Assembly: GCF_014191375.1 (NCBI RefSeq)
Contig: NZ_JACHWN010000005.1
Coordinates: forward strand, 248,001 to 312,000
DNA: 64,000 bases
Direction: 5' to 3'
From: Mesorhizobium sp. RMAD-H1
GTDB lineage: Bacteria; Pseudomonadota; Alphaproteobacteria; Rhizobiales; Rhizobiaceae
Shown here: positions 1-64,000 of the stretch, one piece after another
Layout of the letters: every line of letters starts with the position of its first letter
How positions within the stretch are numbered: the first letter of the stretch is position 1
Notes under the pieces: model-generated
The model's database searches: none
What the model saw: only the letters and a program-made list of their open reading frames with translations
Told to the model about the DNA's origin: nothing
Position numbers and translations under genes: made by a program

Positions 1-1382
1 CGGACCGCACGGGCCACGCCATCCTGCACACGCTCTACGGCCAGAGCCTGAAGAACAACGCGCAGTTCTTCGTCGAATATTTCGCGCTCGACCTGATCAT
101 GACCGATGGGGTCTGCACGGGCGTCGTCGCGTGGAACCTCGACGATGGCACGATCCATCGCTTCGCCGCCAAGATGGTGGTGCTGGCGACGGGTGGTTAT
201 GGCCGCGCCTATTTCTCGGCGACGTCTGCACATACCTGCACCGGCGATGGCGGCGGCATGGCTGCGCGCGCGGGGCTGCCGCTGCAGGACATGGAGTTTG
301 TGCAGTTCCATCCGACCGGCATCTATGGCGCGGGCTGCCTCATCACCGAGGGTGCGCGCGGCGAGGGCGGCTATCTCGTCAACTCCGAGGGCGAGCGCTT
401 CATGGAGCGCTATGCGCCGTCGGCCAAGGACCTTGCCTCGCGCGACGTGGTTTCGCGCTGCATGACGCTTGAGATCCGCGAGGGACGCGGCGTCGGCAAG
501 AACAAGGATCATATCTACCTGCATCTCGACCATCTCGATCCGGCGGTGCTGCATGAGCGGCTGCCGGGCATTTCGGAATCGGCGAAGATCTTTGCCGGGG
601 TGGACCTCACCAAGGAGCCGATCCCGGTTCTGCCGACCGTCCACTACAATATGGGCGGCATCCCCACCAATTATTGGGGCGAGGTGCTGAACCCGACACC
701 TGAAGATCCGGACCGTGTGCAGCCCGGCCTGATGGCCGTGGGCGAGGCGGGCTGCGCCTCGGTGCATGGGGCCAACCGTCTCGGCTCCAACTCGCTGATC
801 GATCTCGTCGTGTTCGGACGCGCGGCGGCAATCCGCGCCGGGCAGGTCATCGACCGCAACGCCAAGATACCCGATATCAACGAGGAAGCGGTCGACAGGA
901 TCATGGATCGCTTCAACCGCCTCCGCTTCGCCGATGGCCATACGCCGACCGCGAAGCTGCGGGAGACGATGCAGCGCACCATGCAGGAGGACGCCGCCGT
1001 GTTCCGCACGTCGGAATCGCTTAAATCAGGCGTCGAGCGCATGGAGAAGCTCTGGCACGAACTGCCCGACATCAAGGTTTCCGACCGCTCGATGATCTGG
1101 AACTCCGATCTGGTGGAGACGCTGGAACTGGAGAACCTGATGATCAACGCGATGGCGACAGTCGTTTCGGCGGAGGCCCGCAAGGAGAGCCGCGGCGCGC
1201 ATGCGCATGAGGATTTCCCCGAGCGCGACGACGCCAACTGGCGCAAGCATACGCTGGCCTGGGTGGAGCCGGATGGGCTGGTCAAGCTCGGCTACCGTCC
1301 GGTGCATCTCGATCCGCTCGTTCCGGAATCGGAAGGCGGTATCAGCCTCGCCAAGATCGCGCCCAAGAAGCGCGTCTATTGA
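1..1382 (+). CDS. sdhA: Succinate dehydrogenase flavoprotein subunit (5' end outside window)
   Basis: Catalytic FAD subunit of complex II; oxidises succinate to fumarate on the cytoplasmic side of the inner membrane and passes electrons to SdhB. The frame is already open at base 3 and ends at TGA 1380-1382, giving about 459 residues, so roughly the first 150 residues (FAD-binding motif and flavinylation His) lie upstream. Visible are the substrate/capping region ([10 protein letters not shown]), [11 protein letters not shown] near the FAD site and the C-terminal [15 protein letters not shown] segment typical of SdhA/FrdA. sdhB follows after 15 bp. SdhA rather than fumarate reductase is inferred from the alphaproteobacterial-type SdhB; sdhC and sdhD would be upstream. 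Confidence 0.97.
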
Positions 1383-1397
1383 TAAAGGCATAGAGCA

Positions 1398-2177
1398 ATG
1401 GCCGAATTTACACTTCCTCAGAATTCCAAGATCAAGCCGGGCCATGTCTGGCCCCGGCCTGCGGGCAGCAATAATCTGACGGAATTCAAGATCTATCGCT
1501 GGTCGCCTGACGACGACGAAAACCCGCGCATGGACACCTATTACGTCGACCGCGACGATTGCGGGCCGATGGTGCTGGATGGGCTGCTCTGGATCAAGAA
1601 CAATGTCGATCCGACCCTGACGCTGCGCCGGTCCTGCCGCGAGGGTATTTGCGGCTCCTGCGCGATGAATATCGACGGCGCCAACACGCTCGCCTGCACC
1701 AAGGGCATGGACGAGATCAACGGCACGGTGAAGGTCTATCCGCTGCCGCATATGCCCGTCATCAAGGATCTGGTGCCGGACCTGACGGTGCCCTATGCAC
1801 AGCTCGCCTCGATCGATCCCTATCTCAAGACGGTTTCGCCCGAGCCGGCCAAGGAGTGGCTGCAAAGCCATGAGGACCGCGCGAAGCTGGACGGGCTCTA
1901 TGAGTGCATCCTATGCTTCTGCTGCCAGACCTCGTGCCCCAGCTATTGGTGGAATGGCGACCGCTATCTCGGCCCCGCCGTGCTCTTGCAGGCCTATCGC
2001 TGGCTGATCGACTCGCGCGACGAAGCGACGGGCGAGCGGCTCGACAATCTGGAAGACCCCTTCCGGCTCTACCGCTGCCACACCATCATGAACTGCGCCC
2101 AGACCTGCCCGAAGGGCTTGAACCCGGCCAAGGCGATCGCCGAGATCAAGAAGATGCTGGTGGAACGGCGGGTTTAA
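1398..2177 (+). CDS. sdhB: Succinate dehydrogenase iron-sulfur subunit
   Basis: Electron-transfer subunit of complex II linking FAD in SdhA to the quinone site. 259 residues, normal length. Three cysteine clusters are visible: [13 protein letters not shown]...C for the [2Fe-2S] centre, [12 protein letters not shown] and [17 protein letters not shown] for the [4Fe-4S] and [3Fe-4S] centres. The gene lies 15 bp downstream of sdhA and is certainly co-transcribed. It ends at 2177 and the next gene is unrelated, so the sdh operon ends here. Confidence 0.98.
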
Positions 2178-2254
2178 AACGCCTCCTTCACCATCCGCAG
2201 GAAATCATTGGACAAAAGCTGATGTTTTGACATGATTGCCTGAGGAGAAAACGG

Positions 2255-2626
2255 ATGCTCGATCATATCGGCTTCAATATTTCGGATATGAAGAGATCGC
2301 GGGCGTTCTATGACGCCGCGCTGCAACCGCTCGGTATCGCGCCGGTCATGGAGTTCGGAGATTGGGTCGGCTATGGCCGCAACGGCAAGCCGGAATTCTG
2401 GATCGGCGCCCAGAAAGGCGCGCGCCTGCAAGGCGTGCTGCATGTCGCCTTTTCCGCCGGCACGCGCGCCGAGGTGGACCGGTTCTATGAGGCAGCGCTC
2501 GCGGCGGGCGGGCACGACAATGGCGCGCCCGGTATCCGCGAACATTACCATCCCGATTATTACGGCGCTTTCGTCATCGACCCTGATGGCCACAATATCG
2601 AGGCCGTCTGCCACCTTCCGGAGTAG
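2255..2626 (+). CDS. VOC (glyoxalase/bleomycin-resistance fold) family protein
   Basis: 123-residue single-domain vicinal-oxygen-chelate protein. The N-terminus (MLDHIGFNISDMKRSRAFYD) gives the first beta-alpha-beta module with a metal-ligand His at residue 4, and the C-terminal DPDGHNIEAVCH carries the usual Glu ligand. A TGAGGAG sequence 8-14 bp upstream supports ATG 2255. The substrate cannot be told from sequence; this subfamily is annotated as glyoxalase-like and is not classical lactoylglutathione lyase. A 10-bp stem hairpin overlaps its stop codon. It is convergent with the OsmC gene. Confidence 0.85.
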   Translation: MLDHIGFNISDMKRSRAFYDAALQPLGIAPVMEFGDWVGYGRNGKPEFWIGAQKGARLQGVLHVAFSAGTRAEVDRFYEAALAAGGHDNGAPGIREHYHPDYYGAFVIDPDGHNIEAVCHLPE

Positions 2627-2638
2627 GGCTCCGGAAGG
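2614..2638. terminator. Hairpin spanning the VOC stop codon
   Basis: CCTTCCGGAG (2614-2623), loop TAGGG, CTCCGGAAGG (2629-2638): a perfect 10-bp stem whose loop begins with the stop codon. It lies between two convergent genes. There is no T-tract on either side, so it is a weak terminator or mRNA 3'-end stabiliser rather than a classical intrinsic terminator. Confidence 0.5.
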
Positions 2639-2654
2639 GTGAAGGCCGGAACGC

Positions 2655-3092
2655 TCAGCCGAGTCTTGCGTCGAGGGTGATTTCGATCGCGCCGAGCGCC
2701 TTGGAAAGCGGGCAGGCTTCCTTGGCCTGGTTTGCGAATTTGCGGAAATCATCCTCGCTGATGCCGGGCACGGCGCCGACCAGCGTAATCGCGCTTTTCG
2801 TGATCTCGAAACCGCCGCCGGAGGCGGGATTGATGCTCACCGCCGCCGTCGCCTCCAGTTTTTCCGCCGGGGTGCCGTTTTCGGCAAGGAAATGCGAAAG
2901 CTGCATGGCGAAACAGCCGGCATGAGCGGCGGCAAGCAGCTCTTCCGGATTGGTTCCCGACTTGCCGTTTTCATCCTCGAAACGCGCTTTGAAATTATAG
3001 GGCAACTCCCGCAAGGCGCCGCTTTGCGTATCGAGCGTGCCCGAGCCGTCCTTGAGACCGCCCTTCCAGATTGCCATTGCCTTCCTGTCCAT
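2655..3092 (-). CDS. OsmC/Ohr family peroxiredoxin-like protein
   Basis: 145-residue OsmC-family protein; the family reduces organic hydroperoxides with two redox cysteines. Both are present: AAAHAGCFAMQLSHF in the middle and EACPLSKALG near the C-terminus. The N-terminal MAIWKGGLKDGSG is typical of the OsmC rather than the Ohr branch. Two starts are possible: ATG 3092, preceded by AAAGGAGA at good spacing, or ATG 3077 (MAIWKGG), preceded by AGGAAGG. I give the longer one; the shorter matches the usual family N-terminus. It is a single-gene unit facing the VOC gene. Confidence 0.9.
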   Translation of the reverse strand: MDRKAMAIWKGGLKDGSGTLDTQSGALRELPYNFKARFEDENGKSGTNPEELLAAAHAGCFAMQLSHFLAENGTPAEKLEATAAVSINPASGGGFEITKSAITLVGAVPGISEDDFRKFANQAKEACPLSKALGAIEITLDARLG

Positions 3093-3176
3093 CTGCCGTC
3101 TCCTTTACATGAGAAAAGTTGCACTTTTGAGCACACCAACTGCCCCCAAAGCGTCATATGCGCGGAGGCTTCTGGA

Positions 3177-4433
3177 TCAGATGGCCTCGCCCTGCAGAAG
3201 GCGCGGCGTGTTTCTCGTCAGCCCCGATGCCTGGCGGATGAAGAACTGCTTCATTCTCGGCATCCGGTCGACAAGGCCGAGGCCGATGTCGCGGATGGCG
3301 CGAACCGGCGTGATGTCGTTGGAAAACAGCCGGTTGAGGAGATCCGTGGTGACACCCATCTGCACCGTGTCGAAGCGCCGCCAGGCCTGATAGCGTTCGA
3401 GCGCGGCAAGCGAACCGATGTCGAGGCCGAGCCGGTCCGTCTCGACGATCACCTCGGCAAGAGCGGCCGCGTCGCGAAAGCCGAGATTGAGACCCTGACC
3501 GGCGATCGGATGGATGCCGTGGGCGGCATCGCCCACCAGCGCGAAGCGCGGCTTGACGAATTCACGCACCAGCATCAGCCCCAGCGGAAAGGCGCGGCGC
3601 GGGCCTTCCACCTTGATCTGGCCGAGCCTGTGGCCGAAGCGCTGCTCCAGATCCGCCTCGAACAGGAAATCGTCCTGCTTGACGATGCGCTCGGCATCCC
3701 GCGTGCGCTCGGTCCAGACGAGAGAGGAGCGGTTGCCCTTGAGCGGCAGGGTGGCGAAGGGCCCGGCCGGCAGGAAGTGCTCCTCCGCGCGGCCGTTGTG
3801 CGGGCGCTCGTGGTGGACGGTACAGACGATGCCGGACTGGCCGTAATCCCATTGCACCGTCTTGATCCCGGCGCGATCGCGCAGCCTGGAGCGGACGCCG
3901 TCGGCGGCGACAAGCAGCCGCGCCTCGAAGACGAGCCCGTCGCTCAAATGCACCGCGACGGTGTTGGCGCCTACGTCGAAGCTGTCGACCCCGACGCCTT
4001 CGATGATCTCCACCCCAAGCTCCCCGGCTTTCGCGTGGAGCGCTGCGTTGAGCGTCCTGTTCTCGATCATATGGGCAAAGGGCTCGCCCGGCACCACTTC
4101 GCCGTCGAAGGTGAGGAAGACGGGGCGGACGGGGTCGGAGGTGCGCGAATCGGTCACGATCATCTCGTTGATCGGCTGCGCCTCGGGGAGAATGGGCTGC
4201 CAGCAGCCCAGCCGGTTGAGCATGCGCGCGGCGGCGGCGGCAATGGCCGAGGCGCGCGGATCCTTTTTCCAGCTTCCGGGGGGCGAGGCATCGATGACGA
4301 GGACGCGCAGATGCATCGCCGCAGCCTTGACCGCCACCGCGGTGGCCAGGCCGACATAGCCGCCGCCGGCGACCAGGACGTCGATCGGGGGGGCATCGCT
4401 CGTGGCAGTGTGGTCGGAGGTTTGGCCGGTCAT
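3177..4433 (-). CDS. UbiH/UbiF/COQ6-family FAD-dependent hydroxylase
   Basis: 418-residue class A flavin monooxygenase of the ubiquinone-hydroxylase group, which hydroxylates the quinone ring using NAD(P)H and O2. Visible: N-terminal dinucleotide-binding VLVAGGGYVGLATA, the central ADGVRSRLRD (DG motif), and the C-terminal FAD motif GDAAHGIHPIAGQGLNLG, which is diagnostic for UbiH/VisC proteins. The C-terminus extends past the motif as in family members. Alphaproteobacteria often use one or two enzymes with broadened regioselectivity, so the ring position hydroxylated is not assigned. It is divergent from tesB across 246 bp in which I see no further gene. Confidence 0.9.
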   Translation of the reverse strand: MTGQTSDHTATSDAPPIDVLVAGGGYVGLATAVAVKAAAMHLRVLVIDASPPGSWKKDPRASAIAAAAARMLNRLGCWQPILPEAQPINEMIVTDSRTSDPVRPVFLTFDGEVVPGEPFAHMIENRTLNAALHAKAGELGVEIIEGVGVDSFDVGANTVAVHLSDGLVFEARLLVAADGVRSRLRDRAGIKTVQWDYGQSGIVCTVHHERPHNGRAEEHFLPAGPFATLPLKGNRSSLVWTERTRDAERIVKQDDFLFEADLEQRFGHRLGQIKVEGPRRAFPLGLMLVREFVKPRFALVGDAAHGIHPIAGQGLNLGFRDAAALAEVIVETDRLGLDIGSLAALERYQAWRRFDTVQMGVTTDLLNRLFSNDITPVRAIRDIGLGLVDRMPRMKQFFIRQASGLTRNTPRLLQGEAI

Positions 4434-4679
4434 CGCTTCATTCCTTCCCTGCTGCTGAAGGGATTGTCATCGGGCCCGGGATTTTTTTCAAGCCGTCGAG
4501 TGAACATATATGCGTGCATGATCCCATCCGGAACGTCTGTCAATGTCCGCGATTTCCATGTCATTTCTTTGTCTTGCCGCCATTGGTCGTTAACCCCTGC
4601 GCCCTCGCCGCCTTGACATGGCATGCCGTTCCTGTTGAAGCGGAATGAAGGCAAAACTTGCTTTGGAGGCAGGCGATCC

Positions 4680-5549
4680 ATGTCCGAAGCCATGAAGGAG
4701 CTTCTGTCCATTCTCGACCTCGAGACGCTGGAGCACAATCTGTTCCGTGGTCGCAGTCCGCAGGTGGGCTGGCAGCGGGTGTTCGGCGGGCAGGTCATCG
4801 GGCAGGCACTGGTCGCGGCGCAGCGCACCGTGGAAAAGGAAAGGCATGTGCATTCGCTGCACGCCTATTTCATGCGTCCCGGCGATCCCGCCGTACCCAT
4901 CATCTACGAGGTGGATCGCATCCGCGACGGATCGAGCTTCACCACGCGCCGCATCGTCGCCGTCCAGCATGGCCACGCGATCTTCTCGCTTTCCTGCTCC
5001 TTCCAGGTGGAAGAGGACGGGCTTTCCCATCAAAAGCCGATGCCGGAGGACGTGCCGCCGCCGGAAAAGCTAATGAGCGACCGGCAATTGAAGGAGCAAT
5101 ATCTCCACCTGGCGCCGGAAAACGTGCGCAAATACTGGGAGCGCGACCGGCCGATCGAGATGAAGCCGGTATCCCTCACCCATTATTTTTCGCGTGACAA
5201 GCTGCCGCCGAAGCAGGACGTCTGGATACGCGCCACCGGCCCGGTGCCGGACGACCGTGCCATCCAGGCGGCGGTGCTCGCCTATATCTCCGACATGACG
5301 CTGCTCGACACGTCGCTTTACGCCCATGGGCGCTCGATTTTCGACCGCGACCTGCAGGTCGCCAGCCTCGACCATGCCATGTGGTTCCACCATCCCTGCA
5401 GGCTCGACGACTGGCTGCTCTACACGCAGGATTCCCCAAGCGCGGCGGGCGCCCGCGGCTTCAATCGCGGGTCGATCTACACCCGGGAGGGAATCCTTAT
5501 CGCGTCGGTCGCTCAGGAAGGGCTGATCCGGGTGCGGGAGACTGATTAA
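4680..5549 (+). CDS. tesB: Acyl-CoA thioesterase II
   Basis: 289-residue double hot-dog thioesterase that hydrolyses acyl-CoA to free fatty acid and CoA. Family motifs include the N-terminal GQVIGQALVAAQRTV region, YISDMTLLDTSL with the catalytic Asp, LDHAMWFHHP, and the C-terminal Gln in SVAQEGLIR. ATG 4680 is chosen because GGAGG lies 10 bp upstream; the frame stays open to 4623 without a comparable site. It precedes glnK-amtB. In enterobacteria tesB is also next to glnK-amtB, so the association is old, though its reason is unknown. Confidence 0.95.
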   Translation: MSEAMKELLSILDLETLEHNLFRGRSPQVGWQRVFGGQVIGQALVAAQRTVEKERHVHSLHAYFMRPGDPAVPIIYEVDRIRDGSSFTTRRIVAVQHGHAIFSLSCSFQVEEDGLSHQKPMPEDVPPPEKLMSDRQLKEQYLHLAPENVRKYWERDRPIEMKPVSLTHYFSRDKLPPKQDVWIRATGPVPDDRAIQAAVLAYISDMTLLDTSLYAHGRSIFDRDLQVASLDHAMWFHHPCRLDDWLLYTQDSPSAAGARGFNRGSIYTREGILIASVAQEGLIRVRETD

Positions 5550-5672
5550 ATAAACGCCATCTGGCAGATGCCGGAAATATTGTGATCAGATTTTAGGCAT
5601 TCCGCAATCGCGACATCGGAGCTGCCGAAGAATTATGTCGTCTATTCAAGGCGGTATGTGGTATTTTTGGTT

Positions 5673-6113
<441 letters not shown>

Positions 6114-6136
6114 GGGAAGCCGCAGCCGTGCTTCCC
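6114..6136 (+). terminator. Hairpin just after glnK
   Basis: GGGAAGC (6114-6120), a 9-nt loop, GCTTCCC (6130-6136), starting one base after the stop codon. It lacks a T-tract, so it may only attenuate read-through from glnK into amtB or protect the glnK mRNA 3' end. Confidence 0.45.
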
Positions 6137-6180
6137 AACGCCGTCGCCTGCTCACCGGGCGGCATCGGGGCCTTCCGGTA

Positions 6181-6231
6181 TTTGCTTAAAGGGCCGGCAT
6201 AATTTGCGATAGTGCCTGTTTTTTAAGCAAA
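6181..6231. promoter_or_regulatory. Perfect 10-bp inverted repeat upstream of the amtB promoter
   Basis: TTTGCTTAAA (6181-6190) and TTTAAGCAAA (6222-6231) are exact reverse complements, 41 bp apart centre to centre. They lie 83-133 bp upstream of the amtB sigma-54 site, where enhancer-binding activators usually bind. The sequence does not resemble the GC-rich NtrC dyad. The 31-bp loop argues against a terminator. Confidence 0.5.
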
Positions 6232-6313
6232 GCGTTGAAGCGAAGCACTGAACCCCATCGATCGGAAACAAATAAATCAGCCTTTACAGCCGGTTAAGCG
6301 CCATTGGGAGAAT

Positions 6314-6329
6314 TGGCACGGAACTTGGT
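6314..6329 (+). promoter_or_regulatory. Sigma-54 promoter of amtB
   Basis: TGGCACGGAACTTGGT matches the sigma-54 consensus with a perfect -24 element TGGCACG and a -12 of TTGG instead of TTGC; spacing is correct (10 bp between the two doublets). It is 70 bp upstream of the amtB ATG. Together with the glnK site it makes two sigma-54 promoters within 650 bp. Confidence 0.75.
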
Positions 6330-6398
6330 TATGGGGCATTGGGCCGGGACTCGTGACGCAAACTCGCGTTTGAAGCCGGTGTTCGACGGAGATTTTTG

Positions 6399-7700
6399 AT
6401 GTTCACACTGAATAGACATATGCGTGCCGCTGTCGGCTCGCTTTCCCTCCTGGGCGCTTTCGCCGGGTCGGCAATAGCGCAGGATGCAGCGCCTGCCGCT
6501 CCCGCTTTCGACACCGGCGACACGGCATGGATGCTGACATCGTCCGCACTGGTGCTGCTGATGACCATTCCGGGGCTGGCGCTTTTCTATGGCGGCATGG
6601 TCCGCAAGAAGAACGTGCTTTCCACCGTCATGCAGAGCTTCGCCATCTGCTGCCTCATGAGCATCCTCTGGATGGTGGCCGGCTATTCGCTGGCCTTCAC
6701 CGACGGCGGCTCGTTCAACGCCTATCTGGGCGGGCTCAGCAAGACTTTCCTCTCGGGCATCGACATGAACTCGGCGACGGGCACGATCCCGGAATATCTG
6801 TTCGTGATGTTCCAGATGACCTTCGCGATCATCACGCCCGCGCTGATCGCCGGCGCATTCGCCGAACGCATGAAATTCTCGGCAATGCTTCTGTTCATGG
6901 CCATCTGGCTCATCGTGGTCTACGTACCGGTGGCGCACTGGGTCTGGGGCGGCGGCTTCCTCGCTTCGGATGGCGTGCTTGATTTCGCCGGCGGCACTGT
7001 TGTCCACATCAATGCCGGTATTGCGGGCCTCGTCGCCGCGCTCATCATCGGCAAGCGCGAAGGCTATGGGCAGGTCAACATGGCGCCACACAATCTGGTG
7101 CTTTCGGTCATCGGCGCTTCGCTGCTGTGGGTCGGCTGGTTCGGCTTCAACGCCGGCTCGGCGGTGGGCTCCAACGCGCTTGCCAGCGTCGCCATGCTGA
7201 ACACGCAGGTCGCCACCGCCGGCGCCGCCCTGGCCTGGATGTTCGCGGAATGGATCGTCGCCAAGAAGCCGAGCGTCCTCGGCATCATCTCGGGCGCGGT
7301 CGCCGGCCTCGTCGCGGTGACGCCCGCCGCCGGCTTTGTCAATCCGACCGGCGCGCTGATCATCGGCCTCATCGCCGGCGTGGTCTGCTATATCGCCGCC
7401 GTCAAGGTGAAGCATGCGCTCGGCTATGACGATTCGCTCGATGCTTTCGGCGTTCACGGTGTCGGCGGCATTGTCGGCGCGGTCCTGACCGGCGTGTTCG
7501 CCGATCCGGCGATCAACCAGGCGGGTGCGAATGCCTCGGTCGGCACGCAGATCTATGGCGTCATCTTCACCATTATCTACTCGGCCATCGCCACGGCGAT
7601 CATCCTCTATATCGTCAAGGCGCTTGTCGGTCTTCGCCCGACCAAGCAGGAAGAAATCGAAGGTCTCGATATCAACCTGCATGGCGAAACCGTCCAATAA
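6399..7700 (+). CDS. amtB: Ammonium transporter
   Basis: 433-residue Amt/MEP/Rh channel of the inner membrane, with eleven TM helices expected. It has a cleavable signal peptide (hydrophobic to about residue 27, ending GSAIAQ), as E. coli AmtB does. The twin pore histidines are in GGTVVHINAGIAG and AFGVHGVGGI. ATG 6399 is preceded by CGGAGA at 6 bp; a TTG one codon earlier is not needed. GlnK from the neighbouring gene should gate it. A strong terminator follows at 7764-7788. Confidence 0.97.
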   Translation: MFTLNRHMRAAVGSLSLLGAFAGSAIAQDAAPAAPAFDTGDTAWMLTSSALVLLMTIPGLALFYGGMVRKKNVLSTVMQSFAICCLMSILWMVAGYSLAFTDGGSFNAYLGGLSKTFLSGIDMNSATGTIPEYLFVMFQMTFAIITPALIAGAFAERMKFSAMLLFMAIWLIVVYVPVAHWVWGGGFLASDGVLDFAGGTVVHINAGIAGLVAALIIGKREGYGQVNMAPHNLVLSVIGASLLWVGWFGFNAGSAVGSNALASVAMLNTQVATAGAALAWMFAEWIVAKKPSVLGIISGAVAGLVAVTPAAGFVNPTGALIIGLIAGVVCYIAAVKVKHALGYDDSLDAFGVHGVGGIVGAVLTGVFADPAINQAGANASVGTQIYGVIFTIIYSAIATAIILYIVKALVGLRPTKQEEIEGLDINLHGETVQ

Positions 7701-7710
7701 TATCCGCGGC

Positions 7711-7745
7711 GCGGGGCGGACAGAGACCCGTCGGTCCGGCCCCGC
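7711..7745 (+). terminator. GC-rich stem-loop after amtB
   Basis: GCGGGGC (7711-7717) pairs with the GC-rich arm at 7738-7745, with an inner GGAC/GTCC pairing. It begins 11 bp after the amtB stop and precedes the stronger terminator at 7764. No T-tract; possibly a 3'-end stabiliser. Confidence 0.4.
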
Positions 7746-7763
7746 TCCGGATATCCAATGTGC

Positions 7764-7795
7764 AAAGGCCCGGGAAACCGGGCCTTTTCTGTTAT
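7764..7795 (+). terminator. Intrinsic terminator of the glnK-amtB unit
   Basis: AAAGGCCCGG (7764-7773), GAAA tetraloop, CCGGGCCTTT (7778-7787), then TCTGTTATT. A perfect 10-bp stem with a GNRA loop and T-rich tail. Confidence 0.85.
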
Positions 7796-7827
7796 TCAGG
7801 CATGTGGCCGATGCTCAATCGGCATGG

Positions 7828-7843
7828 TTAATGCCGTCTTAAC
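7828..7843 (+). promoter_or_regulatory. CtrA box upstream of ftsK
   Basis: TTAATGCCGTCTTAAC is an exact match to the CtrA consensus TTAA-N7-TTAAC. It lies 160 bp upstream of the chosen ftsK start. CtrA is the cell-cycle master regulator of alphaproteobacteria. The match is seen; the regulation is inferred. Confidence 0.7.
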
Positions 7844-8002
7844 CATCCGTCCTCTAGGATCGGCCCCGATTCCGTCTTTCCAGAGGCATTCCCATGGGGC
7901 CTTCGGAAGATGCGGAGCAGCAGGCGACACGGCACGATCCCGAAAAGTTGCGGACTTTTCGGACAAGATCATGCGGAACACAGAGCATTCGGGAAAAGCT
8001 TC

Positions 8003-10594
8003 ATGCGGCAAGGATACTCGCCCTCATATGCGCTTCGGGATGAGAGGATAAGGGGGGACCGGCTCGGCCTGGCCGGGATTTTCCGCCGGCAGGTGGATAT
8101 TCTGCTCGGGCTCCTCATCCTCGCCTGCGTGGCGCTCGCGGCAGGGGCGCTCGCCACCTGGAATGTCGCCGATCCGAGCTTCAGCCACGCCACCTCCAAC
8201 CCCGTCACCAATGCGCTCGGCTATCCCGGTGCGGTCTTCTCCGATCTGGCGATGCAGTTCTTCGGGCTTTCCAGCGTTGCCGCGCTCCTGCCGGCCGTTT
8301 TCTGGGGCATCCTCCTGGTAGCGCATGGCGGTATCGGCCGGCTGCCGCGGCGGATTTCTGCCTGGTTCGGCGCGGCGCTGCTGTTTGCCGCCATCGCAAG
8401 CTGTTTCTCGGTTCCGCCGAGCTGGCCTATGCCGATCGGGCTCGGCGGCGTGTTCGGCGATCTGGTTCTGAAGATCCCCGGCATCTTCCTCGGCGGTTTC
8501 CCGCGCGGCACCGCCGCCCTGGTGATCGCGGCCATTCTGCTCGTTCCCTCCCTCATGCTTTGCGCCTTTGCCAGCGGGCTGACCGGACGCGCGCAGCCGC
8601 TGACGAGCCCGGCCCGCCCGAAGGCGCGCAGGCCGGTGCAGGAAGAGATCGATGATGAGGATGACGAGGATACCGAAGATGGGAGGGAGGGCTTCTACGC
8701 GCTCGGCGCCGTGACGCACTGGTATCTGAGTGCGCGGGCGACGATGCACCGTCTCTTCTCGCGCGGCGCAGCGCTGCGCGGGAGACAGGAGGACGATCCG
8801 TTCGGCGATGTCGCCGTCTCCCGCCAAAGGGCAGGCGGACGCGACGACATGCGCCGCGAGCCGGGCTTCGACGATCGTCGCGAGCGGCTCGACGTACCGC
8901 CTTTCGACGATGACGAGACCTATGACGCGGAAGGCGACGACTGGGCGCCGCAGCCGGCCCCGCAAAGGCCCTCAGTGCCGCGACCGATGGCGACGGGCCG
9001 TGTCGAGACGCCGGCGCCTCGTCCGAAGCCGGGTGCGCGCATCCAGCGCGAGGCGCAGCAATCCTTCATCAAGAGCGACGCCTTCGAAATGCCGCCGCTG
9101 CATCTCCTGAGCGAGCCGAAAGCGGTGGTCCGCGATCCCAGTCTTTCCAAGGACGCGCTGGAGCAGAATGCGCGGCTCTTGGAAGGCGTGCTGGAGGATT
9201 TCGGCGTCAAGGGCGAGATCATCAATGTGCGCCCCGGACCGGTGGTGACGCTCTATGAGCTCGAACCGGCGCCGGGCATCAAGTCCTCCCGCGTCATCGG
9301 CCTTGCCGACGATATCGCCCGCTCGATGAGCGCCATTGCCGCGCGCGTCGCCGTCGTGCCGGGGCGCAACGCCATCGGCATCGAGCTGCCGAACCAGAAG
9401 CGCGAGATGGTCTATTTGCGCGAGATGCTGGCGAGCCGCGATTTCGAGCAGACCAAGACCAAGCTTGCGCTGGCGCTCGGCAAGACGATCAATGGCGAGC
9501 CTGTCATCGCCGACATCACCAAGTTCCCGCATCTGCTGGTGGCCGGCACCACCGGCTCGGGCAAGTCGGTGGCCATCAACACGATGATCCTGTCGCTGCT
9601 CTATCGCATGACGCCGCAGGAATGCCGCCTGATCATGATCGATCCCAAGATGCTGGAACTCTCCGTCTATGACGGTATTCCGCATCTGCTGACCCCTGTT
9701 GTGACCGACCCGAAGAAGGCCGTCGTCGCGCTCAAATGGACCGTTCGCGAGATGGAGGACCGCTATCGCAAGATGTCGAAGGTGGGCGTGCGCAACATCG
9801 ACGGCTTCAACCAGCGTGTCGGCCAGGCGCAGAAGAAGGGCGAGCGCATCGCGCGCACGGTGCAGACCGGCTTCGACCGCGATACGGGTGAGGCGGTTTA
9901 TGAGACGGAGGAGCTCGATCTCGAGCCGATGCCGTATATCGTCGTCATCATCGACGAGATGGCTGATCTGATGATGGTCGCCGGCAAGGATATCGAAGGG
10001 GCGGTGCAGCGGCTGGCGCAGATGGCGCGCGCGGCGGGCATCCATGTCATCATGGCGACGCAGCGGCCCTCGGTCGACGTCATCACCGGCACGATCAAGG
10101 CCAATTTTCCGACGCGCATCTCCTTCCAGGTGACGTCGAAGATCGACAGCCGCACCATCCTCGGCGAACAGGGTGCCGAACAGCTCCTTGGCCAGGGCGA
10201 CATGCTGTTCATGGCCGGCGGCGGGCGCATCCAGCGCGTGCACGGGCCGTTCGTCGGCGACGACGAGGTGGAGAAGGTCGTCCAGCATCTCAAGCTGCAG
10301 GGCGTGCCGGAATATCTCGACGCCATCACCGAGGAGGACGACGAGGACGGCGGTGGCGGCGGTCCGGCCGGCACGTCCAATCTCGACGATTCCGAAGATC
10401 CCTACGATCAGGCGGTCGCCGTGGTCCTGCGCGACAAGAAGGCATCGACCTCCTATATCCAGCGCCGTCTCGGGATCGGCTACAACCGCGCGGCCTCGAT
10501 CATCGAGCGGATGGAACAGGAGGGGATCGTCGGCCCGGCCAATCACGCGGGCAAGCGCGAGATCCTGGTGCCGAGCGAGGATGACGATTTCTGA
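8003..10594 (+). CDS. ftsK: DNA translocase FtsK
   Basis: 863-residue septum-bound translocase that pumps chromosome termini across the closing septum and activates XerCD at dif. N-terminal hydrophobic segments (to about residue 170) form the four-TM anchor, followed by an acidic/Pro-rich linker (about 200-370), the alpha/beta motor with Walker A GTTGSGKS near residue 515 and Walker [13 protein letters not shown], and the DNA-reading gamma winged helix at the C-terminus ([18 protein letters not shown]). ATG 8003 starts [14 protein letters not shown]; the frame is open to 7910 and a longer start cannot be excluded. A CtrA box precedes it. Confidence 0.96.
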
Positions 10595-10707
10595 CGAGGG
10601 CCTGTTCCTTGCAGGAACGAACCGGGATCATCGCCCGTTGAAATGCCACACTCGCGTCAAACTGGCGCTTTAGCCTCGGAGCCAAGATGACAGGAGACAA
10701 TTTTTCG

Positions 10708-11397
10708 ATGAAGATGGAAAAAACACGGCTTTCTGCTGCGGCTCCGGGTATACGGAGCCTGATGCGCGGTGCCGTTCTCGCCGCCACGCTTGTGGCGGCC
10801 GCGATCCTGCCGCCGCTGGGCGGCGCGTCCTCTCCGGCCGCCGCTCAGGGAAGTGCGGCTGCGAGCGCGGCGGCGCAGCAGATCGCGGATCATTTTGCCT
10901 CGGTGCGCACCATGACGGGCGAATTCGTGCAGTTCGGCCCGCGCGGCGAGCAGACCGGCGGCACCTTCTATATCGAACGGCCGGGCAAGATCCGCTTCAA
11001 CTACAACAATTCGCCGATCCGGGTGATCTCCGATGGCGAGTCGGTCGTCATCAACAACCGCAAGCTCGACACGTGGGATCTCTATCCCCTCTCCAAGACG
11101 CCGCTGAAGCTGCTTCTGGGCGACCGGATCGATCTTGGCGGCGGGCGCCTGAAACAGGTCAAGCAGGAACCTGACATGACGACCATCGTGCTGGGCGACA
11201 AATCGGTTTTCGGCGATTCGAAGATCACCATGATGTTCGATCCCAAGAACTACGAGCTCAAGCAGTGGACGATCACCGACGCGCAGAATCTCGACACGAC
11301 GGTGATGATCTTCAACGTCCGCCAGGGCGTGCGCTTCGCCAAGGACATGTTCAAGATCGATTATCAGCGTATCGCGATGAAGCGGAAGGGAAATTGA
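10708..11397 (+). CDS. LolA-like outer-membrane lipoprotein carrier
   Basis: 229-residue periplasmic protein with a signal peptide (basic start, hydrophobic AVLAATLVAAAILP, cleavage near PAAAQG). The mature part has LolA-family features: FVQFGPRGEQTGGTFYIERPGKIRFNY and a regular beta-strand pattern, the half-barrel that ferries lipoproteins from LolCDE to the outer membrane. ATG 10708 has AGGAGA 11 bp upstream; an in-frame ATG at 10687 would place that site inside the gene. ftsK-lolA order is common in proteobacteria. Divergence from E. coli LolA leaves exact function to family inference. Confidence 0.88.
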   Translation: MKMEKTRLSAAAPGIRSLMRGAVLAATLVAAAILPPLGGASSPAAAQGSAAASAAAQQIADHFASVRTMTGEFVQFGPRGEQTGGTFYIERPGKIRFNYNNSPIRVISDGESVVINNRKLDTWDLYPLSKTPLKLLLGDRIDLGGGRLKQVKQEPDMTTIVLGDKSVFGDSKITMMFDPKNYELKQWTITDAQNLDTTVMIFNVRQGVRFAKDMFKIDYQRIAMKRKGN

Positions 11398-11532
11398 CGC
11401 GGGTGCGGCGACCCGCGTCCTGAAGCGACGGCGCCATACAGCCTTGGCGGTGGATGGCGCTCTGTCGCGGTTTCCTTTGAACATCCGTTGCTCTAGTGTC
11501 GCGCGCGACCCGATCACACGCGCGAGTTCTTC

Positions 11533-12339
11533 ATGCCTTTTTCCATCGCCACCTGGAACATCAATTCCGTGCGCCTGCGCCTGCCCCTGGTCGAGCAGTT
11601 CCTGCGGGACTACCAGCCGGATGTGCTCTGCCTGCAGGAGACGAAGTGTCCGGACGATCTCTTTCCGCACGAGGCGCTCCGGACGCTCGGCTATGAGCAC
11701 ATCGCCATCAGCGGCCAGAAGGGCTATCACGGCGTGGCCACCCTTTCGCGCCGCCCCCTGAGCGAGGTCGACCGCATCGGTTTTTGCGGCATCGGCGACT
11801 GCCGTCATCTGAGCGCCGTCGTCACGGCGGGTGGCAAGCGCCTGCGTATCCATAATTTCTATGTGCCGGCGGGCGGCGACGAGCCGGACCCGGAGATCAA
11901 TCCGAAATTCAAGCACAAGCTCGGTTTTCTCGAAGAGATGAAGGCCATCATCGCCGATATGGGGGACGGCTGTTCTTCGGTGCTCGTCGGCGATCTGAAC
12001 ATCGCGCCGCTTGAAACCGACGTCTGGTCGCACAAGCAGCTCCTCACTGTGGTCAGCCATACGCCCATCGAGACGGAGGGGCTGGAGGTGGTGCGTCGGA
12101 TGGGCGGCTGGAGCGATCTGATCCGCCATCACATTCCGCCGGAGGAAAAGATCTTCACCTGGTGGAGCTACCGCGCGCGCGACTGGGAGGCGTCGGATCG
12201 CGGGCGCCGTCTCGACCATATCTGGGGGTCACCCGATCTCGAGGGCGATCTCTCGTCCGTCGCGATCCTGCGCGAGGCGCGGGGCTGGGATCGTCCCTCG
12301 GACCATGTGCCGGTGATCGCGCATTTCAATCTGGATTGA
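11533..12339 (+). CDS. xthA: Exodeoxyribonuclease III (AP endonuclease)
   Basis: 268-residue EEP-fold nuclease of base-excision repair, cleaving 5' of abasic sites and degrading 3' ends. Motifs: IATWNINSVR, LQETK with the metal-binding Glu36, VGDLNIAP (Asp/Asn active site), RRLDHIW and the C-terminal SDHVPV catalytic His. The length fits XthA. It begins 135 bp after lolA, a gap in which I see no further feature, and is convergent with the cNMP-binding gene 14 bp downstream. Confidence 0.95.
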   Translation: MPFSIATWNINSVRLRLPLVEQFLRDYQPDVLCLQETKCPDDLFPHEALRTLGYEHIAISGQKGYHGVATLSRRPLSEVDRIGFCGIGDCRHLSAVVTAGGKRLRIHNFYVPAGGDEPDPEINPKFKHKLGFLEEMKAIIADMGDGCSSVLVGDLNIAPLETDVWSHKQLLTVVSHTPIETEGLEVVRRMGGWSDLIRHHIPPEEKIFTWWSYRARDWEASDRGRRLDHIWGSPDLEGDLSSVAILREARGWDRPSDHVPVIAHFNLD

Positions 12340-12353
12340 GTGGCCGTCGAGGA

Positions 12354-12809
12354 TCAATCCTCGAAGAGGGGCGAGAGCTTTTCGATCTGCCGGATGAGAT
12401 CGGTCAGATTGCGGCTGATATGGGCGTGGAGCGCCGCCGCCACATCGGGATATTCTTCCAGGATGCGGTGGAAAATGGCGCGGCTGAGACGGATGACTTC
12501 CGTCTCGCCATCGGCGAAGGCGCTGGTCAGCCGTGTGGTCTGGGCGATCAGCGCCATCTCGCCAAGGATCGCGCCGGGACCGACGGATCTGATCGTCACC
12601 CGCCCGTTCGGCCCGTCCCGGAAAAGGCTGATATTGCCCGATACCACCACATAGGCGCAATCGGCGCTCTGTCCCTCGCGGAAGAGTTCACGGCCGGCGC
12701 GCAGCACCAGCCGCTCGGCGCCGAATGCAAGCAACCGCAATTGTTCGGCCGTGAATGATTCAAACAAGCCTACGGTGCCAAGGATTCGGATATCGTCATC
12801 GAGCGCCAT
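12354..12809 (-). CDS. Cyclic-nucleotide-binding domain protein
   Basis: 151-residue protein that is essentially a lone cNMP-binding domain: beta-roll followed by a phosphate-binding-cassette-like GAILGEMALIAQTTRLTSA with the conserved Glu and Arg. No helix-turn-helix follows, so it is not a Crp-type regulator; the C-terminal 30 residues look helical (RNLTDLIRQIEKL). It starts 36 bp downstream of the CenR-type regulator on the same strand and is probably co-transcribed. In Brucella the equivalent gene beside otpR is annotated as a cAMP-dependent protein kinase regulatory subunit, with no kinase partner shown. Confidence 0.85.
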   Translation of the reverse strand: MALDDDIRILGTVGLFESFTAEQLRLLAFGAERLVLRAGRELFREGQSADCAYVVVSGNISLFRDGPNGRVTIRSVGPGAILGEMALIAQTTRLTSAFADGETEVIRLSRAIFHRILEEYPDVAAALHAHISRNLTDLIRQIEKLSPLFED

Positions 12810-12845
12810 ATTATGGTCAATACACCGCTCTCATCAGCGGAGCCA

Positions 12846-13529
12846 TCAGGGAACGAGCTTGTATCCCCCGCTTTCTGTCACGAGAATCGCGGCATTGGAC
12901 GGATCTTTCTCGATTTTCTGCCGCAAACGGTAGACATGCGTCTCGAGCGTGTGGGTCGTCACGCCCGAATTATAGCCCCATACCTCTTCCAGAAGCACGT
13001 CGCGGCCGATGACCTTGTCGCCGGCGCGGTAGAGATATTTGATGATCGCGGCTTCCTTTTCGGTCAGGCGGATCTTGCCGCCCTTCTCGTCAATCAGGAG
13101 CTTCTGTCCCGGCTTGAACGTATAGGGCCCGACGGTGAAGGTCGCGTCCTCGCTCTGCTCGTGCTGGCGCAATTGGGCGCGGATGCGCGCGAGCAGGACC
13201 GCGAAGCGGAACGGCTTGGTGACATAGTCGTTAGCGCCCGATTCGAGCCCGAGGATGGTGTCGGAATCGGTGTCGTGCCCGGTCAGCATGATGACCGGGC
13301 CCTTGAAGCCGCCCTTGCGCAGGAGCTTGACCGCCTCGCGCCCGTCCATATCAGGCAGGCCCACATCCATGATCAGGAGGTCGACCATCCCGTTGCGGGC
13401 CGTCTGGATGCCCTTCGTGGCGGTATCTTCCTGGAGGATATGGAATTCTTCGCAGAGCTCCAGCTGCTCCACGAGAATCGAGCGAAGGTCTTCGTCATCG
13501 TCCACGATCAGAATTGTACGGCCAGTCAT
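12846..13529 (-). CDS. cenR: OmpR-family response regulator, CenR/OtpR type
   Basis: 227-residue two-component regulator. Receiver domain with acidic pair Asp11/Asp12, phospho-acceptor Asp55 in LLIMDVGLPDMDG, Thr in VIMLTGHD and Lys in YVTKPF; C-terminal winged helix (TLETHVYRLRQKIE). The closely conserved sequence and the adjacent cNMP-binding gene point to CenR (Caulobacter) / OtpR (Brucella), which controls cell-envelope and division functions with the kinase CenK, not present here. The gene symbol is from family resemblance, so moderately sure. Confidence 0.85.
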   Translation of the reverse strand: MTGRTILIVDDDEDLRSILVEQLELCEEFHILQEDTATKGIQTARNGMVDLLIMDVGLPDMDGREAVKLLRKGGFKGPVIMLTGHDTDSDTILGLESGANDYVTKPFRFAVLLARIRAQLRQHEQSEDATFTVGPYTFKPGQKLLIDEKGGKIRLTEKEAAIIKYLYRAGDKVIGRDVLLEEVWGYNSGVTTHTLETHVYRLRQKIEKDPSNAAILVTESGGYKLVP

Positions 13530-13652
13530 GCGGTATCCTCATGTGTCGGTTGCGTCGGCATTGACGTTTTATGGCATTATGAGTTGAAGCGTTCAAACAA
13601 GAAAGCCAGCTATCGGACCTATCTGGAAGCTGTTATCCGTGGGGCGGGATCA

Positions 13653-14198
13653 ATGAACAAAATGGCTGACGGCAAGACCTTGCGCCTGATCGACGTGCGG
13701 GCCCGTCCGGGAAATCCCGCACAGGGGCTTCTTATCACACGTAATCTGGTGTTGCGCTGCGCGCTCGGCAAGGGGGGAATCAGCGCTTTCAAACGGGAAG
13801 GCGACCGTGCGACGCCGCTCGGGGCCATGCGCCTCATCCATGGATGGCGCAGACGGGACCGGGATATCAGGGCTTTCTCACCGCTGCCGTTCCGGGCCAT
13901 CCGCCGCCATGACGGCTGGTGCGACGCGCCCGACGACCGCAATTACAACAGGCCGGTACGCGCGCCTTACCGGGCGAGCCATGAAAAGCTCTGGCGGCAG
14001 GACGGGCTCTACGACATCTGCATCGTGATGGACTGGAACATCCGCCCGCGCCGGCGCGGATGCGGCAGTGCCATCTTCTTCCATCTGGCGCGGCGGGGCT
14101 ACGAGCCGACGGAGGGCTGCATCGCGTTGAAGCGGGCCGACATGGCGCGCCTGCTGCCATATCTCGGTACGCAAACCATTATCCGCGTCCGGCGGTGA
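13653..14198 (+). CDS. L,D-transpeptidase (YkuD family)
   Basis: 181-residue YkuD-domain protein. The catalytic block is FFHLARRGYEPTEGCIALKR, giving His and Cys in the H-x(n)-[ST]-x-G-C-[IV] arrangement of enzymes that make 3-3 peptidoglycan crosslinks or attach outer-membrane proteins to the wall. No signal peptide or TM segment is visible at either possible start (13653, or 13662), unusual for a wall enzyme but common in this short rhizobial subfamily. It is divergent from cenR by 123 bp and convergent with the MocR gene. Confidence 0.82.
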   Translation: MNKMADGKTLRLIDVRARPGNPAQGLLITRNLVLRCALGKGGISAFKREGDRATPLGAMRLIHGWRRRDRDIRAFSPLPFRAIRRHDGWCDAPDDRNYNRPVRAPYRASHEKLWRQDGLYDICIVMDWNIRPRRRGCGSAIFFHLARRGYEPTEGCIALKRADMARLLPYLGTQTIIRVRR

Positions 14199-14214
14199 GG
14201 TCCCTCTCTTTTGT

Positions 14215-15663
14215 TTACAGGGCGGCGCGCATGGCGTCGTGCAGCACCTCGAAGATGCGCGGCTGGGCGGATTGGGCCACGTTGAAGCGCAGATAGTGCG
14301 CCGCGCCCTGCGACAGGCTGAACACATTGCCCGGCGCGAAGACCACGCCACGTTCCAGCGCGTGGCGGCTGATCAGCGCCGAATCCATGCCTTCCGGAAG
14401 CCTCGCCCAGAGAAACATGCCGCCCTGCGGCTCGGTCCAGAGTTCCAGCCCCGCGGCCTTCAGCCGGCCGGCGGTCAGCGTCATGGCGGCGGCCAGCTTG
14501 ACGCGCAAGGTCTCGATATGGCGGCGATAGGTGCCGTCGGTCAGAAGCGTGTGGACGAGCTGGGCCGAAAGCTGGCTGGAGCCGAAGCTGGTGGCGAGCT
14601 TTAGGTCGGTCAGTCCCTCGATCCAGTCGCCGCGGGCGGCGATATAGCCGACGCGGGCGGCGGCGGTCAGCGTCTTGGAGAAGCTGCCGATATGGACGAT
14701 CCTTTCCAGCCCGTCGAGTTCGGCGAGCAATGGCGAGGGTGCGGGATGGAAATCGGCGAATATATTGTCCTCGATGACGAGGATATCGTGCTGCTCAGCG
14801 ATTTTCAGCAGCCGGTGCGCTGTTGCGGGGCTCATCATGCCGCCGGTCGGATTATGCAGCCCGGCATTGCCGATATAGAGCTTCGGCCGGTGCTCCTCCG
14901 CAGCGCGGGCAAAAGCATCGAGATCCGGGCCGCTCGGCGTATAGGGGATACCCACGAGCCGGACGCGGTGGGTGCGCAGCGCCGCCTGGAAATTGAAGTA
15001 GCAGGGATCGTCGATCAGAACGGCATCGCCGGGCTGGACGAAGAAGCGGCAGAGGAGATCGAGCGCCTGCGTGCCGGAATCGACCAGCAGCACCTGGGCT
15101 GGTGGCGCTTCGACGCCCTGCTCGGCGAGACGGCGCGAGAGATGCAGCCGGAGCGGCGCATATCCCAGGGGATCGCCATATTCGGTGAAGGCGGCGGTTT
15201 CGTCGCGGGCGAGCGCCCTGAGCGCGCGGCGGATGCCTTCCTGCGGCAGCCAGTCTTCCGGCAGCCAGCCGCAGCCGGGCTTGAGCGCCGTGCTGTCGGC
15301 CTCGAGCGACTGGCGCATGATCCACAAGGGATTGATCTCGCGGTCGAGGCGGGGGCCGGCGGCGGCCAGCGAAAAGGGTTGCACGCGGCCGGCGACATAG
15401 AAGCCGGCGCCGCGGCGCGACTGGATGACGCCTTCGGCGACGAGCCGGTCATAGGCTTCGACGACGGTCGATTTCGACACGCCCATGGTTTCGGCGAGGC
15501 GGCGGATCGAGGGCAGCCTTGCGCCGGGTGAGAGGCTGAGGGCGGCGATGCGTCCGCGGATGATTCCCATCACTTTCTCGACGAGGGTCGATTGACCCTC
15601 GGCGGCGCCGTCGAATGCCGAGCCGCGTGCTGCATTTTCGCTGGCGGCGGGTTTATGCAACAT
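14215..15663 (-). CDS. MocR-type GntR/aminotransferase regulator
   Basis: 482-residue chimera: an N-terminal GntR winged helix (about 25-95; SIRRLAETMGVSKSTVVEAYDRL) fused to a fold-type I aminotransferase domain with the PLP lysine in GSFSKTLTAAARVG. Such proteins sense PLP or an amino-acid aldimine and control neighbouring genes. ATG 15663 has AAGGAAG 5 bp upstream; the frame continues to 15792 but without a ribosome site and across the operator. The divergent EamA exporter is the likely target. Ligand unknown. Confidence 0.9.
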   Translation of the reverse strand: MLHKPAASENAARGSAFDGAAEGQSTLVEKVMGIIRGRIAALSLSPGARLPSIRRLAETMGVSKSTVVEAYDRLVAEGVIQSRRGAGFYVAGRVQPFSLAAAGPRLDREINPLWIMRQSLEADSTALKPGCGWLPEDWLPQEGIRRALRALARDETAAFTEYGDPLGYAPLRLHLSRRLAEQGVEAPPAQVLLVDSGTQALDLLCRFFVQPGDAVLIDDPCYFNFQAALRTHRVRLVGIPYTPSGPDLDAFARAAEEHRPKLYIGNAGLHNPTGGMMSPATAHRLLKIAEQHDILVIEDNIFADFHPAPSPLLAELDGLERIVHIGSFSKTLTAAARVGYIAARGDWIEGLTDLKLATSFGSSQLSAQLVHTLLTDGTYRRHIETLRVKLAAAMTLTAGRLKAAGLELWTEPQGGMFLWARLPEGMDSALISRHALERGVVFAPGNVFSLSQGAAHYLRFNVAQSAQPRIFEVLHDAMRAAL

Positions 15664-15676
15664 CTGTACTTCCTTT

Positions 15677-15713
15677 TGTACCGGTACAGTCCGGTCGAAT
15701 TGTACTGCTACTG
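15677..15713. promoter_or_regulatory. Probable MocR operator between regulator and exporter
   Basis: Two direct half-repeats TGTACCGGTACAG (15677-15689) and TGTACTGCTACTG (15701-15713), 24 bp apart start to start and identical at 10 of 13 positions; the first contains the perfect 12-bp palindrome TGTACCGGTACA. MocR dimers typically bind direct repeats. The site sits 14-50 bp upstream of the regulator start and 60-97 bp upstream of the exporter start. Confidence 0.65.
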
Positions 15714-15773
15714 TCTCTGCCGTCCCGATGCAAGGCCAATCATTGTCCCCTGAAACAACTACATGATTTTGCA

Positions 15774-16649
15774 ATGGGCTGGATAGACGCAATGGACAGA
15801 ACGGCAGGATGGATCAACGGGTTTTTGGGTGTACTGATCTTCAGTGGCTCGCTGCCGGCGACGCGAATTGCCATCCTCGACATCGATCCGATGTTCCTGA
15901 CAGTGGCGCGGGCGGCTATCGCCGGTGTGCTGGGTGCCCTGCTGCTCATCCTGTTCAGACAGCGTTTGCCCGAGAGGGGTGATGTTCTTCCGCTGTTCGT
16001 CGTGGCGCTTGGCGTGGTGGTGGGTTTCCCGCTGCTGACCGCGCTCGCCCTGCGTGGGATGACGTCGGCCCATGCCATCGTCTTCGTCGGACTGTTGCCG
16101 CTGGCGACCGCGATCTTCGCCGTCCTGCGCGGCGGCGAGCGTCCGCGGGGACTGTTCTGGCTGTTTTCCATCAGCGGAAGCGCAATTGTCGCCGGCTATG
16201 CCCTGGGACAGGGGAGCTCTTCCTCCGCTTTCGGCGATGGTCTCATGCTCGCGGCAATCCTCGTCTGCGGGCTCGGCTATGCGGAAGGCGCCCGCCTGTC
16301 GCGCAAGCTCGGCGGCTGGCAGGTGATCTGCTGGGCCCTCGTCCTGTCGCTGCCGCTGATGCTGCCGCTGGCGCTTGCCACGCAGCCGGCCTCATGGGAG
16401 GGCATCGGCTGGCGCGCGCTGGCGGGCCTTGCCTATGTCTCGCTCTTCAGCATGCTGATCGGCTTCGTCTTCTGGTATCGCGGCCTGGCGCAGGGGGGTA
16501 CCGCAGCCGTCGGCCAGCTGCAGCTCCTGCAGCCCTTTTTCGGCCTGGCGCTTGCGGCAATGGTCGCCCATGAGACGGTGGGCTGGGGCATGGTGGCCAC
16601 CGCCGCCGCCGTGGTGCTCTGCGTGGCGGGCGCGAAGCGCTTCGCCTAA
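15774..16649 (+). CDS. EamA/DMT-family exporter
   Basis: 291-residue drug/metabolite transporter with ten predicted TM helices in two EamA repeats (for example AIVFVGLLPLATAIFAVL and AYVSLFSMLIGFVFWYRGLA). EamA proteins mostly export amino acids or related metabolites. It is divergent from the MocR regulator, a recurrent pairing. The start is uncertain: ATG 15774 or ATG 15792, neither with a clear ribosome site. The last 4 bp overlap the methyltransferase gene on the other strand. Confidence 0.88.
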   Translation: MGWIDAMDRTAGWINGFLGVLIFSGSLPATRIAILDIDPMFLTVARAAIAGVLGALLLILFRQRLPERGDVLPLFVVALGVVVGFPLLTALALRGMTSAHAIVFVGLLPLATAIFAVLRGGERPRGLFWLFSISGSAIVAGYALGQGSSSSAFGDGLMLAAILVCGLGYAEGARLSRKLGGWQVICWALVLSLPLMLPLALATQPASWEGIGWRALAGLAYVSLFSMLIGFVFWYRGLAQGGTAAVGQLQLLQPFFGLALAAMVAHETVGWGMVATAAAVVLCVAGAKRFA

Positions 16650-17317
16650 GCGAAGGACCAGACGGTGGTGCGCTTGACCTCGGCATCCTCCAGGATACGT
16701 GTCACCGGCACGGTGTAGACCGCAAGGGCTTCAAGCCGCTCCTTCGGCAGATAGGCGCGGCCGGGATCTCCGACGATGACCGTTGCGCCGCGTTGGCGGA
16801 GGGCGGAGAACCACGGGATCAGCCGCTCCGCCAGAGGACGTTCGTAAAAGACATCGCCGGCCAGGAGCACGTCCCAGCCCTCATCCCTGCCGATCAGGTC
16901 CTCGATGCGGGAGGTGAGGACGACATCATTTGCCGCCGCGTTGAGTGCGATTGCAGCTTCGGTGAAAGGGTCGATGTCGCTGGCGGTGACGCGTGCCGCC
17001 CCGGCCCTGGCCGCCGCTATGGCGACCAGGCCGGAACCGGAGGCGAAATCGAGCACGGTCTTGCCGCGGACGGTATCGGGATTGTCCAGGACATAGCGCG
17101 CAACGCCCTGACCGCCCGCCCATGCGAAAGCCCAGAAGGGCGGGGGCAGGCCAATGGTGGCAAGCTCCTCCTCCGTCCTGTGCCAGAGATCATGCGCCTC
17201 GTCGGCAAGGTGCAACCTGATCTCCGGCACATGCGGCGGCGCCTGTAGGCCGGTGTTGGCAAGGATGAAGGTGCGGGCCCGATCGCCTGATGGATCAAGA
17301 GGTGTGCCGGGGCTCAT
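16646..17317 (-). CDS. ETFBKMT (METTL20)-like protein lysine methyltransferase
   Basis: 223-residue class I SAM methyltransferase. It has the METTL20 family layout: PPFWAFAWAGGQGVARY before motif I (VLDFASGSGLVAIAA), acidic SDIDPF at motif II, and the post-II motif GDVFYE, plus the C-terminal VGDPGRAYLP and TTVWSF seen in human ETFBKMT. That enzyme trimethylates ETF-beta; an Agrobacterium homologue is known to methylate EtfB and ribosomal L7/L12. It is often mis-annotated as a nicotinamide or L11 methyltransferase. Last gene of the tsaD operon, 17 bp after the EVE gene. Confidence 0.85.
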   Translation of the reverse strand: MSPGTPLDPSGDRARTFILANTGLQAPPHVPEIRLHLADEAHDLWHRTEEELATIGLPPPFWAFAWAGGQGVARYVLDNPDTVRGKTVLDFASGSGLVAIAAARAGAARVTASDIDPFTEAAIALNAAANDVVLTSRIEDLIGRDEGWDVLLAGDVFYERPLAERLIPWFSALRQRGATVIVGDPGRAYLPKERLEALAVYTVPVTRILEDAEVKRTTVWSFA

Positions 17318-17333
17318 GCCGCCTGACCGGTGA

Positions 17334-17762
17334 TCATTGCGGCGCGGGATCGAGTCCGCCCATGCGGCAGACCTCCTGCCATTCCTCCTCGGTCACCGGC
17401 TGGACGGAAAGCCGCATGGAGGTGACGAGCGACATCTTGGCAAGCGCCGGGTTCTCCTTGACGGCCTTCAGCGTCACCGGCTTCGGCATGTCGCGGACGG
17501 CACGGATATCGACGCATTCCCAGCGCGGGTCGTCCGTGGTGGTGTCGTGATGGGCAAGCTTGCAGACCTCGACGATGCCGACGATCTCCAGCCCGTCATT
17601 GGAATGGTAGAAGAAACCCTTGTCGCCGAGCTGCATGGCGCGCATGTTGTTGCGCGCCTGGTAGTTGCGCACGCCATCCCATTGCGTGCCCTGACTGCCC
17701 GCCTTCTTCTGCATCTCCCATGACCATTTGTGCGGCTCGGATTTGAAAAGCCAGTAAGCCAT
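17334..17762 (-). CDS. EVE-domain protein
   Basis: 142-residue single EVE domain (PUA-like fold), from MAYWLFKSEPHKWSWE, through GTQWDGVRNYQARNNMR, to GDKGFFYHSNDGLEIVG. Stand-alone EVE proteins are proposed to bind modified bases in nucleic acids; the biological role in bacteria is not settled. It is in the tsaD-gpsA-yciI run, 18 bp after yciI and 17 bp before the methyltransferase. Confidence 0.9.
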   Translation of the reverse strand: MAYWLFKSEPHKWSWEMQKKAGSQGTQWDGVRNYQARNNMRAMQLGDKGFFYHSNDGLEIVGIVEVCKLAHHDTTTDDPRWECVDIRAVRDMPKPVTLKAVKENPALAKMSLVTSMRLSVQPVTEEEWQEVCRMGGLDPAPQ

Positions 17763-17779
17763 GATGTCGCCTCTCCCGT

Positions 17780-18070
17780 TCAGCTATTGGCGGGATTGTT
17801 GATCGCCCAGTTCCACGGGCGGATCTCGACGGAGGCGAAAAGGCCGGCCTTGGCGTAAGGGTCCTTTGCCGCGATCGCCCTTGCGGCGTCCATATGGTCA
17901 GCCTCGACCACCACCAGGCTGCCGTTCGGCTTGCCGTCGTCGCCGAGGAAGGGGCCGGCGAATTTCAGCCTCTCGCCTAGGTTTTTCAGATAGTCGAGAT
18001 GCGCCGGGCGGGTATCGAGGCGCAATTGCAGATGGTCGGGCTTGTCGTTGCAAAGGATGGCGAAAAGCAT
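17780..18070 (-). CDS. YciI-family protein
   Basis: 96-residue dimeric alpha+beta barrel protein (MLFAILCNDKPDHLQLR; RPAHLDYLKNLGERL with the conserved His; AKDPYAKAGLFASVEIRPW). The family resembles muconolactone isomerase folds; no reaction is established for most members. It is 20 bp downstream of gpsA and clearly co-transcribed. Confidence 0.9.
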   Translation of the reverse strand: MLFAILCNDKPDHLQLRLDTRPAHLDYLKNLGERLKFAGPFLGDDGKPNGSLVVVEADHMDAARAIAAKDPYAKAGLFASVEIRPWNWAINNPANS

Positions 18071-18089
18071 CGGGCTTCCTCGGTTCGGT

Positions 18090-19079
18090 TTAATCTTCGG
18101 TCTTGAGCGGGCGGTTGAGCAGGGCGGTCACCGCCTCGTCAACGGTGAGACGGCGTGCCAGCAGGGCCGTGACGGCACTGATGATCGGCGCGTCTACGCC
18201 GCGTTTGGCACAGATTTCCGCGGCAATGGGGGCGGTGGCCACGCCTTCGGCCAAAGGCAGGCCCTCCAGCGGCCTGCCGGCTCCCAGCGCCATGCCATAG
18301 GAATAGTTGCGCGACTGCGGCGAGGAGCAGGTGAGCATCAGGTCACCGAGCCCCGACAGGCCCATCACTGTCTCCGGCCGTGCGCCGAGCGCCTGGGCGA
18401 TGCGGCGCAATTCGGCAAAGCCGCGGGTGACGAGGGCCGCCTGCGCGCTGGCGCCGAGGCCGCGTCCGGTGGCAGCGCCCGCCGCCAGCGCCAGCACGTT
18501 CTTCAGCGCGCCGCCGATCTCCACCCCGATCAGATCATCGGTCGAATAGCAGCGGAAGGCCGGGCCGGAAAGGAGCAGCGCCAGGCGGTCAGCCGTCTCG
18601 CTTTCGCTGGAGGCGATGGTCACGGCGGTCGGCAGGCCGCGCGCCACGTCGGTGGCGAAGCTGGGTCCGGACAGGGCGGAGATCGTATGGCCGGGCAGGA
18701 TCTCGGAAACCACCTCGGAGATCAGCCGTCCCGTCGAGCGCTCGATCCCCTTGGCGCAGAGAACGATCGCTGCGGCCGGCGGGACATGCGATGCGATCCC
18801 GCCGAGGCCATCCCGCATCGCCTGCGCCGGGAAGACGGCAAGGACGAGCGCTGCATCCGCCAGAACCTTGGCGGCATCGGTGCTCGCCTTGATGCCGTCG
18901 GCAAGCGCGATACTGGGGAGATAGCGCTCGTTGCGTCTGTTGCGGTTGATGTCCTCGACGGTCGCTTCATCGCGGGCATAAAGCGCGACATCGTGTCCGC
19001 TGCGCGCGGCAATGGTCGCGAGCGCCGTTCCCCAGGCGCCGCCGCCGAGGACGGCGACCTTCACCCTTTCGTCCTTCAT
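18090..19079 (-). CDS. gpsA: Glycerol-3-phosphate dehydrogenase [NAD(P)+]
   Basis: 329-residue cytoplasmic enzyme reducing dihydroxyacetone phosphate to sn-glycerol-3-phosphate for phospholipid synthesis. Motifs: N-terminal Rossmann [12 protein letters not shown], catalytic Lys region [12 protein letters not shown], and [15 protein letters not shown]. The ATG at 19077-19079 overlaps the tsaD stop by 4 bp, indicating translational coupling. The tsaD-gpsA pair is well conserved in alphaproteobacteria. Confidence 0.97.
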
Positions 19080-20155
19080 GCCTTGGCTCCCCGGCGGCCG
19101 GCGCCGATCAGAGGGGCGGCCGCCTGATCGAGCGGCCAGCGCGAGCGTGGCGCGACATCGAGGGTATCACCCTCGCCATATGCCGCGTGTTCGGCGCCCG
19201 CCCAAGCGATCATCGCGGCATTATCGGTGCAGAGGATATGGGGCGGAGCGAGAAAGCGGAAGCCGTGTTGCGCGCAGAGCGTTTCGAGCACCGCGCGCAG
19301 CGCCTTGTTGGCGGCGACGCCACCGGCCACCACCAATGTCGGCTCGGTAATCCCTGGGAACTGCTCGCGAAAGCGGAGGAGCGAGCGCGACACCCGGTCG
19401 GCCAGCGTATCGGCCACGGCCGCCTGAAAGGACGCGCAGATATCCGCAACGTCCTGATCGCCGAGCGGCACGAGCTCGGCGGCTGCCTGGCGCACGGCGG
19501 TCTTGAGGCCGGAGAATGAGAAATCGAGCCTTGCCTCGCCTTTCAGCGGGCGCGGCAGGGCAAAGCGGGCGGGATCGCCGGAAAGGGCGGCATTCTCGAC
19601 GGCGGGGCCACCGGGATAAGGCAGGCCGAGGAGCTTGGCCGTCTTGTCGAAGGCCTCGCCCAGCGCATCGTCTATGGTGGTGCCCAGGCGCTCATATTGT
19701 CCGAGGCCGCGTACCAATATCATCTGCGTGTGGCCGCCGGAGACGAGCAACAGGAGATAGGGAAAGGCAAGATTGTCCGTCAGCCGCGCCGTCAGCGCAT
19801 GGCCTTCGAGATGATTGACGGCATGGAAGGGCTTGCCTGCCGCCAGCGCCAGCGCCTTCGCCGTCATCAGCCCGACGATCAGCCCGCCGATGAGACCCGG
19901 CCCGGCTGTGGCGGCGACGGCATCGATATCTTCGAGCGGCGTACCGGCTTCCTCAAGGGCGCGGGCGACCAGCCGGTCCAGCGCCTCGACATGGGCGCGC
20001 GCGGCGATCTCGGGCACGACGCCGCCATAGGGCTCGTGCTCGGCGATCTGGCTCAGCACGACATTCGACAGGATGCGGCCACGGCCTGCCTCGTCGCGCT
20101 CGACGACGGCGGCGGCTGTTTCGTCGCAACTTGTCTCTATTCCCAGCACACGCAT
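19076..20155 (-). CDS. tsaD: tRNA N6-adenosine threonylcarbamoyltransferase
   Basis: 359-residue Kae1/TsaD ASKHA-fold protein that transfers threonylcarbamoyl to A37 of ANN-decoding tRNAs, together with TsaB and TsaE. Motifs: [15 protein letters not shown] at the N-terminus, metal ligands in [12 protein letters not shown], and [11 protein letters not shown]. It is the first gene of a five-gene minus-strand unit and is divergent from hemC across 136 bp. Confidence 0.97.
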
Positions 20156-20291
20156 TTGGCTTTAGACCCTGCCTTCATTGCCCCTGGGGGCAAAGATCGT
20201 TAGAGCATTTGTTTTCGCGCACGGCCATGTCGAAAAATTTAATCATTTTCGGGACTGTGCGTCGCAAACCCGGTATCATGGACGACGGCAT

Positions 20292-21221
20292 ATGCAAACA
20301 GCATCCTTGAAGATCGGCACGCGGGGCAGCCCGCTGGCGCTGGCGCAGGCGCGGGAAACCAAACGCCGGCTGATGGAGGCGCACGGGCTTGCCGACGACG
20401 CTGTCGAGATCGTGGTGATGTCGACGGCGGGCGACCGGATCCAGGACCGCCCGCTTTCGGAAGTGGGCGGCAAGGGGCTGTTCACGCTGGAGATCGAGGA
20501 AGCGCTGCGCGCCGGCCGGATCGATCTCGCCGTGCATTCGAGCAAGGATATGCCGACGATCCTACCCGAGGGGCTGCATCTCTCGGCATTTCTTGAACGG
20601 GAAGACCCGCGCGACGCCTTCATCGGCCGGACCGTCGGGCGCCTCGACGACCTACCCGAAGGCGCGACGGTGGGTTCCTCGTCGCTGCGCCGGCAGGCGC
20701 TGATCCGCCGCATGCGGCCCGACATCAATGTGGTGAATTTCCGCGGCAATGTGGAAACGCGGCTGCGCAAGCTCAATGAGGGGCAGGTCGAGGGGACATT
20801 CCTCGCCTGTGCAGGCCTGAACCGCCTCGGCATGGAGCATGTCATCACCGAACTGCTCGATCCCACGCTGTTTCCGCCCGCGCCGGGACAGGGCGCGATC
20901 GCCATCGAGAGCCGGATCGGGGACGACCGGATCGATCCGCTGCTCGCGCCTCTCGACCATCGCGACACCCATGTCGCCCTCAGCTGTGAGCGGGCCTTCC
21001 TCGCCCGGCTCGACGGCTCCTGCCGCACGCCGATCGCCGGGCTGGCGAAGGTCTCGGGCGATCGGGTCAGCTTTTCCGGCATGATCCTGACACCGGACGG
21101 CCGCGAGGCGCATGAGATCCAGGGCGAAGGCTCCGTCGCCGATGCGGCAGCGATCGGCCGGGATGCGGCGGAACGGGTGCTCGCCAAGGCCGGGCCGCAT
21201 TTCTTCAGCAGCTGGAGCTGA
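20292..21221 (+). CDS. hemC: Porphobilinogen deaminase (hydroxymethylbilane synthase)
   Basis: 309-residue enzyme joining four porphobilinogens into hydroxymethylbilane. Motifs: [22 protein letters not shown], and [11 protein letters not shown] with the cysteine that holds the dipyrromethane cofactor. ATG 20292 gives the standard N-terminus; the frame is open upstream to 20178 but that stretch is not family-like. hemD starts 3 bp after its stop, so the two are coupled. Confidence 0.97.
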
Positions 21222-21224
21222 ACG

Positions 21225-21938
21225 ATGGCCGGGGCCGGACGCGTATTGGTGACGCGACCCGAACCGGGTGCATCGCATACGGCAGGGCGGCTGAAAGAAC
21301 TGGGCTTTACGCCCATTGTGCTGCCGTTGAGCGAAACGGTCCCGGTCGCGGCTGAAACGCCGACGGGACAATATGACGCCGTGGCGGTCACCAGCGTCAA
21401 TGCGGTGCGCCATGCCGATTCGGCGCTGGTGGCAAGGCTGGTGCATCTCCCTGCCTTTGCGGTCGGCGAGAAGACGGCGGCGGCGGCAAGGGCTGCCGGA
21501 TTCGCCGATGTGACGGCGGCAGAAGGTGATGGGGAGGCGCTTGCGGCCGAGCTTTCACGCGCATTGCAGCCCGGCGCGCATGTGCTTTATCTCGCGGGAA
21601 AGGTGCGTCGGCCGGATTTCGAGGCGAGGGCGCGGGCCGCAGGACTGGCCCTTACCGTCCGGGAGACCTACGACACGGCTGCCATCGATTACGCAGATGT
21701 GCGCGAGCGGCTGGCGGAAGGGCCGATCGAGATCGCGCTGATCTATTCGGTCTTCGCGGCCAGAGCATTGATCGGGCTGGCGGAGCGGCCGGAAATTTCA
21801 GGTTTTTTCGAAAAAACCCGGTTTTTATGCCTGTCGTCCCGTATTTTCGAAAGCCTTCCGGAGCGGTGGAAGGCCCGTGCCCTCACCAGCCAAAGGCCCG
21901 AGGAGCAAGCGCTTTTCGACCTGCTCGCGGCACTTTGA
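21225..21938 (+). CDS. hemD: Uroporphyrinogen-III synthase
   Basis: 237-residue two-domain HemD4 protein that cyclises hydroxymethylbilane with inversion of ring D. The family is poorly conserved; LVTRPEPGASHTAGRL at the N-terminus, FAVGEKTAAAARAAGF and LCLSSRIFESL are recognisable, and position immediately after hemC makes the call firm. Length is normal. Confidence 0.92.
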   Translation: MAGAGRVLVTRPEPGASHTAGRLKELGFTPIVLPLSETVPVAAETPTGQYDAVAVTSVNAVRHADSALVARLVHLPAFAVGEKTAAAARAAGFADVTAAEGDGEALAAELSRALQPGAHVLYLAGKVRRPDFEARARAAGLALTVRETYDTAAIDYADVRERLAEGPIEIALIYSVFAARALIGLAERPEISGFFEKTRFLCLSSRIFESLPERWKARALTSQRPEEQALFDLLAAL

Positions 21939-22026
21939 CCCTTTTTGCAGCGCAACCAATCCTTCATCTGCCGATTTTATCTGTTAAGTTCCTGATGAAC
22001 GTTTCATTTCCAAGTCGAGAGGCACC

Positions 22027-23391
22027 ATGGCGAAATCCGGAACATCGCGTCACTCGAAACCGGTCCGCAAGCCGGTCACGATCGATCTCGATCCATCCCA
22101 GGTGAAGCGCGTGTCGGAACCGGCGGCGAATGGAAAGGCCGGTCCTGATGCAAAAGAGGTGCCTCCGGCCGAACCGGTCGGCGATTTCAGCCAGAAGCCG
22201 AAAGCGGCCGCCGCGAAACCCGGTGCGGCAAAACCGGATACCGCCGGCATGAAAACGGAAGAGATCTTCGCCGATAAGCCGAAGCCACAGCCCTCGGCGG
22301 CGGCTTCGGCCCCAACGGCATCGAGCCGCCCGGCTGCCGCCAGGGCGCCGGCAAAGCCCGCCGCAAACGGCGGGGGAGGCCTTTCCCATCTTGCCGCCGG
22401 CATTGCGGGCGGCATCATCGCGCTGGCCGGTGCGGCGGCGCTGCAATGGGGCAATGTCATTCCCTCGCCGGGCGGCGGGGCCGCAGCCGACCGGCTGGCC
22501 CGTATCGAACAGGACATCGCCGAGCTGCGCTCGGCACCCTCCGCCGCGGGGCTCGACGAGCAGAGCCGGACGCAGCTGACCGAGGCGCAGGAAACCGCCC
22601 GCCAGGCGCTGCAGCAGGCGCAGGGGACGGCATCGGATATCGCTACACTCAGGCAGACCATCGAGGCGCAGCCGGCTGGCGGCAATGGCGCGCCGGCGCA
22701 GGAGCTGACGAACCGCATCGCCGCGCTCGAGGAAAAGGTCGCATCGGTTGAAACCCAGGCCACGCAGGCAGCCTCCGCCGCATCGCAGGATTCCGGCAGC
22801 CTCGCCGATATCCGGTCGCAGCTTGCGGCACTGGAGACCCAGGTCGCGGACCAGTCGCGTCAGCCGGCGGTTGCCGCCGCGATCGCGGCAACGGCGCTGA
22901 AATCCGCGGTCGACCGCGGCGGCTCCTTCACCGCCGAGCTCGACGCCTATGCGTCGGTCGCGCCGCAATCGCCGGATATCGAGGCATTGCGGAAATTCGC
23001 CGGCACGGGCGTTCCCACCATCATCGATCTCAGTGCCCGGTTCGACGAGGTGGCGAACAGGATCGTCGCGACCGAACGCAATGTCGACCCGAATGCCGGT
23101 TTTGTGGACCAGTTGATGGCCAGCGCCAAAAGCCTCGTGAAGGTCCGGCCGGTCGGAGAGGTCAGCGGCGACAGCGTGGGCGCGATCACGGCGCGCATCG
23201 AAACGGCATTGCGGGCCGGCGATCTCGACCGCGCCATCGCGGAATGGGAGACGCTGCCGGAGAACGCAAAGGCCGTCTCGACGCAATTCGCCGATGAAAT
23301 GAAGGCCCGCCGTGACACGGACGCCCTGGTATCGCAAACCCTCGCTGCCGCCCTCAAGCCGTCAGCGCCGGCCACGCCGACAGCCAATTAA
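22027..23391 (+). CDS. Mic60/mitofilin-family inner-membrane protein
   Basis: 454-residue protein with a Pro/Ala/Lys-rich N-terminal part (about 1-115), one TM segment (about 119-140, HLAAGIAGGIIALAGAAAL), a long predicted coiled coil (about 150-290, IEQDIAEL onward) and a conserved C-terminal helical domain (about 300-430) ending in the mitofilin-like signature region. This is the architecture of bacterial Mic60, the homologue of the mitochondrial crista-junction protein. It lies between hemD and hemY, the recognised alphaproteobacterial location. Older names such as HemX-like reflect only the neighbourhood. Confidence 0.85.
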   Translation: MAKSGTSRHSKPVRKPVTIDLDPSQVKRVSEPAANGKAGPDAKEVPPAEPVGDFSQKPKAAAAKPGAAKPDTAGMKTEEIFADKPKPQPSAAASAPTASSRPAAARAPAKPAANGGGGLSHLAAGIAGGIIALAGAAALQWGNVIPSPGGGAAADRLARIEQDIAELRSAPSAAGLDEQSRTQLTEAQETARQALQQAQGTASDIATLRQTIEAQPAGGNGAPAQELTNRIAALEEKVASVETQATQAASAASQDSGSLADIRSQLAALETQVADQSRQPAVAAAIAATALKSAVDRGGSFTAELDAYASVAPQSPDIEALRKFAGTGVPTIIDLSARFDEVANRIVATERNVDPNAGFVDQLMASAKSLVKVRPVGEVSGDSVGAITARIETALRAGDLDRAIAEWETLPENAKAVSTQFADEMKARRDTDALVSQTLAAALKPSAPATPTAN

Positions 23392-23403
23392 GGGAACGAA
23401 TTG

Positions 23404-24984
23404 ATGCTGCGTATCCTGTTCTTCGTTCTTCTGGTCCTGGTGCTCGGCGGCGGCTTTGCCTGGCTGGCAGACAGGCCGGGCGATCTCGTCGTTACCTTCG
23501 CCGGCATGCGCTACGAGGTCACGCTGATGGTCGCGGCCACGGCGATCGTGGCGGTCGTGGCCGCGGTGATGCTCGCCTGGTGGCTGATCAAGAGCATCGT
23601 CCGTTCGCCTTATGCCCTGCAGAGGCACTTCCGCGCGCGCAAGCGCGACCGGGGCTACCAGTCGCTTTCGACAGGCCTCATCGCGGCCGGCGCGGGAGAC
23701 GCCGAGGCCGCGCGGCGCATGACCAAGCAGGCGGGCAAGCTCCTCAATGTCGACCAGGAGCCTCTGATCAAGCTTCTCGAGGCGCAGACGGCCATGCTCG
23801 AAGGCCGCACGAATGATGCGCGGACCACGTTCGAGGCGATGCTGGACGATCCGGAAACCCGGCTCCTGGGCCTGCGTGGACTTTATCTCGAAGCCCAGCG
23901 CGCCGGGGCCCGTGATGCCGCGCAGCATTATGCCGATGAAGCATCGAAACTGGCGCCGCATGTGGAATGGGCCTCCAGCGCCGTTCTGGGGCGGCTCAGC
24001 GCCGAAGGCGACTGGGACGAGGCGCTCAAGCTTCTCGACGCGCGCAAGGCGGGCCAGCAAACCGACAAGGAAACGGTGAAGAAGGAGCGCGCCGCCCTTC
24101 TCACCGCCAAGGCGATCTCCACATTCGATTCCGATCCGGCAGGCGCCAGGACGATCGCGCTCGAAGCCCACAAGCTCGCGCCGGATCTCGTCCCCGCCGC
24201 CGTCATCGCCGCCCGCGCGCTGTTCCGGCAGGGCGATCTGCGCAAGGGCTCGAAAATCCTGGAAGCGGCGTGGAAGAGCAGCCCGCATCCCGACATCGCG
24301 CATGCCTATGTGCACGCGCGCCCCGGGGATTCCACGCATGACCGGCTGAAGCGGGCGCGCCATCTCTTTGCGCTGCGGCCCAATAATCCCGAGTCCAGCC
24401 TCGCGCTGGCGCATGCCGCGCTCGACGCCGGCGAATATGCGCTGGCGCGCGAAAATGCCGAGGCGGTGCTGCGCATGGCGCCGCGTGAGAGCGCCTATCT
24501 GCTGCTCGCCGATATCGAGGAAGCGCAGACGGGCGATCAGGGCCGGGTGCGGCAGTGGCTGTCGCGCGCGGTGAAGGCGCCGCGCGACCCCGCCTGGACG
24601 GCGGACGGCTATGTCTCCGACCAATGGGCGCCGGTCTCGCCGGTGACGGGCAGGCTTAACGCCTTCGAATGGAAGGTGCCGGTCGAGCAGCTGGCACCCG
24701 TGATCGACATCGGGCAAGAGGTGCGCGGGCCGGAGCCGGAAACGCCTGACGTGCCGGTGGTGATCGAGCAGAAGCCCGAAAAAGCCGCCGAGTCTCAGCA
24801 GCCATCGAGGGGTGACGGAGCCGTGGCGCCGGTTGCCGAAAAGCCGAAGCTGAAACCCGCGAAGGCCCATGAGACGGCATCGCAGGCCGATGACGAGGAT
24901 ATCAAGATGCTCGTTGTGGACGACCCCGGCGTGGCGCCGGAGGACAAGGTGGATAACAGGCAGGCGCGCTATCGCCTGTTCTGA
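23404..24984 (+). CDS. hemY: HemY-like membrane TPR protein
   Basis: 526-residue protein: two N-terminal TM segments (about 1-22 and 40-62; MLRILFFVLLVLVLGGGFAWL), the HemY N-terminal domain, then helical TPR-like repeats to about residue 400 and a Pro/Glu/Lys-rich tail. Not the protoporphyrinogen oxidase also called HemY. Start is ATG 23404, with AAGGGA 10 bp upstream, 12 bp after the Mic60 gene. In other alphaproteobacteria a TPR protein of this kind is the genetic partner of Mic60. The 178 bp after it hold nothing I recognise. Confidence 0.85.
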   Translation: MLRILFFVLLVLVLGGGFAWLADRPGDLVVTFAGMRYEVTLMVAATAIVAVVAAVMLAWWLIKSIVRSPYALQRHFRARKRDRGYQSLSTGLIAAGAGDAEAARRMTKQAGKLLNVDQEPLIKLLEAQTAMLEGRTNDARTTFEAMLDDPETRLLGLRGLYLEAQRAGARDAAQHYADEASKLAPHVEWASSAVLGRLSAEGDWDEALKLLDARKAGQQTDKETVKKERAALLTAKAISTFDSDPAGARTIALEAHKLAPDLVPAAVIAARALFRQGDLRKGSKILEAAWKSSPHPDIAHAYVHARPGDSTHDRLKRARHLFALRPNNPESSLALAHAALDAGEYALARENAEAVLRMAPRESAYLLLADIEEAQTGDQGRVRQWLSRAVKAPRDPAWTADGYVSDQWAPVSPVTGRLNAFEWKVPVEQLAPVIDIGQEVRGPEPETPDVPVVIEQKPEKAAESQQPSRGDGAVAPVAEKPKLKPAKAHETASQADDEDIKMLVVDDPGVAPEDKVDNRQARYRLF

Positions 24985-25162
24985 TTTTGCCGGGACGGTC
25001 CTGCCTCCGGGCGTTGCATTCCAGTCACGGTCGACCCACAGCGAGACCTGCAGCCGCAGCGCTCGGTGATTGCCGGGTTGGCGTTCTCGCGGTTGCGGGT
25101 TATTTCTCCCTTAATTGGTCTTATGTTATCTGGGCTGAGCGAAAACACGGCGCGGGGTATCG

Positions 25163-25645
25163 ATGTTCGATCGTCTTGTGACTTTTTTGAAGGGACTGCC
25201 TTTCGGGGAGGACAGGAACGGCAGGGCCTTCGGCAAGGACGACCCCAGGCTGGCGGTGGCGGCGCTGATGTTCCACGTCATCGATGCGGATGGCGATCGT
25301 CATGAGAAGGAACGCAAGCGCATCGCGGAAACGCTTTCGGAGGCCTACCAGCTCAAGGGCGACGAACTGAACGCCCTTCTCAAGGCGGCGGAAACCGCCG
25401 ATCAGGAAGCGATCGATCTCTACAGCTTCACCAGCGTCATCAAGCGGCATCTCAACGAGCAGGAACGCATCCACTTCATCGAATTGATGTGGGAAATCGC
25501 CTATGCCGACGGCGATGTCGACGAGATCGAGGACAATGTGATGTGGCGCGTGGCCGAGCTGATCGGCGTTTCCTCGCGCGACCGTCTGACATTGAAGCAT
25601 ACCGTCGCGGCACGGATCGCCAAGGCCAGGACCAAGGCAAAATGA
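25163..25645 (+). CDS. TerB-like (tellurite-resistance domain) protein
   Basis: 160-residue all-helical TerB/DjlA-N domain protein with the repeating acidic motifs VIDADGDRHEKERKRI and IAYADGDVDEIEDNVMWR, which resemble metal-binding helical turns. The family name comes from tellurite operons, but stand-alone rhizobial members have no known role. The adjacent glutamine amidotransferase starts 9 bp downstream, so they are likely one transcript. Confidence 0.85.
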   Translation: MFDRLVTFLKGLPFGEDRNGRAFGKDDPRLAVAALMFHVIDADGDRHEKERKRIAETLSEAYQLKGDELNALLKAAETADQEAIDLYSFTSVIKRHLNEQERIHFIELMWEIAYADGDVDEIEDNVMWRVAELIGVSSRDRLTLKHTVAARIAKARTKAK

Positions 25646-25654
25646 GGGTTTGCG

Positions 25655-26434
25655 ATGTTCCGTGAACCGAGATCATCCAGCGGCCTTGCGGCAAAGCTCC
25701 TCGATCACGAGCCGTCACGGACATCGCCGAAAATCCTCATCGTCCTCCACCAGGAGCATTCAAGCCCGGGCCGGGTCGGCCATCTGCTCCAGGCGGCAGG
25801 CTTCCGCCTCGATATCCGTCGTCCGCCGCTGGGCGACCGGTTGCCGGAGACGCTGGAGGAGCATGCGGGCGCGATCATATTCGGCGGGCCGATGAGCGCC
25901 AACGATCCGGACGAATTCATCAGGCATGAGACCGAGTGGCTGGCCGTTCCCTTGCGCGAGGAGAAGCCTTTCCTCGGCATCTGCCTCGGGGCCCAGATGC
26001 TTGCCAATCATCTGGGCGCCAGCGTTGCGCCGCACCCGCAGGGCCATGTCGAGATCGGCTGGTATCCGCTGCATGCCACCGAGGCGGGCAGGGCGCTGAT
26101 GGAGTGGCCGCGGATGGTCTATCACTTCCATCGCGAGGGTTTCGAACTGCCGCGCAGCGCGACCCTGCTCGCCACCGGCGACGTCTATCCCAACCAGGCA
26201 TTCCGCTACGGCTCCCGTGCCTGGGGGCTGCAGTTCCACGCCGAGCTGACCCAGGCGATGATGCATCGCTGGGTGGTGCGCGGGGCGCACCGTTTCGAGC
26301 TCAGCGGCGCCCAGCAGGGGCGCCTGCACCTGGAGGGGCGGATGATCCATGACGCCGCCCTGAAAGCCTGGCTTGTGGCCTTCCTCACACGCATTTTCGG
26401 CGCGGTGGATCGTGCCGTCGTGAATTGCGTCTGA
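25655..26434 (+). CDS. Class I glutamine amidotransferase-like protein
   Basis: 259-residue type 1 GATase. Triad: Cys in FLGICLGAQMLANHLG, His in LQFHAELT and the following Glu. Similar to stand-alone GMP-synthase-like amidotransferases of unknown partner (YfeJ type). ATG 25655 is 9 bp after the TerB stop with GAGGG upstream. Convergent with the MFS gene, whose stop is 1 bp away. Confidence 0.85.
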   Translation: MFREPRSSSGLAAKLLDHEPSRTSPKILIVLHQEHSSPGRVGHLLQAAGFRLDIRRPPLGDRLPETLEEHAGAIIFGGPMSANDPDEFIRHETEWLAVPLREEKPFLGICLGAQMLANHLGASVAPHPQGHVEIGWYPLHATEAGRALMEWPRMVYHFHREGFELPRSATLLATGDVYPNQAFRYGSRAWGLQFHAELTQAMMHRWVVRGAHRFELSGAQQGRLHLEGRMIHDAALKAWLVAFLTRIFGAVDRAVVNCV

Positions 26435-26435
26435 C

Positions 26436-27677
26436 CTAAACCCTTCCCTGGAGATGGCGCGCCTTGCGCAATTGCGGGAACCAGTAGGCCCAGAGAAAGG
26501 CTACGGCAATCGACCCCACCCCGCCGAACACGACGGCGGGAACCGTGCCGATCAGCGCCGCCATGAAGCCGGCGCGGAATTCGCCCAGCTCGTTCGAGGC
26601 GCCGACGAAGACCATGTTGACGGCGTTGACCCGGCCACGGACATGGTCGGGTGTCCAGAGCTGCATCAGCGTCTCGCGGATATAGACGCTGACCATGTCG
26701 GCCGCGCCCAGGAGGGCAAGAGCGGCGATCGACAGCCAGGCGACCGTCGATACACCGAAGAGGACGGTGAAAAGACCGAAAAGGCCGACGCATACGAACA
26801 TGATGATGCCGGCGTGGTCCCGCACCGGATGCCCCGTGAGCCACAGGGCGGTGAGAACCGCGCCGATGCCGGGGGCGCCGCGCAGCATGCCGAGCCCCCA
26901 GGGCCCGAGTTCGAGGATGTCGCGGGCATAGACGGGGAGCAGCGCGACGGCGCCGCCCAGAAGCACGGCGAACAGGTCGAGCGAGATCGCGCCCAGCACC
27001 ACCTTTTCCTTCCAGATATAGCGGAAGCCGGCGAGCATGGTCTCAAGCGAGGGTTTTTCAGAGGATGTGTGCTGAGCCGGCTTCGGGATGGAGAAGATCA
27101 GGATCGCGCTTGTCGCCAGCAGCACTGTGGCGACCGCATAAGCGACGACAGGCGATATGCCGTAGAGCAGCCCGCCCGCTACCGGCCCGATGATGGTGGC
27201 GATCTGCCAGGCGGAAGAGTTCCAGGAAACGGCGTTGGCGAAGATCTCGGTGGGCACCAGGTTGACGACCAGCGAGGCGGCAGCAGGCCCGAGAAAGGCG
27301 CGCGCTATGCCGAAGGCGACGAGCGTCGCGAACACCGTCAGCGGCTCGAAGAGGCCCGCTATCGTGAGAAAAAGGAGGATGGCGGCGGCGACGGCTTCAA
27401 CGGCAAGCGTGGTGCCCATGATCAGCCGCCTGCCGAAGCGGTCGGAGGCTGCGCCCGTCACCAGTACCAGGAGAAGGGCCGGCAGGAACTGGACGAGGCC
27501 GACGAGGCCGAGATCGAAGGGATCACGGGTGAGGTCGTAGATCTGCCAGCCGACCGCGACGCTGACGATCTGTATGGCGAAAGCGCTGGCGAAGCGGGAC
27601 AGCCAGTATTTCGCGAAGGAGGAGTGGCGGAAGGCGGCATAGCGGTCGGCGGATGCATCCGCCTCGGGAGAAATCAT
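26436..27677 (-). CDS. MFS transporter, EntS-like (DHA3 group)
   Basis: 413-residue 12-TM major facilitator. N-terminal TM1 (SRFASAFAIQIVSVAVGWQI), loop GAASDRFGRRLIMG with the MFS signature, and extended TM4-5 typical of the enterobactin-exporter-like DHA3 group. ATG 27677 (MISPEADASADRY) is chosen; the frame stays open to 28448 but the extra part is Arg-rich antisense to aqpZ. Substrate unknown. A strong terminator separates it from aqpZ. Confidence 0.88.
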   Translation of the reverse strand: MISPEADASADRYAAFRHSSFAKYWLSRFASAFAIQIVSVAVGWQIYDLTRDPFDLGLVGLVQFLPALLLVLVTGAASDRFGRRLIMGTTLAVEAVAAAILLFLTIAGLFEPLTVFATLVAFGIARAFLGPAAASLVVNLVPTEIFANAVSWNSSAWQIATIIGPVAGGLLYGISPVVAYAVATVLLATSAILIFSIPKPAQHTSSEKPSLETMLAGFRYIWKEKVVLGAISLDLFAVLLGGAVALLPVYARDILELGPWGLGMLRGAPGIGAVLTALWLTGHPVRDHAGIIMFVCVGLFGLFTVLFGVSTVAWLSIAALALLGAADMVSVYIRETLMQLWTPDHVRGRVNAVNMVFVGASNELGEFRAGFMAALIGTVPAVVFGGVGSIAVAFLWAYWFPQLRKARHLQGRV

Positions 27678-27764
27678 CGTTGCATTCTCTATCTCGATGC
27701 ATGTGACGGGTATATTTGGCGCAACCGCCTTGTGTCCAGACGGGAAGCGGTGCTGTGACGGGAT

Positions 27765-27795
27765 AAAAAAAAGACCGGCTGCGAGCCGGTCTTTT
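27765..27795 (-). terminator. Intrinsic terminator of aqpZ
   Basis: AAAAGACCGGCT (27769-27780), GCG loop, AGCCGGTCTTTT (27784-27795). Read on the minus strand the stem is followed by eight T residues (27765-27772 complement), so it ends aqpZ transcription; the T-rich opposite side makes it bidirectional. Confidence 0.88.
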
Positions 27796-27817
27796 GTTTC
27801 ATCTATCGGCGTCCGGT

Positions 27818-28504
27818 TCAATCCTTGCCGATCAGCGCCTTCCAGATGATGGCGCCGAGGGCCGCGCCGATCAGCGGCGCCACCCAGAACAGCCAGAGCT
27901 GGCTCAATGCCGCGGTTTCGGCGAAGAGAGCCGCGCCGGTGGAACGCGCCGGGTTGACCGAGGTGTTCGTTACCGGGATCGAAATGAGATGGATCAGCGT
28001 CAGGCAGAGGCCGATGGCGATCGGCGCGAAGCCCGCCGGAGCCGTCGAGGCGGTGGAGCCCAGGATGACGATGAGGAAGAAGGCGGTCAGGACGATCTCG
28101 GCAACGAGGGCCGCGGTCATGCTGTAGCCGCCGGGCGAAAGTTCGCCATAGCCGTTGGAGGCGAAGCCGCCCGGCGTATAGCCCGCCTTGCCGGAGGCGA
28201 TGAGGTAAAGCACGGCGGCGGCTGCGATAGCGCCGACGACCTGGGCGATCCAGTAGGGGATCAGATCCTTCCAGTCGAAGCGGCCGGCGACGGCGAGGCC
28301 GAGCGAGACGGCGGGATTGAAATGACCGCCGGAAATGCCACCGACGGCGAAGGCCATCGTCAGGACGGTCAGGCCGAAAGCGAGGGCGACACCCAGGAAG
28401 CCGATGCCGAGATCGGGAAATGCCGCGGCGAGGATGGCGCTTCCGCAACCGCCGAAGACCAGCCAGAAAGTGCCGAAAAACTCGGCCGACAGTTTATTCA
28501 ACAT
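27818..28504 (-). CDS. aqpZ: Aquaporin Z
   Basis: 228-residue MIP-family water channel with six TM helices and both NPA loops: [11 protein letters not shown] and [15 protein letters not shown]. The selectivity filter residues (F/H/R pattern of water-specific aquaporins) fit AqpZ. ATG 28504 has GGGGGAAA 5 bp upstream. The gene is alone and faces away from the lipoprotein gene across 282 bp of unusually AT-rich DNA. Confidence 0.95.
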
Positions 28505-28786
28505 GAGTTTCCCCCAGTAGAAAAAGTGTTCGGCTAAAAAGCGAATCAATGCTGTTAAAACATATTCCGGCTTCTTACTGCCGGCAATACTGAAAGATTG
28601 TCCGTAAAATTATCGAAAATCTGCGGCAAAAAGGTAAGCAAAGCTTAACTCGAAGGCCTTGCGATCCCAAACTTGCGAGGCTTCTCGCAGCCAGGCAATC
28701 GACGGGAAAACCGTCACCGTGTATGTATGGATCTCGTTTGAAACGCGATCGGGTTTCGCGGGGGCGCCTGAAACTCGGAGGACGAA
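28505..28786. other. AT-rich divergent region aqpZ / lipoprotein
   Basis: 282 bp without a gene, more AT-rich than its surroundings between about 28540 and 28700. It contains a one-mismatch CtrA-like site (GTAA-N7-TTAAC, 28634-28649) and presumably both promoters. Nothing else recognised. Confidence 0.4.
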
Positions 28787-29059
28787 ATGGCTGGAATGTC
28801 GGCAGGTCAAGGACAAATGTGCAAGTTCGTTGGTGTTTTATCCCTGCCTCTGTTGATCGGCCTGTCGGGCTGCACCGCCACGGCATGGTCGGAGAAATTT
28901 TCCGTCGAGACGGTGGAGTTGCCGAAGGAATGCGCTGGCTGGCAGAAAATCGACATCAAACAGCGCACCACACTGGAGCTGATGCGGCTCGATCCGCGCC
29001 TCCTGGTGGACATCGACGCGCACAATCTGCGGGGTCGAAACCTCGGCTGCTGGAAATGA
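28787..29059 (+). CDS. Small lipoprotein, phage-accessory-like
   Basis: 90-residue predicted lipoprotein with lipobox LSGC after a short hydrophobic stretch (GVLSLPLLIG). The C-terminal part (CAGWQKIDIKQRT...DAHNLRGRNLGCW) is arranged like small phage-type lipoproteins that end in a HN-x-G-x-x-x-GCW motif. GGAGG 6 bp upstream of ATG 28787 gives an excellent ribosome site; an in-frame ATG at 28817 (AAGGA upstream) would give a more canonical signal peptide. No other phage gene is nearby. Function not assigned. Confidence 0.65.
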   Translation: MAGMSAGQGQMCKFVGVLSLPLLIGLSGCTATAWSEKFSVETVELPKECAGWQKIDIKQRTTLELMRLDPRLLVDIDAHNLRGRNLGCWK

Positions 29060-29100
29060 TCCGGCGCCGGTGCGGGCGATCGTGATTTAGGGTGCGGTGC

Positions 29101-29862
29101 ATGCATCTCGACATCATTGAATTCCGGTCCTTCTATGCGTCGAGCCTCGGGCATCTGGCCGAGCGCTCGATCGTCATGGCGCTGTCGCCGCTATGGGCCA
29201 AGCTGCCGGAAGAGCGTCTGGTCGGCATCGGCTACACTTTGCCTTATCTCGACCGTTTCCGTGCCGATACGGAGCGCACCTTCGCCTTCATGCCGGCGGG
29301 ACAGGGGGCGATCAGCTGGCCATCCCTCGAGGCCTGCGCCACGGCGCTCGTCTTCGATGAGGAGTTGCCGCTGCCCGATTCCTCCGTCGACCGCATCCTG
29401 CTCGTCCATGCGCTGGAGCATGCGGAAAATCCGAGCGAGACGCTGAAGGAGATGTGGCGCGTGCTGGCGCCCAACGGCCGGCTGGTGATCGTCGTTCCCA
29501 ATCGCCGGGGCGTGTGGGCGCGGTTCGAGCACACGCCCTTCGGCAGCGGCCGGCCCTATAGCCGCGGCCAGCTCGTCCGGGTGCTGCGCGAGGCCAATTT
29601 CACCGCCGGAACGGTGGTGGAGGCGCTGCATTTCCCGCCCGCCACGCATCGTTGGATGCAGCGCCCCGCCGCGCTTGTGGAAAGGGTCGGGCGCCGGCTG
29701 TGGCCGATCTTCGGAGGCGTGCTGATCGTGGAGGCCACCAAACGGCTCTATCAGGGACTGCCGGTGGCGCAGCGCTCCTCGCGCCGTGTCTTCGTTCCCG
29801 TGCTGGCGCCGCAGGGATCGGCCATGCACCGGAAGAGGCCGGACCGGGAGTTCAGCGCCTGA
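29101..29862 (+). CDS. Class I SAM-dependent methyltransferase (Methyltransf_11-like)
   Basis: 253-residue protein. The central segment DSSVDRILLVHALEHAENPSETLKEMWRVLAPNGRLVIVVPNR (split here only in reading) is the motif IV-VI region of methyltransf_11 enzymes; motif I is degenerate. Start is ATG 29101; a GTG three codons earlier (29092) is also in frame. Rhizobial orthologues are of unknown substrate. It is convergent with metA, 37 bp away. Confidence 0.8.
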   Translation: MHLDIIEFRSFYASSLGHLAERSIVMALSPLWAKLPEERLVGIGYTLPYLDRFRADTERTFAFMPAGQGAISWPSLEACATALVFDEELPLPDSSVDRILLVHALEHAENPSETLKEMWRVLAPNGRLVIVVPNRRGVWARFEHTPFGSGRPYSRGQLVRVLREANFTAGTVVEALHFPPATHRWMQRPAALVERVGRRLWPIFGGVLIVEATKRLYQGLPVAQRSSRRVFVPVLAPQGSAMHRKRPDREFSA

Positions 29863-29899
29863 GCGGACACATGGCTTTCCTGCCGGACAATCCGGCCGT

Positions 29900-30838
29900 T
29901 TAAGGCATGGCGGGTTGCGGCGCCTCGCCGATATCCTCCAGCGCGTAGGGCGTGGTCTGGTAGACGCGGTTGATCCAGTTGCCGAAGAGCAGGTGGGCGT
30001 GCGAGCGCCAGCGGTTGAGCGGGCGGCGGGCGGGGTCGTCCTCCGGGTAATATTCGTGAGGCACCTCGATCGGCACGCCGGCGGCCACATCCCGGTCATA
30101 CTCCTCCTTGAGCGAGGTGGAGTCATATTCGATGTGGTTGAACATGTAGAGCCGGTTGCCGGTCGTCTCGGTGAGCAGGCAGGGACCGGTCGCCTCCGAT
30201 TCCATCAGCACTTCCAAACCCGAGCCGGAGGGAATGTCGGCGGAGCGGACCTCCGTCCAGCGTGAGACGGGAATGGCGAAATCATCCGAAAAGCCGGCCA
30301 GATAGGGCGAGGCTGGGGCATTGTTGCGATGCCGGAAGACGCCGAACGCCTTCTTCTCCAGCGTGTGCTTGGGGATGCGGTGGAAGTGCCAGGCCGCGGC
30401 CATCGCCCCCCAGCAGATGAAGAAGGAGGAATGGACGTTGGTGGTCGTCCAGTCGAAGATGCGGGAGAGTTCGTCCCAATAGGTGACGTTCTCGAAAGAC
30501 AAAAGCTCCACGGGCGCACCGGTGACGATGAAGCCGTCGAACTTTCGTGCCGCGATCTCCTCCCAGGTTTGGTAGAAGGCGATGAGGTGTTCTTCCGGCG
30601 TATTCTTGGCCCTGTGATTTCCGATGCGCACCAGCGTTAGCTCCACCTGGAGCGGCGAGGCGCCGATCAGGCGGGCGAACTGGGTCTCCGTGCGGATCTT
30701 GTTCGGCATGAGGTTGAGGAGCGCGATCTGCAACGGACGGATATCCTGGCGCAGTGCCGTCCGTTCGTCCATGACGGACACGCCCTCGCGCACGAGCACC
30801 TCGCGGGCGGGAAGCTGATCGGGGATCTTAATCGGCAT
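29900..30838 (-). CDS. metA: Homoserine O-acetyltransferase (MetA family)
   Basis: 312-residue homoserine transacylase, first committed step of methionine synthesis. Catalytic Cys142 is in [10 protein letters not shown], with the His/Glu pair in FNHIEYD. Residue 111, which sets the acyl donor in this family, is Glu ([11 protein letters not shown]), the acetyl-CoA type; succinyl-specific enzymes have Gly. So O-acetylhomoserine is predicted despite the name MetA. ATG 30838 has GGAG 9 bp upstream. Expression is controlled by a SAM-II aptamer and a leader terminator immediately upstream. Confidence 0.94.
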
Positions 30839-30850
30839 CGCACGAGCTCC

Positions 30851-30886
30851 AAACAAAAAAGACCGGCAGCGCAATCGCGGCCGGTC
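30851..30886 (-). terminator. Leader terminator between SAM-II aptamer and metA
   Basis: On the minus strand GACCGGC, an inner CGC/GCG pairing with a GATT loop, GCCGGTC, then TTTTTTGTTT. The stem is 30861-30886 and the T-tract 30851-30860. It ends 12 bp before the metA ATG, so it can only act as an attenuator of metA. Confidence 0.8.
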
Positions 30887-30908
30887 CCAACGGATTCCTG
30901 TATCCATC

Positions 30909-30966
30909 GGCCTTTTTAGCGAGTTGTTTTACGTGGCTGCAAGCCGGCCGGCCAAATCACCACAAC
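30909..30966 (-). promoter_or_regulatory. SAM-II riboswitch (metA leader)
   Basis: Read on the minus strand the region shows the conserved SAM-II core: P1 5' strand GTGGT, then GATTTGGCC, the invariant CTTGCAGCCAC (P1 3' strand CCAC), GTAAAACAA, and the 3' pseudoknot strand GCTAAAAAGGCC. The SAM-II class occurs mainly in alphaproteobacteria upstream of methionine genes and shuts them off when S-adenosylmethionine is abundant. A possible promoter lies just upstream on the same strand (TTGACG at 31003-30998). Confidence 0.9.
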
Positions 30967-31109
30967 TACGAGTGCTTTTAAGCCCCCCAACCCTTTGCGT
31001 CAATGGAGTTGATGGGATAAAGGAGGCGGCTCTGAATTTTGTTTCCACACAAGTCCGGATAGAAAACCGCCTGGCACTTTTCCTGGACTTGCTCTGTTAG
31101 GACCACCCG

Positions 31110-32207
31110 ATGATCTCGTCCGACCGCCCTGTGCCCAAACCCGGTGTCCTCGACATCGCAGCCTATGTGCCCGGCAAGGAAAGCGCACCGGGCGTGGCGA
31201 AGGTCTACAAGCTCTCCGCCAACGAGACGCCGCTCGGCCCGAGCCCGCATGCGGTCGAGGCCTATCAGGCGGCGGCGCAGCGGCTTTCGCTCTATCCCGA
31301 TGGCCATGCAAAGGCATTGAAGGAGGCGATTGCCGAGACGCAGGGGCTCAACCCGGCCAACATCATGTGCGGCAACGGATCGGACGAGCTGCTCGGCCTT
31401 CTGGCGCAGACCTATCTCGCGCCCGGCGACGAAGCCATCATCACCGAGCACGGCTTCCTGGTCTACAAGATCCAGACGCTTGCCGCGGGTGCTGTGCCCA
31501 TAACGGTCAAGGAGAAGGACGAGCGCGTCGATGTCGACGCCATTCTGGCGGCGGTCGGCCCTCGCACGAAAATCGTCTTCATCGCCAACCCGGCCAATCC
31601 GACCGGCACCTATCTGCCGTTCGAGGACGTGCGGCGGTTGCATGCCGGCCTGCCGAAGGACGTGTTGCTGGTGCTCGATGCCGCCTATGCGGAATATGTC
31701 CGCCGCAATGATTACGAAGCCGGGGTGGAACTGGTCTCGTCCAATCAGAATGCGGTGATGACCCGCACCTTCTCCAAGATTCATGGCCTTCCGGCCCTGC
31801 GCATCGGCTGGATGTACGCGCCGGCGCATGTGATCGACGCCGTCGACCGGGTGCGGGGGCCGTTCAATCTCAACAGCGCGGCGATCGCCGCGGGCGCCGC
31901 CGCGATCCGCGACCGGGCGCATGTCGAGATGTCGGTCGCCTTCAACGAGAAGTGGCTGCGCTGGCTCGATGGGGAGCTGACGGCGCTCGGCTTGAGGGTC
32001 ACGCCTTCCGTCACCAATTTCCTGCTCTTGCATTTCCCCGACAATCCCGAGAAATCGGCCGAAAAGGCGGACGCTTATCTGACTTCGAAGGGCTATATTC
32101 TGCGCCGCGTCGGGGCTTACGGGTTCCCCAACGCGCTGCGCCTCACCATCGGCCCGGAAGAAGCCAATCGCGGCGTCGTTGCCGCTCTCTCCGATTTTCT
32201 GAAGTAA
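31110..32207 (+). CDS. hisC: Histidinol-phosphate aminotransferase
   Basis: 365-residue fold-type I PLP enzyme. It converts imidazole-acetol phosphate to histidinol phosphate and in alphaproteobacteria also transaminates aromatic keto-acids. Motifs: [47 protein letters not shown] and the PLP Lys in [21 protein letters not shown] precedes ATG 31110. The tyrC start is 5 bp after its stop; the pairing suggests it serves tyrosine and phenylalanine synthesis too. Confidence 0.93.
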
Positions 32208-32211
32208 CAAA

Positions 32212-33156
32212 ATGTCCGATATCCATTTCGAGAAAATAGCGCTGATCGGCATCGGTCTCATCGGCTCGTCGCTGGCGCGCGTCATCAGGCGTGAAGGGCT
32301 GGCGGGCAGCATCGCCATCGCCACGCGCAGCGCGGAAACGCTGAAACGAGCCGAGGAGCTGGGCTTGGGCGACAGCTATACGGCGGACAACCGGCAAGCG
32401 GTGCAGGATGCGGATCTCGTCATCGTCTCGGTGCCTGTCGGCTCTTCCGGCCTGGTGGCGGAGCAGATTGCCGATAATCTGAAGGAGGGCGCCATCGTCA
32501 CCGATGTCGGCTCCACCAAGGCCTCCGTCATCGCGCAGATGCAGCCGAAACTGCCGGACAGCGTGCATTTCATCCCCGGCCACCCGCTGGCGGGTACGGA
32601 ATATTCCGGCCCCGATGCCGGCTTCGCCGAGCTCTTCACCAACCGCTGGTGCATCCTGACGCCGCTGCCGGACACCGATGCGCAGGCGCTTGCGAAACTC
32701 ACGGCCTTCTGGGAGGCCTGCGGCTCGCGCGTCGACCGGATGGATCCGCAACATCACGATCTGGTGCTCGCCATCGTCTCGCACCTGCCGCACATCATCG
32801 CCTACAACATCGTAGGGACGGCGAGCGACCTGGAGCAGGTGACGAAATCGGAAGTGATCAAATATTCCGCTTCCGGCTTCCGCGACTTTACCCGGCTTGC
32901 CTCGTCCGATCCGACGATGTGGCGCGATGTCTGCCTGAACAACAGGGATGCCATCCTCGAGATGCTCGGCCGCTTTTCCGAGGATCTGGCCTCATTGCAG
33001 CGCTCCATCCGCTGGGGTGACGGCGATGCGCTGTTCGATCTCTTCACGCGCACACGGGCTGTCCGCCGGGGCATCATCGAGGCGGGGCAGGAAGTCGATG
33101 CCCCCGACTTCGGCCGCCAGGCCGCGGTGCGTTCAAAGGGTGGGCAGAGTTCCTAG
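32212..33156 (+). CDS. tyrC: Prephenate/arogenate dehydrogenase
   Basis: 314-residue TyrA-family enzyme oxidatively decarboxylating prephenate or arogenate to give tyrosine precursor. N-terminal Rossmann ALIGIGLIGSSLARVIRREG, then HFIPGHPLAGTEYSGPD, and the all-helical C-terminal dimerisation domain (HLPHIIAYNIV; SGFRDFTRLASSDPTMW). No ACT or chorismate-mutase domain. Cyclohexadienyl type is inferred from alphaproteobacterial relatives. Its last 24 bp overlap the DUF2125 gene on the other strand. Confidence 0.93.
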   Translation: MSDIHFEKIALIGIGLIGSSLARVIRREGLAGSIAIATRSAETLKRAEELGLGDSYTADNRQAVQDADLVIVSVPVGSSGLVAEQIADNLKEGAIVTDVGSTKASVIAQMQPKLPDSVHFIPGHPLAGTEYSGPDAGFAELFTNRWCILTPLPDTDAQALAKLTAFWEACGSRVDRMDPQHHDLVLAIVSHLPHIIAYNIVGTASDLEQVTKSEVIKYSASGFRDFTRLASSDPTMWRDVCLNNRDAILEMLGRFSEDLASLQRSIRWGDGDALFDLFTRTRAVRRGIIEAGQEVDAPDFGRQAAVRSKGGQSS

Positions 33157-34152
33157 CGGGATAAAGCCGGCGGTCGCCTTGCCACGCTTGACATTGACGG
33201 TAAGGGTCGGAGCGCCGTTCTCGTCCTTCGGCATGGCCGAGAGGGCGAAGAGCACGGTGGCGATGTTGCGCTCCTGATCGGGGAAGATGGTGCGTGCGGC
33301 CTCGGCAAGGGCCGAAGGGTTGGTGAGGCTCACGCGGAAAGAACCGTCAATTACACCCTCCTCATCGACGGAGAAGGGGCCGGAGAGCGTCAATGCTCCG
33401 CCCGAAGGCAGGGCGAGGGTCGCCTTCCTGATCTCGCCGGACTGGCCGCGCAGGCGCTCCTCGATGGCGCCCGGACGCGGCTGGTACAGGGCGGCCGCGT
33501 CGGAGAACTGCACATCCGCCGAGCCGGAAAGCGGCGGAACCGGCATATCGCCGACCGCCGCCTCGGAAAGCTTCAGTCCGCTAAAAGCAAGGACGGCTTG
33601 CATCGGGCCGCTGAAGCCATTTGCCTCGAACTGCAGATCGGCGATTTCGGCGAGCGGCGTCGCGCTGGTGGCCTGCGTGCGTACGCCAATACGCAAGCCC
33701 TTTGCGGTGGTGGAAATACGGGACGGTGCGGGGCGGATAAGCTGTGTGCTCGATGTCAGCTTGTCCCAGCGCAGCTCGAGCGGCAGCAGGCCGGGAATGC
33801 CGATGAAGGCGGGGCTGGTGATTTCATTCGTCAGGTTGCGCGGCGCATAGACCGGTGAACCGGAACTGATGCGCCCGGCAAGAAACGAGATCCCGGCGTT
33901 CGGCCGCTGCCAGGAAATGCTGTCGCAGACGATGTCGACGCGCAAGGGATAGCCCGAGACGTGCAGGTTTTCGCAATTGGCCGAGATGCCTTTGGCGCCA
34001 AGCCCGGCCAGATCGGTTCTCGCGCGGGCCTCCAGCTTGCCCGCCAGATAGAACCAGCCCGCCGTATAGGCGGCCGCTGCGGCAACGAGAATGCCGGCGG
34101 CCAGATAGAGCAAGCCCTTTCTGTTCCTTCTGGATGAGACGCTTGACGCCAT
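33133..34152 (-). CDS. DUF2125 family membrane-anchored periplasmic protein
   Basis: 339-residue protein with an N-terminal signal anchor (KGLLYLAAGILVAAAAAYTAGWFYLAGKL) and a beta-rich periplasmic domain assigned to DUF2125, widespread in alphaproteobacteria and of unknown role; the domain resembles AsmA-type beta repeats in pattern. ATG 34152 is the first start giving the anchor; the frame is open upstream to 34605 over the ChaC gene. It overlaps tyrC tail-to-tail by 24 bp. Confidence 0.82.
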   Translation of the reverse strand: MASSVSSRRNRKGLLYLAAGILVAAAAAYTAGWFYLAGKLEARARTDLAGLGAKGISANCENLHVSGYPLRVDIVCDSISWQRPNAGISFLAGRISSGSPVYAPRNLTNEITSPAFIGIPGLLPLELRWDKLTSSTQLIRPAPSRISTTAKGLRIGVRTQATSATPLAEIADLQFEANGFSGPMQAVLAFSGLKLSEAAVGDMPVPPLSGSADVQFSDAAALYQPRPGAIEERLRGQSGEIRKATLALPSGGALTLSGPFSVDEEGVIDGSFRVSLTNPSALAEAARTIFPDQERNIATVLFALSAMPKDENGAPTLTVNVKRGKATAGFIPLGTLPTL

Positions 34153-34245
34153 GGAGGAAGCCCCGTTATCGATCTTAAGTGCAATTCTCTGCAGTATTTG
34201 TCTTCCCGGCACCAAATTTCCATATGCCGGACACCAGTTACTGGA

Positions 34246-34788
34246 ATGGATATGGGCGATTTTTGGGTGTTTGGCTATGGTTCCCTGATGTGGAAGCCAG
34301 GTTTTGCCCATGTGGAAACGGCTCGCGCCCGGCTTTACGGCTACCGGAGGGCGCTCTGCATCCATTCCCATATTCATCGCGGCACGCCGGAGCATCCGGG
34401 CCTGGTGCTCGGGCTCGACCGGGGCGGCTCCTGCCTCGGCCTTGCCTTCCGCGTGCCGGGCGATCTCACGGATGAGGTGCTTGCCTATCTGCGTGCACGC
34501 GAGCTCGTCACCAAGGTCTATCTGGAAAGGCGCCTGCCCCTGCGCCTCGGCGACGGGCGCTTGGTCGAGGCGGTGGTCTATGTCGCCGATCGCCGGCACG
34601 AGCAATATGCCGGCGCCCTGCCGGCGGCGAAGGCGGCGGAAATCGTCGCGGGCGCCTCAGGCCAGTCGGGGCCCAATGTCGATTATGTCATCAGCACGGT
34701 CGACCATCTGCGCAAGATGGGCATCCGCGATCACTGGCTGGAGAGCGTGGCGGGAATGATCGACGGCAAGACGAAGGGCGGCGGCTGA
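34246..34788 (+). CDS. ChaC-like gamma-glutamylcyclotransferase
   Basis: 180-residue ChaC-family enzyme, which cleaves glutathione to 5-oxoproline and Cys-Gly. It shows the family nucleotide-fold start WVFGYGSLMWKPGF and a conserved Glu region (AYLRARELVTKVYLERRLPL). ATG 34246 (MDMGDFW) or 34252 (MGDFW) are both plausible; the frame is open to 34198. It is convergent with plsC, 6 bp away. Confidence 0.9.
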   Translation: MDMGDFWVFGYGSLMWKPGFAHVETARARLYGYRRALCIHSHIHRGTPEHPGLVLGLDRGGSCLGLAFRVPGDLTDEVLAYLRARELVTKVYLERRLPLRLGDGRLVEAVVYVADRRHEQYAGALPAAKAAEIVAGASGQSGPNVDYVISTVDHLRKMGIRDHWLESVAGMIDGKTKGGG

Positions 34789-34794
34789 TCCGCC

Positions 34795-35613
34795 CTATTG
34801 CGAGACACGCGGCGGCTCGACGCCCAGTTCCTTCAATCTCTGGATGGCCGTTGGCGGCATGGGCGGCGGATTTTCGTCTTTCGCGGCCGCGATCAGCAAT
34901 TCGTCGCAGGCGGCCTCCGTCACCTCGATCAGGCGCTTGAAAAACACCTCCTTGTCGAGGCCGGCCTCGATAGGGGGCAACACCCGGCAGCGTATCGTGC
35001 CGGGATAGCGGCGGAATTTGCGGCGCGGCCAGTAAAGGCCGGCATTGTGGGCGATGGGAACCACCGGCAGGCCGAGCTCGGCATAGATATGGGCGATGCC
35101 GTATTTATACTGCGGCGGCGCGCCGGGCGGGCGGCGGGTGCCTTCGGGATAGATCAGAATCTGGCGGCCTTCTTCGATAGCCTTCTGTGCACCGAGCGTG
35201 ATGGAGCGCAGCGCCTTGGCGCGTGTGCCGCGGTCGATCGGGATCATGCGCATCTTGGCGACATACCAGCCGAAGAGCGGGATCCACATCAATTCCCTCT
35301 TCAGGATCATCACGGGATCGTCAAGCCGCGGCAGGAAGGCGAACACGTCCCAGAAGGACTGGTGCTTCGGCGCGCAGATATAGGCGCCCTCGGGGATGTT
35401 CTCCAGCCCCTCGATGGTGTAGTCCGTCCCGGCGATCACCTTCTGCAGCCAGAGATTGGAGAGGGCCCAGTTCTTCGGCACCACCCATGCCTTCTTGCGC
35501 GGCATGAGAAAATAGACCGGCGTGAAGACGATCATCTGGACGATGATGCTGACATAGAATGCCGTGTTGAACAGCAGTGAACGGATGACGGTAATCAAGC
35601 GTGCGCGCCCCAA
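34795..35613 (-). CDS. plsC: 1-acyl-sn-glycerol-3-phosphate acyltransferase
   Basis: 272-residue inner-membrane acyltransferase making phosphatidic acid. N-terminal hydrophobic segment (NTAFYVSIIVQMIVFTPVYFL), catalytic HX4D in KHQSFWD, and acceptor-binding YPEGTRRPPGAPPQ. No ATG gives a full-length protein: the usable starts are TTG at 35613 or TTG at 35598, so a non-ATG start is likely, or the N-terminus is shorter. The C-terminal Pro-rich tail is normal for rhizobial members. Confidence 0.92.
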   Translation of the reverse strand: MGRARLITVIRSLLFNTAFYVSIIVQMIVFTPVYFLMPRKKAWVVPKNWALSNLWLQKVIAGTDYTIEGLENIPEGAYICAPKHQSFWDVFAFLPRLDDPVMILKRELMWIPLFGWYVAKMRMIPIDRGTRAKALRSITLGAQKAIEEGRQILIYPEGTRRPPGAPPQYKYGIAHIYAELGLPVVPIAHNAGLYWPRRKFRRYPGTIRCRVLPPIEAGLDKEVFFKRLIEVTEAACDELLIAAAKDENPPPMPPTAIQRLKELGVEPPRVSQ

Positions 35614-35692
35614 GGCCGATGCCGGAATGGCGACACCGATATAGCAGATCGCCTCATCTTTCCAGACGCAAAGCGGGCGCTTCTTCGAAGAT

Positions 35693-36451
35693 TCACTTGC
35701 CGAAGGAACCGGCGTTTTCCGCGGTTGACGACGGAAAGATCGCCGCCCGCGCCATGGACCTCAGATATTTGACATATTCGGTCATGAGCACGCGCAGCGC
35801 ATCGCCCTGCTTGATCCAGCTATCCTGGTTCAGATCGGTCCTGACCACGGGATAGGGGATGAATTCGACATCGGGCATGGCGCGCGAGAGTTCCGCCATG
35901 CTGCGCGGTATATGGTAGTTGTTGGTGACGACGATGACGCGGCGATAATCATGCGCCTTGATCCATTTGGCGCTTTCGGTGGCATTGCCGACGGTATCGA
36001 GCGCCGAACGGTCGATATCGATGCAGCAGTTGAACAGGGCGGCGTCGGCATGGGTGACGCGCTGCAGTGCCTGCCGCTTGGTCGAAGGATGCACACCGCT
36101 GATGAGCAGCCGCTTGCCGTGCTTCTCCTTGAGGAGGTTGATCGCCGTCTCGATGCGGGCCTGCCCGCCGGTCAGCACGATGATGCCGTCGGCGACCGGC
36201 ACGGTCGCGGGTTCCTGCATGTTGATCACCTTTTCGCAGAAGGCGAGAAACCCCACCGCGAAGCCGAGGACGAGCACGATCAGCAGTACGGTGACGGGCT
36301 GGAAGAATTTGCGCAGGCGGGCGAACAGGCGGGTCATGATATGGGTCAGCAGGCGACGGCGCTTGGCGGAAGGCTGCGGAACAGGAGCGCGGTCTTCCTC
36401 ATATTGGTCCGGAGGGCTTTCCTCCACTGCCGTGGCGAAATGCGTTTCCAT
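35693..36451 (-). CDS. YdcF/ElyC (DUF218) family membrane protein
   Basis: 252-residue protein: a basic N-terminal cytosolic part, one TM segment (about 45-72, FFQPVTVLLIVLVLGFAVGFLAF) and a DUF218 domain in the periplasm (DGIIVLTGGQARIETAI; LISGVHPSTKRQ; RVIVVTNNYHIPRSMAEL). ElyC, SanA and YdcF members influence envelope integrity; the enzymatic activity is not known. It is downstream of ftsX on the same strand, separated by 117 bp. Confidence 0.85.
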   Translation of the reverse strand: METHFATAVEESPPDQYEEDRAPVPQPSAKRRRLLTHIMTRLFARLRKFFQPVTVLLIVLVLGFAVGFLAFCEKVINMQEPATVPVADGIIVLTGGQARIETAINLLKEKHGKRLLISGVHPSTKRQALQRVTHADAALFNCCIDIDRSALDTVGNATESAKWIKAHDYRRVIVVTNNYHIPRSMAELSRAMPDVEFIPYPVVRTDLNQDSWIKQGDALRVLMTEYVKYLRSMARAAIFPSSTAENAGSFGK

Positions 36452-36568
36452 CGGCGTACCCTATTCAGAAGTTGAGGCATAGGGTAGCCGCGATTGCGAC
36501 GGGAGGACAGAATTTCGTCTTTCCACAGATCGAGGTAACCGGCTTTTCCACAATTGAAGGATGTTTCA

Positions 36569-37561
36569 TCAGATGGATTCCGCTCCACGGTTGTCCATCT
36601 CCTTCAATTGGGTGATGACCGTCAGACGCGTGGTTATCATGGTCAGCACGCTGACGAGCAGGATGATGACCGCCACGCCGAGATAGCCGTCCCTGCCGAT
36701 GGCGAAATTGCCGAAGAGCGCCGTCGCCTGATCGGCCTCGGGTGTCGCAAGGTTGCGCGACGACCACCAGGAAATCAGCAAAAACACCAGGACGGCGGCT
36801 CCGCCGCCGCACAGCGCTCCCTTGAACGCGGTGCGGAAGAAATGGCGCTCGAATTCGCGCGCGACAAATTTCGCCTCGGCGCCGATGAAATGCAGCACCT
36901 CGATGATGTGGTCATTGCCGGCCATGGCGCCGCGCGTGGCGAAGATGACGGTCAGCACCGTCGCGGCGATGACGAGCGTGAGCACGCTCATGCCGATGAG
37001 CACGGTGGTGCGGGCCATAGCCACGAGACGATCGACCCAGGTGCGGTGGTCGTCGAAGCTCGCGCCCGGCACATTGCGGATGAGCTCGGCGCGCAGATTG
37101 GGGAAATCGGGCGGTGATTCCTCGTCGATCGAGACGACGACCAGCCGCGGCACGGGCAATTCATCGATGTCCAGCCCGCTGCCCAGCCACGGTTCCAGCA
37201 GGCGCGCGGTAGCGGCGCGGTCGATGATGCGGGTCGAGGTGACGCCGGCGAACCCTTGAGCGATCTTGCTCGCCTGGGCGAGAAGCGCCTCCATGTCCTG
37301 GCCCTCCACGGGCTTGACCTGGATCGTCGCCTCCTTGGAAATCTGGCTCTGCCAGGCGGCAGCTGAATCGCGCACGAGGCTGACGCCGCCGAGCGTCAGG
37401 CAGGCGAGGAAGGTCATGATCGCGATGACGATGATGAGCGCGGTGCCGGCGACATTTCCCTGCGGGACGATGGGCGACTGGCTCGGCCCCCTGCGCCATC
37501 CTTCGATCAGCCGGAACGCGGCATCACGGACGAGATCAAGGCGCTGCAAGACCTCATTCAT
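36569..37561 (-). CDS. ftsX: Cell division ABC-transporter permease FtsX
   Basis: 330-residue FtsX with a cytosolic N-terminus, TM1 (about 38-60, GTALIIVIAIMTFLACL), a periplasmic domain (about 65-185) and three further TMs in the C-terminal half (for example MARTTVLIGMSVLTLVIAATVLTVIFA). FtsEX couples ATP hydrolysis to activation of septal peptidoglycan hydrolases. Its ATG overlaps the ftsE stop by 8 bp, so translation is coupled. Confidence 0.92.
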   Translation of the reverse strand: MNEVLQRLDLVRDAAFRLIEGWRRGPSQSPIVPQGNVAGTALIIVIAIMTFLACLTLGGVSLVRDSAAAWQSQISKEATIQVKPVEGQDMEALLAQASKIAQGFAGVTSTRIIDRAATARLLEPWLGSGLDIDELPVPRLVVVSIDEESPPDFPNLRAELIRNVPGASFDDHRTWVDRLVAMARTTVLIGMSVLTLVIAATVLTVIFATRGAMAGNDHIIEVLHFIGAEAKFVAREFERHFFRTAFKGALCGGGAAVLVFLLISWWSSRNLATPEADQATALFGNFAIGRDGYLGVAVIILLVSVLTMITTRLTVITQLKEMDNRGAESI

Positions 37562-38264
37562 AGATGTCGAGCCTCCCGTGATCGAGGATCATGCGGCGGG
37601 CATTGACCTGATCCATCAGCGTCAGATCATGGGTGGCGATGATGACGGCGGTTCCCGAGCGGTTCAGCTCGGCGAAAAGGCGCAAAAGACGGCGGGCGAG
37701 CGGGGGATCGACATTGCCCGTCGGCTCGTCGGCAAGCAGCAGCTCGGGCTGGTCGATCAGGGCGCGGGCGATCGCCGCGCGCTGCTTCTCGCCGCCGGAG
37801 AGCACCGGCGGCAGCACGCGCATGCGGTCGCCGAGCCCGACCCATTGCAGGAGCTCCTCCACCTCGTGGCGGTAGGTCGCCTCCTCCTTGCCGCGCACGC
37901 GCAAGGGCAGCGCCACATTCTCATAGGTCGTCATGTGGTCGAGCAGGCGGAAATCCTGGAACACCACGCCGATGCGGCGGCGCAGGAGCGGCAGCTCGTT
38001 GCGGTCGAGCGTGGCAACGTCCTTGCCGAACATGTTGATGAGCCCGCGCGTGGGCTTGAGCGCCATGAAAAGGAGGCGCAGGAGCGATGTCTTGCCGGCG
38101 CCGGAGGGGCCGGTGAGAAACTGGAAGGAGCGCACCGGAATATGAAAGCTGACGTCGCGCAGGACCTCAGGACCCATACCATAGCGCAGCCCGACATTCT
38201 CGAAGCGAATCACGATGCAACAGTCCCGGACTTCATGGGATGGTTCATAAGCCGGAATGACCAT
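37554..38264 (-). CDS. ftsE: Cell division ATP-binding protein FtsE
   Basis: 236-residue ABC ATPase: Walker A LTGPSGAGKTSLLRLL, signature LSGGEKQRAAIARALI, Walker B LLLADEPTGNVD, switch His in ATHDL. Partner of FtsX. Two starts are open: ATG 38264, or GTG 38213, which gives the usual short N-terminus VIRFENVGLRYG. The extra 17 residues of the longer form (MVIPAYEPSHEV...) are not family-like, and a CtrA box ends only 13 bp before the ATG, so GTG 38213 may be the true start. Confidence 0.94.
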   Translation of the reverse strand: MVIPAYEPSHEVRDCCIVIRFENVGLRYGMGPEVLRDVSFHIPVRSFQFLTGPSGAGKTSLLRLLFMALKPTRGLINMFGKDVATLDRNELPLLRRRIGVVFQDFRLLDHMTTYENVALPLRVRGKEEATYRHEVEELLQWVGLGDRMRVLPPVLSGGEKQRAAIARALIDQPELLLADEPTGNVDPPLARRLLRLFAELNRSGTAVIIATHDLTLMDQVNARRMILDHGRLDIYE

Positions 38265-38276
38265 TGAATGCTATGG

Positions 38277-38291
38277 TTAATCACGCGTTAA
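38277..38291 (-). promoter_or_regulatory. CtrA box upstream of ftsE
   Basis: Read toward ftsE: TTAACGCGTGATTAAC, an exact TTAA-N7-TTAAC match. It ends 13 bp before the possible ATG and 64 bp before the possible GTG start of ftsE. It could also affect the divergent membrane-protein gene. Confidence 0.65.
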
Positions 38292-38504
38292 GATCCCTTG
38301 CTTGGCCTTGGAAAAATACCGGGAGGAAAGCCTTAACCATTTTCATTCAGTCTTCGACGGCTGCCCGGCGCATCGGCCTGAAACCGGAGCGGTTCCGGAA
38401 AGTGGAGATAGCGCAGGTCCCGATATCTTACAGCGCCCTTCGCGCATCCCGAAGGAGGCGAGGGCGCTTCCGGCAGAAATTGCGCAGAGGAACGTGACTG
38501 CACG

Positions 38505-39110
38505 ATGGCAGGGATCTCTCGAAGGGAAAGGTTTTGCGATGCCGGAGCCGTACGCTTCAGCATCGACGAGGCGGTAGAGGATGCCGAGTTCGAGAGCATC
38601 GCGCCGCAAGGCAATCGCGCGCGGACGATGCCGCTTCCGGTTCCCGTGCCGTTCAAGCCCGATCAGCTCTCCATCCTCAAGAAGGGAACCGGCAGCGATT
38701 TCGCGCCGGCACGAGCGCGGCTGCCGGGCGCATCCTACTGGTTTCTGGTGCTGCTGGCCGCTTTCGGCGCTTTCTGGATGTCGGGCGGCCATGTCCTGGC
38801 GCGCTACTGGCAGGCGCCAGGTACGGCTGCCGCCGGCATGAAGCTCGGCGATGTCAGCACGCGGGTCGAGGCGCATGGCGGCGGCGATGTGATCTTCGTC
38901 ACGGCGAGGGTCAGCAATGAAGGGTCGCAGCCGGACGTGGTTCCGGAACTCACCGTCACGCTCAGGGAGCGGACGGGGGCCGAACGCGCCTATTATCTGG
39001 GGACAAGGGGGCAATTCATCGCGCCGGGCGCGAGCATCTCCTTTTCCAGCCGCCTGCCTGGGCTTAAGGACAGGGTGGAGGCGGTGAGCGTCAGGTTCTC
39101 GCCGCGTTAG
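38505..39110 (+). CDS. Single-TM membrane protein of unknown function
   Basis: 201-residue protein with one TM segment (about 76-96, YWFLVLLAAFGAFWMSGGHVL) and a periplasmic immunoglobulin-like beta domain (VIFVTARVSNEGSQPDVVPELTVTLRER). The position between ftsE and hpt is where rhizobia often carry an MJ0042 zinc-ribbon membrane protein; no CxxC zinc ribbon is visible here, so it is either a shortened relative or a different gene. The start (38505, or 38622) is uncertain. No function assigned. Confidence 0.7.
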   Translation: MAGISRRERFCDAGAVRFSIDEAVEDAEFESIAPQGNRARTMPLPVPVPFKPDQLSILKKGTGSDFAPARARLPGASYWFLVLLAAFGAFWMSGGHVLARYWQAPGTAAAGMKLGDVSTRVEAHGGGDVIFVTARVSNEGSQPDVVPELTVTLRERTGAERAYYLGTRGQFIAPGASISFSSRLPGLKDRVEAVSVRFSPR

Positions 39111-39196
39111 ACCGGAACCGGACGGCGGATATGCACTTCCGCCTGTTTCAGGTCCGGCGCAAGACATTCAACAAGAATTCAGGCGGAGAACATCCG

Positions 39197-39733
39197 ATGC
39201 CGGAAGTCGGCGGCAAGACCATCGAAACGCTGTTCAGCGCGGAAGAGATTGCCGCGCGCAATCTCGAACTGGCGCGACAGATCGCCGACAGGCATTTCCA
39301 CGACCTTCTGGTGATCTCGATCCTGAAGGGCTCCTTCATCTTTGCGGCCGATCTCATCCGCGCCATGCATGATGTGGGCGTGGAGCCGCATGTGGAGTTC
39401 ATCACCGTCTCGAGCTATGGCGCGGGCACGGAAAGCGGCCAGGTGCGGCTCCTGCGCGACATCGACAGCGACGTCTCCGGGCGCGACGTGCTCCTGATCG
39501 ACGATATTCTCGAATCCGGCAAGACGCTGAAATTCGTGCGCGACCTGATGCTGGAGCGCGGCGCGCGCAGCGTCTCGATTGCCGTGCTGCTCGACAAGTC
39601 GGTACGTCGAATGACCGATATCGAAGCCGATTTCAAGGGGTTCGAATGCCCGGACTATTTCGTCGTGGGCTATGGCATGGACGTCGGCCATGCCTTCCGG
39701 CAATTGCCGTTCGTGGGGTGGGTGAGGGAATAG
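39197..39733 (+). CDS. hpt: Hypoxanthine phosphoribosyltransferase
   Basis: 178-residue purine-salvage enzyme using PRPP to convert hypoxanthine (and guanine) to IMP/GMP. PRPP loop VLLIDDILESGKTLKFV, N-terminal LLVISILKGSFIFAADLIR, and base-specificity segment PDYFVVGYGMD. ATG 39197 is preceded by GGAG; an upstream ATG at 39131 adds a non-homologous tail. Convergent with the TIGR02302 gene. Confidence 0.95.
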   Translation: MPEVGGKTIETLFSAEEIAARNLELARQIADRHFHDLLVISILKGSFIFAADLIRAMHDVGVEPHVEFITVSSYGAGTESGQVRLLRDIDSDVSGRDVLLIDDILESGKTLKFVRDLMLERGARSVSIAVLLDKSVRRMTDIEADFKGFECPDYFVVGYGMDVGHAFRQLPFVGWVRE

Positions 39734-39797
39734 TACCTCCCGTCCTCACTTGCGCTCCGGCAAGGGGAGAACGAAGGGGTGACGAAGCTGATCCCGA

Positions 39798-42446
39798 TCA
39801 GTCGAATTTGAGCAGCCGCTCCAGATAGTCCTTTTCCACCTGCGGGCTCAGCGAATTGCCGAGGCGGCGGCGGATTTCTTCGAGGATCTGCCGGGCGCGC
39901 TGGATATCGATCTCGCCGGGAACCTTGACGCTATCGCCGAAATCGGGGCCGGTCGTGGCGCGCGGGCGGCCTAGCGGGTCGCGGTCGTCAGGCGATTGCT
40001 GGCCGCGGTTCCCGTTGGGGCCGTTTTCGCCCATGGCCTGCTGCATCTGCTGCATCATGTTGCGTGCACCGCGCCGCAGCGCGTCGAGCGCATTGGCCTG
40101 CTCGTCGGTCGCCTCGCCGCCTTGCGCGCGGCCCAGCGCATCGCCGGCACGGCCCATCGATTCTCCGGCTTCGCCCATTTCCTGGCCGGGTTCCATACCC
40201 ATGCCCTTAAGACTGTCCATCAGCTGCTGGAGCTCGGACTGGAGCTGGCCCTGGCCCTGCTGCAGCCTGCGCATGGCTTCGGCCAATTGTTCCTGCGTCA
40301 TCTGGCCGTTCTGTCCCTGTCGGCCTTGTCCCTGCTGGCCTTGTTGGCCCTGCTGCCCCTGTTGACCTTGCTGCCCCTGTTGACCTTGCTGCCCCTCCTG
40401 GCCCTGCTGCCCCTGCATCTGCTGATCGAGGCGGAAGGTCTCGTTCATCATCTCCTGCTGGCGGCGCATGAGATCGCCGAGCTTGTTCATCTGCTGGCGC
40501 ATCTGGCCCTGTTGTCCCTGCTGGCCTTGCTGCCCCTGCTGGTTCTGGCCCATCTGCAGGTTGTTCATCATGTTTTCGAGCTGCGAAAGGAGCTGCTGCG
40601 CCTGGTCGCGCGAGCCCTGCTTCGCCAGGTTCTCGATCTGGTCCATCATGCGGTCGAGATCCCTTTGCGTCAGCATCTGCATATTGGGATCGAGCATCTG
40701 CTGGGCATTCGGATTCTGCTGCTGGCGCTGCGCGAACTCGCGCAGGAAATCCTGCATGGCCTGGCGCAGCTCGGCCATCAGCTTTTCGATCTCCTCGGGG
40801 CTGGCGCCGTTCTGGATTGCCTGCTTCAACGCTTCCTGCGCCTGCCGCAGCCGCTTTTCCGCATCCGAGAGCTGTCCGTCCTCAATGCCGCGCGCCACCT
40901 GCCACATATAGGCGACGACATCGCGAAGCTGATCGTCATTGCGGGCGAGCCTCAGCCTGGAATAGACGCTGCGCAGGGCGAGATAATGCGTCGCGTTCTT
41001 GACCGTGTCCTCCGGGCGCAGCGTGATCGCGCTCAGCATGTCGAGCACGCGGTTGCGCTGGTTGGCATCGAGCGCCAGGATCCGCCGCTGTTCGACCACG
41101 GCGCGGGCCAGCGGATTGGAGAAAGGACGCTCGGGAAGGACGAGGATCTTCGTTTCGCTGCGGCCTTCCTGTCCGGCATCGTCGGCGGCGACCAGCGTCA
41201 GCCGCACTTCCGATCCCGCCCAGGGATGCTCGGTGACGTCCTTCGACGTCGTCGCCTCCTTCGATCCCGCGCCGCGGCGCGGCAGCACGAGCGGCACATC
41301 CGGCGCCTTGAAGAGCGGGTGGGCCCCGGCGGCGGGCGGCTCGGCCTGCACGATCTCGGCACGGCCCTTGGCGGCGCCATAATCATCATCGATGGAATAA
41401 GAGAGTTCGAGCGTGCCGTTCAGCGCCCGGCTCGGCTCCTTGGTGAAGCGGACGAGCGGCGGCTGGTCTGGAATGACGGCAAAGGACCAGTGTGCAAGCG
41501 TCCCGCTGTCGTAGAGGGTGAGTGCCGTCTGGCTTTCCAGCGGAAACTCGAAATTGCGGGCATTCTTCCCCACGGCCGATGGAGCCGCCGGGGCCTTGCC
41601 GTCCGGCTGGGTGGCCGCACCGTTCCCGGTCGGGGAAACATCGCGCTCGGCGCCATCGGCGCCGGTGGCGGTCAGCGTTTCATGGCCGCTTCCGCCGATC
41701 ACCCGCACCGCGACGACACTGCCCTGCGGAACGGTGAAGTCGGTTTCCTCCGTGTTGGCCTGGGTGGTCAGGAAGATTGGCGCGCGGCCGGTATAGCGCG
41801 GCGGCGTCACCCAGGCATCGATGCGCGGGGGAACGCCGCCCGCGGCGTAGCGGATATTGAGCGCGTCGGAAAGCCTGCCGCCCGATGGGCCGCTGGCATA
41901 GGCAAGTGCGGTGACGAAGAGCAGGGCGACGGCGGCGCGCAGGCCCCAGGGATCGCGCTCCGGAATGCGCGGGCGCGGCGTGCCTGCCTGCAGATTCTTC
42001 AACTTTTCGGCCATGCGGCTGCGGTGCTCTTCCCACAGCGCTCTTGCGAACGGATCATGGTTGCCCGAGGCCATCACATCGGCCTGGACGGAAATCGGCT
42101 CATGCACCAGCAGATTGGCCGCTTCCAGCCGGCGATCGACTTCCGATCGCGTCGGGATGCGCAGGCGGGTCGGCAGGTAAAGGGCGACGAGGCCGGCAAG
42201 GGCAAAGACTGCGAGCACGCCGATATGCAGCCAGCCGGGCATGCGCTGGAACAGACCCAGCCAGGCGATGGCGGCAAAGAGGGCAGCGAGGGTGAGAAGC
42301 GGCAGGACGAGCGGCCACAGGCGCTCGAATGTCATCGAGAGGAAGGCGGTGCGACGAACCCGGCGGATGGCGGCAAGCGCCGCCGTTTCGCGGGGCGCCG
42401 TCCCGACGGTTTCCGTTCCGGGCATGTCGTCGCGTCGATCTGCCAT
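39798..42446 (-). CDS. TIGR02302/DUF4175 family membrane protein, Gln/Gly-rich
   Basis: 882-residue protein found in alphaproteobacteria, function unknown. Two TM segments near the N-terminus (about 40-95, LWPLVLPLLTLAALFAAIAWL) and a third near residue 170; a beta-rich middle; then from about residue 600 a helical, Gln/Met-rich region with a Gln-Gln-Gly tract, ending in IDIQRARQILEEIRRRLG. ATG 42446 has GAGG 6 bp upstream; a GTG at 42476 is also in frame. It follows lysA on the same strand and is probably in the argH-lptM-lysA transcript. Confidence 0.85.
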   Translation of the reverse strand: MADRRDDMPGTETVGTAPRETAALAAIRRVRRTAFLSMTFERLWPLVLPLLTLAALFAAIAWLGLFQRMPGWLHIGVLAVFALAGLVALYLPTRLRIPTRSEVDRRLEAANLLVHEPISVQADVMASGNHDPFARALWEEHRSRMAEKLKNLQAGTPRPRIPERDPWGLRAAVALLFVTALAYASGPSGGRLSDALNIRYAAGGVPPRIDAWVTPPRYTGRAPIFLTTQANTEETDFTVPQGSVVAVRVIGGSGHETLTATGADGAERDVSPTGNGAATQPDGKAPAAPSAVGKNARNFEFPLESQTALTLYDSGTLAHWSFAVIPDQPPLVRFTKEPSRALNGTLELSYSIDDDYGAAKGRAEIVQAEPPAAGAHPLFKAPDVPLVLPRRGAGSKEATTSKDVTEHPWAGSEVRLTLVAADDAGQEGRSETKILVLPERPFSNPLARAVVEQRRILALDANQRNRVLDMLSAITLRPEDTVKNATHYLALRSVYSRLRLARNDDQLRDVVAYMWQVARGIEDGQLSDAEKRLRQAQEALKQAIQNGASPEEIEKLMAELRQAMQDFLREFAQRQQQNPNAQQMLDPNMQMLTQRDLDRMMDQIENLAKQGSRDQAQQLLSQLENMMNNLQMGQNQQGQQGQQGQQGQMRQQMNKLGDLMRRQQEMMNETFRLDQQMQGQQGQEGQQGQQGQQGQQGQQGQQGQQGQGRQGQNGQMTQEQLAEAMRRLQQGQGQLQSELQQLMDSLKGMGMEPGQEMGEAGESMGRAGDALGRAQGGEATDEQANALDALRRGARNMMQQMQQAMGENGPNGNRGQQSPDDRDPLGRPRATTGPDFGDSVKVPGEIDIQRARQILEEIRRRLGNSLSPQVEKDYLERLLKFD
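40353..40406. repeat. 18-bp tandem repeat inside the TIGR02302 gene
   Basis: CTGCCCCTGTTGACCTTG occurs twice in exact tandem (40353-40370, 40371-40388), then a third diverged copy (40389-40406). It encodes repeating Gln-Gly-Gln hexapeptides, within a wider Gln-Gln-Gly tract (about 40316-40430). Units are multiples of 3 bp, so slippage keeps the frame. Confidence 0.85.
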
Positions 42447-42582
42447 GCTCGCCTCGTTCAATTCAACCGCGCGCACGCGGCGTTACTATCCTTAGAATAG
42501 CACTCATCATGGCAAAGACGAGACTATGCCATGAAAAAAGCCGTTTCGGCGCCGTTTTTGTTTATATCGGACGTTGCTGCCG

Positions 42583-43848
42583 TCAGAGCCATTCAGGCAC
42601 GGAATCGAGGCCGATCAGCTCGTCATAGCCCGTACGTGGGCGGACGACATGGTAACGGTCGCCATCGACCAGCACTTCCGGCACCAGCAGCCGGGTGTTG
42701 TAGGTGCCGGACTGGACCGCGCCATAGGCTCCCGCCGTCATCACCGCGAGAAGATCGCCCGGCGCCGGATATGGCAGGTCGCGGTCAAGGCCGAGATAAT
42801 CGCCCGTCTCGCAGACCGGGCCGACGATATCGGCGCGGATGCGGCGCTGGCCGTCCTTCGGTGCGATAACCGGGCGGATATCGTGGAATGCGTCATAGAG
42901 CGTCGGGCGGATCAGATCGTTCATCGCCGCGTCGACGACGATGAAATTCTTGGCGTCGCCCTCCTTCACGAAGACGACTTCGCAAACCAGGATACCGGCA
43001 TTGCCGACGATCAGCCGGCCGGGCTCGAAGATCGTCTTCAGGCCGAGCGGGCGGATATGTTTTCGCACGATGGCGGCGTAAGCGTCGGGCAGGGGCGGCG
43101 GGTTGTTGTCGGTGCGATAAGGAATTCCCAGGCCGCCGCCCAGATCGATATGCTCGATCGCGTGCCCGTCCGCCTTCAATTGCGCGACCAGTTCGGCAAG
43201 CAGTGCGAATGCATCGTCGAAGGGCTGCAATTCCGTTATCTGGCTGCCGATATGCATGTCGATGCCGGTGACATGCAGGCCCGGCAGGCTTGCCGCCCTG
43301 GCGTAGACGGCGCGCGCCTTCTGATAGGGGATGCCGAACTTGTTCTCGGCCTTGCCGGTAGAAATCTTGGCGTGGGTGCGCGCGTCCACATCCGGGTTGA
43401 TGCGCAGAGAAACCGGCGCGGTCCTGCCGGCCGCCACGGCGCGGGCGGAGAGGAGCTCCAGTTCCGGCTCGGATTCGACGTTGAAGCAGCGTATGCCGGC
43501 GGCGAGCGCGAAATCCATCTCGCCTGCCTTCTTGCCGACGCCGGAGAAGACGATCTTGTCCGCCGGGATGCCGGCTGCGAGCGCGCGGCGCAATTCGCCT
43601 TCAGAGACCACATCGGCGCCGGAACCGAGCTTTGCCAGCGTCTTCAGAACGGCCTGGTTGGAATTGGCCTTCAGCGCATAGCAGACCAGCGCGTCCATAT
43701 CGGCGAAGGCTTCCGAAAAGACGCGGAAATGGCGCGCCAGCGTGGCTGTGGAATAGCAATAGAACGGTGTGCCGACCGCGCGCGCGATATCGGCGACGCT
43801 GACATTCTCGGCGTGCAGGACGCCGTTCCGATAATCGAAATGGTTCAA
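42583..43848 (-). CDS. lysA: Diaminopimelate decarboxylase
   Basis: 421-residue fold-type III PLP enzyme, last step of lysine synthesis (meso-DAP to lysine). PLP lysine in CYALKANSNQAVL, HIGSQITEL, GGGLGIPY and the C-terminal GPVCETGDYLG carrying the catalytic Cys. The start that matches the family N-terminus (NHFDYRNGVLHAEN) is a TTG codon at 43848; there is no in-frame ATG nearby. Directly downstream of lptM. Confidence 0.96.
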   Translation of the reverse strand: MNHFDYRNGVLHAENVSVADIARAVGTPFYCYSTATLARHFRVFSEAFADMDALVCYALKANSNQAVLKTLAKLGSGADVVSEGELRRALAAGIPADKIVFSGVGKKAGEMDFALAAGIRCFNVESEPELELLSARAVAAGRTAPVSLRINPDVDARTHAKISTGKAENKFGIPYQKARAVYARAASLPGLHVTGIDMHIGSQITELQPFDDAFALLAELVAQLKADGHAIEHIDLGGGLGIPYRTDNNPPPLPDAYAAIVRKHIRPLGLKTIFEPGRLIVGNAGILVCEVVFVKEGDAKNFIVVDAAMNDLIRPTLYDAFHDIRPVIAPKDGQRRIRADIVGPVCETGDYLGLDRDLPYPAPGDLLAVMTAGAYGAVQSGTYNTRLLVPEVLVDGDRYHVVRPRTGYDELIGLDSVPEWL

Positions 43849-43888
43849 GGTCTTGGTGCTCTTATGGCGCAGCCGGTCGGCGGCGCGG

Positions 43889-44074
43889 CTACTGGATCAG
43901 CTTGTCGAGAATGAAAGGCTTGTCCTCGACCGGTTTCGGCTGGGTCCGGCCGTTTTCGTCGGTGACGACGGATGCGGGCGGCGGCTCGAGATCACCGCGC
44001 CGGCCGCAGGCCGAAAGTGCGCTGCCGAGGACAGCGGCCAGGAGAAGGGTCGAGATGAAGGAACGGCTGGTCAT
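43889..44074 (-). CDS. lptM: Small lipoprotein LptM (YifL-like)
   Basis: 61-residue lipoprotein: signal peptide with lipobox LSAC, then the short mature sequence CGRRGDLEPPPAS, matching the CGxxGxL start of LptM/YifL, which assists maturation of the LptD-LptE outer-membrane translocon. Position immediately upstream of lysA is conserved in many proteobacteria, including E. coli yifL-dapF-type contexts. Stop is 41 bp from the lysA start. Confidence 0.88.
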   Translation of the reverse strand: MTSRSFISTLLLAAVLGSALSACGRRGDLEPPPASVVTDENGRTQPKPVEDKPFILDKLIQ

Positions 44075-44094
44075 GCGGTTGGTCCTGAACCCGA

Positions 44095-44236
44095 GGGTGC
44101 GTTGATATTCAGGTGAGGGCGTGCTGCAAATGGTGCTTTTCGGCGCTTCCGGTGCTCATGTACTGAAAGTACACTCCGCTCCGGTTCTCGAAAACCGCCA
44201 TTTTCGCCTCACCCCCACCAGAATCTCAGCGCACCC
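44095..44236. repeat. 142-bp imperfect palindrome (RIME-like intergenic element)
   Basis: The two halves are near reverse complements around a centre at TGTACTGAAAGTACA (44159-44173). Outer arms GGGTGCG (44095-44101) and CGCACCC (44230-44236) match, then ...ATTC-GGTG-GGG..., AAATGG-G-TTTTCG and CCGG-GC segments follow in order in both arms. It fills the gap between argH and lptM. Size and symmetry resemble dispersed rhizobial palindromic elements. Only one copy was seen in this window. Confidence 0.75.
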
Positions 44237-44280
44237 TAACGAAAGAGCGTGCGCATTGCACCCCGCTTCTCCCGACATTT

Positions 44281-45681
44281 TCACGTCTTGGCGATGCGCT
44301 TCTTCCAATACCGGATCTGGCGGCGCACCTGCTCGGGCGCGGTGCCCCCATAGGATTTGCGGCTGCGCACCGATTTGTCCACTGTGAGAAAGCCGAAAAC
44401 AGCCTCGGTGATGCCGGGATGGATCGATTGCAACTCTTCGAGCGAGAGCTTGGCGAGATCGCATTTCCTGCTTTCCGCAAGCGCCACGGCGCGCCCCGTG
44501 ACATGATGCGCCTCGCGGAACGGCATGCCGAGCTCCCGCACAAGCCAGTCGGCGAGATCGGTGGCGGTGGAATAGCCCGAGCCGGCGGCCTTTTTCATCG
44601 CGGCCGTATTGACGGTCAGGTCGCTGACCATGCCGGCCATGGCGGCGAGGGCCAGTTCCAGGGTTTCGGCGGCGTCGAAGACGGCTTCCTTGTCCTCCTG
44701 CATGTCCTTGGAATAGGAGAGCGGCAGGCCTTTCATGACGGTGAGCAGGCCGACGAGCGAGCCGGTGATGCGACCGGTCTTGGCGCGGACGAGTTCCGCC
44801 GCATCCGGGTTCTTCTTCTGCGGCATGATCGAGGAGCCGGTGGAGAAGGCGTCGGAAAGCCGGATGAAGTTGAACTGTGGCGTCGACCAGATGACGATCT
44901 CCTCGGCAAGGCGCGAGAGATGCGTGGCGCAGATGGCGGCGATGGAGAGGAATTCCAGCGCGAAATCGCGGTCGGAGACGCTGTCGAGCGAGTTGCGCGT
45001 CGGCTCGCGGAAGCCCAGCTCCTTGGCTGTCATATGCCGGTCGATGGGGAAGCCGGTGCCGGCAAGGGCGGCGGCGCCGAGGGGCGATTCGTCGAGGCGC
45101 TCGATGGCGTCGCGGACACGGGAGAGGTCGCGCCCGAACATTTCGACATAAGCCATGCAATGATGGCCGAAGGTGACGGGCTGCGCCGTCTGGAGATGGG
45201 TAAAGCCGGGCATGACGGTCGCCGCATGCTCCTCGGCGCGCTCGAGAAAGGCCTCGATCAGCTTTTTCAGGGCCGTGGCCGTCTTGTTCAGCTCGTCCTT
45301 GACCCAAAGGCGGAAATCCAGCGCCACCTGGTCGTTGCGCGAGCGGGCGGTGTGCAGCCGTCCGGCGGCCGGGCCGATCAGCTCGGCCAGCCGCGCCTCG
45401 ATGTTCATGTGGATGTCTTCGAGCTTGCGCGAGAAGGTGAATTTGCCGCTCTCGATCTCTGACAATATCGTGTTCAGGCCCGCGATTATCTTGTCGCGGT
45501 CCTCCGCCGCAATTATGCCGGTCTTGGCAAGCATGGCGACATGGGCGAGCGATCCCCGGATGTCCTGGGCGTAAAGCTTCTGGTCGAAGCCGATCGAGGC
45601 GTTGATCTCTTCCATGATCGCGTCGGGACCGGAGGCGAAACGCCCGCCCCACATTTCATTGCTGGACTTTTGTTCGGTCAT
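44281..45681 (-). CDS. argH: Argininosuccinate lyase
   Basis: 466-residue member of the fumarase/aspartase superfamily, splitting argininosuccinate into arginine and fumarate. Signature [34 protein letters not shown] (catalytic His/Thr), [11 protein letters not shown] at the N-terminus. Divergent from tlpA. Head of the minus-strand argH-lptM-lysA-TIGR02302 series, though the palindrome at 44095-44236 lies between argH and lptM. Confidence 0.97.
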
Positions 45682-45719
45682 GGTCGAATGCCTTGAAAAG
45701 AAACACGGGAAGAACGGAT

Positions 45720-46412
45720 ATGGCAGAAGGCAGCGAAAACGATAGAGCTGAAAAACCGAAAAGCGGAAGGATCGTTCTTCTTGCCGGTCTCGCAGGCCTC
45801 ATCGCCGGTGCCGTGGCGGTATACGTGATGGAACGGCCCTCTGGCAATGTCGCAGCGGCAATCGAAGAGACGGCGGATGGCGGGCAGTGCGCGGTGAAGG
45901 CGGCGGCCGCCAAGTCGCTCGATGCTGCCGCGACGGGTTCGGTCGCCGCCATGCGCGCCGCGGAAACCCCGCTGCCGGTGCAGAATTTGAGCTTTACCGG
46001 GCCTGACGGCGCCAGGATGACGCTCGCCGATTTCAAGGGCAAGACGCTGCTCGTCAACCTCTGGGCCACCTGGTGCGCGCCCTGCCGCGAGGAGATGCCG
46101 GCGCTCGACAAGCTGCAGGCGGAGGAAGGCGGCGACGATTTCCAGGTCGTCGCGATCAATATCGATACGGGTGACGATGCGAAGCCGAAAGCCTTTCTTT
46201 CGGAAACAGGCGTGCATGCGCTGCAGCTCTACCGGGATCCGACGATGGGCGTCTTCAACGAGCTGAAGAAGAAGAACCTCGCCTTCGGTCTGCCTGTCAC
46301 GATGATCGTCGACAAGGACGGCTGCCAGGTCGCGGCGATGAACGGCCCCGCCGACTGGGCGGGAGAGGATGCAAAGAAGCTTATCGCAGCGGCCAGGGGA
46401 ATGGACCAGTAG
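45720..46412 (+). CDS. tlpA: TlpA-family thiol:disulfide oxidoreductase
   Basis: 230-residue membrane-anchored thioredoxin-like protein. N-terminal anchor ([21 protein letters not shown]), then a thioredoxin fold with active-site [13 protein letters not shown] and cis-Pro region [13 protein letters not shown]. TlpA keeps periplasmic copper-site cysteines reduced during cytochrome oxidase assembly. An extra Cys pair (GGQC, DKDGC) outside the active site fits TlpA. ATG 45720 is used; a TTG at 45693 is in frame. tlpA is divergent from argH by 38 bp. Confidence 0.92.
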
Positions 46413-46465
46413 ACATATAGCCGTTTCTATGGATTGCTGTGGCTTCGACCATCCGGAGCGCGTTC

Positions 46466-47086
46466 ATGACCATCGAAACCTGGCTCGCCTTCACCGCCGC
46501 GTCGGCAATTCTCGTTCTCATTCCGGGGCCGACCGTGCTGCTCGTCGTCTCCTATGCGCTGGGGCAGGGGTGGCGCACGGCTTTCCCGATGGCCTGCGGC
46601 GTGGCGCTCGGCGATTTCACAGCGATGACGCTCTCCATGCTCGGCGTCGGCGCGCTGCTGGCGGCCTCCGCCACGGTCTTCACGGCGGTCAAATGGATCG
46701 GTGCGGCCTATCTCATATGGCTCGGCATCAAGCTTTTCCGCGCCGGCGGCACGATGGAGGCCGAGGCGCGGCGGGATGCCGCCTCGCCCTTGCGGATGCT
46801 GGCGCATGCCTGGCTGGTGACGGCGCTCAATCCCAAGAGCATCACCTTCTTCGTCGCCTTCCTGCCGCAGTTCATCGATCCCAACGGGGATTTCGTAACG
46901 CAACTGGTGATCTTCGAGACGACATTCCTCGTGCTGGCCTTCGCAAACGCCTTCGGCTATGCGCTTGCAGCGACGCGGGCACGCAGATTGTTTCGCAGCC
47001 CGCGCGCCATCGGCATCTTCAATCGGGCCGGCGGAACGCTGCTGATCGGCGCGGGCGTCGCCACCGCGACGATACGCTCGTCATAA
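46466..47086 (+). CDS. LysE-family exporter
   Basis: 206-residue six-TM exporter of the LysE/RhtB superfamily (FTAASAILVLIPGPTVLLVVSYALGQG signature start, LGIKLFRAG, LVTALNPKSITFFVAFLPQF). Members export basic amino acids, homoserine or threonine; specificity not determinable. ATG 46466. Its stop codon is directly followed by the YaiI stop on the opposite strand (47087), with no bases between. Confidence 0.9.
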   Translation: MTIETWLAFTAASAILVLIPGPTVLLVVSYALGQGWRTAFPMACGVALGDFTAMTLSMLGVGALLAASATVFTAVKWIGAAYLIWLGIKLFRAGGTMEAEARRDAASPLRMLAHAWLVTALNPKSITFFVAFLPQFIDPNGDFVTQLVIFETTFLVLAFANAFGYALAATRARRLFRSPRAIGIFNRAGGTLLIGAGVATATIRSS

Positions 47087-47566
47087 TCAGGCGGTGAAGC
47101 CGGCGCGCTTCAGCCTGACGATGGCGAGGTCGAGCGCGGAAAGGAAGGCCGAACGGTCGCGAGCGGCAAAGGGCGGCGGGCCGCCGGTGATCTGCCCTGC
47201 GGAGCGTAAGCCCTCCATCAGATTGCGGGTCGCCAGCACGTTACCGATGGAAGCTTCGGTGAACGCGCGGCCATTGGGCGCGATCGCCGCGGCACCCGCA
47301 TTGATCGCCCGGCTCGCCAGCGGAATATCCGCCGTGACGACGATCGCGCCCGGTGCGGCGCGCTCGGCGATCCAGTCGTCGGCCACATCGAGGCCGCTCG
47401 GCACGATCACCCGCTCGATCAGCGGATCGCGCGGCACCGCAATGAACGAGTTGGCGACGACATAGACCTTCACCCCGTGGCGCTCCGCCACGCGATAGAC
47501 CTCCGCCTTCACCGGGCAGGCATCGGCATCGACATAGATGGTGATCGGTCGGGGCTGATCATTCAT
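47087..47566 (-). CDS. YaiI/YqxD family protein (DUF188)
   Basis: 159-residue DUF188 protein with a PIN-like fold. Acidic residues in [15 protein letters not shown] and [13 protein letters not shown] fit a metal-binding nuclease-like centre; no activity is established. Usually a single-copy, stand-alone gene in proteobacteria. Upstream, 176 bp to the EamA gene hold nothing I recognise. Confidence 0.9.
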
Positions 47567-47742
47567 GCCGTCATCAGTTGGCAGAGACGGCCCGATGTTG
47601 CAAGCAGCGGCTCATATTCTCCTGCTGAATGCTGCGATCAAAATAATGAACTGGCCTGCGGGGCTCGAGCGGAATAAAGGCAGGGCGAATCATTCTCGTT
47701 TGCGCAAGCTTCGGTTTTCAGGGGCTTGCTCTGGAAGCAGCC

Positions 47743-48648
47743 ATGCCCGTCAAATATTTTCCCGCCCTCTTCGTCCTGCTCTGGGCCACCGGCTTCATCG
47801 GCGCGGGCTATGCCATGCCCTATGCCGAACCGTTCGGCTTCATGACGGTGCGGTTCTTCATCGCGGCGGTCATTCTGGGCGTGTGGGCGCTCGCAAGCGG
47901 CAGTCCGTGGCCGAGCCGGCGCGGCGCGTTGCACGCCGCCATTGCCGGCTGCCTGATCCATGGCATCTATCTCTCGGGCGTCTTCTGGGCGGTGCACCGG
48001 GGATTGCCGGCCGGCATGTCGGCGCTGGTCGTGGGGCTGCAGCCGCTGATTACCACGCTGATCGCCGGAGCGACGCTCGGGGAGAAAATCGAGCGGCGGC
48101 ACTGGGCTGGCCTCGCCATCGGCTTCGTCGGCGTCGTCATGGTGCTCTGGCCGAAATTTTCGCTCGATGCCGGCGGGATCAATGCCGTGACCGTCGGGGC
48201 GGTTTTCCTTGCAGTGCTTGCCATCAGCAGCGGCACGGTGTGGCAGAAGCGCTTCGTCGGGCAGGTGGATCTCAAGGCCGGCACCACGATCCAGTATCTG
48301 GCAGCGGCGATCCTGACCGGCATCGCTTCCCTGTTCTTCGAAAGCCATCAGGTCATCTGGTCGCCCTGGCTCCTCTTCGCCATGGCCTGGCTGGTGCTGG
48401 TGCTTTCGATCGGCGCGGTGCTGCTCCTCATGGTGCTGATCCGGGAGGGCGCGGTGTCGAAAGTGGCCTCGCTCTTCTATCTCGTGCCGGGAACGACGGC
48501 GCTGATGGCCTATTTCCTGTTCGGCGAGACCCTGAGCTTCGTGCAGCTCATCGGCATGGCGATCACCACTTTCGGCGTGGCGCTGGCCACCGTGCGAAGC
48601 AATTTTCAGCTCTTCCGCTTCGCCCGCCAGGCCATGCGGTTGCGATAG
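47743..48648 (+). CDS. EamA/DMT-family transporter (second copy)
   Basis: 301-residue ten-TM DMT protein (LFVLLWATGFIGAGYAMPYAEPFGF; KVASLFYLVPGTTALMAYFLF). Not a close copy of the exporter at 15774. GGAAG precedes ATG 47743. The last 43 bp (48606-48648) overlap the end of the BrkB gene on the other strand. Substrate unknown. Confidence 0.88.
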   Translation: MPVKYFPALFVLLWATGFIGAGYAMPYAEPFGFMTVRFFIAAVILGVWALASGSPWPSRRGALHAAIAGCLIHGIYLSGVFWAVHRGLPAGMSALVVGLQPLITTLIAGATLGEKIERRHWAGLAIGFVGVVMVLWPKFSLDAGGINAVTVGAVFLAVLAISSGTVWQKRFVGQVDLKAGTTIQYLAAAILTGIASLFFESHQVIWSPWLLFAMAWLVLVLSIGAVLLLMVLIREGAVSKVASLFYLVPGTTALMAYFLFGETLSFVQLIGMAITTFGVALATVRSNFQLFRFARQAMRLR

Positions 48649-49469
48649 CGCAGGATCGCGGCGTTGATCTCGGCGCCGAGGATGAAGATCGCCGCGATAA
48701 TGTAGAGAAAGACGATCGCCACCATAATCGAGGCAAGGCCGGCATAGGTGGAGACGTAGTTGGCGAAAGTCTGGAGATATTTGGCGAAAAGGATGGAGCC
48801 GGCCAGCCAGGCGAGCAGCGTCATGCCAATGCCCGGCAGGATATCGGCAAGGCTGCGCTTGCCGGCGGGCAGCCAGATATGGACGGAGAGGAGCCCCACC
48901 ACCAGCACTGCGACCGCGATGATATAGCGCCAGATGTCGAGACCTCCCGTATAGGGGCTGATCGCGGGAAACCATTGCTCGGCAAGCCGGACGGCAAGCG
49001 GGGCGAGGACGAGAAGCACGCTGATCGCCATCAGGCCGAGTGTGGCGATGATGACGAAGCCGAGGCTCTGCAGGCGGCAGAAAATGACAGAACGGGTATC
49101 GTTGACGCGATAGGCGCGGTTGAGCGCGATGCGAAGCGCCTCTATGCCGTTGGAGGCGAAATAGGCCGCGGCGATGACGCTGACCGTCAGGAGGCCGCCG
49201 CGCTGGACGGTCAGCACGTTCATCACCTCATGGGCGATCGGCCTGGCAATGGTGTCGGGCCAGGTGTCGAAAATGACGTGGACGGCCGTATCGGCGAAGG
49301 CGTTGGCGCCGAGGAAGCTCGCAAGCGAGGTGGCGAATATCAGGAAGGGGAACAGCGCCATCAGCCCGGAAAGGGCTATATGGCTGGCAAAGGCCCAGCC
49401 GTCGTCGGAATAAAAGTGGCCGAACGCATCGCATAAAACCTGCCACAGGAACGTTCTTATTTTGCTCAT
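48606..49469 (-). CDS. YihY/BrkB family membrane protein
   Basis: 287-residue multi-TM protein of the YihY/UPF0761 (formerly BrkB/RNase BN) group: GWAFASHIALSGLMALFPFLIFATSLA, WLAGSILFAKYLQTFANY. Not a ribonuclease; the function is unsettled. ATG 49469 (MSKIRTFLW) is chosen over an open frame reaching 49586. Overlaps the EamA gene by 43 bp tail-to-tail. Confidence 0.88.
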   Translation of the reverse strand: MSKIRTFLWQVLCDAFGHFYSDDGWAFASHIALSGLMALFPFLIFATSLASFLGANAFADTAVHVIFDTWPDTIARPIAHEVMNVLTVQRGGLLTVSVIAAAYFASNGIEALRIALNRAYRVNDTRSVIFCRLQSLGFVIIATLGLMAISVLLVLAPLAVRLAEQWFPAISPYTGGLDIWRYIIAVAVLVVGLLSVHIWLPAGKRSLADILPGIGMTLLAWLAGSILFAKYLQTFANYVSTYAGLASIMVAIVFLYIIAAIFILGAEINAAILRYRNRMAWRAKRKS

Positions 49470-49635
49470 CGGCAGATTTTTTCCTTTCCGACCGGCGACA
49501 GGACGGCCGTTTTTCCGACGTGCCCCGATGACGCGCAGATTGCAACGGGCGGTGCGATATGGGAAGCCTGCAGTAACTTCATCCACGCAAGTTCCATCCG
49601 CGCGGGATACAAGAGAGGGTTTGGTGCATCAACCG

Positions 49636-50469
49636 ATGTCGAAGCGCAAAACGATCATTGTCACGGGATGTTCCTCCGGCATCGGGGCATTCTGCGCCCG
49701 GGCTTTGAGCGAAGAAGGGTGGCGGGTCTTCGCCACGGCGCGCAAGCCGGAGGATCTGGAGGCGCTGCGGCGCGACCGCCTGGAAGCGCATTATCTCGAC
49801 TATCGTGAGCCGGAGTCGATCGATGCGCTGGTCAAAGCTGTCCTGACGGCAACGGACGGCAGGCTCGATGCGCTCTTTAATAACGGCGCCTATGCGCAGC
49901 CGGGCGCGGTCGAGGATCTGCCGGTTCATGCGCTGCGCGAGCAGTTCGAGGCCAATTTCTTCGGCTGGCACGATCTGACGCGCCGGGTCATTCCCGCCAT
50001 GCGGGGGCAGGGGCATGGCCGCATCGTGCATTGCTCGTCCATTCTCGGCCTCGTGCCGATGAAATGGCGCGGGGCCTACGTGGCCTCGAAATTCGCGCTG
50101 GAGGGGCTGATGCTCGTCGAGCGGATGGAGCTTGAGGGCTCGGGCATCCATGTCTCGCTCATCGAGCCGGGGCCGATCGCCTCACGCTTCACCTTCAATG
50201 CGGCGCAGTGGGTCGAGAAGAACATCGATATCGGCAATTCCGTGCATCGCGCCGATTACGAACGGCAATTGGCGAAGCTGAAAAGCGGCGGCACGCAATC
50301 GAAGTCGAAGCTTGGCCCCGAAGCGGTTTATGCGGTATTGCGTGACGCGCTGGAAAACCCTCGGCCCCGGCCCCATTATCTGGTAACACGGCCGGCGAAA
50401 CTTGGCGTGCTCGCGCGGCGGCTGGTGCCGGCCCGTATGCTCTACCGGATGCTCGCGGATCAATCCTGA
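49636..50469 (+). CDS. Short-chain dehydrogenase/reductase
   Basis: 277-residue classical SDR: TGxxxGIG in VTGCSSGIGAF, catalytic Ser in HCSSILG and YxxxK in AYVASKFALEG; ends with an extra ~30-residue tail. Reads like the retinol-dehydrogenase-type SDRs common in rhizobia; substrate unknown. ATG 49636 is used. It is divergent from BrkB across 166 bp. Confidence 0.88.
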   Translation: MSKRKTIIVTGCSSGIGAFCARALSEEGWRVFATARKPEDLEALRRDRLEAHYLDYREPESIDALVKAVLTATDGRLDALFNNGAYAQPGAVEDLPVHALREQFEANFFGWHDLTRRVIPAMRGQGHGRIVHCSSILGLVPMKWRGAYVASKFALEGLMLVERMELEGSGIHVSLIEPGPIASRFTFNAAQWVEKNIDIGNSVHRADYERQLAKLKSGGTQSKSKLGPEAVYAVLRDALENPRPRPHYLVTRPAKLGVLARRLVPARMLYRMLADQS

Positions 50470-50514
50470 ATCTGTGCCGGTGAAAGGCCAGCCTGAATAC
50501 TGAAAGGAAGTGAA

Positions 50515-50712
50515 ATGGAATTCCTGTTCAAGATCGCGGCGATGGTGGCCATTGTCGCCGTCGCGGGCGTTCTCCTGGTCGGCCTGCGCAACATGATGCG
50601 CGGGGGCGACGGCAATTTTTCCAACAAGATGATGCAGCTGCGCGTGCTCCTGCAGTTCATCGCCGTCCTGCTGATTGTTGCCGCGATCTATTTCGGTCGT
50701 CATCATATGTGA
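50515..50712 (+). CDS. Twin-TM small protein, HIG1-domain-like
   Basis: 65-residue protein with two TM helices around a short basic loop: VAIVAVAGVLLVGLRNMM and VLLQFIAVLLIVAAIYF. The QLRVLLQ between them fits the HIG1 motif, found in mitochondrial Rcf1 and alphaproteobacterial relatives tied to cytochrome oxidase. AAGGAAG lies 4 bp before the ATG. 24 bp downstream begins the adenosyltransferase gene. Confidence 0.85.
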   Translation: MEFLFKIAAMVAIVAVAGVLLVGLRNMMRGGDGNFSNKMMQLRVLLQFIAVLLIVAAIYFGRHHM

Positions 50713-50736
50713 CCTTGAACGACTCAGGAGGGGCAC

Positions 50737-51318
50737 ATGGTAAGGCTGAACAAGATCTATACGCGCACTGGCGATGACGGCACGACCGGGCTCGGCAATG
50801 GCGAGCGGCGGTTCAAATGCGACCTGCGCGTGGAGGCCTATGGCACGGTGGACGAGGCGAATGCCTGTGTCGGCTTGGCGCGGCTCCATACAGGCGAGAG
50901 CCACCCCGAGCTCGACGCCATGCTGGCACGCATCCAGAACGATCTGTTCGATCTGGGAGCAGACCTCTCGACGCCCGACAACGGCGCTGCCCTCGAATAC
51001 GAGCCTTTGCGCATTATCGAGGCACAGGTGCTGCGTATCGAGGCCGAGATCGACCAGCTGAATGCCAGGCTCAACCCCTTGCGCTCCTTCGTCCTGCCGG
51101 GCGGCACGCCGGCCTCCGCCGCGCTGCATCTGGCGCGCACGGTCTCGCGGCGGGCCGAACGCATCATGGTGGAGCTGGCGCAGAAACCGGGGGAACGGGT
51201 GAGCAAGGCGGCGCTGCAATATATCAACCGCATCTCCGATTTCCTGTTCGTCGCCGCCCGCGTGGCCAATGACAATGGAGTGCGCGACGTGCTGTGGGTG
51301 CCTGGTGAGAATCGCTGA
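50737..51318 (+). CDS. PduO-type cob(I)alamin adenosyltransferase
   Basis: 193-residue MMAB/PduO-type ATP:corrinoid adenosyltransferase, making adenosylcobalamin. Motifs: IYTRTGDDGTTGL (ATP binding), the AYGTVDEANACVG segment and the C-terminal SRRAERIMVEL...YINRISDFLFV. Strong AGGAGGGG ribosome site before ATG 50737. The HIG1 gene is upstream and etfBA downstream, after a palindrome. Confidence 0.95.
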   Translation: MVRLNKIYTRTGDDGTTGLGNGERRFKCDLRVEAYGTVDEANACVGLARLHTGESHPELDAMLARIQNDLFDLGADLSTPDNGAALEYEPLRIIEAQVLRIEAEIDQLNARLNPLRSFVLPGGTPASAALHLARTVSRRAERIMVELAQKPGERVSKAALQYINRISDFLFVAARVANDNGVRDVLWVPGENR

Positions 51319-51338
51319 TGAGTTCATGACAGAACGGT

Positions 51339-51358
51339 GATTGACGTGCACGTCAATC
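51339..51358. promoter_or_regulatory. Perfect 20-bp palindrome upstream of etfBA
   Basis: GATTGACGTGCACGTCAATC reads the same on both strands. It lies 163 bp upstream of etfB. The core TTGACGT-N2-ACGTCAA has the form of operators bound by proteobacterial acyl-CoA-catabolism repressors (the TetR-type FadP and MerR-type LiuR families). No such regulator gene is in the window. Confidence 0.7.
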
Positions 51359-51520
51359 GCAATTACGGTCCCGCCCCGGTTCAGGCACGGATTGCGGCAT
51401 TGCCGCGATCCGTACCCAGGGAGGGTCCATTTCCGTTGCCTCCATGTCGGCATCTGGCAAGTGGGCGGTCGTGCGTGACGGTATATCCGTCGAAGAGTTC
51501 ATTCGGGAAGGGTCAGACGC

Positions 51521-52270
51521 ATGAAAGTGCTCGTCGCTGTAAAGCGTGTCGTTGATTACAACGTGAAGATCAGGGTGAAGGGCGACGGTTCGGGCGTCGA
51601 GCTCGCCAATGTGAAGATGTCGATGAACCCGTTCGACGAGATCGCGGTGGAAGAGGCGATCCGTCTGAAGGAGGCCGGCAAGGTCGAGGAGATCGTGGCG
51701 GTGTCCATCGGCCCGGCGCAGGCGCAGGAGACGATCCGCACCGCGCTCGCCATGGGCGCGGACCGCGGCATATTGGTCAAGGTCGACGATGTGGTCGAAC
51801 CGCTGGCGGTTGCGAAGATCCTCAAGGGCGTGGTCGAGGCGGAACAGCCTGAGATCGTCATCCTCGGCAAGCAGGCGATCGACGACGATGCCAACCAGAC
51901 CGGCCAGATGCTCTCCGCGCTGCTCGGCTGGAGCCAGGGCACCTTTGCTTCCAAGGTGGAAATCACAGATGGTGCCGCGAAAGTCACCCGCGAAGTGGAT
52001 GGCGGGCTGCAGACGGTCGAGATCAAGCTGCCCGCGATCGTCACCACCGATCTGCGCCTGAACCAGCCGCGCTATGCGTCGCTCCCCAACATCATGAAGG
52101 CGAAGAAGAAGCCGCTCGACGAGAAGACGGCGGCCGATTACGGCGTCGATACCGCGCCGCGGCTGAAGGTGCTGAAGACCGAGGAACCGGGCGGCCGCAA
52201 GGCGGGCGTCAAGGTCGCCAGCGTCGCCGAACTGGTCGACAAGCTGAAGAACGAAGCAGGTGTTCTCTAG
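51521..52270 (+). CDS. etfB: Electron transfer flavoprotein, beta subunit
   Basis: 249-residue AMP-binding subunit of ETF, which collects electrons from acyl-CoA and other dehydrogenases and hands them to ETF-ubiquinone oxidoreductase. [17 protein letters not shown] start; signature [19 protein letters not shown]. The recognition loop [11 protein letters not shown] is like the mitochondrial one: Leu188 and Lys193/Lys196 correspond to human Leu195 and Lys200/Lys203, the latter being trimethylated by ETFBKMT. etfA follows after 76 bp. Confidence 0.96.
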
Positions 52271-52346
52271 GAGGACCCGTGAGGCCCGCCTGCAGATGGC
52301 GGGGCCCGACAGGTTTCCGGGAGTAGCAATTTAAAGGACAAACCCA

Positions 52347-53276
<930 letters not shown>

Positions 53277-53305
53277 GACTTTTATAACTGATCGATTAAA
53301 TTATG

Positions 53306-53345
53306 ATGGCCGGGGTAGACGAACGCTACTCCGGCCATTTACTTT
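53306..53345 (+). terminator. Terminator of etfBA
   Basis: ATGGCCGGGGTAG (53306-53318) pairs with CTACTCCGGCCAT (53326-53338) with one G-T mismatch, then TTACTTT. It lies between etfA and the 3-hydroxybutyryl-CoA dehydrogenase gene, so the latter likely has its own promoter. Confidence 0.8.
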
Positions 53346-53386
53346 GCACGCATTGCACTGCACAAAAGAAACATCAAGGGTGGAAT

Positions 53387-54268
53387 ATGGGCGCGACCAT
53401 CAAGAAGATCGGGATCATCGGAGCGGGTCAGATGGGCAGCGGCATCGCCCATGTCTGTGCAGTTGCCGGCTATGACGTGCTGTTGCACGACGCCTCGGTG
53501 GAGCGGCTGGAGAACGGCATCGCCACGATCAACGGCAACATGGCCCGGCAAGTCGGCTCCGGCAAGCTCGATGAGAAGGCTCATCGCGAGGCGATGGCGC
53601 GCATCAGGATGGCCAACAAGATGGAGGACCTCGCCGGGGTCGATCTCGCCATCGAGGCGGCGACCGAGGACGAGACCATCAAGCGCAAGATCTTCGCGCA
53701 GCTTTGCCCGGTCCTCAATCCGGAGGCCCTGCTGGCCACCAACACGTCCTCGATCTCGATCACCCGCCTCGCTTCCACGACGGACCGTCCGGAGCGCTTC
53801 ATCGGCATCCATTTCATGAATCCCGTTCCGGTGATGAAGCTGGTCGAGCTGGTGCGCGGCATCGCCACCGAAGACGTGACGTTCGAAACAGCCCGCAACT
53901 TTGTGACGAGCCTGGACAAGACCATCACGGTGGCGGAGGACTTCCCGGCCTTCATCGTCAACCGCATTCTGCTGCCGATGATCAACGAGGCGATCTACAC
54001 GCTCTATGAGGGCGTGGGCTCCGTCGAGGCGATCGACACGGCGATGAAGCTCGGCGCCAACCATCCCATGGGGCCGCTGCAGCTTGCCGATTTCATCGGG
54101 CTCGACACCTGCCTGTCGATCATGCAGGTGCTCTATGAGGGGCTCGCGGATTCCAAGTACCGGCCGTGCCCGCTTCTCGTGAAATATGTCGAGGCGGGAT
54201 GGCTGGGCCGCAAGTCCGGGCGCGGCTTTTACGATTATCGCGGCGAGCATCCGGTGCCGACGCGGTAG
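53387..54268 (+). CDS. 3-hydroxybutyryl-CoA dehydrogenase
   Basis: 293-residue NAD-binding 3-hydroxyacyl-CoA dehydrogenase without the hydratase domain. GIIGAGQMGSGIAHVCA Rossmann motif, catalytic HFMNPVPVMKLVELV, then the C-terminal dimer domain with NHPMGPLQLADFIGLD. The usual role is the short-chain step of butyrate or polyhydroxybutyrate metabolism. ATG 53387 is used. Neighbour of etfBA as in many rhizobia, but separated by a terminator. Confidence 0.94.
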   Translation: MGATIKKIGIIGAGQMGSGIAHVCAVAGYDVLLHDASVERLENGIATINGNMARQVGSGKLDEKAHREAMARIRMANKMEDLAGVDLAIEAATEDETIKRKIFAQLCPVLNPEALLATNTSSISITRLASTTDRPERFIGIHFMNPVPVMKLVELVRGIATEDVTFETARNFVTSLDKTITVAEDFPAFIVNRILLPMINEAIYTLYEGVGSVEAIDTAMKLGANHPMGPLQLADFIGLDTCLSIMQVLYEGLADSKYRPCPLLVKYVEAGWLGRKSGRGFYDYRGEHPVPTR

Positions 54269-54421
54269 GCGCTTTTCGGGACGAGTCGGCCTTACAATCT
54301 CTTAACCATCCGCGTTCAGAGAACATTCATTTTTAATTGTTAAATTTGTCTTTAAGGCAGCTGTGGAGCCGGGCGCTCCGCAGGGCTGTCGATATGAATT
54401 GCAGATTTCAGGTACAGGACG

Positions 54422-54550
54422 ATGAGCATTCTTGTTCAACTGCGCCATAGCGCCACCGTCATTCGCGAATTTTTGGCCCCCAGCTACCGGCCGGAACGCC
54501 ACTATATGCGCGGGCCGGGCCCGGCCTGTGCCGCGCGCACTCGCCACTGA
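54422..54550 (+). CDS. Possible small protein (42 residues)
   Basis: Open frame MSILVQLRHSATVIREF...RPERHYMRGPGPACAARTRH, too short for most gene finders. AGGA lies 4-7 bp upstream of the ATG, and the AT-rich stretch 70-95 bp upstream could be a promoter. It is followed by a strong terminator 24 bp after the stop. The sequence is basic and not membrane-like. Function unknown; could be chance. Confidence 0.4.
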   Translation: MSILVQLRHSATVIREFLAPSYRPERHYMRGPGPACAARTRH

Positions 54551-54573
54551 GCAGGCATGTTCGTGAAATGAGA

Positions 54574-54608
54574 AAGGCCGGAGCGGCGACGCTCCGGCCT
54601 TCTTGTTA
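54574..54608. terminator. Bidirectional terminator between hbd side and cysK
   Basis: AAGGCCGGAGCG (54574-54585), GCGA tetraloop, CGCTCCGGCCTT (54590-54601), T-rich tail TCTTGTT. A perfect 12-bp stem; the minus side is also T-rich, so it serves cysK too. Confidence 0.88.
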
Positions 54609-54625
54609 AAACCGGTTCGGCAGGA

Positions 54626-55612
<987 letters not shown>

Positions 55613-55858
55613 GAGATGGTCTCCCTCAGTTTGTGCTCCGATAGTAGGGCGAATGGCTGGAAAAACCTAGTTTGCGATATTCACCCCAGACGCGATCCTT
55701 TGGAATAAAAATCCAAAAGATCGGCTTCGGGGAAAAAAGACTGCGGCCTCAACCGTTTTGCGCAACCGGCGCGTTCCGCGGCGGATTGCCGAGCTTGCGC
55801 CCCAGCACGATGATCGGCCGTGAGAATTGTACTTTTGGGGAGGCTTTCAAAGCGGCGT
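55613..55858. other. cysK upstream region
   Basis: Holds an inverted repeat at 55695-55723: GATC-n-TTTGGA ... TCCAAA-n-GATC with an A-rich loop. It could be an operator or an RNA hairpin in the cysK leader. No gene in this stretch. Confidence 0.45.
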
Positions 55859-55934
<76 letters not shown>

Positions 55935-55953
55935 GTCCACCGATGCGAGCGGC

Positions 55954-55982
55954 ATTTAGGGGCGGCGACGGGGTGCTGTCAA
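55954..55982 (-). promoter_or_regulatory. Promoter of the tRNA-Ala gene
   Basis: On the minus strand TTGACA (55982-55977), 17-bp spacer, CTAAAT (55959-55954). The -10 is 20 bp from the tRNA 5' end. Near-perfect sigma-70 type for an alphaproteobacterium. Confidence 0.8.
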
Positions 55983-56049
55983 GATCGATATGCGCCGATT
56001 GCATCGTGCAGGCAAAATGGTTGTGCGCGGCAATGCCATATATGCACGG

Positions 56050-56089
56050 AAGGCGGCGCGCCGGCCCGAAGTGCCCCGCCCGCCGCCTT
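56050..56089 (+). other. GC-rich hairpin upstream of yggT
   Basis: AAGGCGGCG (56050-56058) and CGCCGCCTT (56081-56089) are a perfect 9-bp stem with a 22-nt loop, followed by AATTT. It stands between the tRNA promoter and yggT; role unclear. Confidence 0.4.
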
Positions 56090-56173
56090 AATTTCCCGAT
56101 AAGCCTGCCGCCCGATAGGTCTTGTCCTTGCAACCGGCAGCCGCTACATGTCGATGACTTCAAGGAGATATTC

Positions 56174-56464
56174 ATGCTCGCACTGATCCGCACCATCGAT
56201 CTGGCGCTCGACATCTATACCTGGATCATCATCGCCAGCGCGGTATTTTCCTGGCTCTATGCCTTCAACGTCATCAATTCCAGCAACCGCTTCGTGGCGT
56301 CGATCGGCGATTTCCTCTACCGGGTGACCGAGCCGGCGCTGCGGCCGATCCGCAATCTCCTGCCCAATCTCGGCGGCATCGATATCTCGCCCATCATCCT
56401 TCTCCTGATCATCTTCTTCATCCGCCAGCTCCTGTGGACGACGATCGCGCCCATACTTCTGTGA
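56174..56464 (+). CDS. YggT-family membrane protein
   Basis: 96-residue protein with two TM segments ([32 protein letters not shown]) and the conserved [16 protein letters not shown] between them. The family is linked to cell division-associated SepF-like genes in other phyla and to osmotic tolerance; no proven role here. AAGGAGATATTC precedes ATG 56174. Its stop codon shares one base with the DUF167 start. Confidence 0.92.
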
Positions 56465-56793
56465 TGGACGGCGCCTTCCGCACGAAAGAGGACGGCATCA
56501 CCGTCTTCGTGCGGCTGACGCCGAAAGCCGCCAAAGACGCGGTGGAGGGCGTCGGAGAGGCCGCGGACGGCCGACGCCATCTCATCGCGCGGGTCCGCGC
56601 CGTGCCGGAGGACGGCAAGGCCAACAAGGCGCTCGAAAAACTCCTTGCAAAGGTGCTGGGCGTCGCCGGTAGCCATGTGGCGGTGAGGAGCGGCGCCACT
56701 TCCAGGCTGAAGCAGGTGCATATTACAGGCGATCCGCAAAGGCTGGCCGGCAGCCTGCGCAGTGCCTTGTATCCGGCAGAAGGTGCAACATGA
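56464..56793 (+). CDS. DUF167 (YggU) family protein
   Basis: 109-residue small alpha/beta protein with the pattern VFVRLTPKAAKDAVEG, RVRAVPEDGKANKALEKLLAKVLG and SGATSRLKQVHITG. YggT and YggU commonly lie together; biochemical role unknown. ATG overlaps the yggT TGA (TGATG), so translation is coupled. Confidence 0.92.
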   Translation: MDGAFRTKEDGITVFVRLTPKAAKDAVEGVGEAADGRRHLIARVRAVPEDGKANKALEKLLAKVLGVAGSHVAVRSGATSRLKQVHITGDPQRLAGSLRSALYPAEGAT

Positions 56794-56831
56794 TTGGGAA
56801 TGGCCTTCGCCGGCAGCCGGCGGTATAAGGT

Positions 56832-56850
56832 TCTCTATTTAAAATAGAGA
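56832..56850. promoter_or_regulatory. 19-bp palindrome at the ribosome site of the orphan secreted gene
   Basis: TCTCTATTT-A-AAATAGAGA, a perfect 9-bp inverted repeat, ends 7 bp before ATG 56858. AT-rich in GC-rich surroundings. It can be an operator overlapping the promoter, or, in RNA, a hairpin hiding the ribosome site (no other Shine-Dalgarno sequence is seen). Confidence 0.6.
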
Positions 56851-56857
56851 CATTTTC

Positions 56858-57442
56858 ATGAGACATGTGCTTTTAGCTGTATCGACCATCCTTCTCGCCG
56901 GCGGAGCGCAGGCCGCAGGGATCGAGAGCGCTTATACGAAACTCGACAGGAAGCATGACTGCAAGCCGGTAGAGGCTGGCGGAGCGGAAGGGGGAGACCG
57001 GGAAAGCCTCGTCTGCACGGGCTATAGGGATTATCCTGTCCTCATCTCCTATGATGATGGGCGCGAATCCATCTTTTATGGTTTCCCGTCGAAGAAAGCC
57101 GGGCGCGAATGGGAGTCCTTCGCAGGGTTCAACTACAGCGGGGATACCGTCGAGTGGCGGATCGTTCGAGAGAGGAAGAAGGACATTCCCTTCGCCACCA
57201 TCCATCGCTGGTTCGTGGGCGAGCCGGGCGATACGGTCGAGATCCTGGTGGTTGAAAAGGTGGGCCGGGCCGGAGGAGGAGAGGGCTGCGCCGTCGGCTA
57301 TGTCGCGGCCACGGGCAACACGGACGCCAATGAAGAGGCGCGACGCATCGCCGACAGCCAAGCCCGCGTTTTCTCCTGCGCTACCGACAAGCCCGTCATC
57401 AAGGCCGGCCGTGTCGCCCTGCCGGCGTTGGCGCGGCGCTGA
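56858..57442 (+). CDS. Secreted/periplasmic protein of unknown function
   Basis: 194-residue protein with a clear signal peptide (MRHVLLAVSTILLAGGAQAAG). The mature part has four cysteines (DCKP, LVCTGY, GEGCAVGY, SCATDK) that could form two disulfides, and blocks such as RDYPVLISYDDGRESIFYGF. I recognise no domain. The gene stands alone, between DUF167 and ppa, with a palindrome 7 bp upstream of the ATG. Confidence 0.75.
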   Translation: MRHVLLAVSTILLAGGAQAAGIESAYTKLDRKHDCKPVEAGGAEGGDRESLVCTGYRDYPVLISYDDGRESIFYGFPSKKAGREWESFAGFNYSGDTVEWRIVRERKKDIPFATIHRWFVGEPGDTVEILVVEKVGRAGGGEGCAVGYVAATGNTDANEEARRIADSQARVFSCATDKPVIKAGRVALPALARR

Positions 57443-57501
57443 AAAAAAGCGGCCCCGCCGAAACGGAACCACTCAAGCTGAAATATCAATTTGATCCGCG
57501 C

Positions 57502-58038
57502 TTACGCCTTCTTGGCCTTGGCGCGCTCGATCGCCTCGGTGATGAACTGGCGGGCGTAATCCTCGTCACCCCAATCGCCGATCTTGACCCATTTGCCGGG
57601 CTCGAGATCCTTGTAATGCTCGAAGAAATGGGCGATCTGCTGCAGCGTGATCTCCGGCAGGTCGGTATAATTGTGCACCTTCTCATAGCGGCGCGTCAGG
57701 TGCGGCGACGGCACGGCGATGATCTTCTCGTCCTTGCCGGAATTGTCTTCCATGACGAGCACGCCGATGGGACGCACATTGATCACGCAGCCCGGCACCA
57801 GCTGGCGGGTGTTGCAGACCAGGACATCGATCGGATCACCGTCCTCGGAAAGCGTGTGCGGCACGAAGCCGTAGTTTCCGGGATAGGTCATCGGTGTATA
57901 GAGGAAGCGGTCGACGATCAGCGCGCCCGCCTTCTTGTCCATCTCGTACTTGATCGGCTGACCGCCAACCGGCACTTCGACAATGACATTGACATCTTCG
58001 GGAGGATTGGAGCCGATTGAGATGGCATCGATATTCAT
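57502..58038 (-). CDS. ppa: Inorganic pyrophosphatase (family I)
   Basis: 178-residue soluble pyrophosphatase hydrolysing PPi to drive biosynthesis. Signature [10 protein letters not shown] with metal-binding aspartates, YPGNYGFVP and [14 protein letters not shown] 58038 with AAGGATG upstream; the frame is open to 58149 through the intergenic repeat. Confidence 0.97.
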
Positions 58039-58121
58039 GGACACATCCTTTCGTTTGGCGCCCTGATAACGGGTTTCATGACGCGGCGCAACAAAAACGA
58101 AACGGGCTGAAAGTGTGAGAA

Positions 58122-58189
58122 AAGGCAGCAGGGAATAGGGAGCAAGCAACAGGTTTTCCTATTCCCCACTCCTTATTCCCTACTGCCTT
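58122..58189. repeat. 68-bp inverted repeat with GGGAATA units
   Basis: AAGGCAGCAGGGAATAGGGAG (58122-58142) and the arm ending CTGCCTT (58183-58189) are 21-bp inverted repeats with two mismatches. The loop contains a further GGGAATAGG copy on the minus strand (CCTATTCCCC). It abuts the GNAT stop codon, so it may act as its terminator, and looks like a dispersed intergenic element. Confidence 0.65.
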
Positions 58190-58694
58190 AATTCCAGACG
58201 AAGGCGACCTTCTTCAGCGTCTTGCCGTCAAAGCATTCGATGCCTTCGGCAATGTCGCGCCCGCCGGCGCCGCGATAAAAGGAGAGGGCAAGCGTATTGT
58301 CCTCCAGCGCCCAGACGACGGTGCCCTTCAGTCCCATATCGGCAAGGCGGCGGCGCGCCGTGCGCAGGAGCCGGCCGCCCAGGCCGATGCCCTGATATTC
58401 CGGCTTGATGTAAAGCTCGTAGATCTCGCCCTTCTGCGCGAGCTGGCGCGCCCGGTTGGGGCCGAGCGTGGCATAGCCGACGACCTCGCCGCTGACCTCG
58501 GCGACCAGGATCTGCGTGGAACGGCGAATGGCGCGGGCCCACCATTCGGCCCTGCGGCGCTGCAGCATGGCATTGAGCGCCTTATAGGGGATGATGCCGG
58601 CATAGGCGCCCCGCCAGGCGTCATGATGCACGTCCGCGATCGCTATCGCGTCGTTGAGGGCGGCTCGCCTGATATCTACGGTCACGGTCGACAT
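58188..58694 (-). CDS. GNAT-family N-acetyltransferase
   Basis: 168-residue GNAT (RimI-like) acetyltransferase. Acetyl-CoA motif A is YIKPEYQGIGLGGRLLRTARRRL, with NTLALSFYRGAGGRD before the C-terminus. Target unknown. It is the only gene between ppa and typA and is on the same strand as both; about 175 bp separate it from typA. Confidence 0.88.
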   Translation of the reverse strand: MSTVTVDIRRAALNDAIAIADVHHDAWRGAYAGIIPYKALNAMLQRRRAEWWARAIRRSTQILVAEVSGEVVGYATLGPNRARQLAQKGEIYELYIKPEYQGIGLGGRLLRTARRRLADMGLKGTVVWALEDNTLALSFYRGAGGRDIAEGIECFDGKTLKKVAFVWN

Positions 58695-58869
58695 GGCCCT
58701 TAACCATAAGCGCAGCCGGCCACCGGCGGCAACGAAAAAGAGGGGGCAAGAAAGGCAATCCCCAAGCTGTGATGAAAATGCCCTTAAGGGGAAATCGAGA
58801 ATTGCTGAGGGGCAAAAGAAAACGGCGCCCGATCGGGCGCCGTCGTCCTCATCATGTATATGCGCCCGC

Positions 58870-60696
<1,827 letters not shown>

Positions 60697-60819
60697 GTAG
60701 GTCACTCTGTAATGGGGGTTGGGACGCCGCCTGCGAGCGCCGCTGTCATTTGACGCGCTGCATACAGGTTTTTCCGCGTTTGCGAAAGGGGGAGGCGTAT
60801 TTATAGGTTACCGGCAGTT

Positions 60820-60846
60820 CCCCGGCGGCACCACAGGCCGCCGGGG
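60820..60846 (-). terminator. GC-rich hairpin after mgtE
   Basis: CCCCGGCGGC (60820-60829), 7-nt loop, GCCGCCGGGG (60837-60846): a perfect 10-bp stem 12 bp past the mgtE stop. No T-tract, so a weak terminator at best. Confidence 0.5.
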
Positions 60847-60857
60847 AGCCGTAGACC

Positions 60858-62258
60858 TTAAAGTAAGGTGCCGGACAGAAAGATCAAGGCTACGGAGAAA
60901 TAGATCACCAGCCCGGTGACGTCGACCAGGGTGGCGACGAAGGGCGCCGACGCGCTTGCGGGGTCGAAGCCCAGCCTCTGCAGAATGAATGGCAGCATCG
61001 ATCCGGCGAGCGAGCCGAAAGTGACGATGGCGACCAAGGCGGTGGCGACGGTGATGGCGATCAGCATCCAGTGCGGCCCATAGTCATAGAAGCCGAGCGT
61101 CTGCCATGCGGTGATGCGGATCACGCATATGACGCCGAGCAGCGCGCCCAGCGCCACTCCCGTCGGCATCTCCCGCAGCGCCACCTTCCACCAGTCGCGC
61201 AACTTGATATCCTGGAGCGCCAGAGCCCGGATCAGCAGCGAAGTCGCCTGGGAACCGGAATTGCCGCCGGAGCTCATGATGAGGGGTATGAAGAGCGCCA
61301 GCACCACCGCTCTTTCCAGCTCCACCTCGAAATACTGCATGGCGCTGGCGGTCAGCATCTCGCTCAGGAAGAGGATGCAGAGCCAGCCGCCGCGCTTCTT
61401 CAGCATCTCGCGGAAGCCGATTTCCATGTAGGGCTTGTCGATCGCCTCGAGACCGCCGAACTTGTAGGCGTCTTCGGTCATCTCCTCGGTCATGGCGTCG
61501 AGCACGTCATCGACCGTGACGATGCCGATGACGTGGCGATCATCGTCGACCACCGGCACGGCGAGCAGGTCGTGCCTGCGGAAAAGCCGGGCCACTTCCT
61601 CGCGGTCGGTCAGAGGCGAGATGGCGACAGGCTTCTCGTCGCGTCCGATGGAGATGATGGGCGCATCGGGCTCGCTGGTGATGAGGCGGCGCAGGGTGAC
61701 GACGCGCTGCAGCACCTTCGTCTTGGGATCGACGACATAGATCGCGTAGACCGTCTCGCGCGAGCGCTCGACCTCGCGGATATATTGCAGGGTCCTGGAA
61801 ACGGTCCAGGTGGCGGGCACGGAGATGAACTCGGTCGTCATCAGGCTGCCCGCCGTATCGTCCGGATAATGCAGCAGCTTTTTCAGCGCGGCCTTGGTTT
61901 CCGGGTTCAGGATGGCGAAAAGCCGGGTGCGGATCGGGTCTTCCAGTTCCTGGAAGATATCGGTAACCCGGTCGGCCGACATGGCGTCGAGAATGGTGCC
62001 GGCCCGATCCAGCGGCAGATGCTCGAGGATCTCGCCGGCCCGGCGCAGTTCCGGCTGGTCGAACAGGCGTACGGCCTGCTCGTACGGCAGATGCGCGATT
62101 GCTGCGATGGCATCGTCTATGTCGAGATCGTTGAGGACCTCGATCGCATCGGCCGGGCGCATCGCGGCGAGATGCTGTGCGATCGCCACCGCTGGGAGAT
62201 CGGCGATATCGAGGATTTCCGGGGTGGTGACTTCCGGGGAGAAGCTGTTTGGGGTCAT
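60858..62258 (-). CDS. mgtE: Magnesium transporter MgtE
   Basis: 466-residue Mg2+ channel/transporter: N-terminal superhelical domain (about 15-140), two CBS domains (about 145-260; IGIVTVDDVLDAMTEEM) and five C-terminal TM helices with the conserved SSGGNSGSQATSLLIRALAL pore segment. ATG 62258 with AAAGG upstream; an ATG at 62288 has no ribosome site. I looked for an M-box leader upstream and did not find one. Confidence 0.95.
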   Translation of the reverse strand: MTPNSFSPEVTTPEILDIADLPAVAIAQHLAAMRPADAIEVLNDLDIDDAIAAIAHLPYEQAVRLFDQPELRRAGEILEHLPLDRAGTILDAMSADRVTDIFQELEDPIRTRLFAILNPETKAALKKLLHYPDDTAGSLMTTEFISVPATWTVSRTLQYIREVERSRETVYAIYVVDPKTKVLQRVVTLRRLITSEPDAPIISIGRDEKPVAISPLTDREEVARLFRRHDLLAVPVVDDDRHVIGIVTVDDVLDAMTEEMTEDAYKFGGLEAIDKPYMEIGFREMLKKRGGWLCILFLSEMLTASAMQYFEVELERAVVLALFIPLIMSSGGNSGSQATSLLIRALALQDIKLRDWWKVALREMPTGVALGALLGVICVIRITAWQTLGFYDYGPHWMLIAITVATALVAIVTFGSLAGSMLPFILQRLGFDPASASAPFVATLVDVTGLVIYFSVALIFLSGTLL

Positions 62259-62609
62259 CGGTTTGCCTTTCCGTCGATCCGCCGTCATGGGCAGATCGTG
62301 ACAAACCGGTTCCAAGCGGTCAGATCACGGCTGCCGATGACGGCTGAGACAATCGACTGTGACTGTCGCTTGGCATGAGAGTTGAACTCCGGTTAAAAAA
62401 CTGCCGCCGCGGAACGCTGCGGCAACGCGAACATGATTTGCTACCGGGCCCCGGCAAAGTCAAGGGCCGCCATATCGGCAGCACGATGCGGCAAGGGGCC
62501 GCGCCGCGCCACGTCTGGACCGTTGAAGGTATTTTGCCTTGTGACGGAGCAGTCCGGGGCCTAGATGTGAGGGTGTATCGCCCCGCCCATACCGATCGGA
62601 GTTTCGCCC
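62259..62609. other. Divergent intergenic region mgtE / M3 peptidase
   Basis: 351 bp. A weak hairpin TGCCGC...GCGGCA (62402-62424) is visible. No gene, riboswitch or clear promoter recognised; both promoters must lie here. Confidence 0.4.
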
Positions 62610-64000
62610 ATGTCCAGCACGAAAGCCGCCGTCAATCCCGCCCTGACCAATTGGTCCGGCCCGCTCGGCCTTCCGGATTTCACCGCCTTTTCCGACGAGG
62701 ATTTCGGGCCGGCCTTCGACGCCGCACTGGCCGAGGACTGGGCGGAGATCGAGGCAATTGCGGCAAGCACGCAAAAGCCTGATATCGACAATACGCTGAA
62801 GGCATTGCAGCTTGCCGGCAAGGCGCTTGAACACGTTTCCGCGATCTTCTGGCTGCGTGCCGGGGCGCACACCAACGACACGATCCAGGCGATGGAGCGC
62901 GAGATCGCGCCGAAGATGTCGCGGCATTATTCCAGGATCATGATGGACAGCCGGCTGTTCTCCCGCATCGATGCGCTTTATGCGCAACGCGACAAGCTTG
63001 GCCTCGACGAGGAAACGCTTCGGGTGCTGGAGAAAATCTGGAAACGCTTCATGCGCAGCGGCGCCAAGCTCGACGACAAGGGCAAGGCGCGTCTCGCCGA
63101 CATAAACGAAAAGCTGGCGGCCCTGGGCGCTGCCTTCGGGCAGAATGTGCTGAAGGACGAGGCGGACTGGGCTCTCATCATCACGGACGAGGCCGACCTT
63201 GCCGGCCTGCCGGATTTCGTGCGCCAGGCCATGCGCGGGGCGGCGGAGGAGCGCGGGCGGCCGGACGCCTGGGCCGTGACGCTGGCGCGCGCCATCATGG
63301 AGCCCTTCCTGTCATTCTCGGAAAACCGCGCATTGCGCGAAAAGGCGTTCCTCGCCTGGGCGAAGCGCGGCGAGAATGGCGGCTCGTCGGACAATCGCGC
63401 CATCGTGGCGGAAATGGTCAGTCTGCGCGCCGAAAAGGCGAAGCTGCTCGGCTATGAGAGCTTCGCCGCCTACAAGCTCGACGACACCATGGCGAAGACG
63501 CCGGAAGCGGTGATGGATCTGCTCGAGCCGGTGTGGGAAAAGGCGCGGACGCGCGCGGCGGAAGAGGAGGCCGAGCTCGAACGGCTGATCGCCGCCGAGG
63601 GCGGCAATCACAAGGTCGCGCCTTGGGACTGGCGCTATTATGCGGAGAAGCGCCGGGCCGAACGCTTCGCCTTCGACGAGACGGAGCTGAAGCCCTATCT
63701 CCAGCTTGAAAAGATCATCGAGGCGGCTTTTGCCGTCGCTACCCGGCTTTTCGGCATCCATTTCGAGGAGAAGAAGGGTATCCCGACCTGGCATCCGGAT
63801 GTGCGTGTCTGGGAGGTGAAGAACTCGGACGGAAGCCGTCGAGGCCTGTTCCTCGGCGATTATTTCGCCCGGCAGTCGAAGCGGTCGGGCGCGTGGATGA
63901 GCGCCCTGCAATCGCAGCACAAGCTCGACGGCGGGGCGGAGCCGATCATCTACAATGTCATGAACTTCGCCAAGCCGCCGAAGGGCGAGCCGGCGCTCCT
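62610..64000 (+). CDS. M3-family oligopeptidase (3' end outside window)
   Basis: N-terminal 463 residues of an M3 metallopeptidase (oligopeptidase A / peptidyl-dipeptidase Dcp type), a cytosolic zinc enzyme cutting short peptides. The visible part starts MSSTKAAVNPALTNWSGP and is family-like: KPDIDNTLKALQLAG, IAPKMSRHYSRIMMD, GYESFAAYKLDDTMAKTPE, APWDWRYYAEKRR. The HExxH zinc site lies beyond 64000. ATG 62610 is the first Met of the conserved region. Confidence 0.92.
   Translation, partial: MSSTKAAVNPALTNWSGPLGLPDFTAFSDEDFGPAFDAALAEDWAEIEAIAASTQKPDIDNTLKALQLAGKALEHVSAIFWLRAGAHTNDTIQAMEREIAPKMSRHYSRIMMDSRLFSRIDALYAQRDKLGLDEETLRVLEKIWKRFMRSGAKLDDKGKARLADINEKLAALGAAFGQNVLKDEADWALIITDEADLAGLPDFVRQAMRGAAEERGRPDAWAVTLARAIMEPFLSFSENRALREKAFLAWAKRGENGGSSDNRAIVAEMVSLRAEKAKLLGYESFAAYKLDDTMAKTPEAVMDLLEPVWEKARTRAAEEEAELERLIAAEGGNHKVAPWDWRYYAEKRRAERFAFDETELKPYLQLEKIIEAAFAVATRLFGIHFEEKKGIPTWHPDVRVWEVKNSDGSRRGLFLGDYFARQSKRSGAWMSALQSQHKLDGGAEPIIYNVMNFAKPPKGEPAL

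Follow-up and report, generated by a model that had tools for sequence, protein, structure and literature searches.

A hairpin element between argH and lptM

The window analysed here, the whole stretch of 64,000 nucleotides from Mesorhizobium sp. RMAD-H1, contains a 142-bp palindrome at 44095-44236, in the gap between argH (44281-45681) and lptM (43889-44074), with lysA (42583-43848) on the far side of lptM. All three genes lie on the minus strand and each matched its own Pfam family, in agreement with the neighbours named in the initial annotation, and the position of the palindrome, its GGGTGCG and CGCACCC ends and its centre were likewise as first stated. The palindrome proved to be one copy of a family whose orientation corresponds to the window plus strand, so that this copy is antisense to argH, lptM and lysA; the argH stop lies 44 bp and the lptM start 20 bp away. 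It can be divided into a left end of ~20 bp that resembles an IS5-family terminal repeat (44095-44114, plus strand; 16/20 positions alike, including the base before), a core with conserved internal loops and an invariant CCGG/GC stem (44115-44216, plus strand; defined from a 49-copy alignment, A2), and a right end of ~20 bp of the same kind (44217-44236, minus strand; 15/20, including the base after).

Without gaps, 40 of the 71 symmetric positions were complementary, compared with a mean of 17.9 and a maximum of 33 in 5000 shuffles. No other 142-bp stretch of the 64-kb window scored as high, the runner-up being 38 at 58085. The two halves had been described as almost reverse complements, which is apt as a ranking within the window and generous as a description, since internal loops are present and are conserved in the family. 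A repeat search with exact seeds of default length reported nothing at 44095-44236, in our reading because mismatches break the exact seeds. The predicted RNA fold of 44080-44250 had an energy of -75.9 kcal/mol on the plus strand (z -6.31) and -79.8 kcal/mol on the minus strand (z -5.91), far better than shuffled sequences, of which 0/200 were as good on either strand. A transcript coming from argH would carry the more stable strand of the hairpin, whose end lies 8 bases ahead of an AGGA in the lptM leader. It had also been proposed that a hairpin after argH might terminate, process or insulate the transcript. The hairpin is there, but the pattern scan for an intrinsic terminator across 43860-44360 returned only 43937-43952, outside the element, and no stem with a T-run inside it. 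Rfam gave no family at the gathering threshold on the hairpin, where only sub-threshold microRNA models matched. A hairpin in the argH-lptM transcript might conceivably alter the decay or translation of lptM-lysA, which is a guess.

Occupied and empty sites

A very stable hairpin that folds on both strands in an intercistronic gap could be a functional cis-acting RNA belonging to argH-lptM-lysA, whether as terminator, processing site or leader. Among 30 argH loci from relatives and the own genome, the hairpin core was found only at the own-genome locus; we therefore dropped a regulatory RNA peculiar to argH-lptM, and conservation as part of an argH leader does not describe the element. These empty orthologous sites contradict an ancestral role in argH-lptM-lysA and leave only a recently acquired one. 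With copies standing beside unrelated genes, and with the Rfam and terminator results given above, we regard a cis-acting role of this kind as very improbable.

The sequence of the argH-lptM gap was compared at 22 of the argH loci. The motif GGTGCA-N15/16-CGCTA was found with at most one mismatch at 13 of the 22; in the window it follows argH on the minus strand (44237-44262). We consider it a putative lptM promoter or leader element; a sigma-70 scan predicted no promoter there. In five other gaps of the same genus the order is GGTGCAAT-N-CGCTA (GGCTA in one), then ~20 bp or more, then GGTTCAGGACC and lptM, while in the window it is CTCTTTCGTTA, hairpin, TCGGGTTCAGGACC. This comparison indicates that the element entered at a TA and that ~20 bp of the lptM leader are gone. 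The TA on the argH side (44237-44238) is formed by the final two bases of the conserved CGCTA, which reads CGTTA in the window; on the lptM side the minus strand has TC where TA is expected. The copy would thus have entered the TA of the conserved CGCTA upstream of lptM in the orientation that is rarer in the family, with the loss of leader sequence. With its antisense orientation, its position upstream of lptM and its missing ~20 bp of leader, the window copy is an exception within the family.

Orthologous places were examined for twelve further copies in the genus, using 57 aligned stretches of the 60 fetched; stretches that aligned poorly or held other repeats were left out (e.g. L167, L173, L186, L192, L197, L200, L204). 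The cleanest empty site was L029, upstream of purD, where TAA stands at both element ends and a single TAA is found in two empty orthologues. Four sites were occupied in a second species: the TPP site in G002 and the own genome (G000); L038 by a copy in G004 and a tip-deleted relic in G000; L017 by a copy in G004 and a half relic in G002; and L033 by a TA-type copy in G002 and another sub-type in G001, with a different repeat in G003 and nearly nothing in G004 and G005. At L018, L033, L034, L038 and L044 the gene stops at the same codon as in element-free orthologues; at L020 the upstream reading frame is cut short by the hairpin copy.

At the TPP site the family includes a copy inside the P3 arm of a TPP riboswitch (487-718 of L202, the own-genome locus G000 C8:184840-185709, and L043 of G002). 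Carrying a 133-nt insertion, the motif still scored above threshold in the own genome (60.6 bits, threshold 54.3) and only 35.6 bits in G002. Copy-free orthologues scored 74.7 (L203) and 72.5 bits (L206), and L205 gave no match. In the same genus, the gaps L046, L173, L186, L197, L200 and L204 hold other repeat families where a sister species has the hairpin, and these gaps look as if different hairpin repeats refill gene ends. Shortened copies (L104, L111, L121, L005/L006, L209) that have lost the tip of the hairpin or a portion of one arm resemble leftovers of slippage at a palindrome.

A dispersed family in alphaproteobacteria

The palindrome is not single-copy. Its own genome holds the family at five places, where one palindromic place was matched twice and ten more matches had E above 1, and hairpin copies were found in 16 of the 61 genomes searched, including all six of the genus. 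The exact core pattern, searched in one genome per species, occurred in at least 119 stretches. Among the 80 stretches listed, 40 were titled Mesorhizobium, and the other carriers included Rhizobium, Agrobacterium, Phyllobacterium, Brucella/Ochrobactrum, Devosia, Stappia, Roseiarcaceae, Sphingomonadales and Asticcacaulis. A plasmid collection added 28 records with the hairpin, 12 of them Sphingobium. In eleven genomes we obtained 16, 11, 28, 16, 40, 32, 19, 41, 36, 28 and 2 matches, counts in which palindromic places can appear twice and which are lower bounds in three genomes, where no more than 40 candidates were scored; they include 16 in B. grignonensis, 11 in B. pseudintermedia, 32 in an Asticcacaulis (G066) and at least 41 in G068. 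The hairpin is thus a dispersed family across many alphaproteobacteria of several orders. Judged by titles and abstracts, none of the papers listed in literature searches describes it, the core strings occurring only in one unrelated paper, and the main text of a review of prokaryotic MITEs (PMC10969869) is without the terms Brucella, rhizob, Alphaproteobacteria, Bru-RS and stop codon.

Compensatory changes and conservation of the core

We aligned 49 copies chosen as full-length (A2). Of 39 predicted pairs, 22 had changed on both sides, and 95.3% of the cells were able to pair. The alignment contained 170 double changes, compared with 43.9 +- 7.8 in shuffles and 17-28 in slid structures. The CCGG/GC stem and many of the surrounding internal-loop residues were invariant or nearly so. 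The minus-strand RNA was the more stable one in 49/49 copies; most tandem copies nevertheless put the less stable strand into the transcript. Mismatches in the paired columns comprised 48 A.C and 22 G.T.

Copies within one genome, selected with a loose match to the core and compared ungapped, were most alike in the centre. In G066 (18 copies) the centre was 99.6% alike, the inner arms 94-95%, the outermost positions 39-54% and the flanks 26-31%; the corresponding values were 100, 82-84, 52-71 and 27-29% in G068 (19 copies), and 98, 56-73, 39-40 and 28% in G021 (10 copies). A single recent burst would have left the ends alike as well and so does not account for this gradient, nor does a symmetric MITE by itself explain why similarity is higher in the core. 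We dropped the idea of one common core per genome, since the TA and TNA types in G021 have distinguishable cores.

A core that is far more alike than the ends (0.996 vs 0.39-0.54 in G066) and has invariant internal-loop residues could also mean that recognition by the mover lies in the core hairpin, in the manner of REP-like single-strand transposition, with the ends only passively paired. This we judge improbable, because direct duplications of TA and TNA occur above chance and the ends resemble IS5 terminal repeats, as set out below, and because a Y1_Tnp gene is missing from the own genome and from 6 of 10 genomes tested (4/10 have one). A REP/RAYT element was likewise rejected on the absence of a Y1_Tnp (RAYT) gene from G000.

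Ends and their IS5-family counterparts

The family has two main kinds of ends, (TA)GGGTGYGTTGAGATTCAGG and (TNA)GAGNCTGTTTNGAAA, with many variants. The first kind is shared with IS5-family elements of ~820 bp, namely L447 of Brucella grignonensis and copies on named plasmids; ten plasmid elements were fetched, and 8/10 had both ends of this kind while L496 and L498 had it at one end only. The right end of the IS reads TA|AGGC(C/T)TGTTGAGATTCAGG in Agrobacterium, Phyllobacterium and Mesorhizobium INR15; Sphingobium TomTYG65 has TA|AGGCTTGTGGGGATTTAGG. A GTGGGGATT variant is common to the Sphingobium IS and to hairpins of Sphingobium (L248) and Sphingosinicella (L329). The second kind of end was found on a 951-bp IS5 element of Mesorhizobium AR07, which has (TAA)GAGCCTGACTCGAAACTCGG. 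We label these IS5-family terminal repeats IS427-like. Identity to IS5-family repeats reached 18/20 in the well-kept copies L018 and L404 and 15-16/20 in the window copy, compared with means of 7.5-8 and maxima of 13-16 for shuffled ends (2000 each); for L248 the observed score of 16 equalled the best shuffle. End pairs could be read at 5/30 and ~2/24 of the IS5 loci scanned, so only a minority of the loci inform the comparison; of the five readable among the 30, two (L467, L468) have other ends.

Direct repeats at the element ends were counted in 228 copies, among which orthologous copies were entered separately. TNA was repeated in 27, against 10.4 +- 2.8 (maximum 19 in 300) with shuffled flanks, and TA in 52, against 34.7 +- 3.6 (maximum 45). 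A perfect duplication was absent from most of the copies, and the window copy itself has TA on one side and TC on the other, with ~20 bp missing.

Searches for a transposase-bearing partner closer to home returned nothing. In the own genome, a draft assembly of 21 contigs that could miss a repeat such as an IS, neither an IS5-type PF13340 gene nor a match to the IS was found, and PF13340 was also missing from G066 and G068 despite their many hairpin matches. A pattern search of eight genomes found no IS with exact GGGTGTGTTGA ends; those GGGTGTGTTGA matches at 0-1 mismatch that were examined were hairpin copies, shortened copies or a half copy, and matches at 2 mismatches were scanned for an inverted partner only. 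With GAGNCTGTTTNGAAA, in twelve genomes, pairs occurred only at hairpin length (30/51 places scanned). MITEs usually share a genome with an autonomous partner, but this is not required, since the partner can be lost.

Taken with the copies in the own genome and in relatives and the empty orthologous sites, the IS5-like ends and above-chance target duplications uphold the proposal in the initial annotation of a MITE-like dispersed element; its interpretation as a whole is partly supported. We conclude that the palindrome is probably one copy of a non-autonomous hairpin element that combines a conserved core with ~20-bp ends of the kind used by IS5-family transposases. It behaves like, and most likely is, a MITE of IS5-family elements, an assignment qualified by the failure to find a partner in its own genome. 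It would have been moved by a transposase acting in trans.

One-way placement on stop codons

Bacteria often carry short palindromic repeats, and what places them is rarely known. We examined gene context with a coding-score ORF caller, setting the element edges at fixed distances from the core. Flanks were long enough in 209 copies, of which 5 lay within an ORF, 22 had no neighbour and 182 could be placed. With the element read in its plus orientation, the left and right neighbours were on strands ++ in 69, +- in 71, -- in 21 and -+ in 21. In the 140 cases with a left gene running toward the element, the stop was at -3 to +1 of the left end in 91 and no more than 15 bp away in 132; in the 92 cases with a right gene doing so, the corresponding counts at the right end were 12 and 36. 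The difference between the sides was highly significant (Fisher 9e-16 for -3 to +1, 1e-20 within 15 bp). Start codons abutted the element in only 4/111 cases. As a rule, then, the left end of a copy falls on the stop codon of a same-strand gene. On the reading as an IS5-type MITE, insertion at a stop codon, which contains the TA and TNA targets, would restore the stop and leave the protein whole, and some additional property of gene 3' ends or of the core would fix the orientation.

The same skew was seen in subsets of the data. Left versus right stops at the element numbered 35/52 vs 6/36 in named species among the listed core-pattern matches, 32/54 vs 3/34 in the genus and other loci, 14/16 vs 1/12 in G068 and 4/5 vs 0/3 in G021; Asticcacaulis showed no skew (6/13 vs 2/5), and the own genome offered no left-gene case. 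With annotated plasmid genes (14 copies, some mutually orthologous), left stops fell at -3 to 0 in 9/10 and right stops at the element in 2/9. The orientation bias in tandem contexts (69 vs 21) was not seen in this small annotated set (4 vs 3). At two Shinella loci the element exactly fills the gap between convergent stops. Early stops are present at both element ends, so any error introduced by the ORF caller would be expected on the two sides alike. All of ten left genes sampled from 32 matched at least one Pfam family, and two GreA and one GAPDH gene were matched to the end of their NCBIfam profiles; these look like natural gene ends.

Two explanations of this placement have to be weighed. 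Insertion may be unaimed, with sense copies on stop codons being kept as 3'-UTR elements that protect the 3' end, offer an RNase III site or help termination. The strong covariation and the invariance of the internal loops resemble what selection for structure would produce, the copies stand at natural gene ends, and 71/182 lie between convergent genes, all of which makes such retention plausible, short of probable. If unaimed insertion were followed by retention, then a scattered neutral background should surround the retained copies. That background is missing on one side only: just 5 of the 140 sense copies lie beyond +10, yet 42 of the 182 have no gene entering from the left. Such scarcity of sense copies away from stops is hard to get from selection alone. 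Antisense copies, too, seldom abut a stop (2/21 in the -- class), and the sense RNA is the less stable strand in 49/49 copies, neither of which favours retention for the sake of the RNA.

The other explanation is that the stops of translated genes are targets for insertion in one fixed orientation, similar cores having been fitted with at least two transposase-specific kinds of ends, one duplicating TA and the other TNA. We advance this tentatively and hold it doubtful. A symmetric MITE gives no polarity by itself. The machinery could sense the gene 3' end, for example through a terminating ribosome, the transcript or an R-loop. If true, aimed insertion would let an element spread at gene ends while sparing the proteins. 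The combination of a likely mover, empty sites, compensatory pairing and one-way stop placement makes the choice between aimed and kept copies testable by a transposition assay.

Comparison with known repeats

Insertion sequences of the IS427 type of the IS5 family (NCBIfam NF033580, transpos_IS5_3) share with the hairpin TA|RGG-YTGTTGAGATTCAGG terminal repeats and a TA duplication. Brucella IS711, a studied example of this type, is described as duplicating TA at YTAR (PMC2266754, PMC3163539). The hairpin differs in being 142 bp long and without transposase, in having a conserved core that is absent from the IS ends, and in its one-way placement on stop codons. Bru-RS1 and Bru-RS2 are described as intergenic palindromes of Brucella, 103-106 bp long, into which IS711 inserts (PMC2267715, PMC10800456, PMC3163539, PMC2266754). 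The same genus carries the hairpin family, and the hairpin core without its two ends measures ~102 bp, whereas the full element has 142 bp against the 103-106 bp given in descriptions, which are the basis of this comparison. By size, host and the IS711 link, Bru-RS1 and Bru-RS2 are probably kin of the hairpin family.

ERIC elements insert at TA, and we know of no placement of theirs on stop codons. ERIC or RU-1 repeats of enterobacteria, 127 bp long, are described as intergenic, transcribed, palindromic and MITE-like (PMC2759123). They differ from the hairpin in sequence and in hosts. REP and BIME sequences, which depend on RAYT transposases, are likewise palindromes with conserved mismatches at gene 3' ends. 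REPs are reported to have 20-40 bp and GTAG or CGTC tags (PMC3733652), unlike the 142-bp hairpin, in whose own genome the Y1_Tnp gene is lacking. Stop-codon placement, taken alone, suggests a likeness to another class of site. The attC site of integrons is an imperfect palindrome that lies right after a stop codon in fixed orientation. The hairpin differs from it in occurring as single insertions by unrelated genes, with empty sites in relatives. RIME consists of two palindromes in 108 bp. These intergenic palindromic repeats of Rhizobiaceae (PMC2245857) are here set beside the hairpin from their descriptions.

Elsewhere in the window, a second palindrome at 58119-58189 has 32-nt arms that are 78% complementary and belongs by sequence to a different family. 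An ordinary SAM_alpha riboswitch (30895-30973) and an ordinary tRNA (55862-55934) lie on the minus strand.
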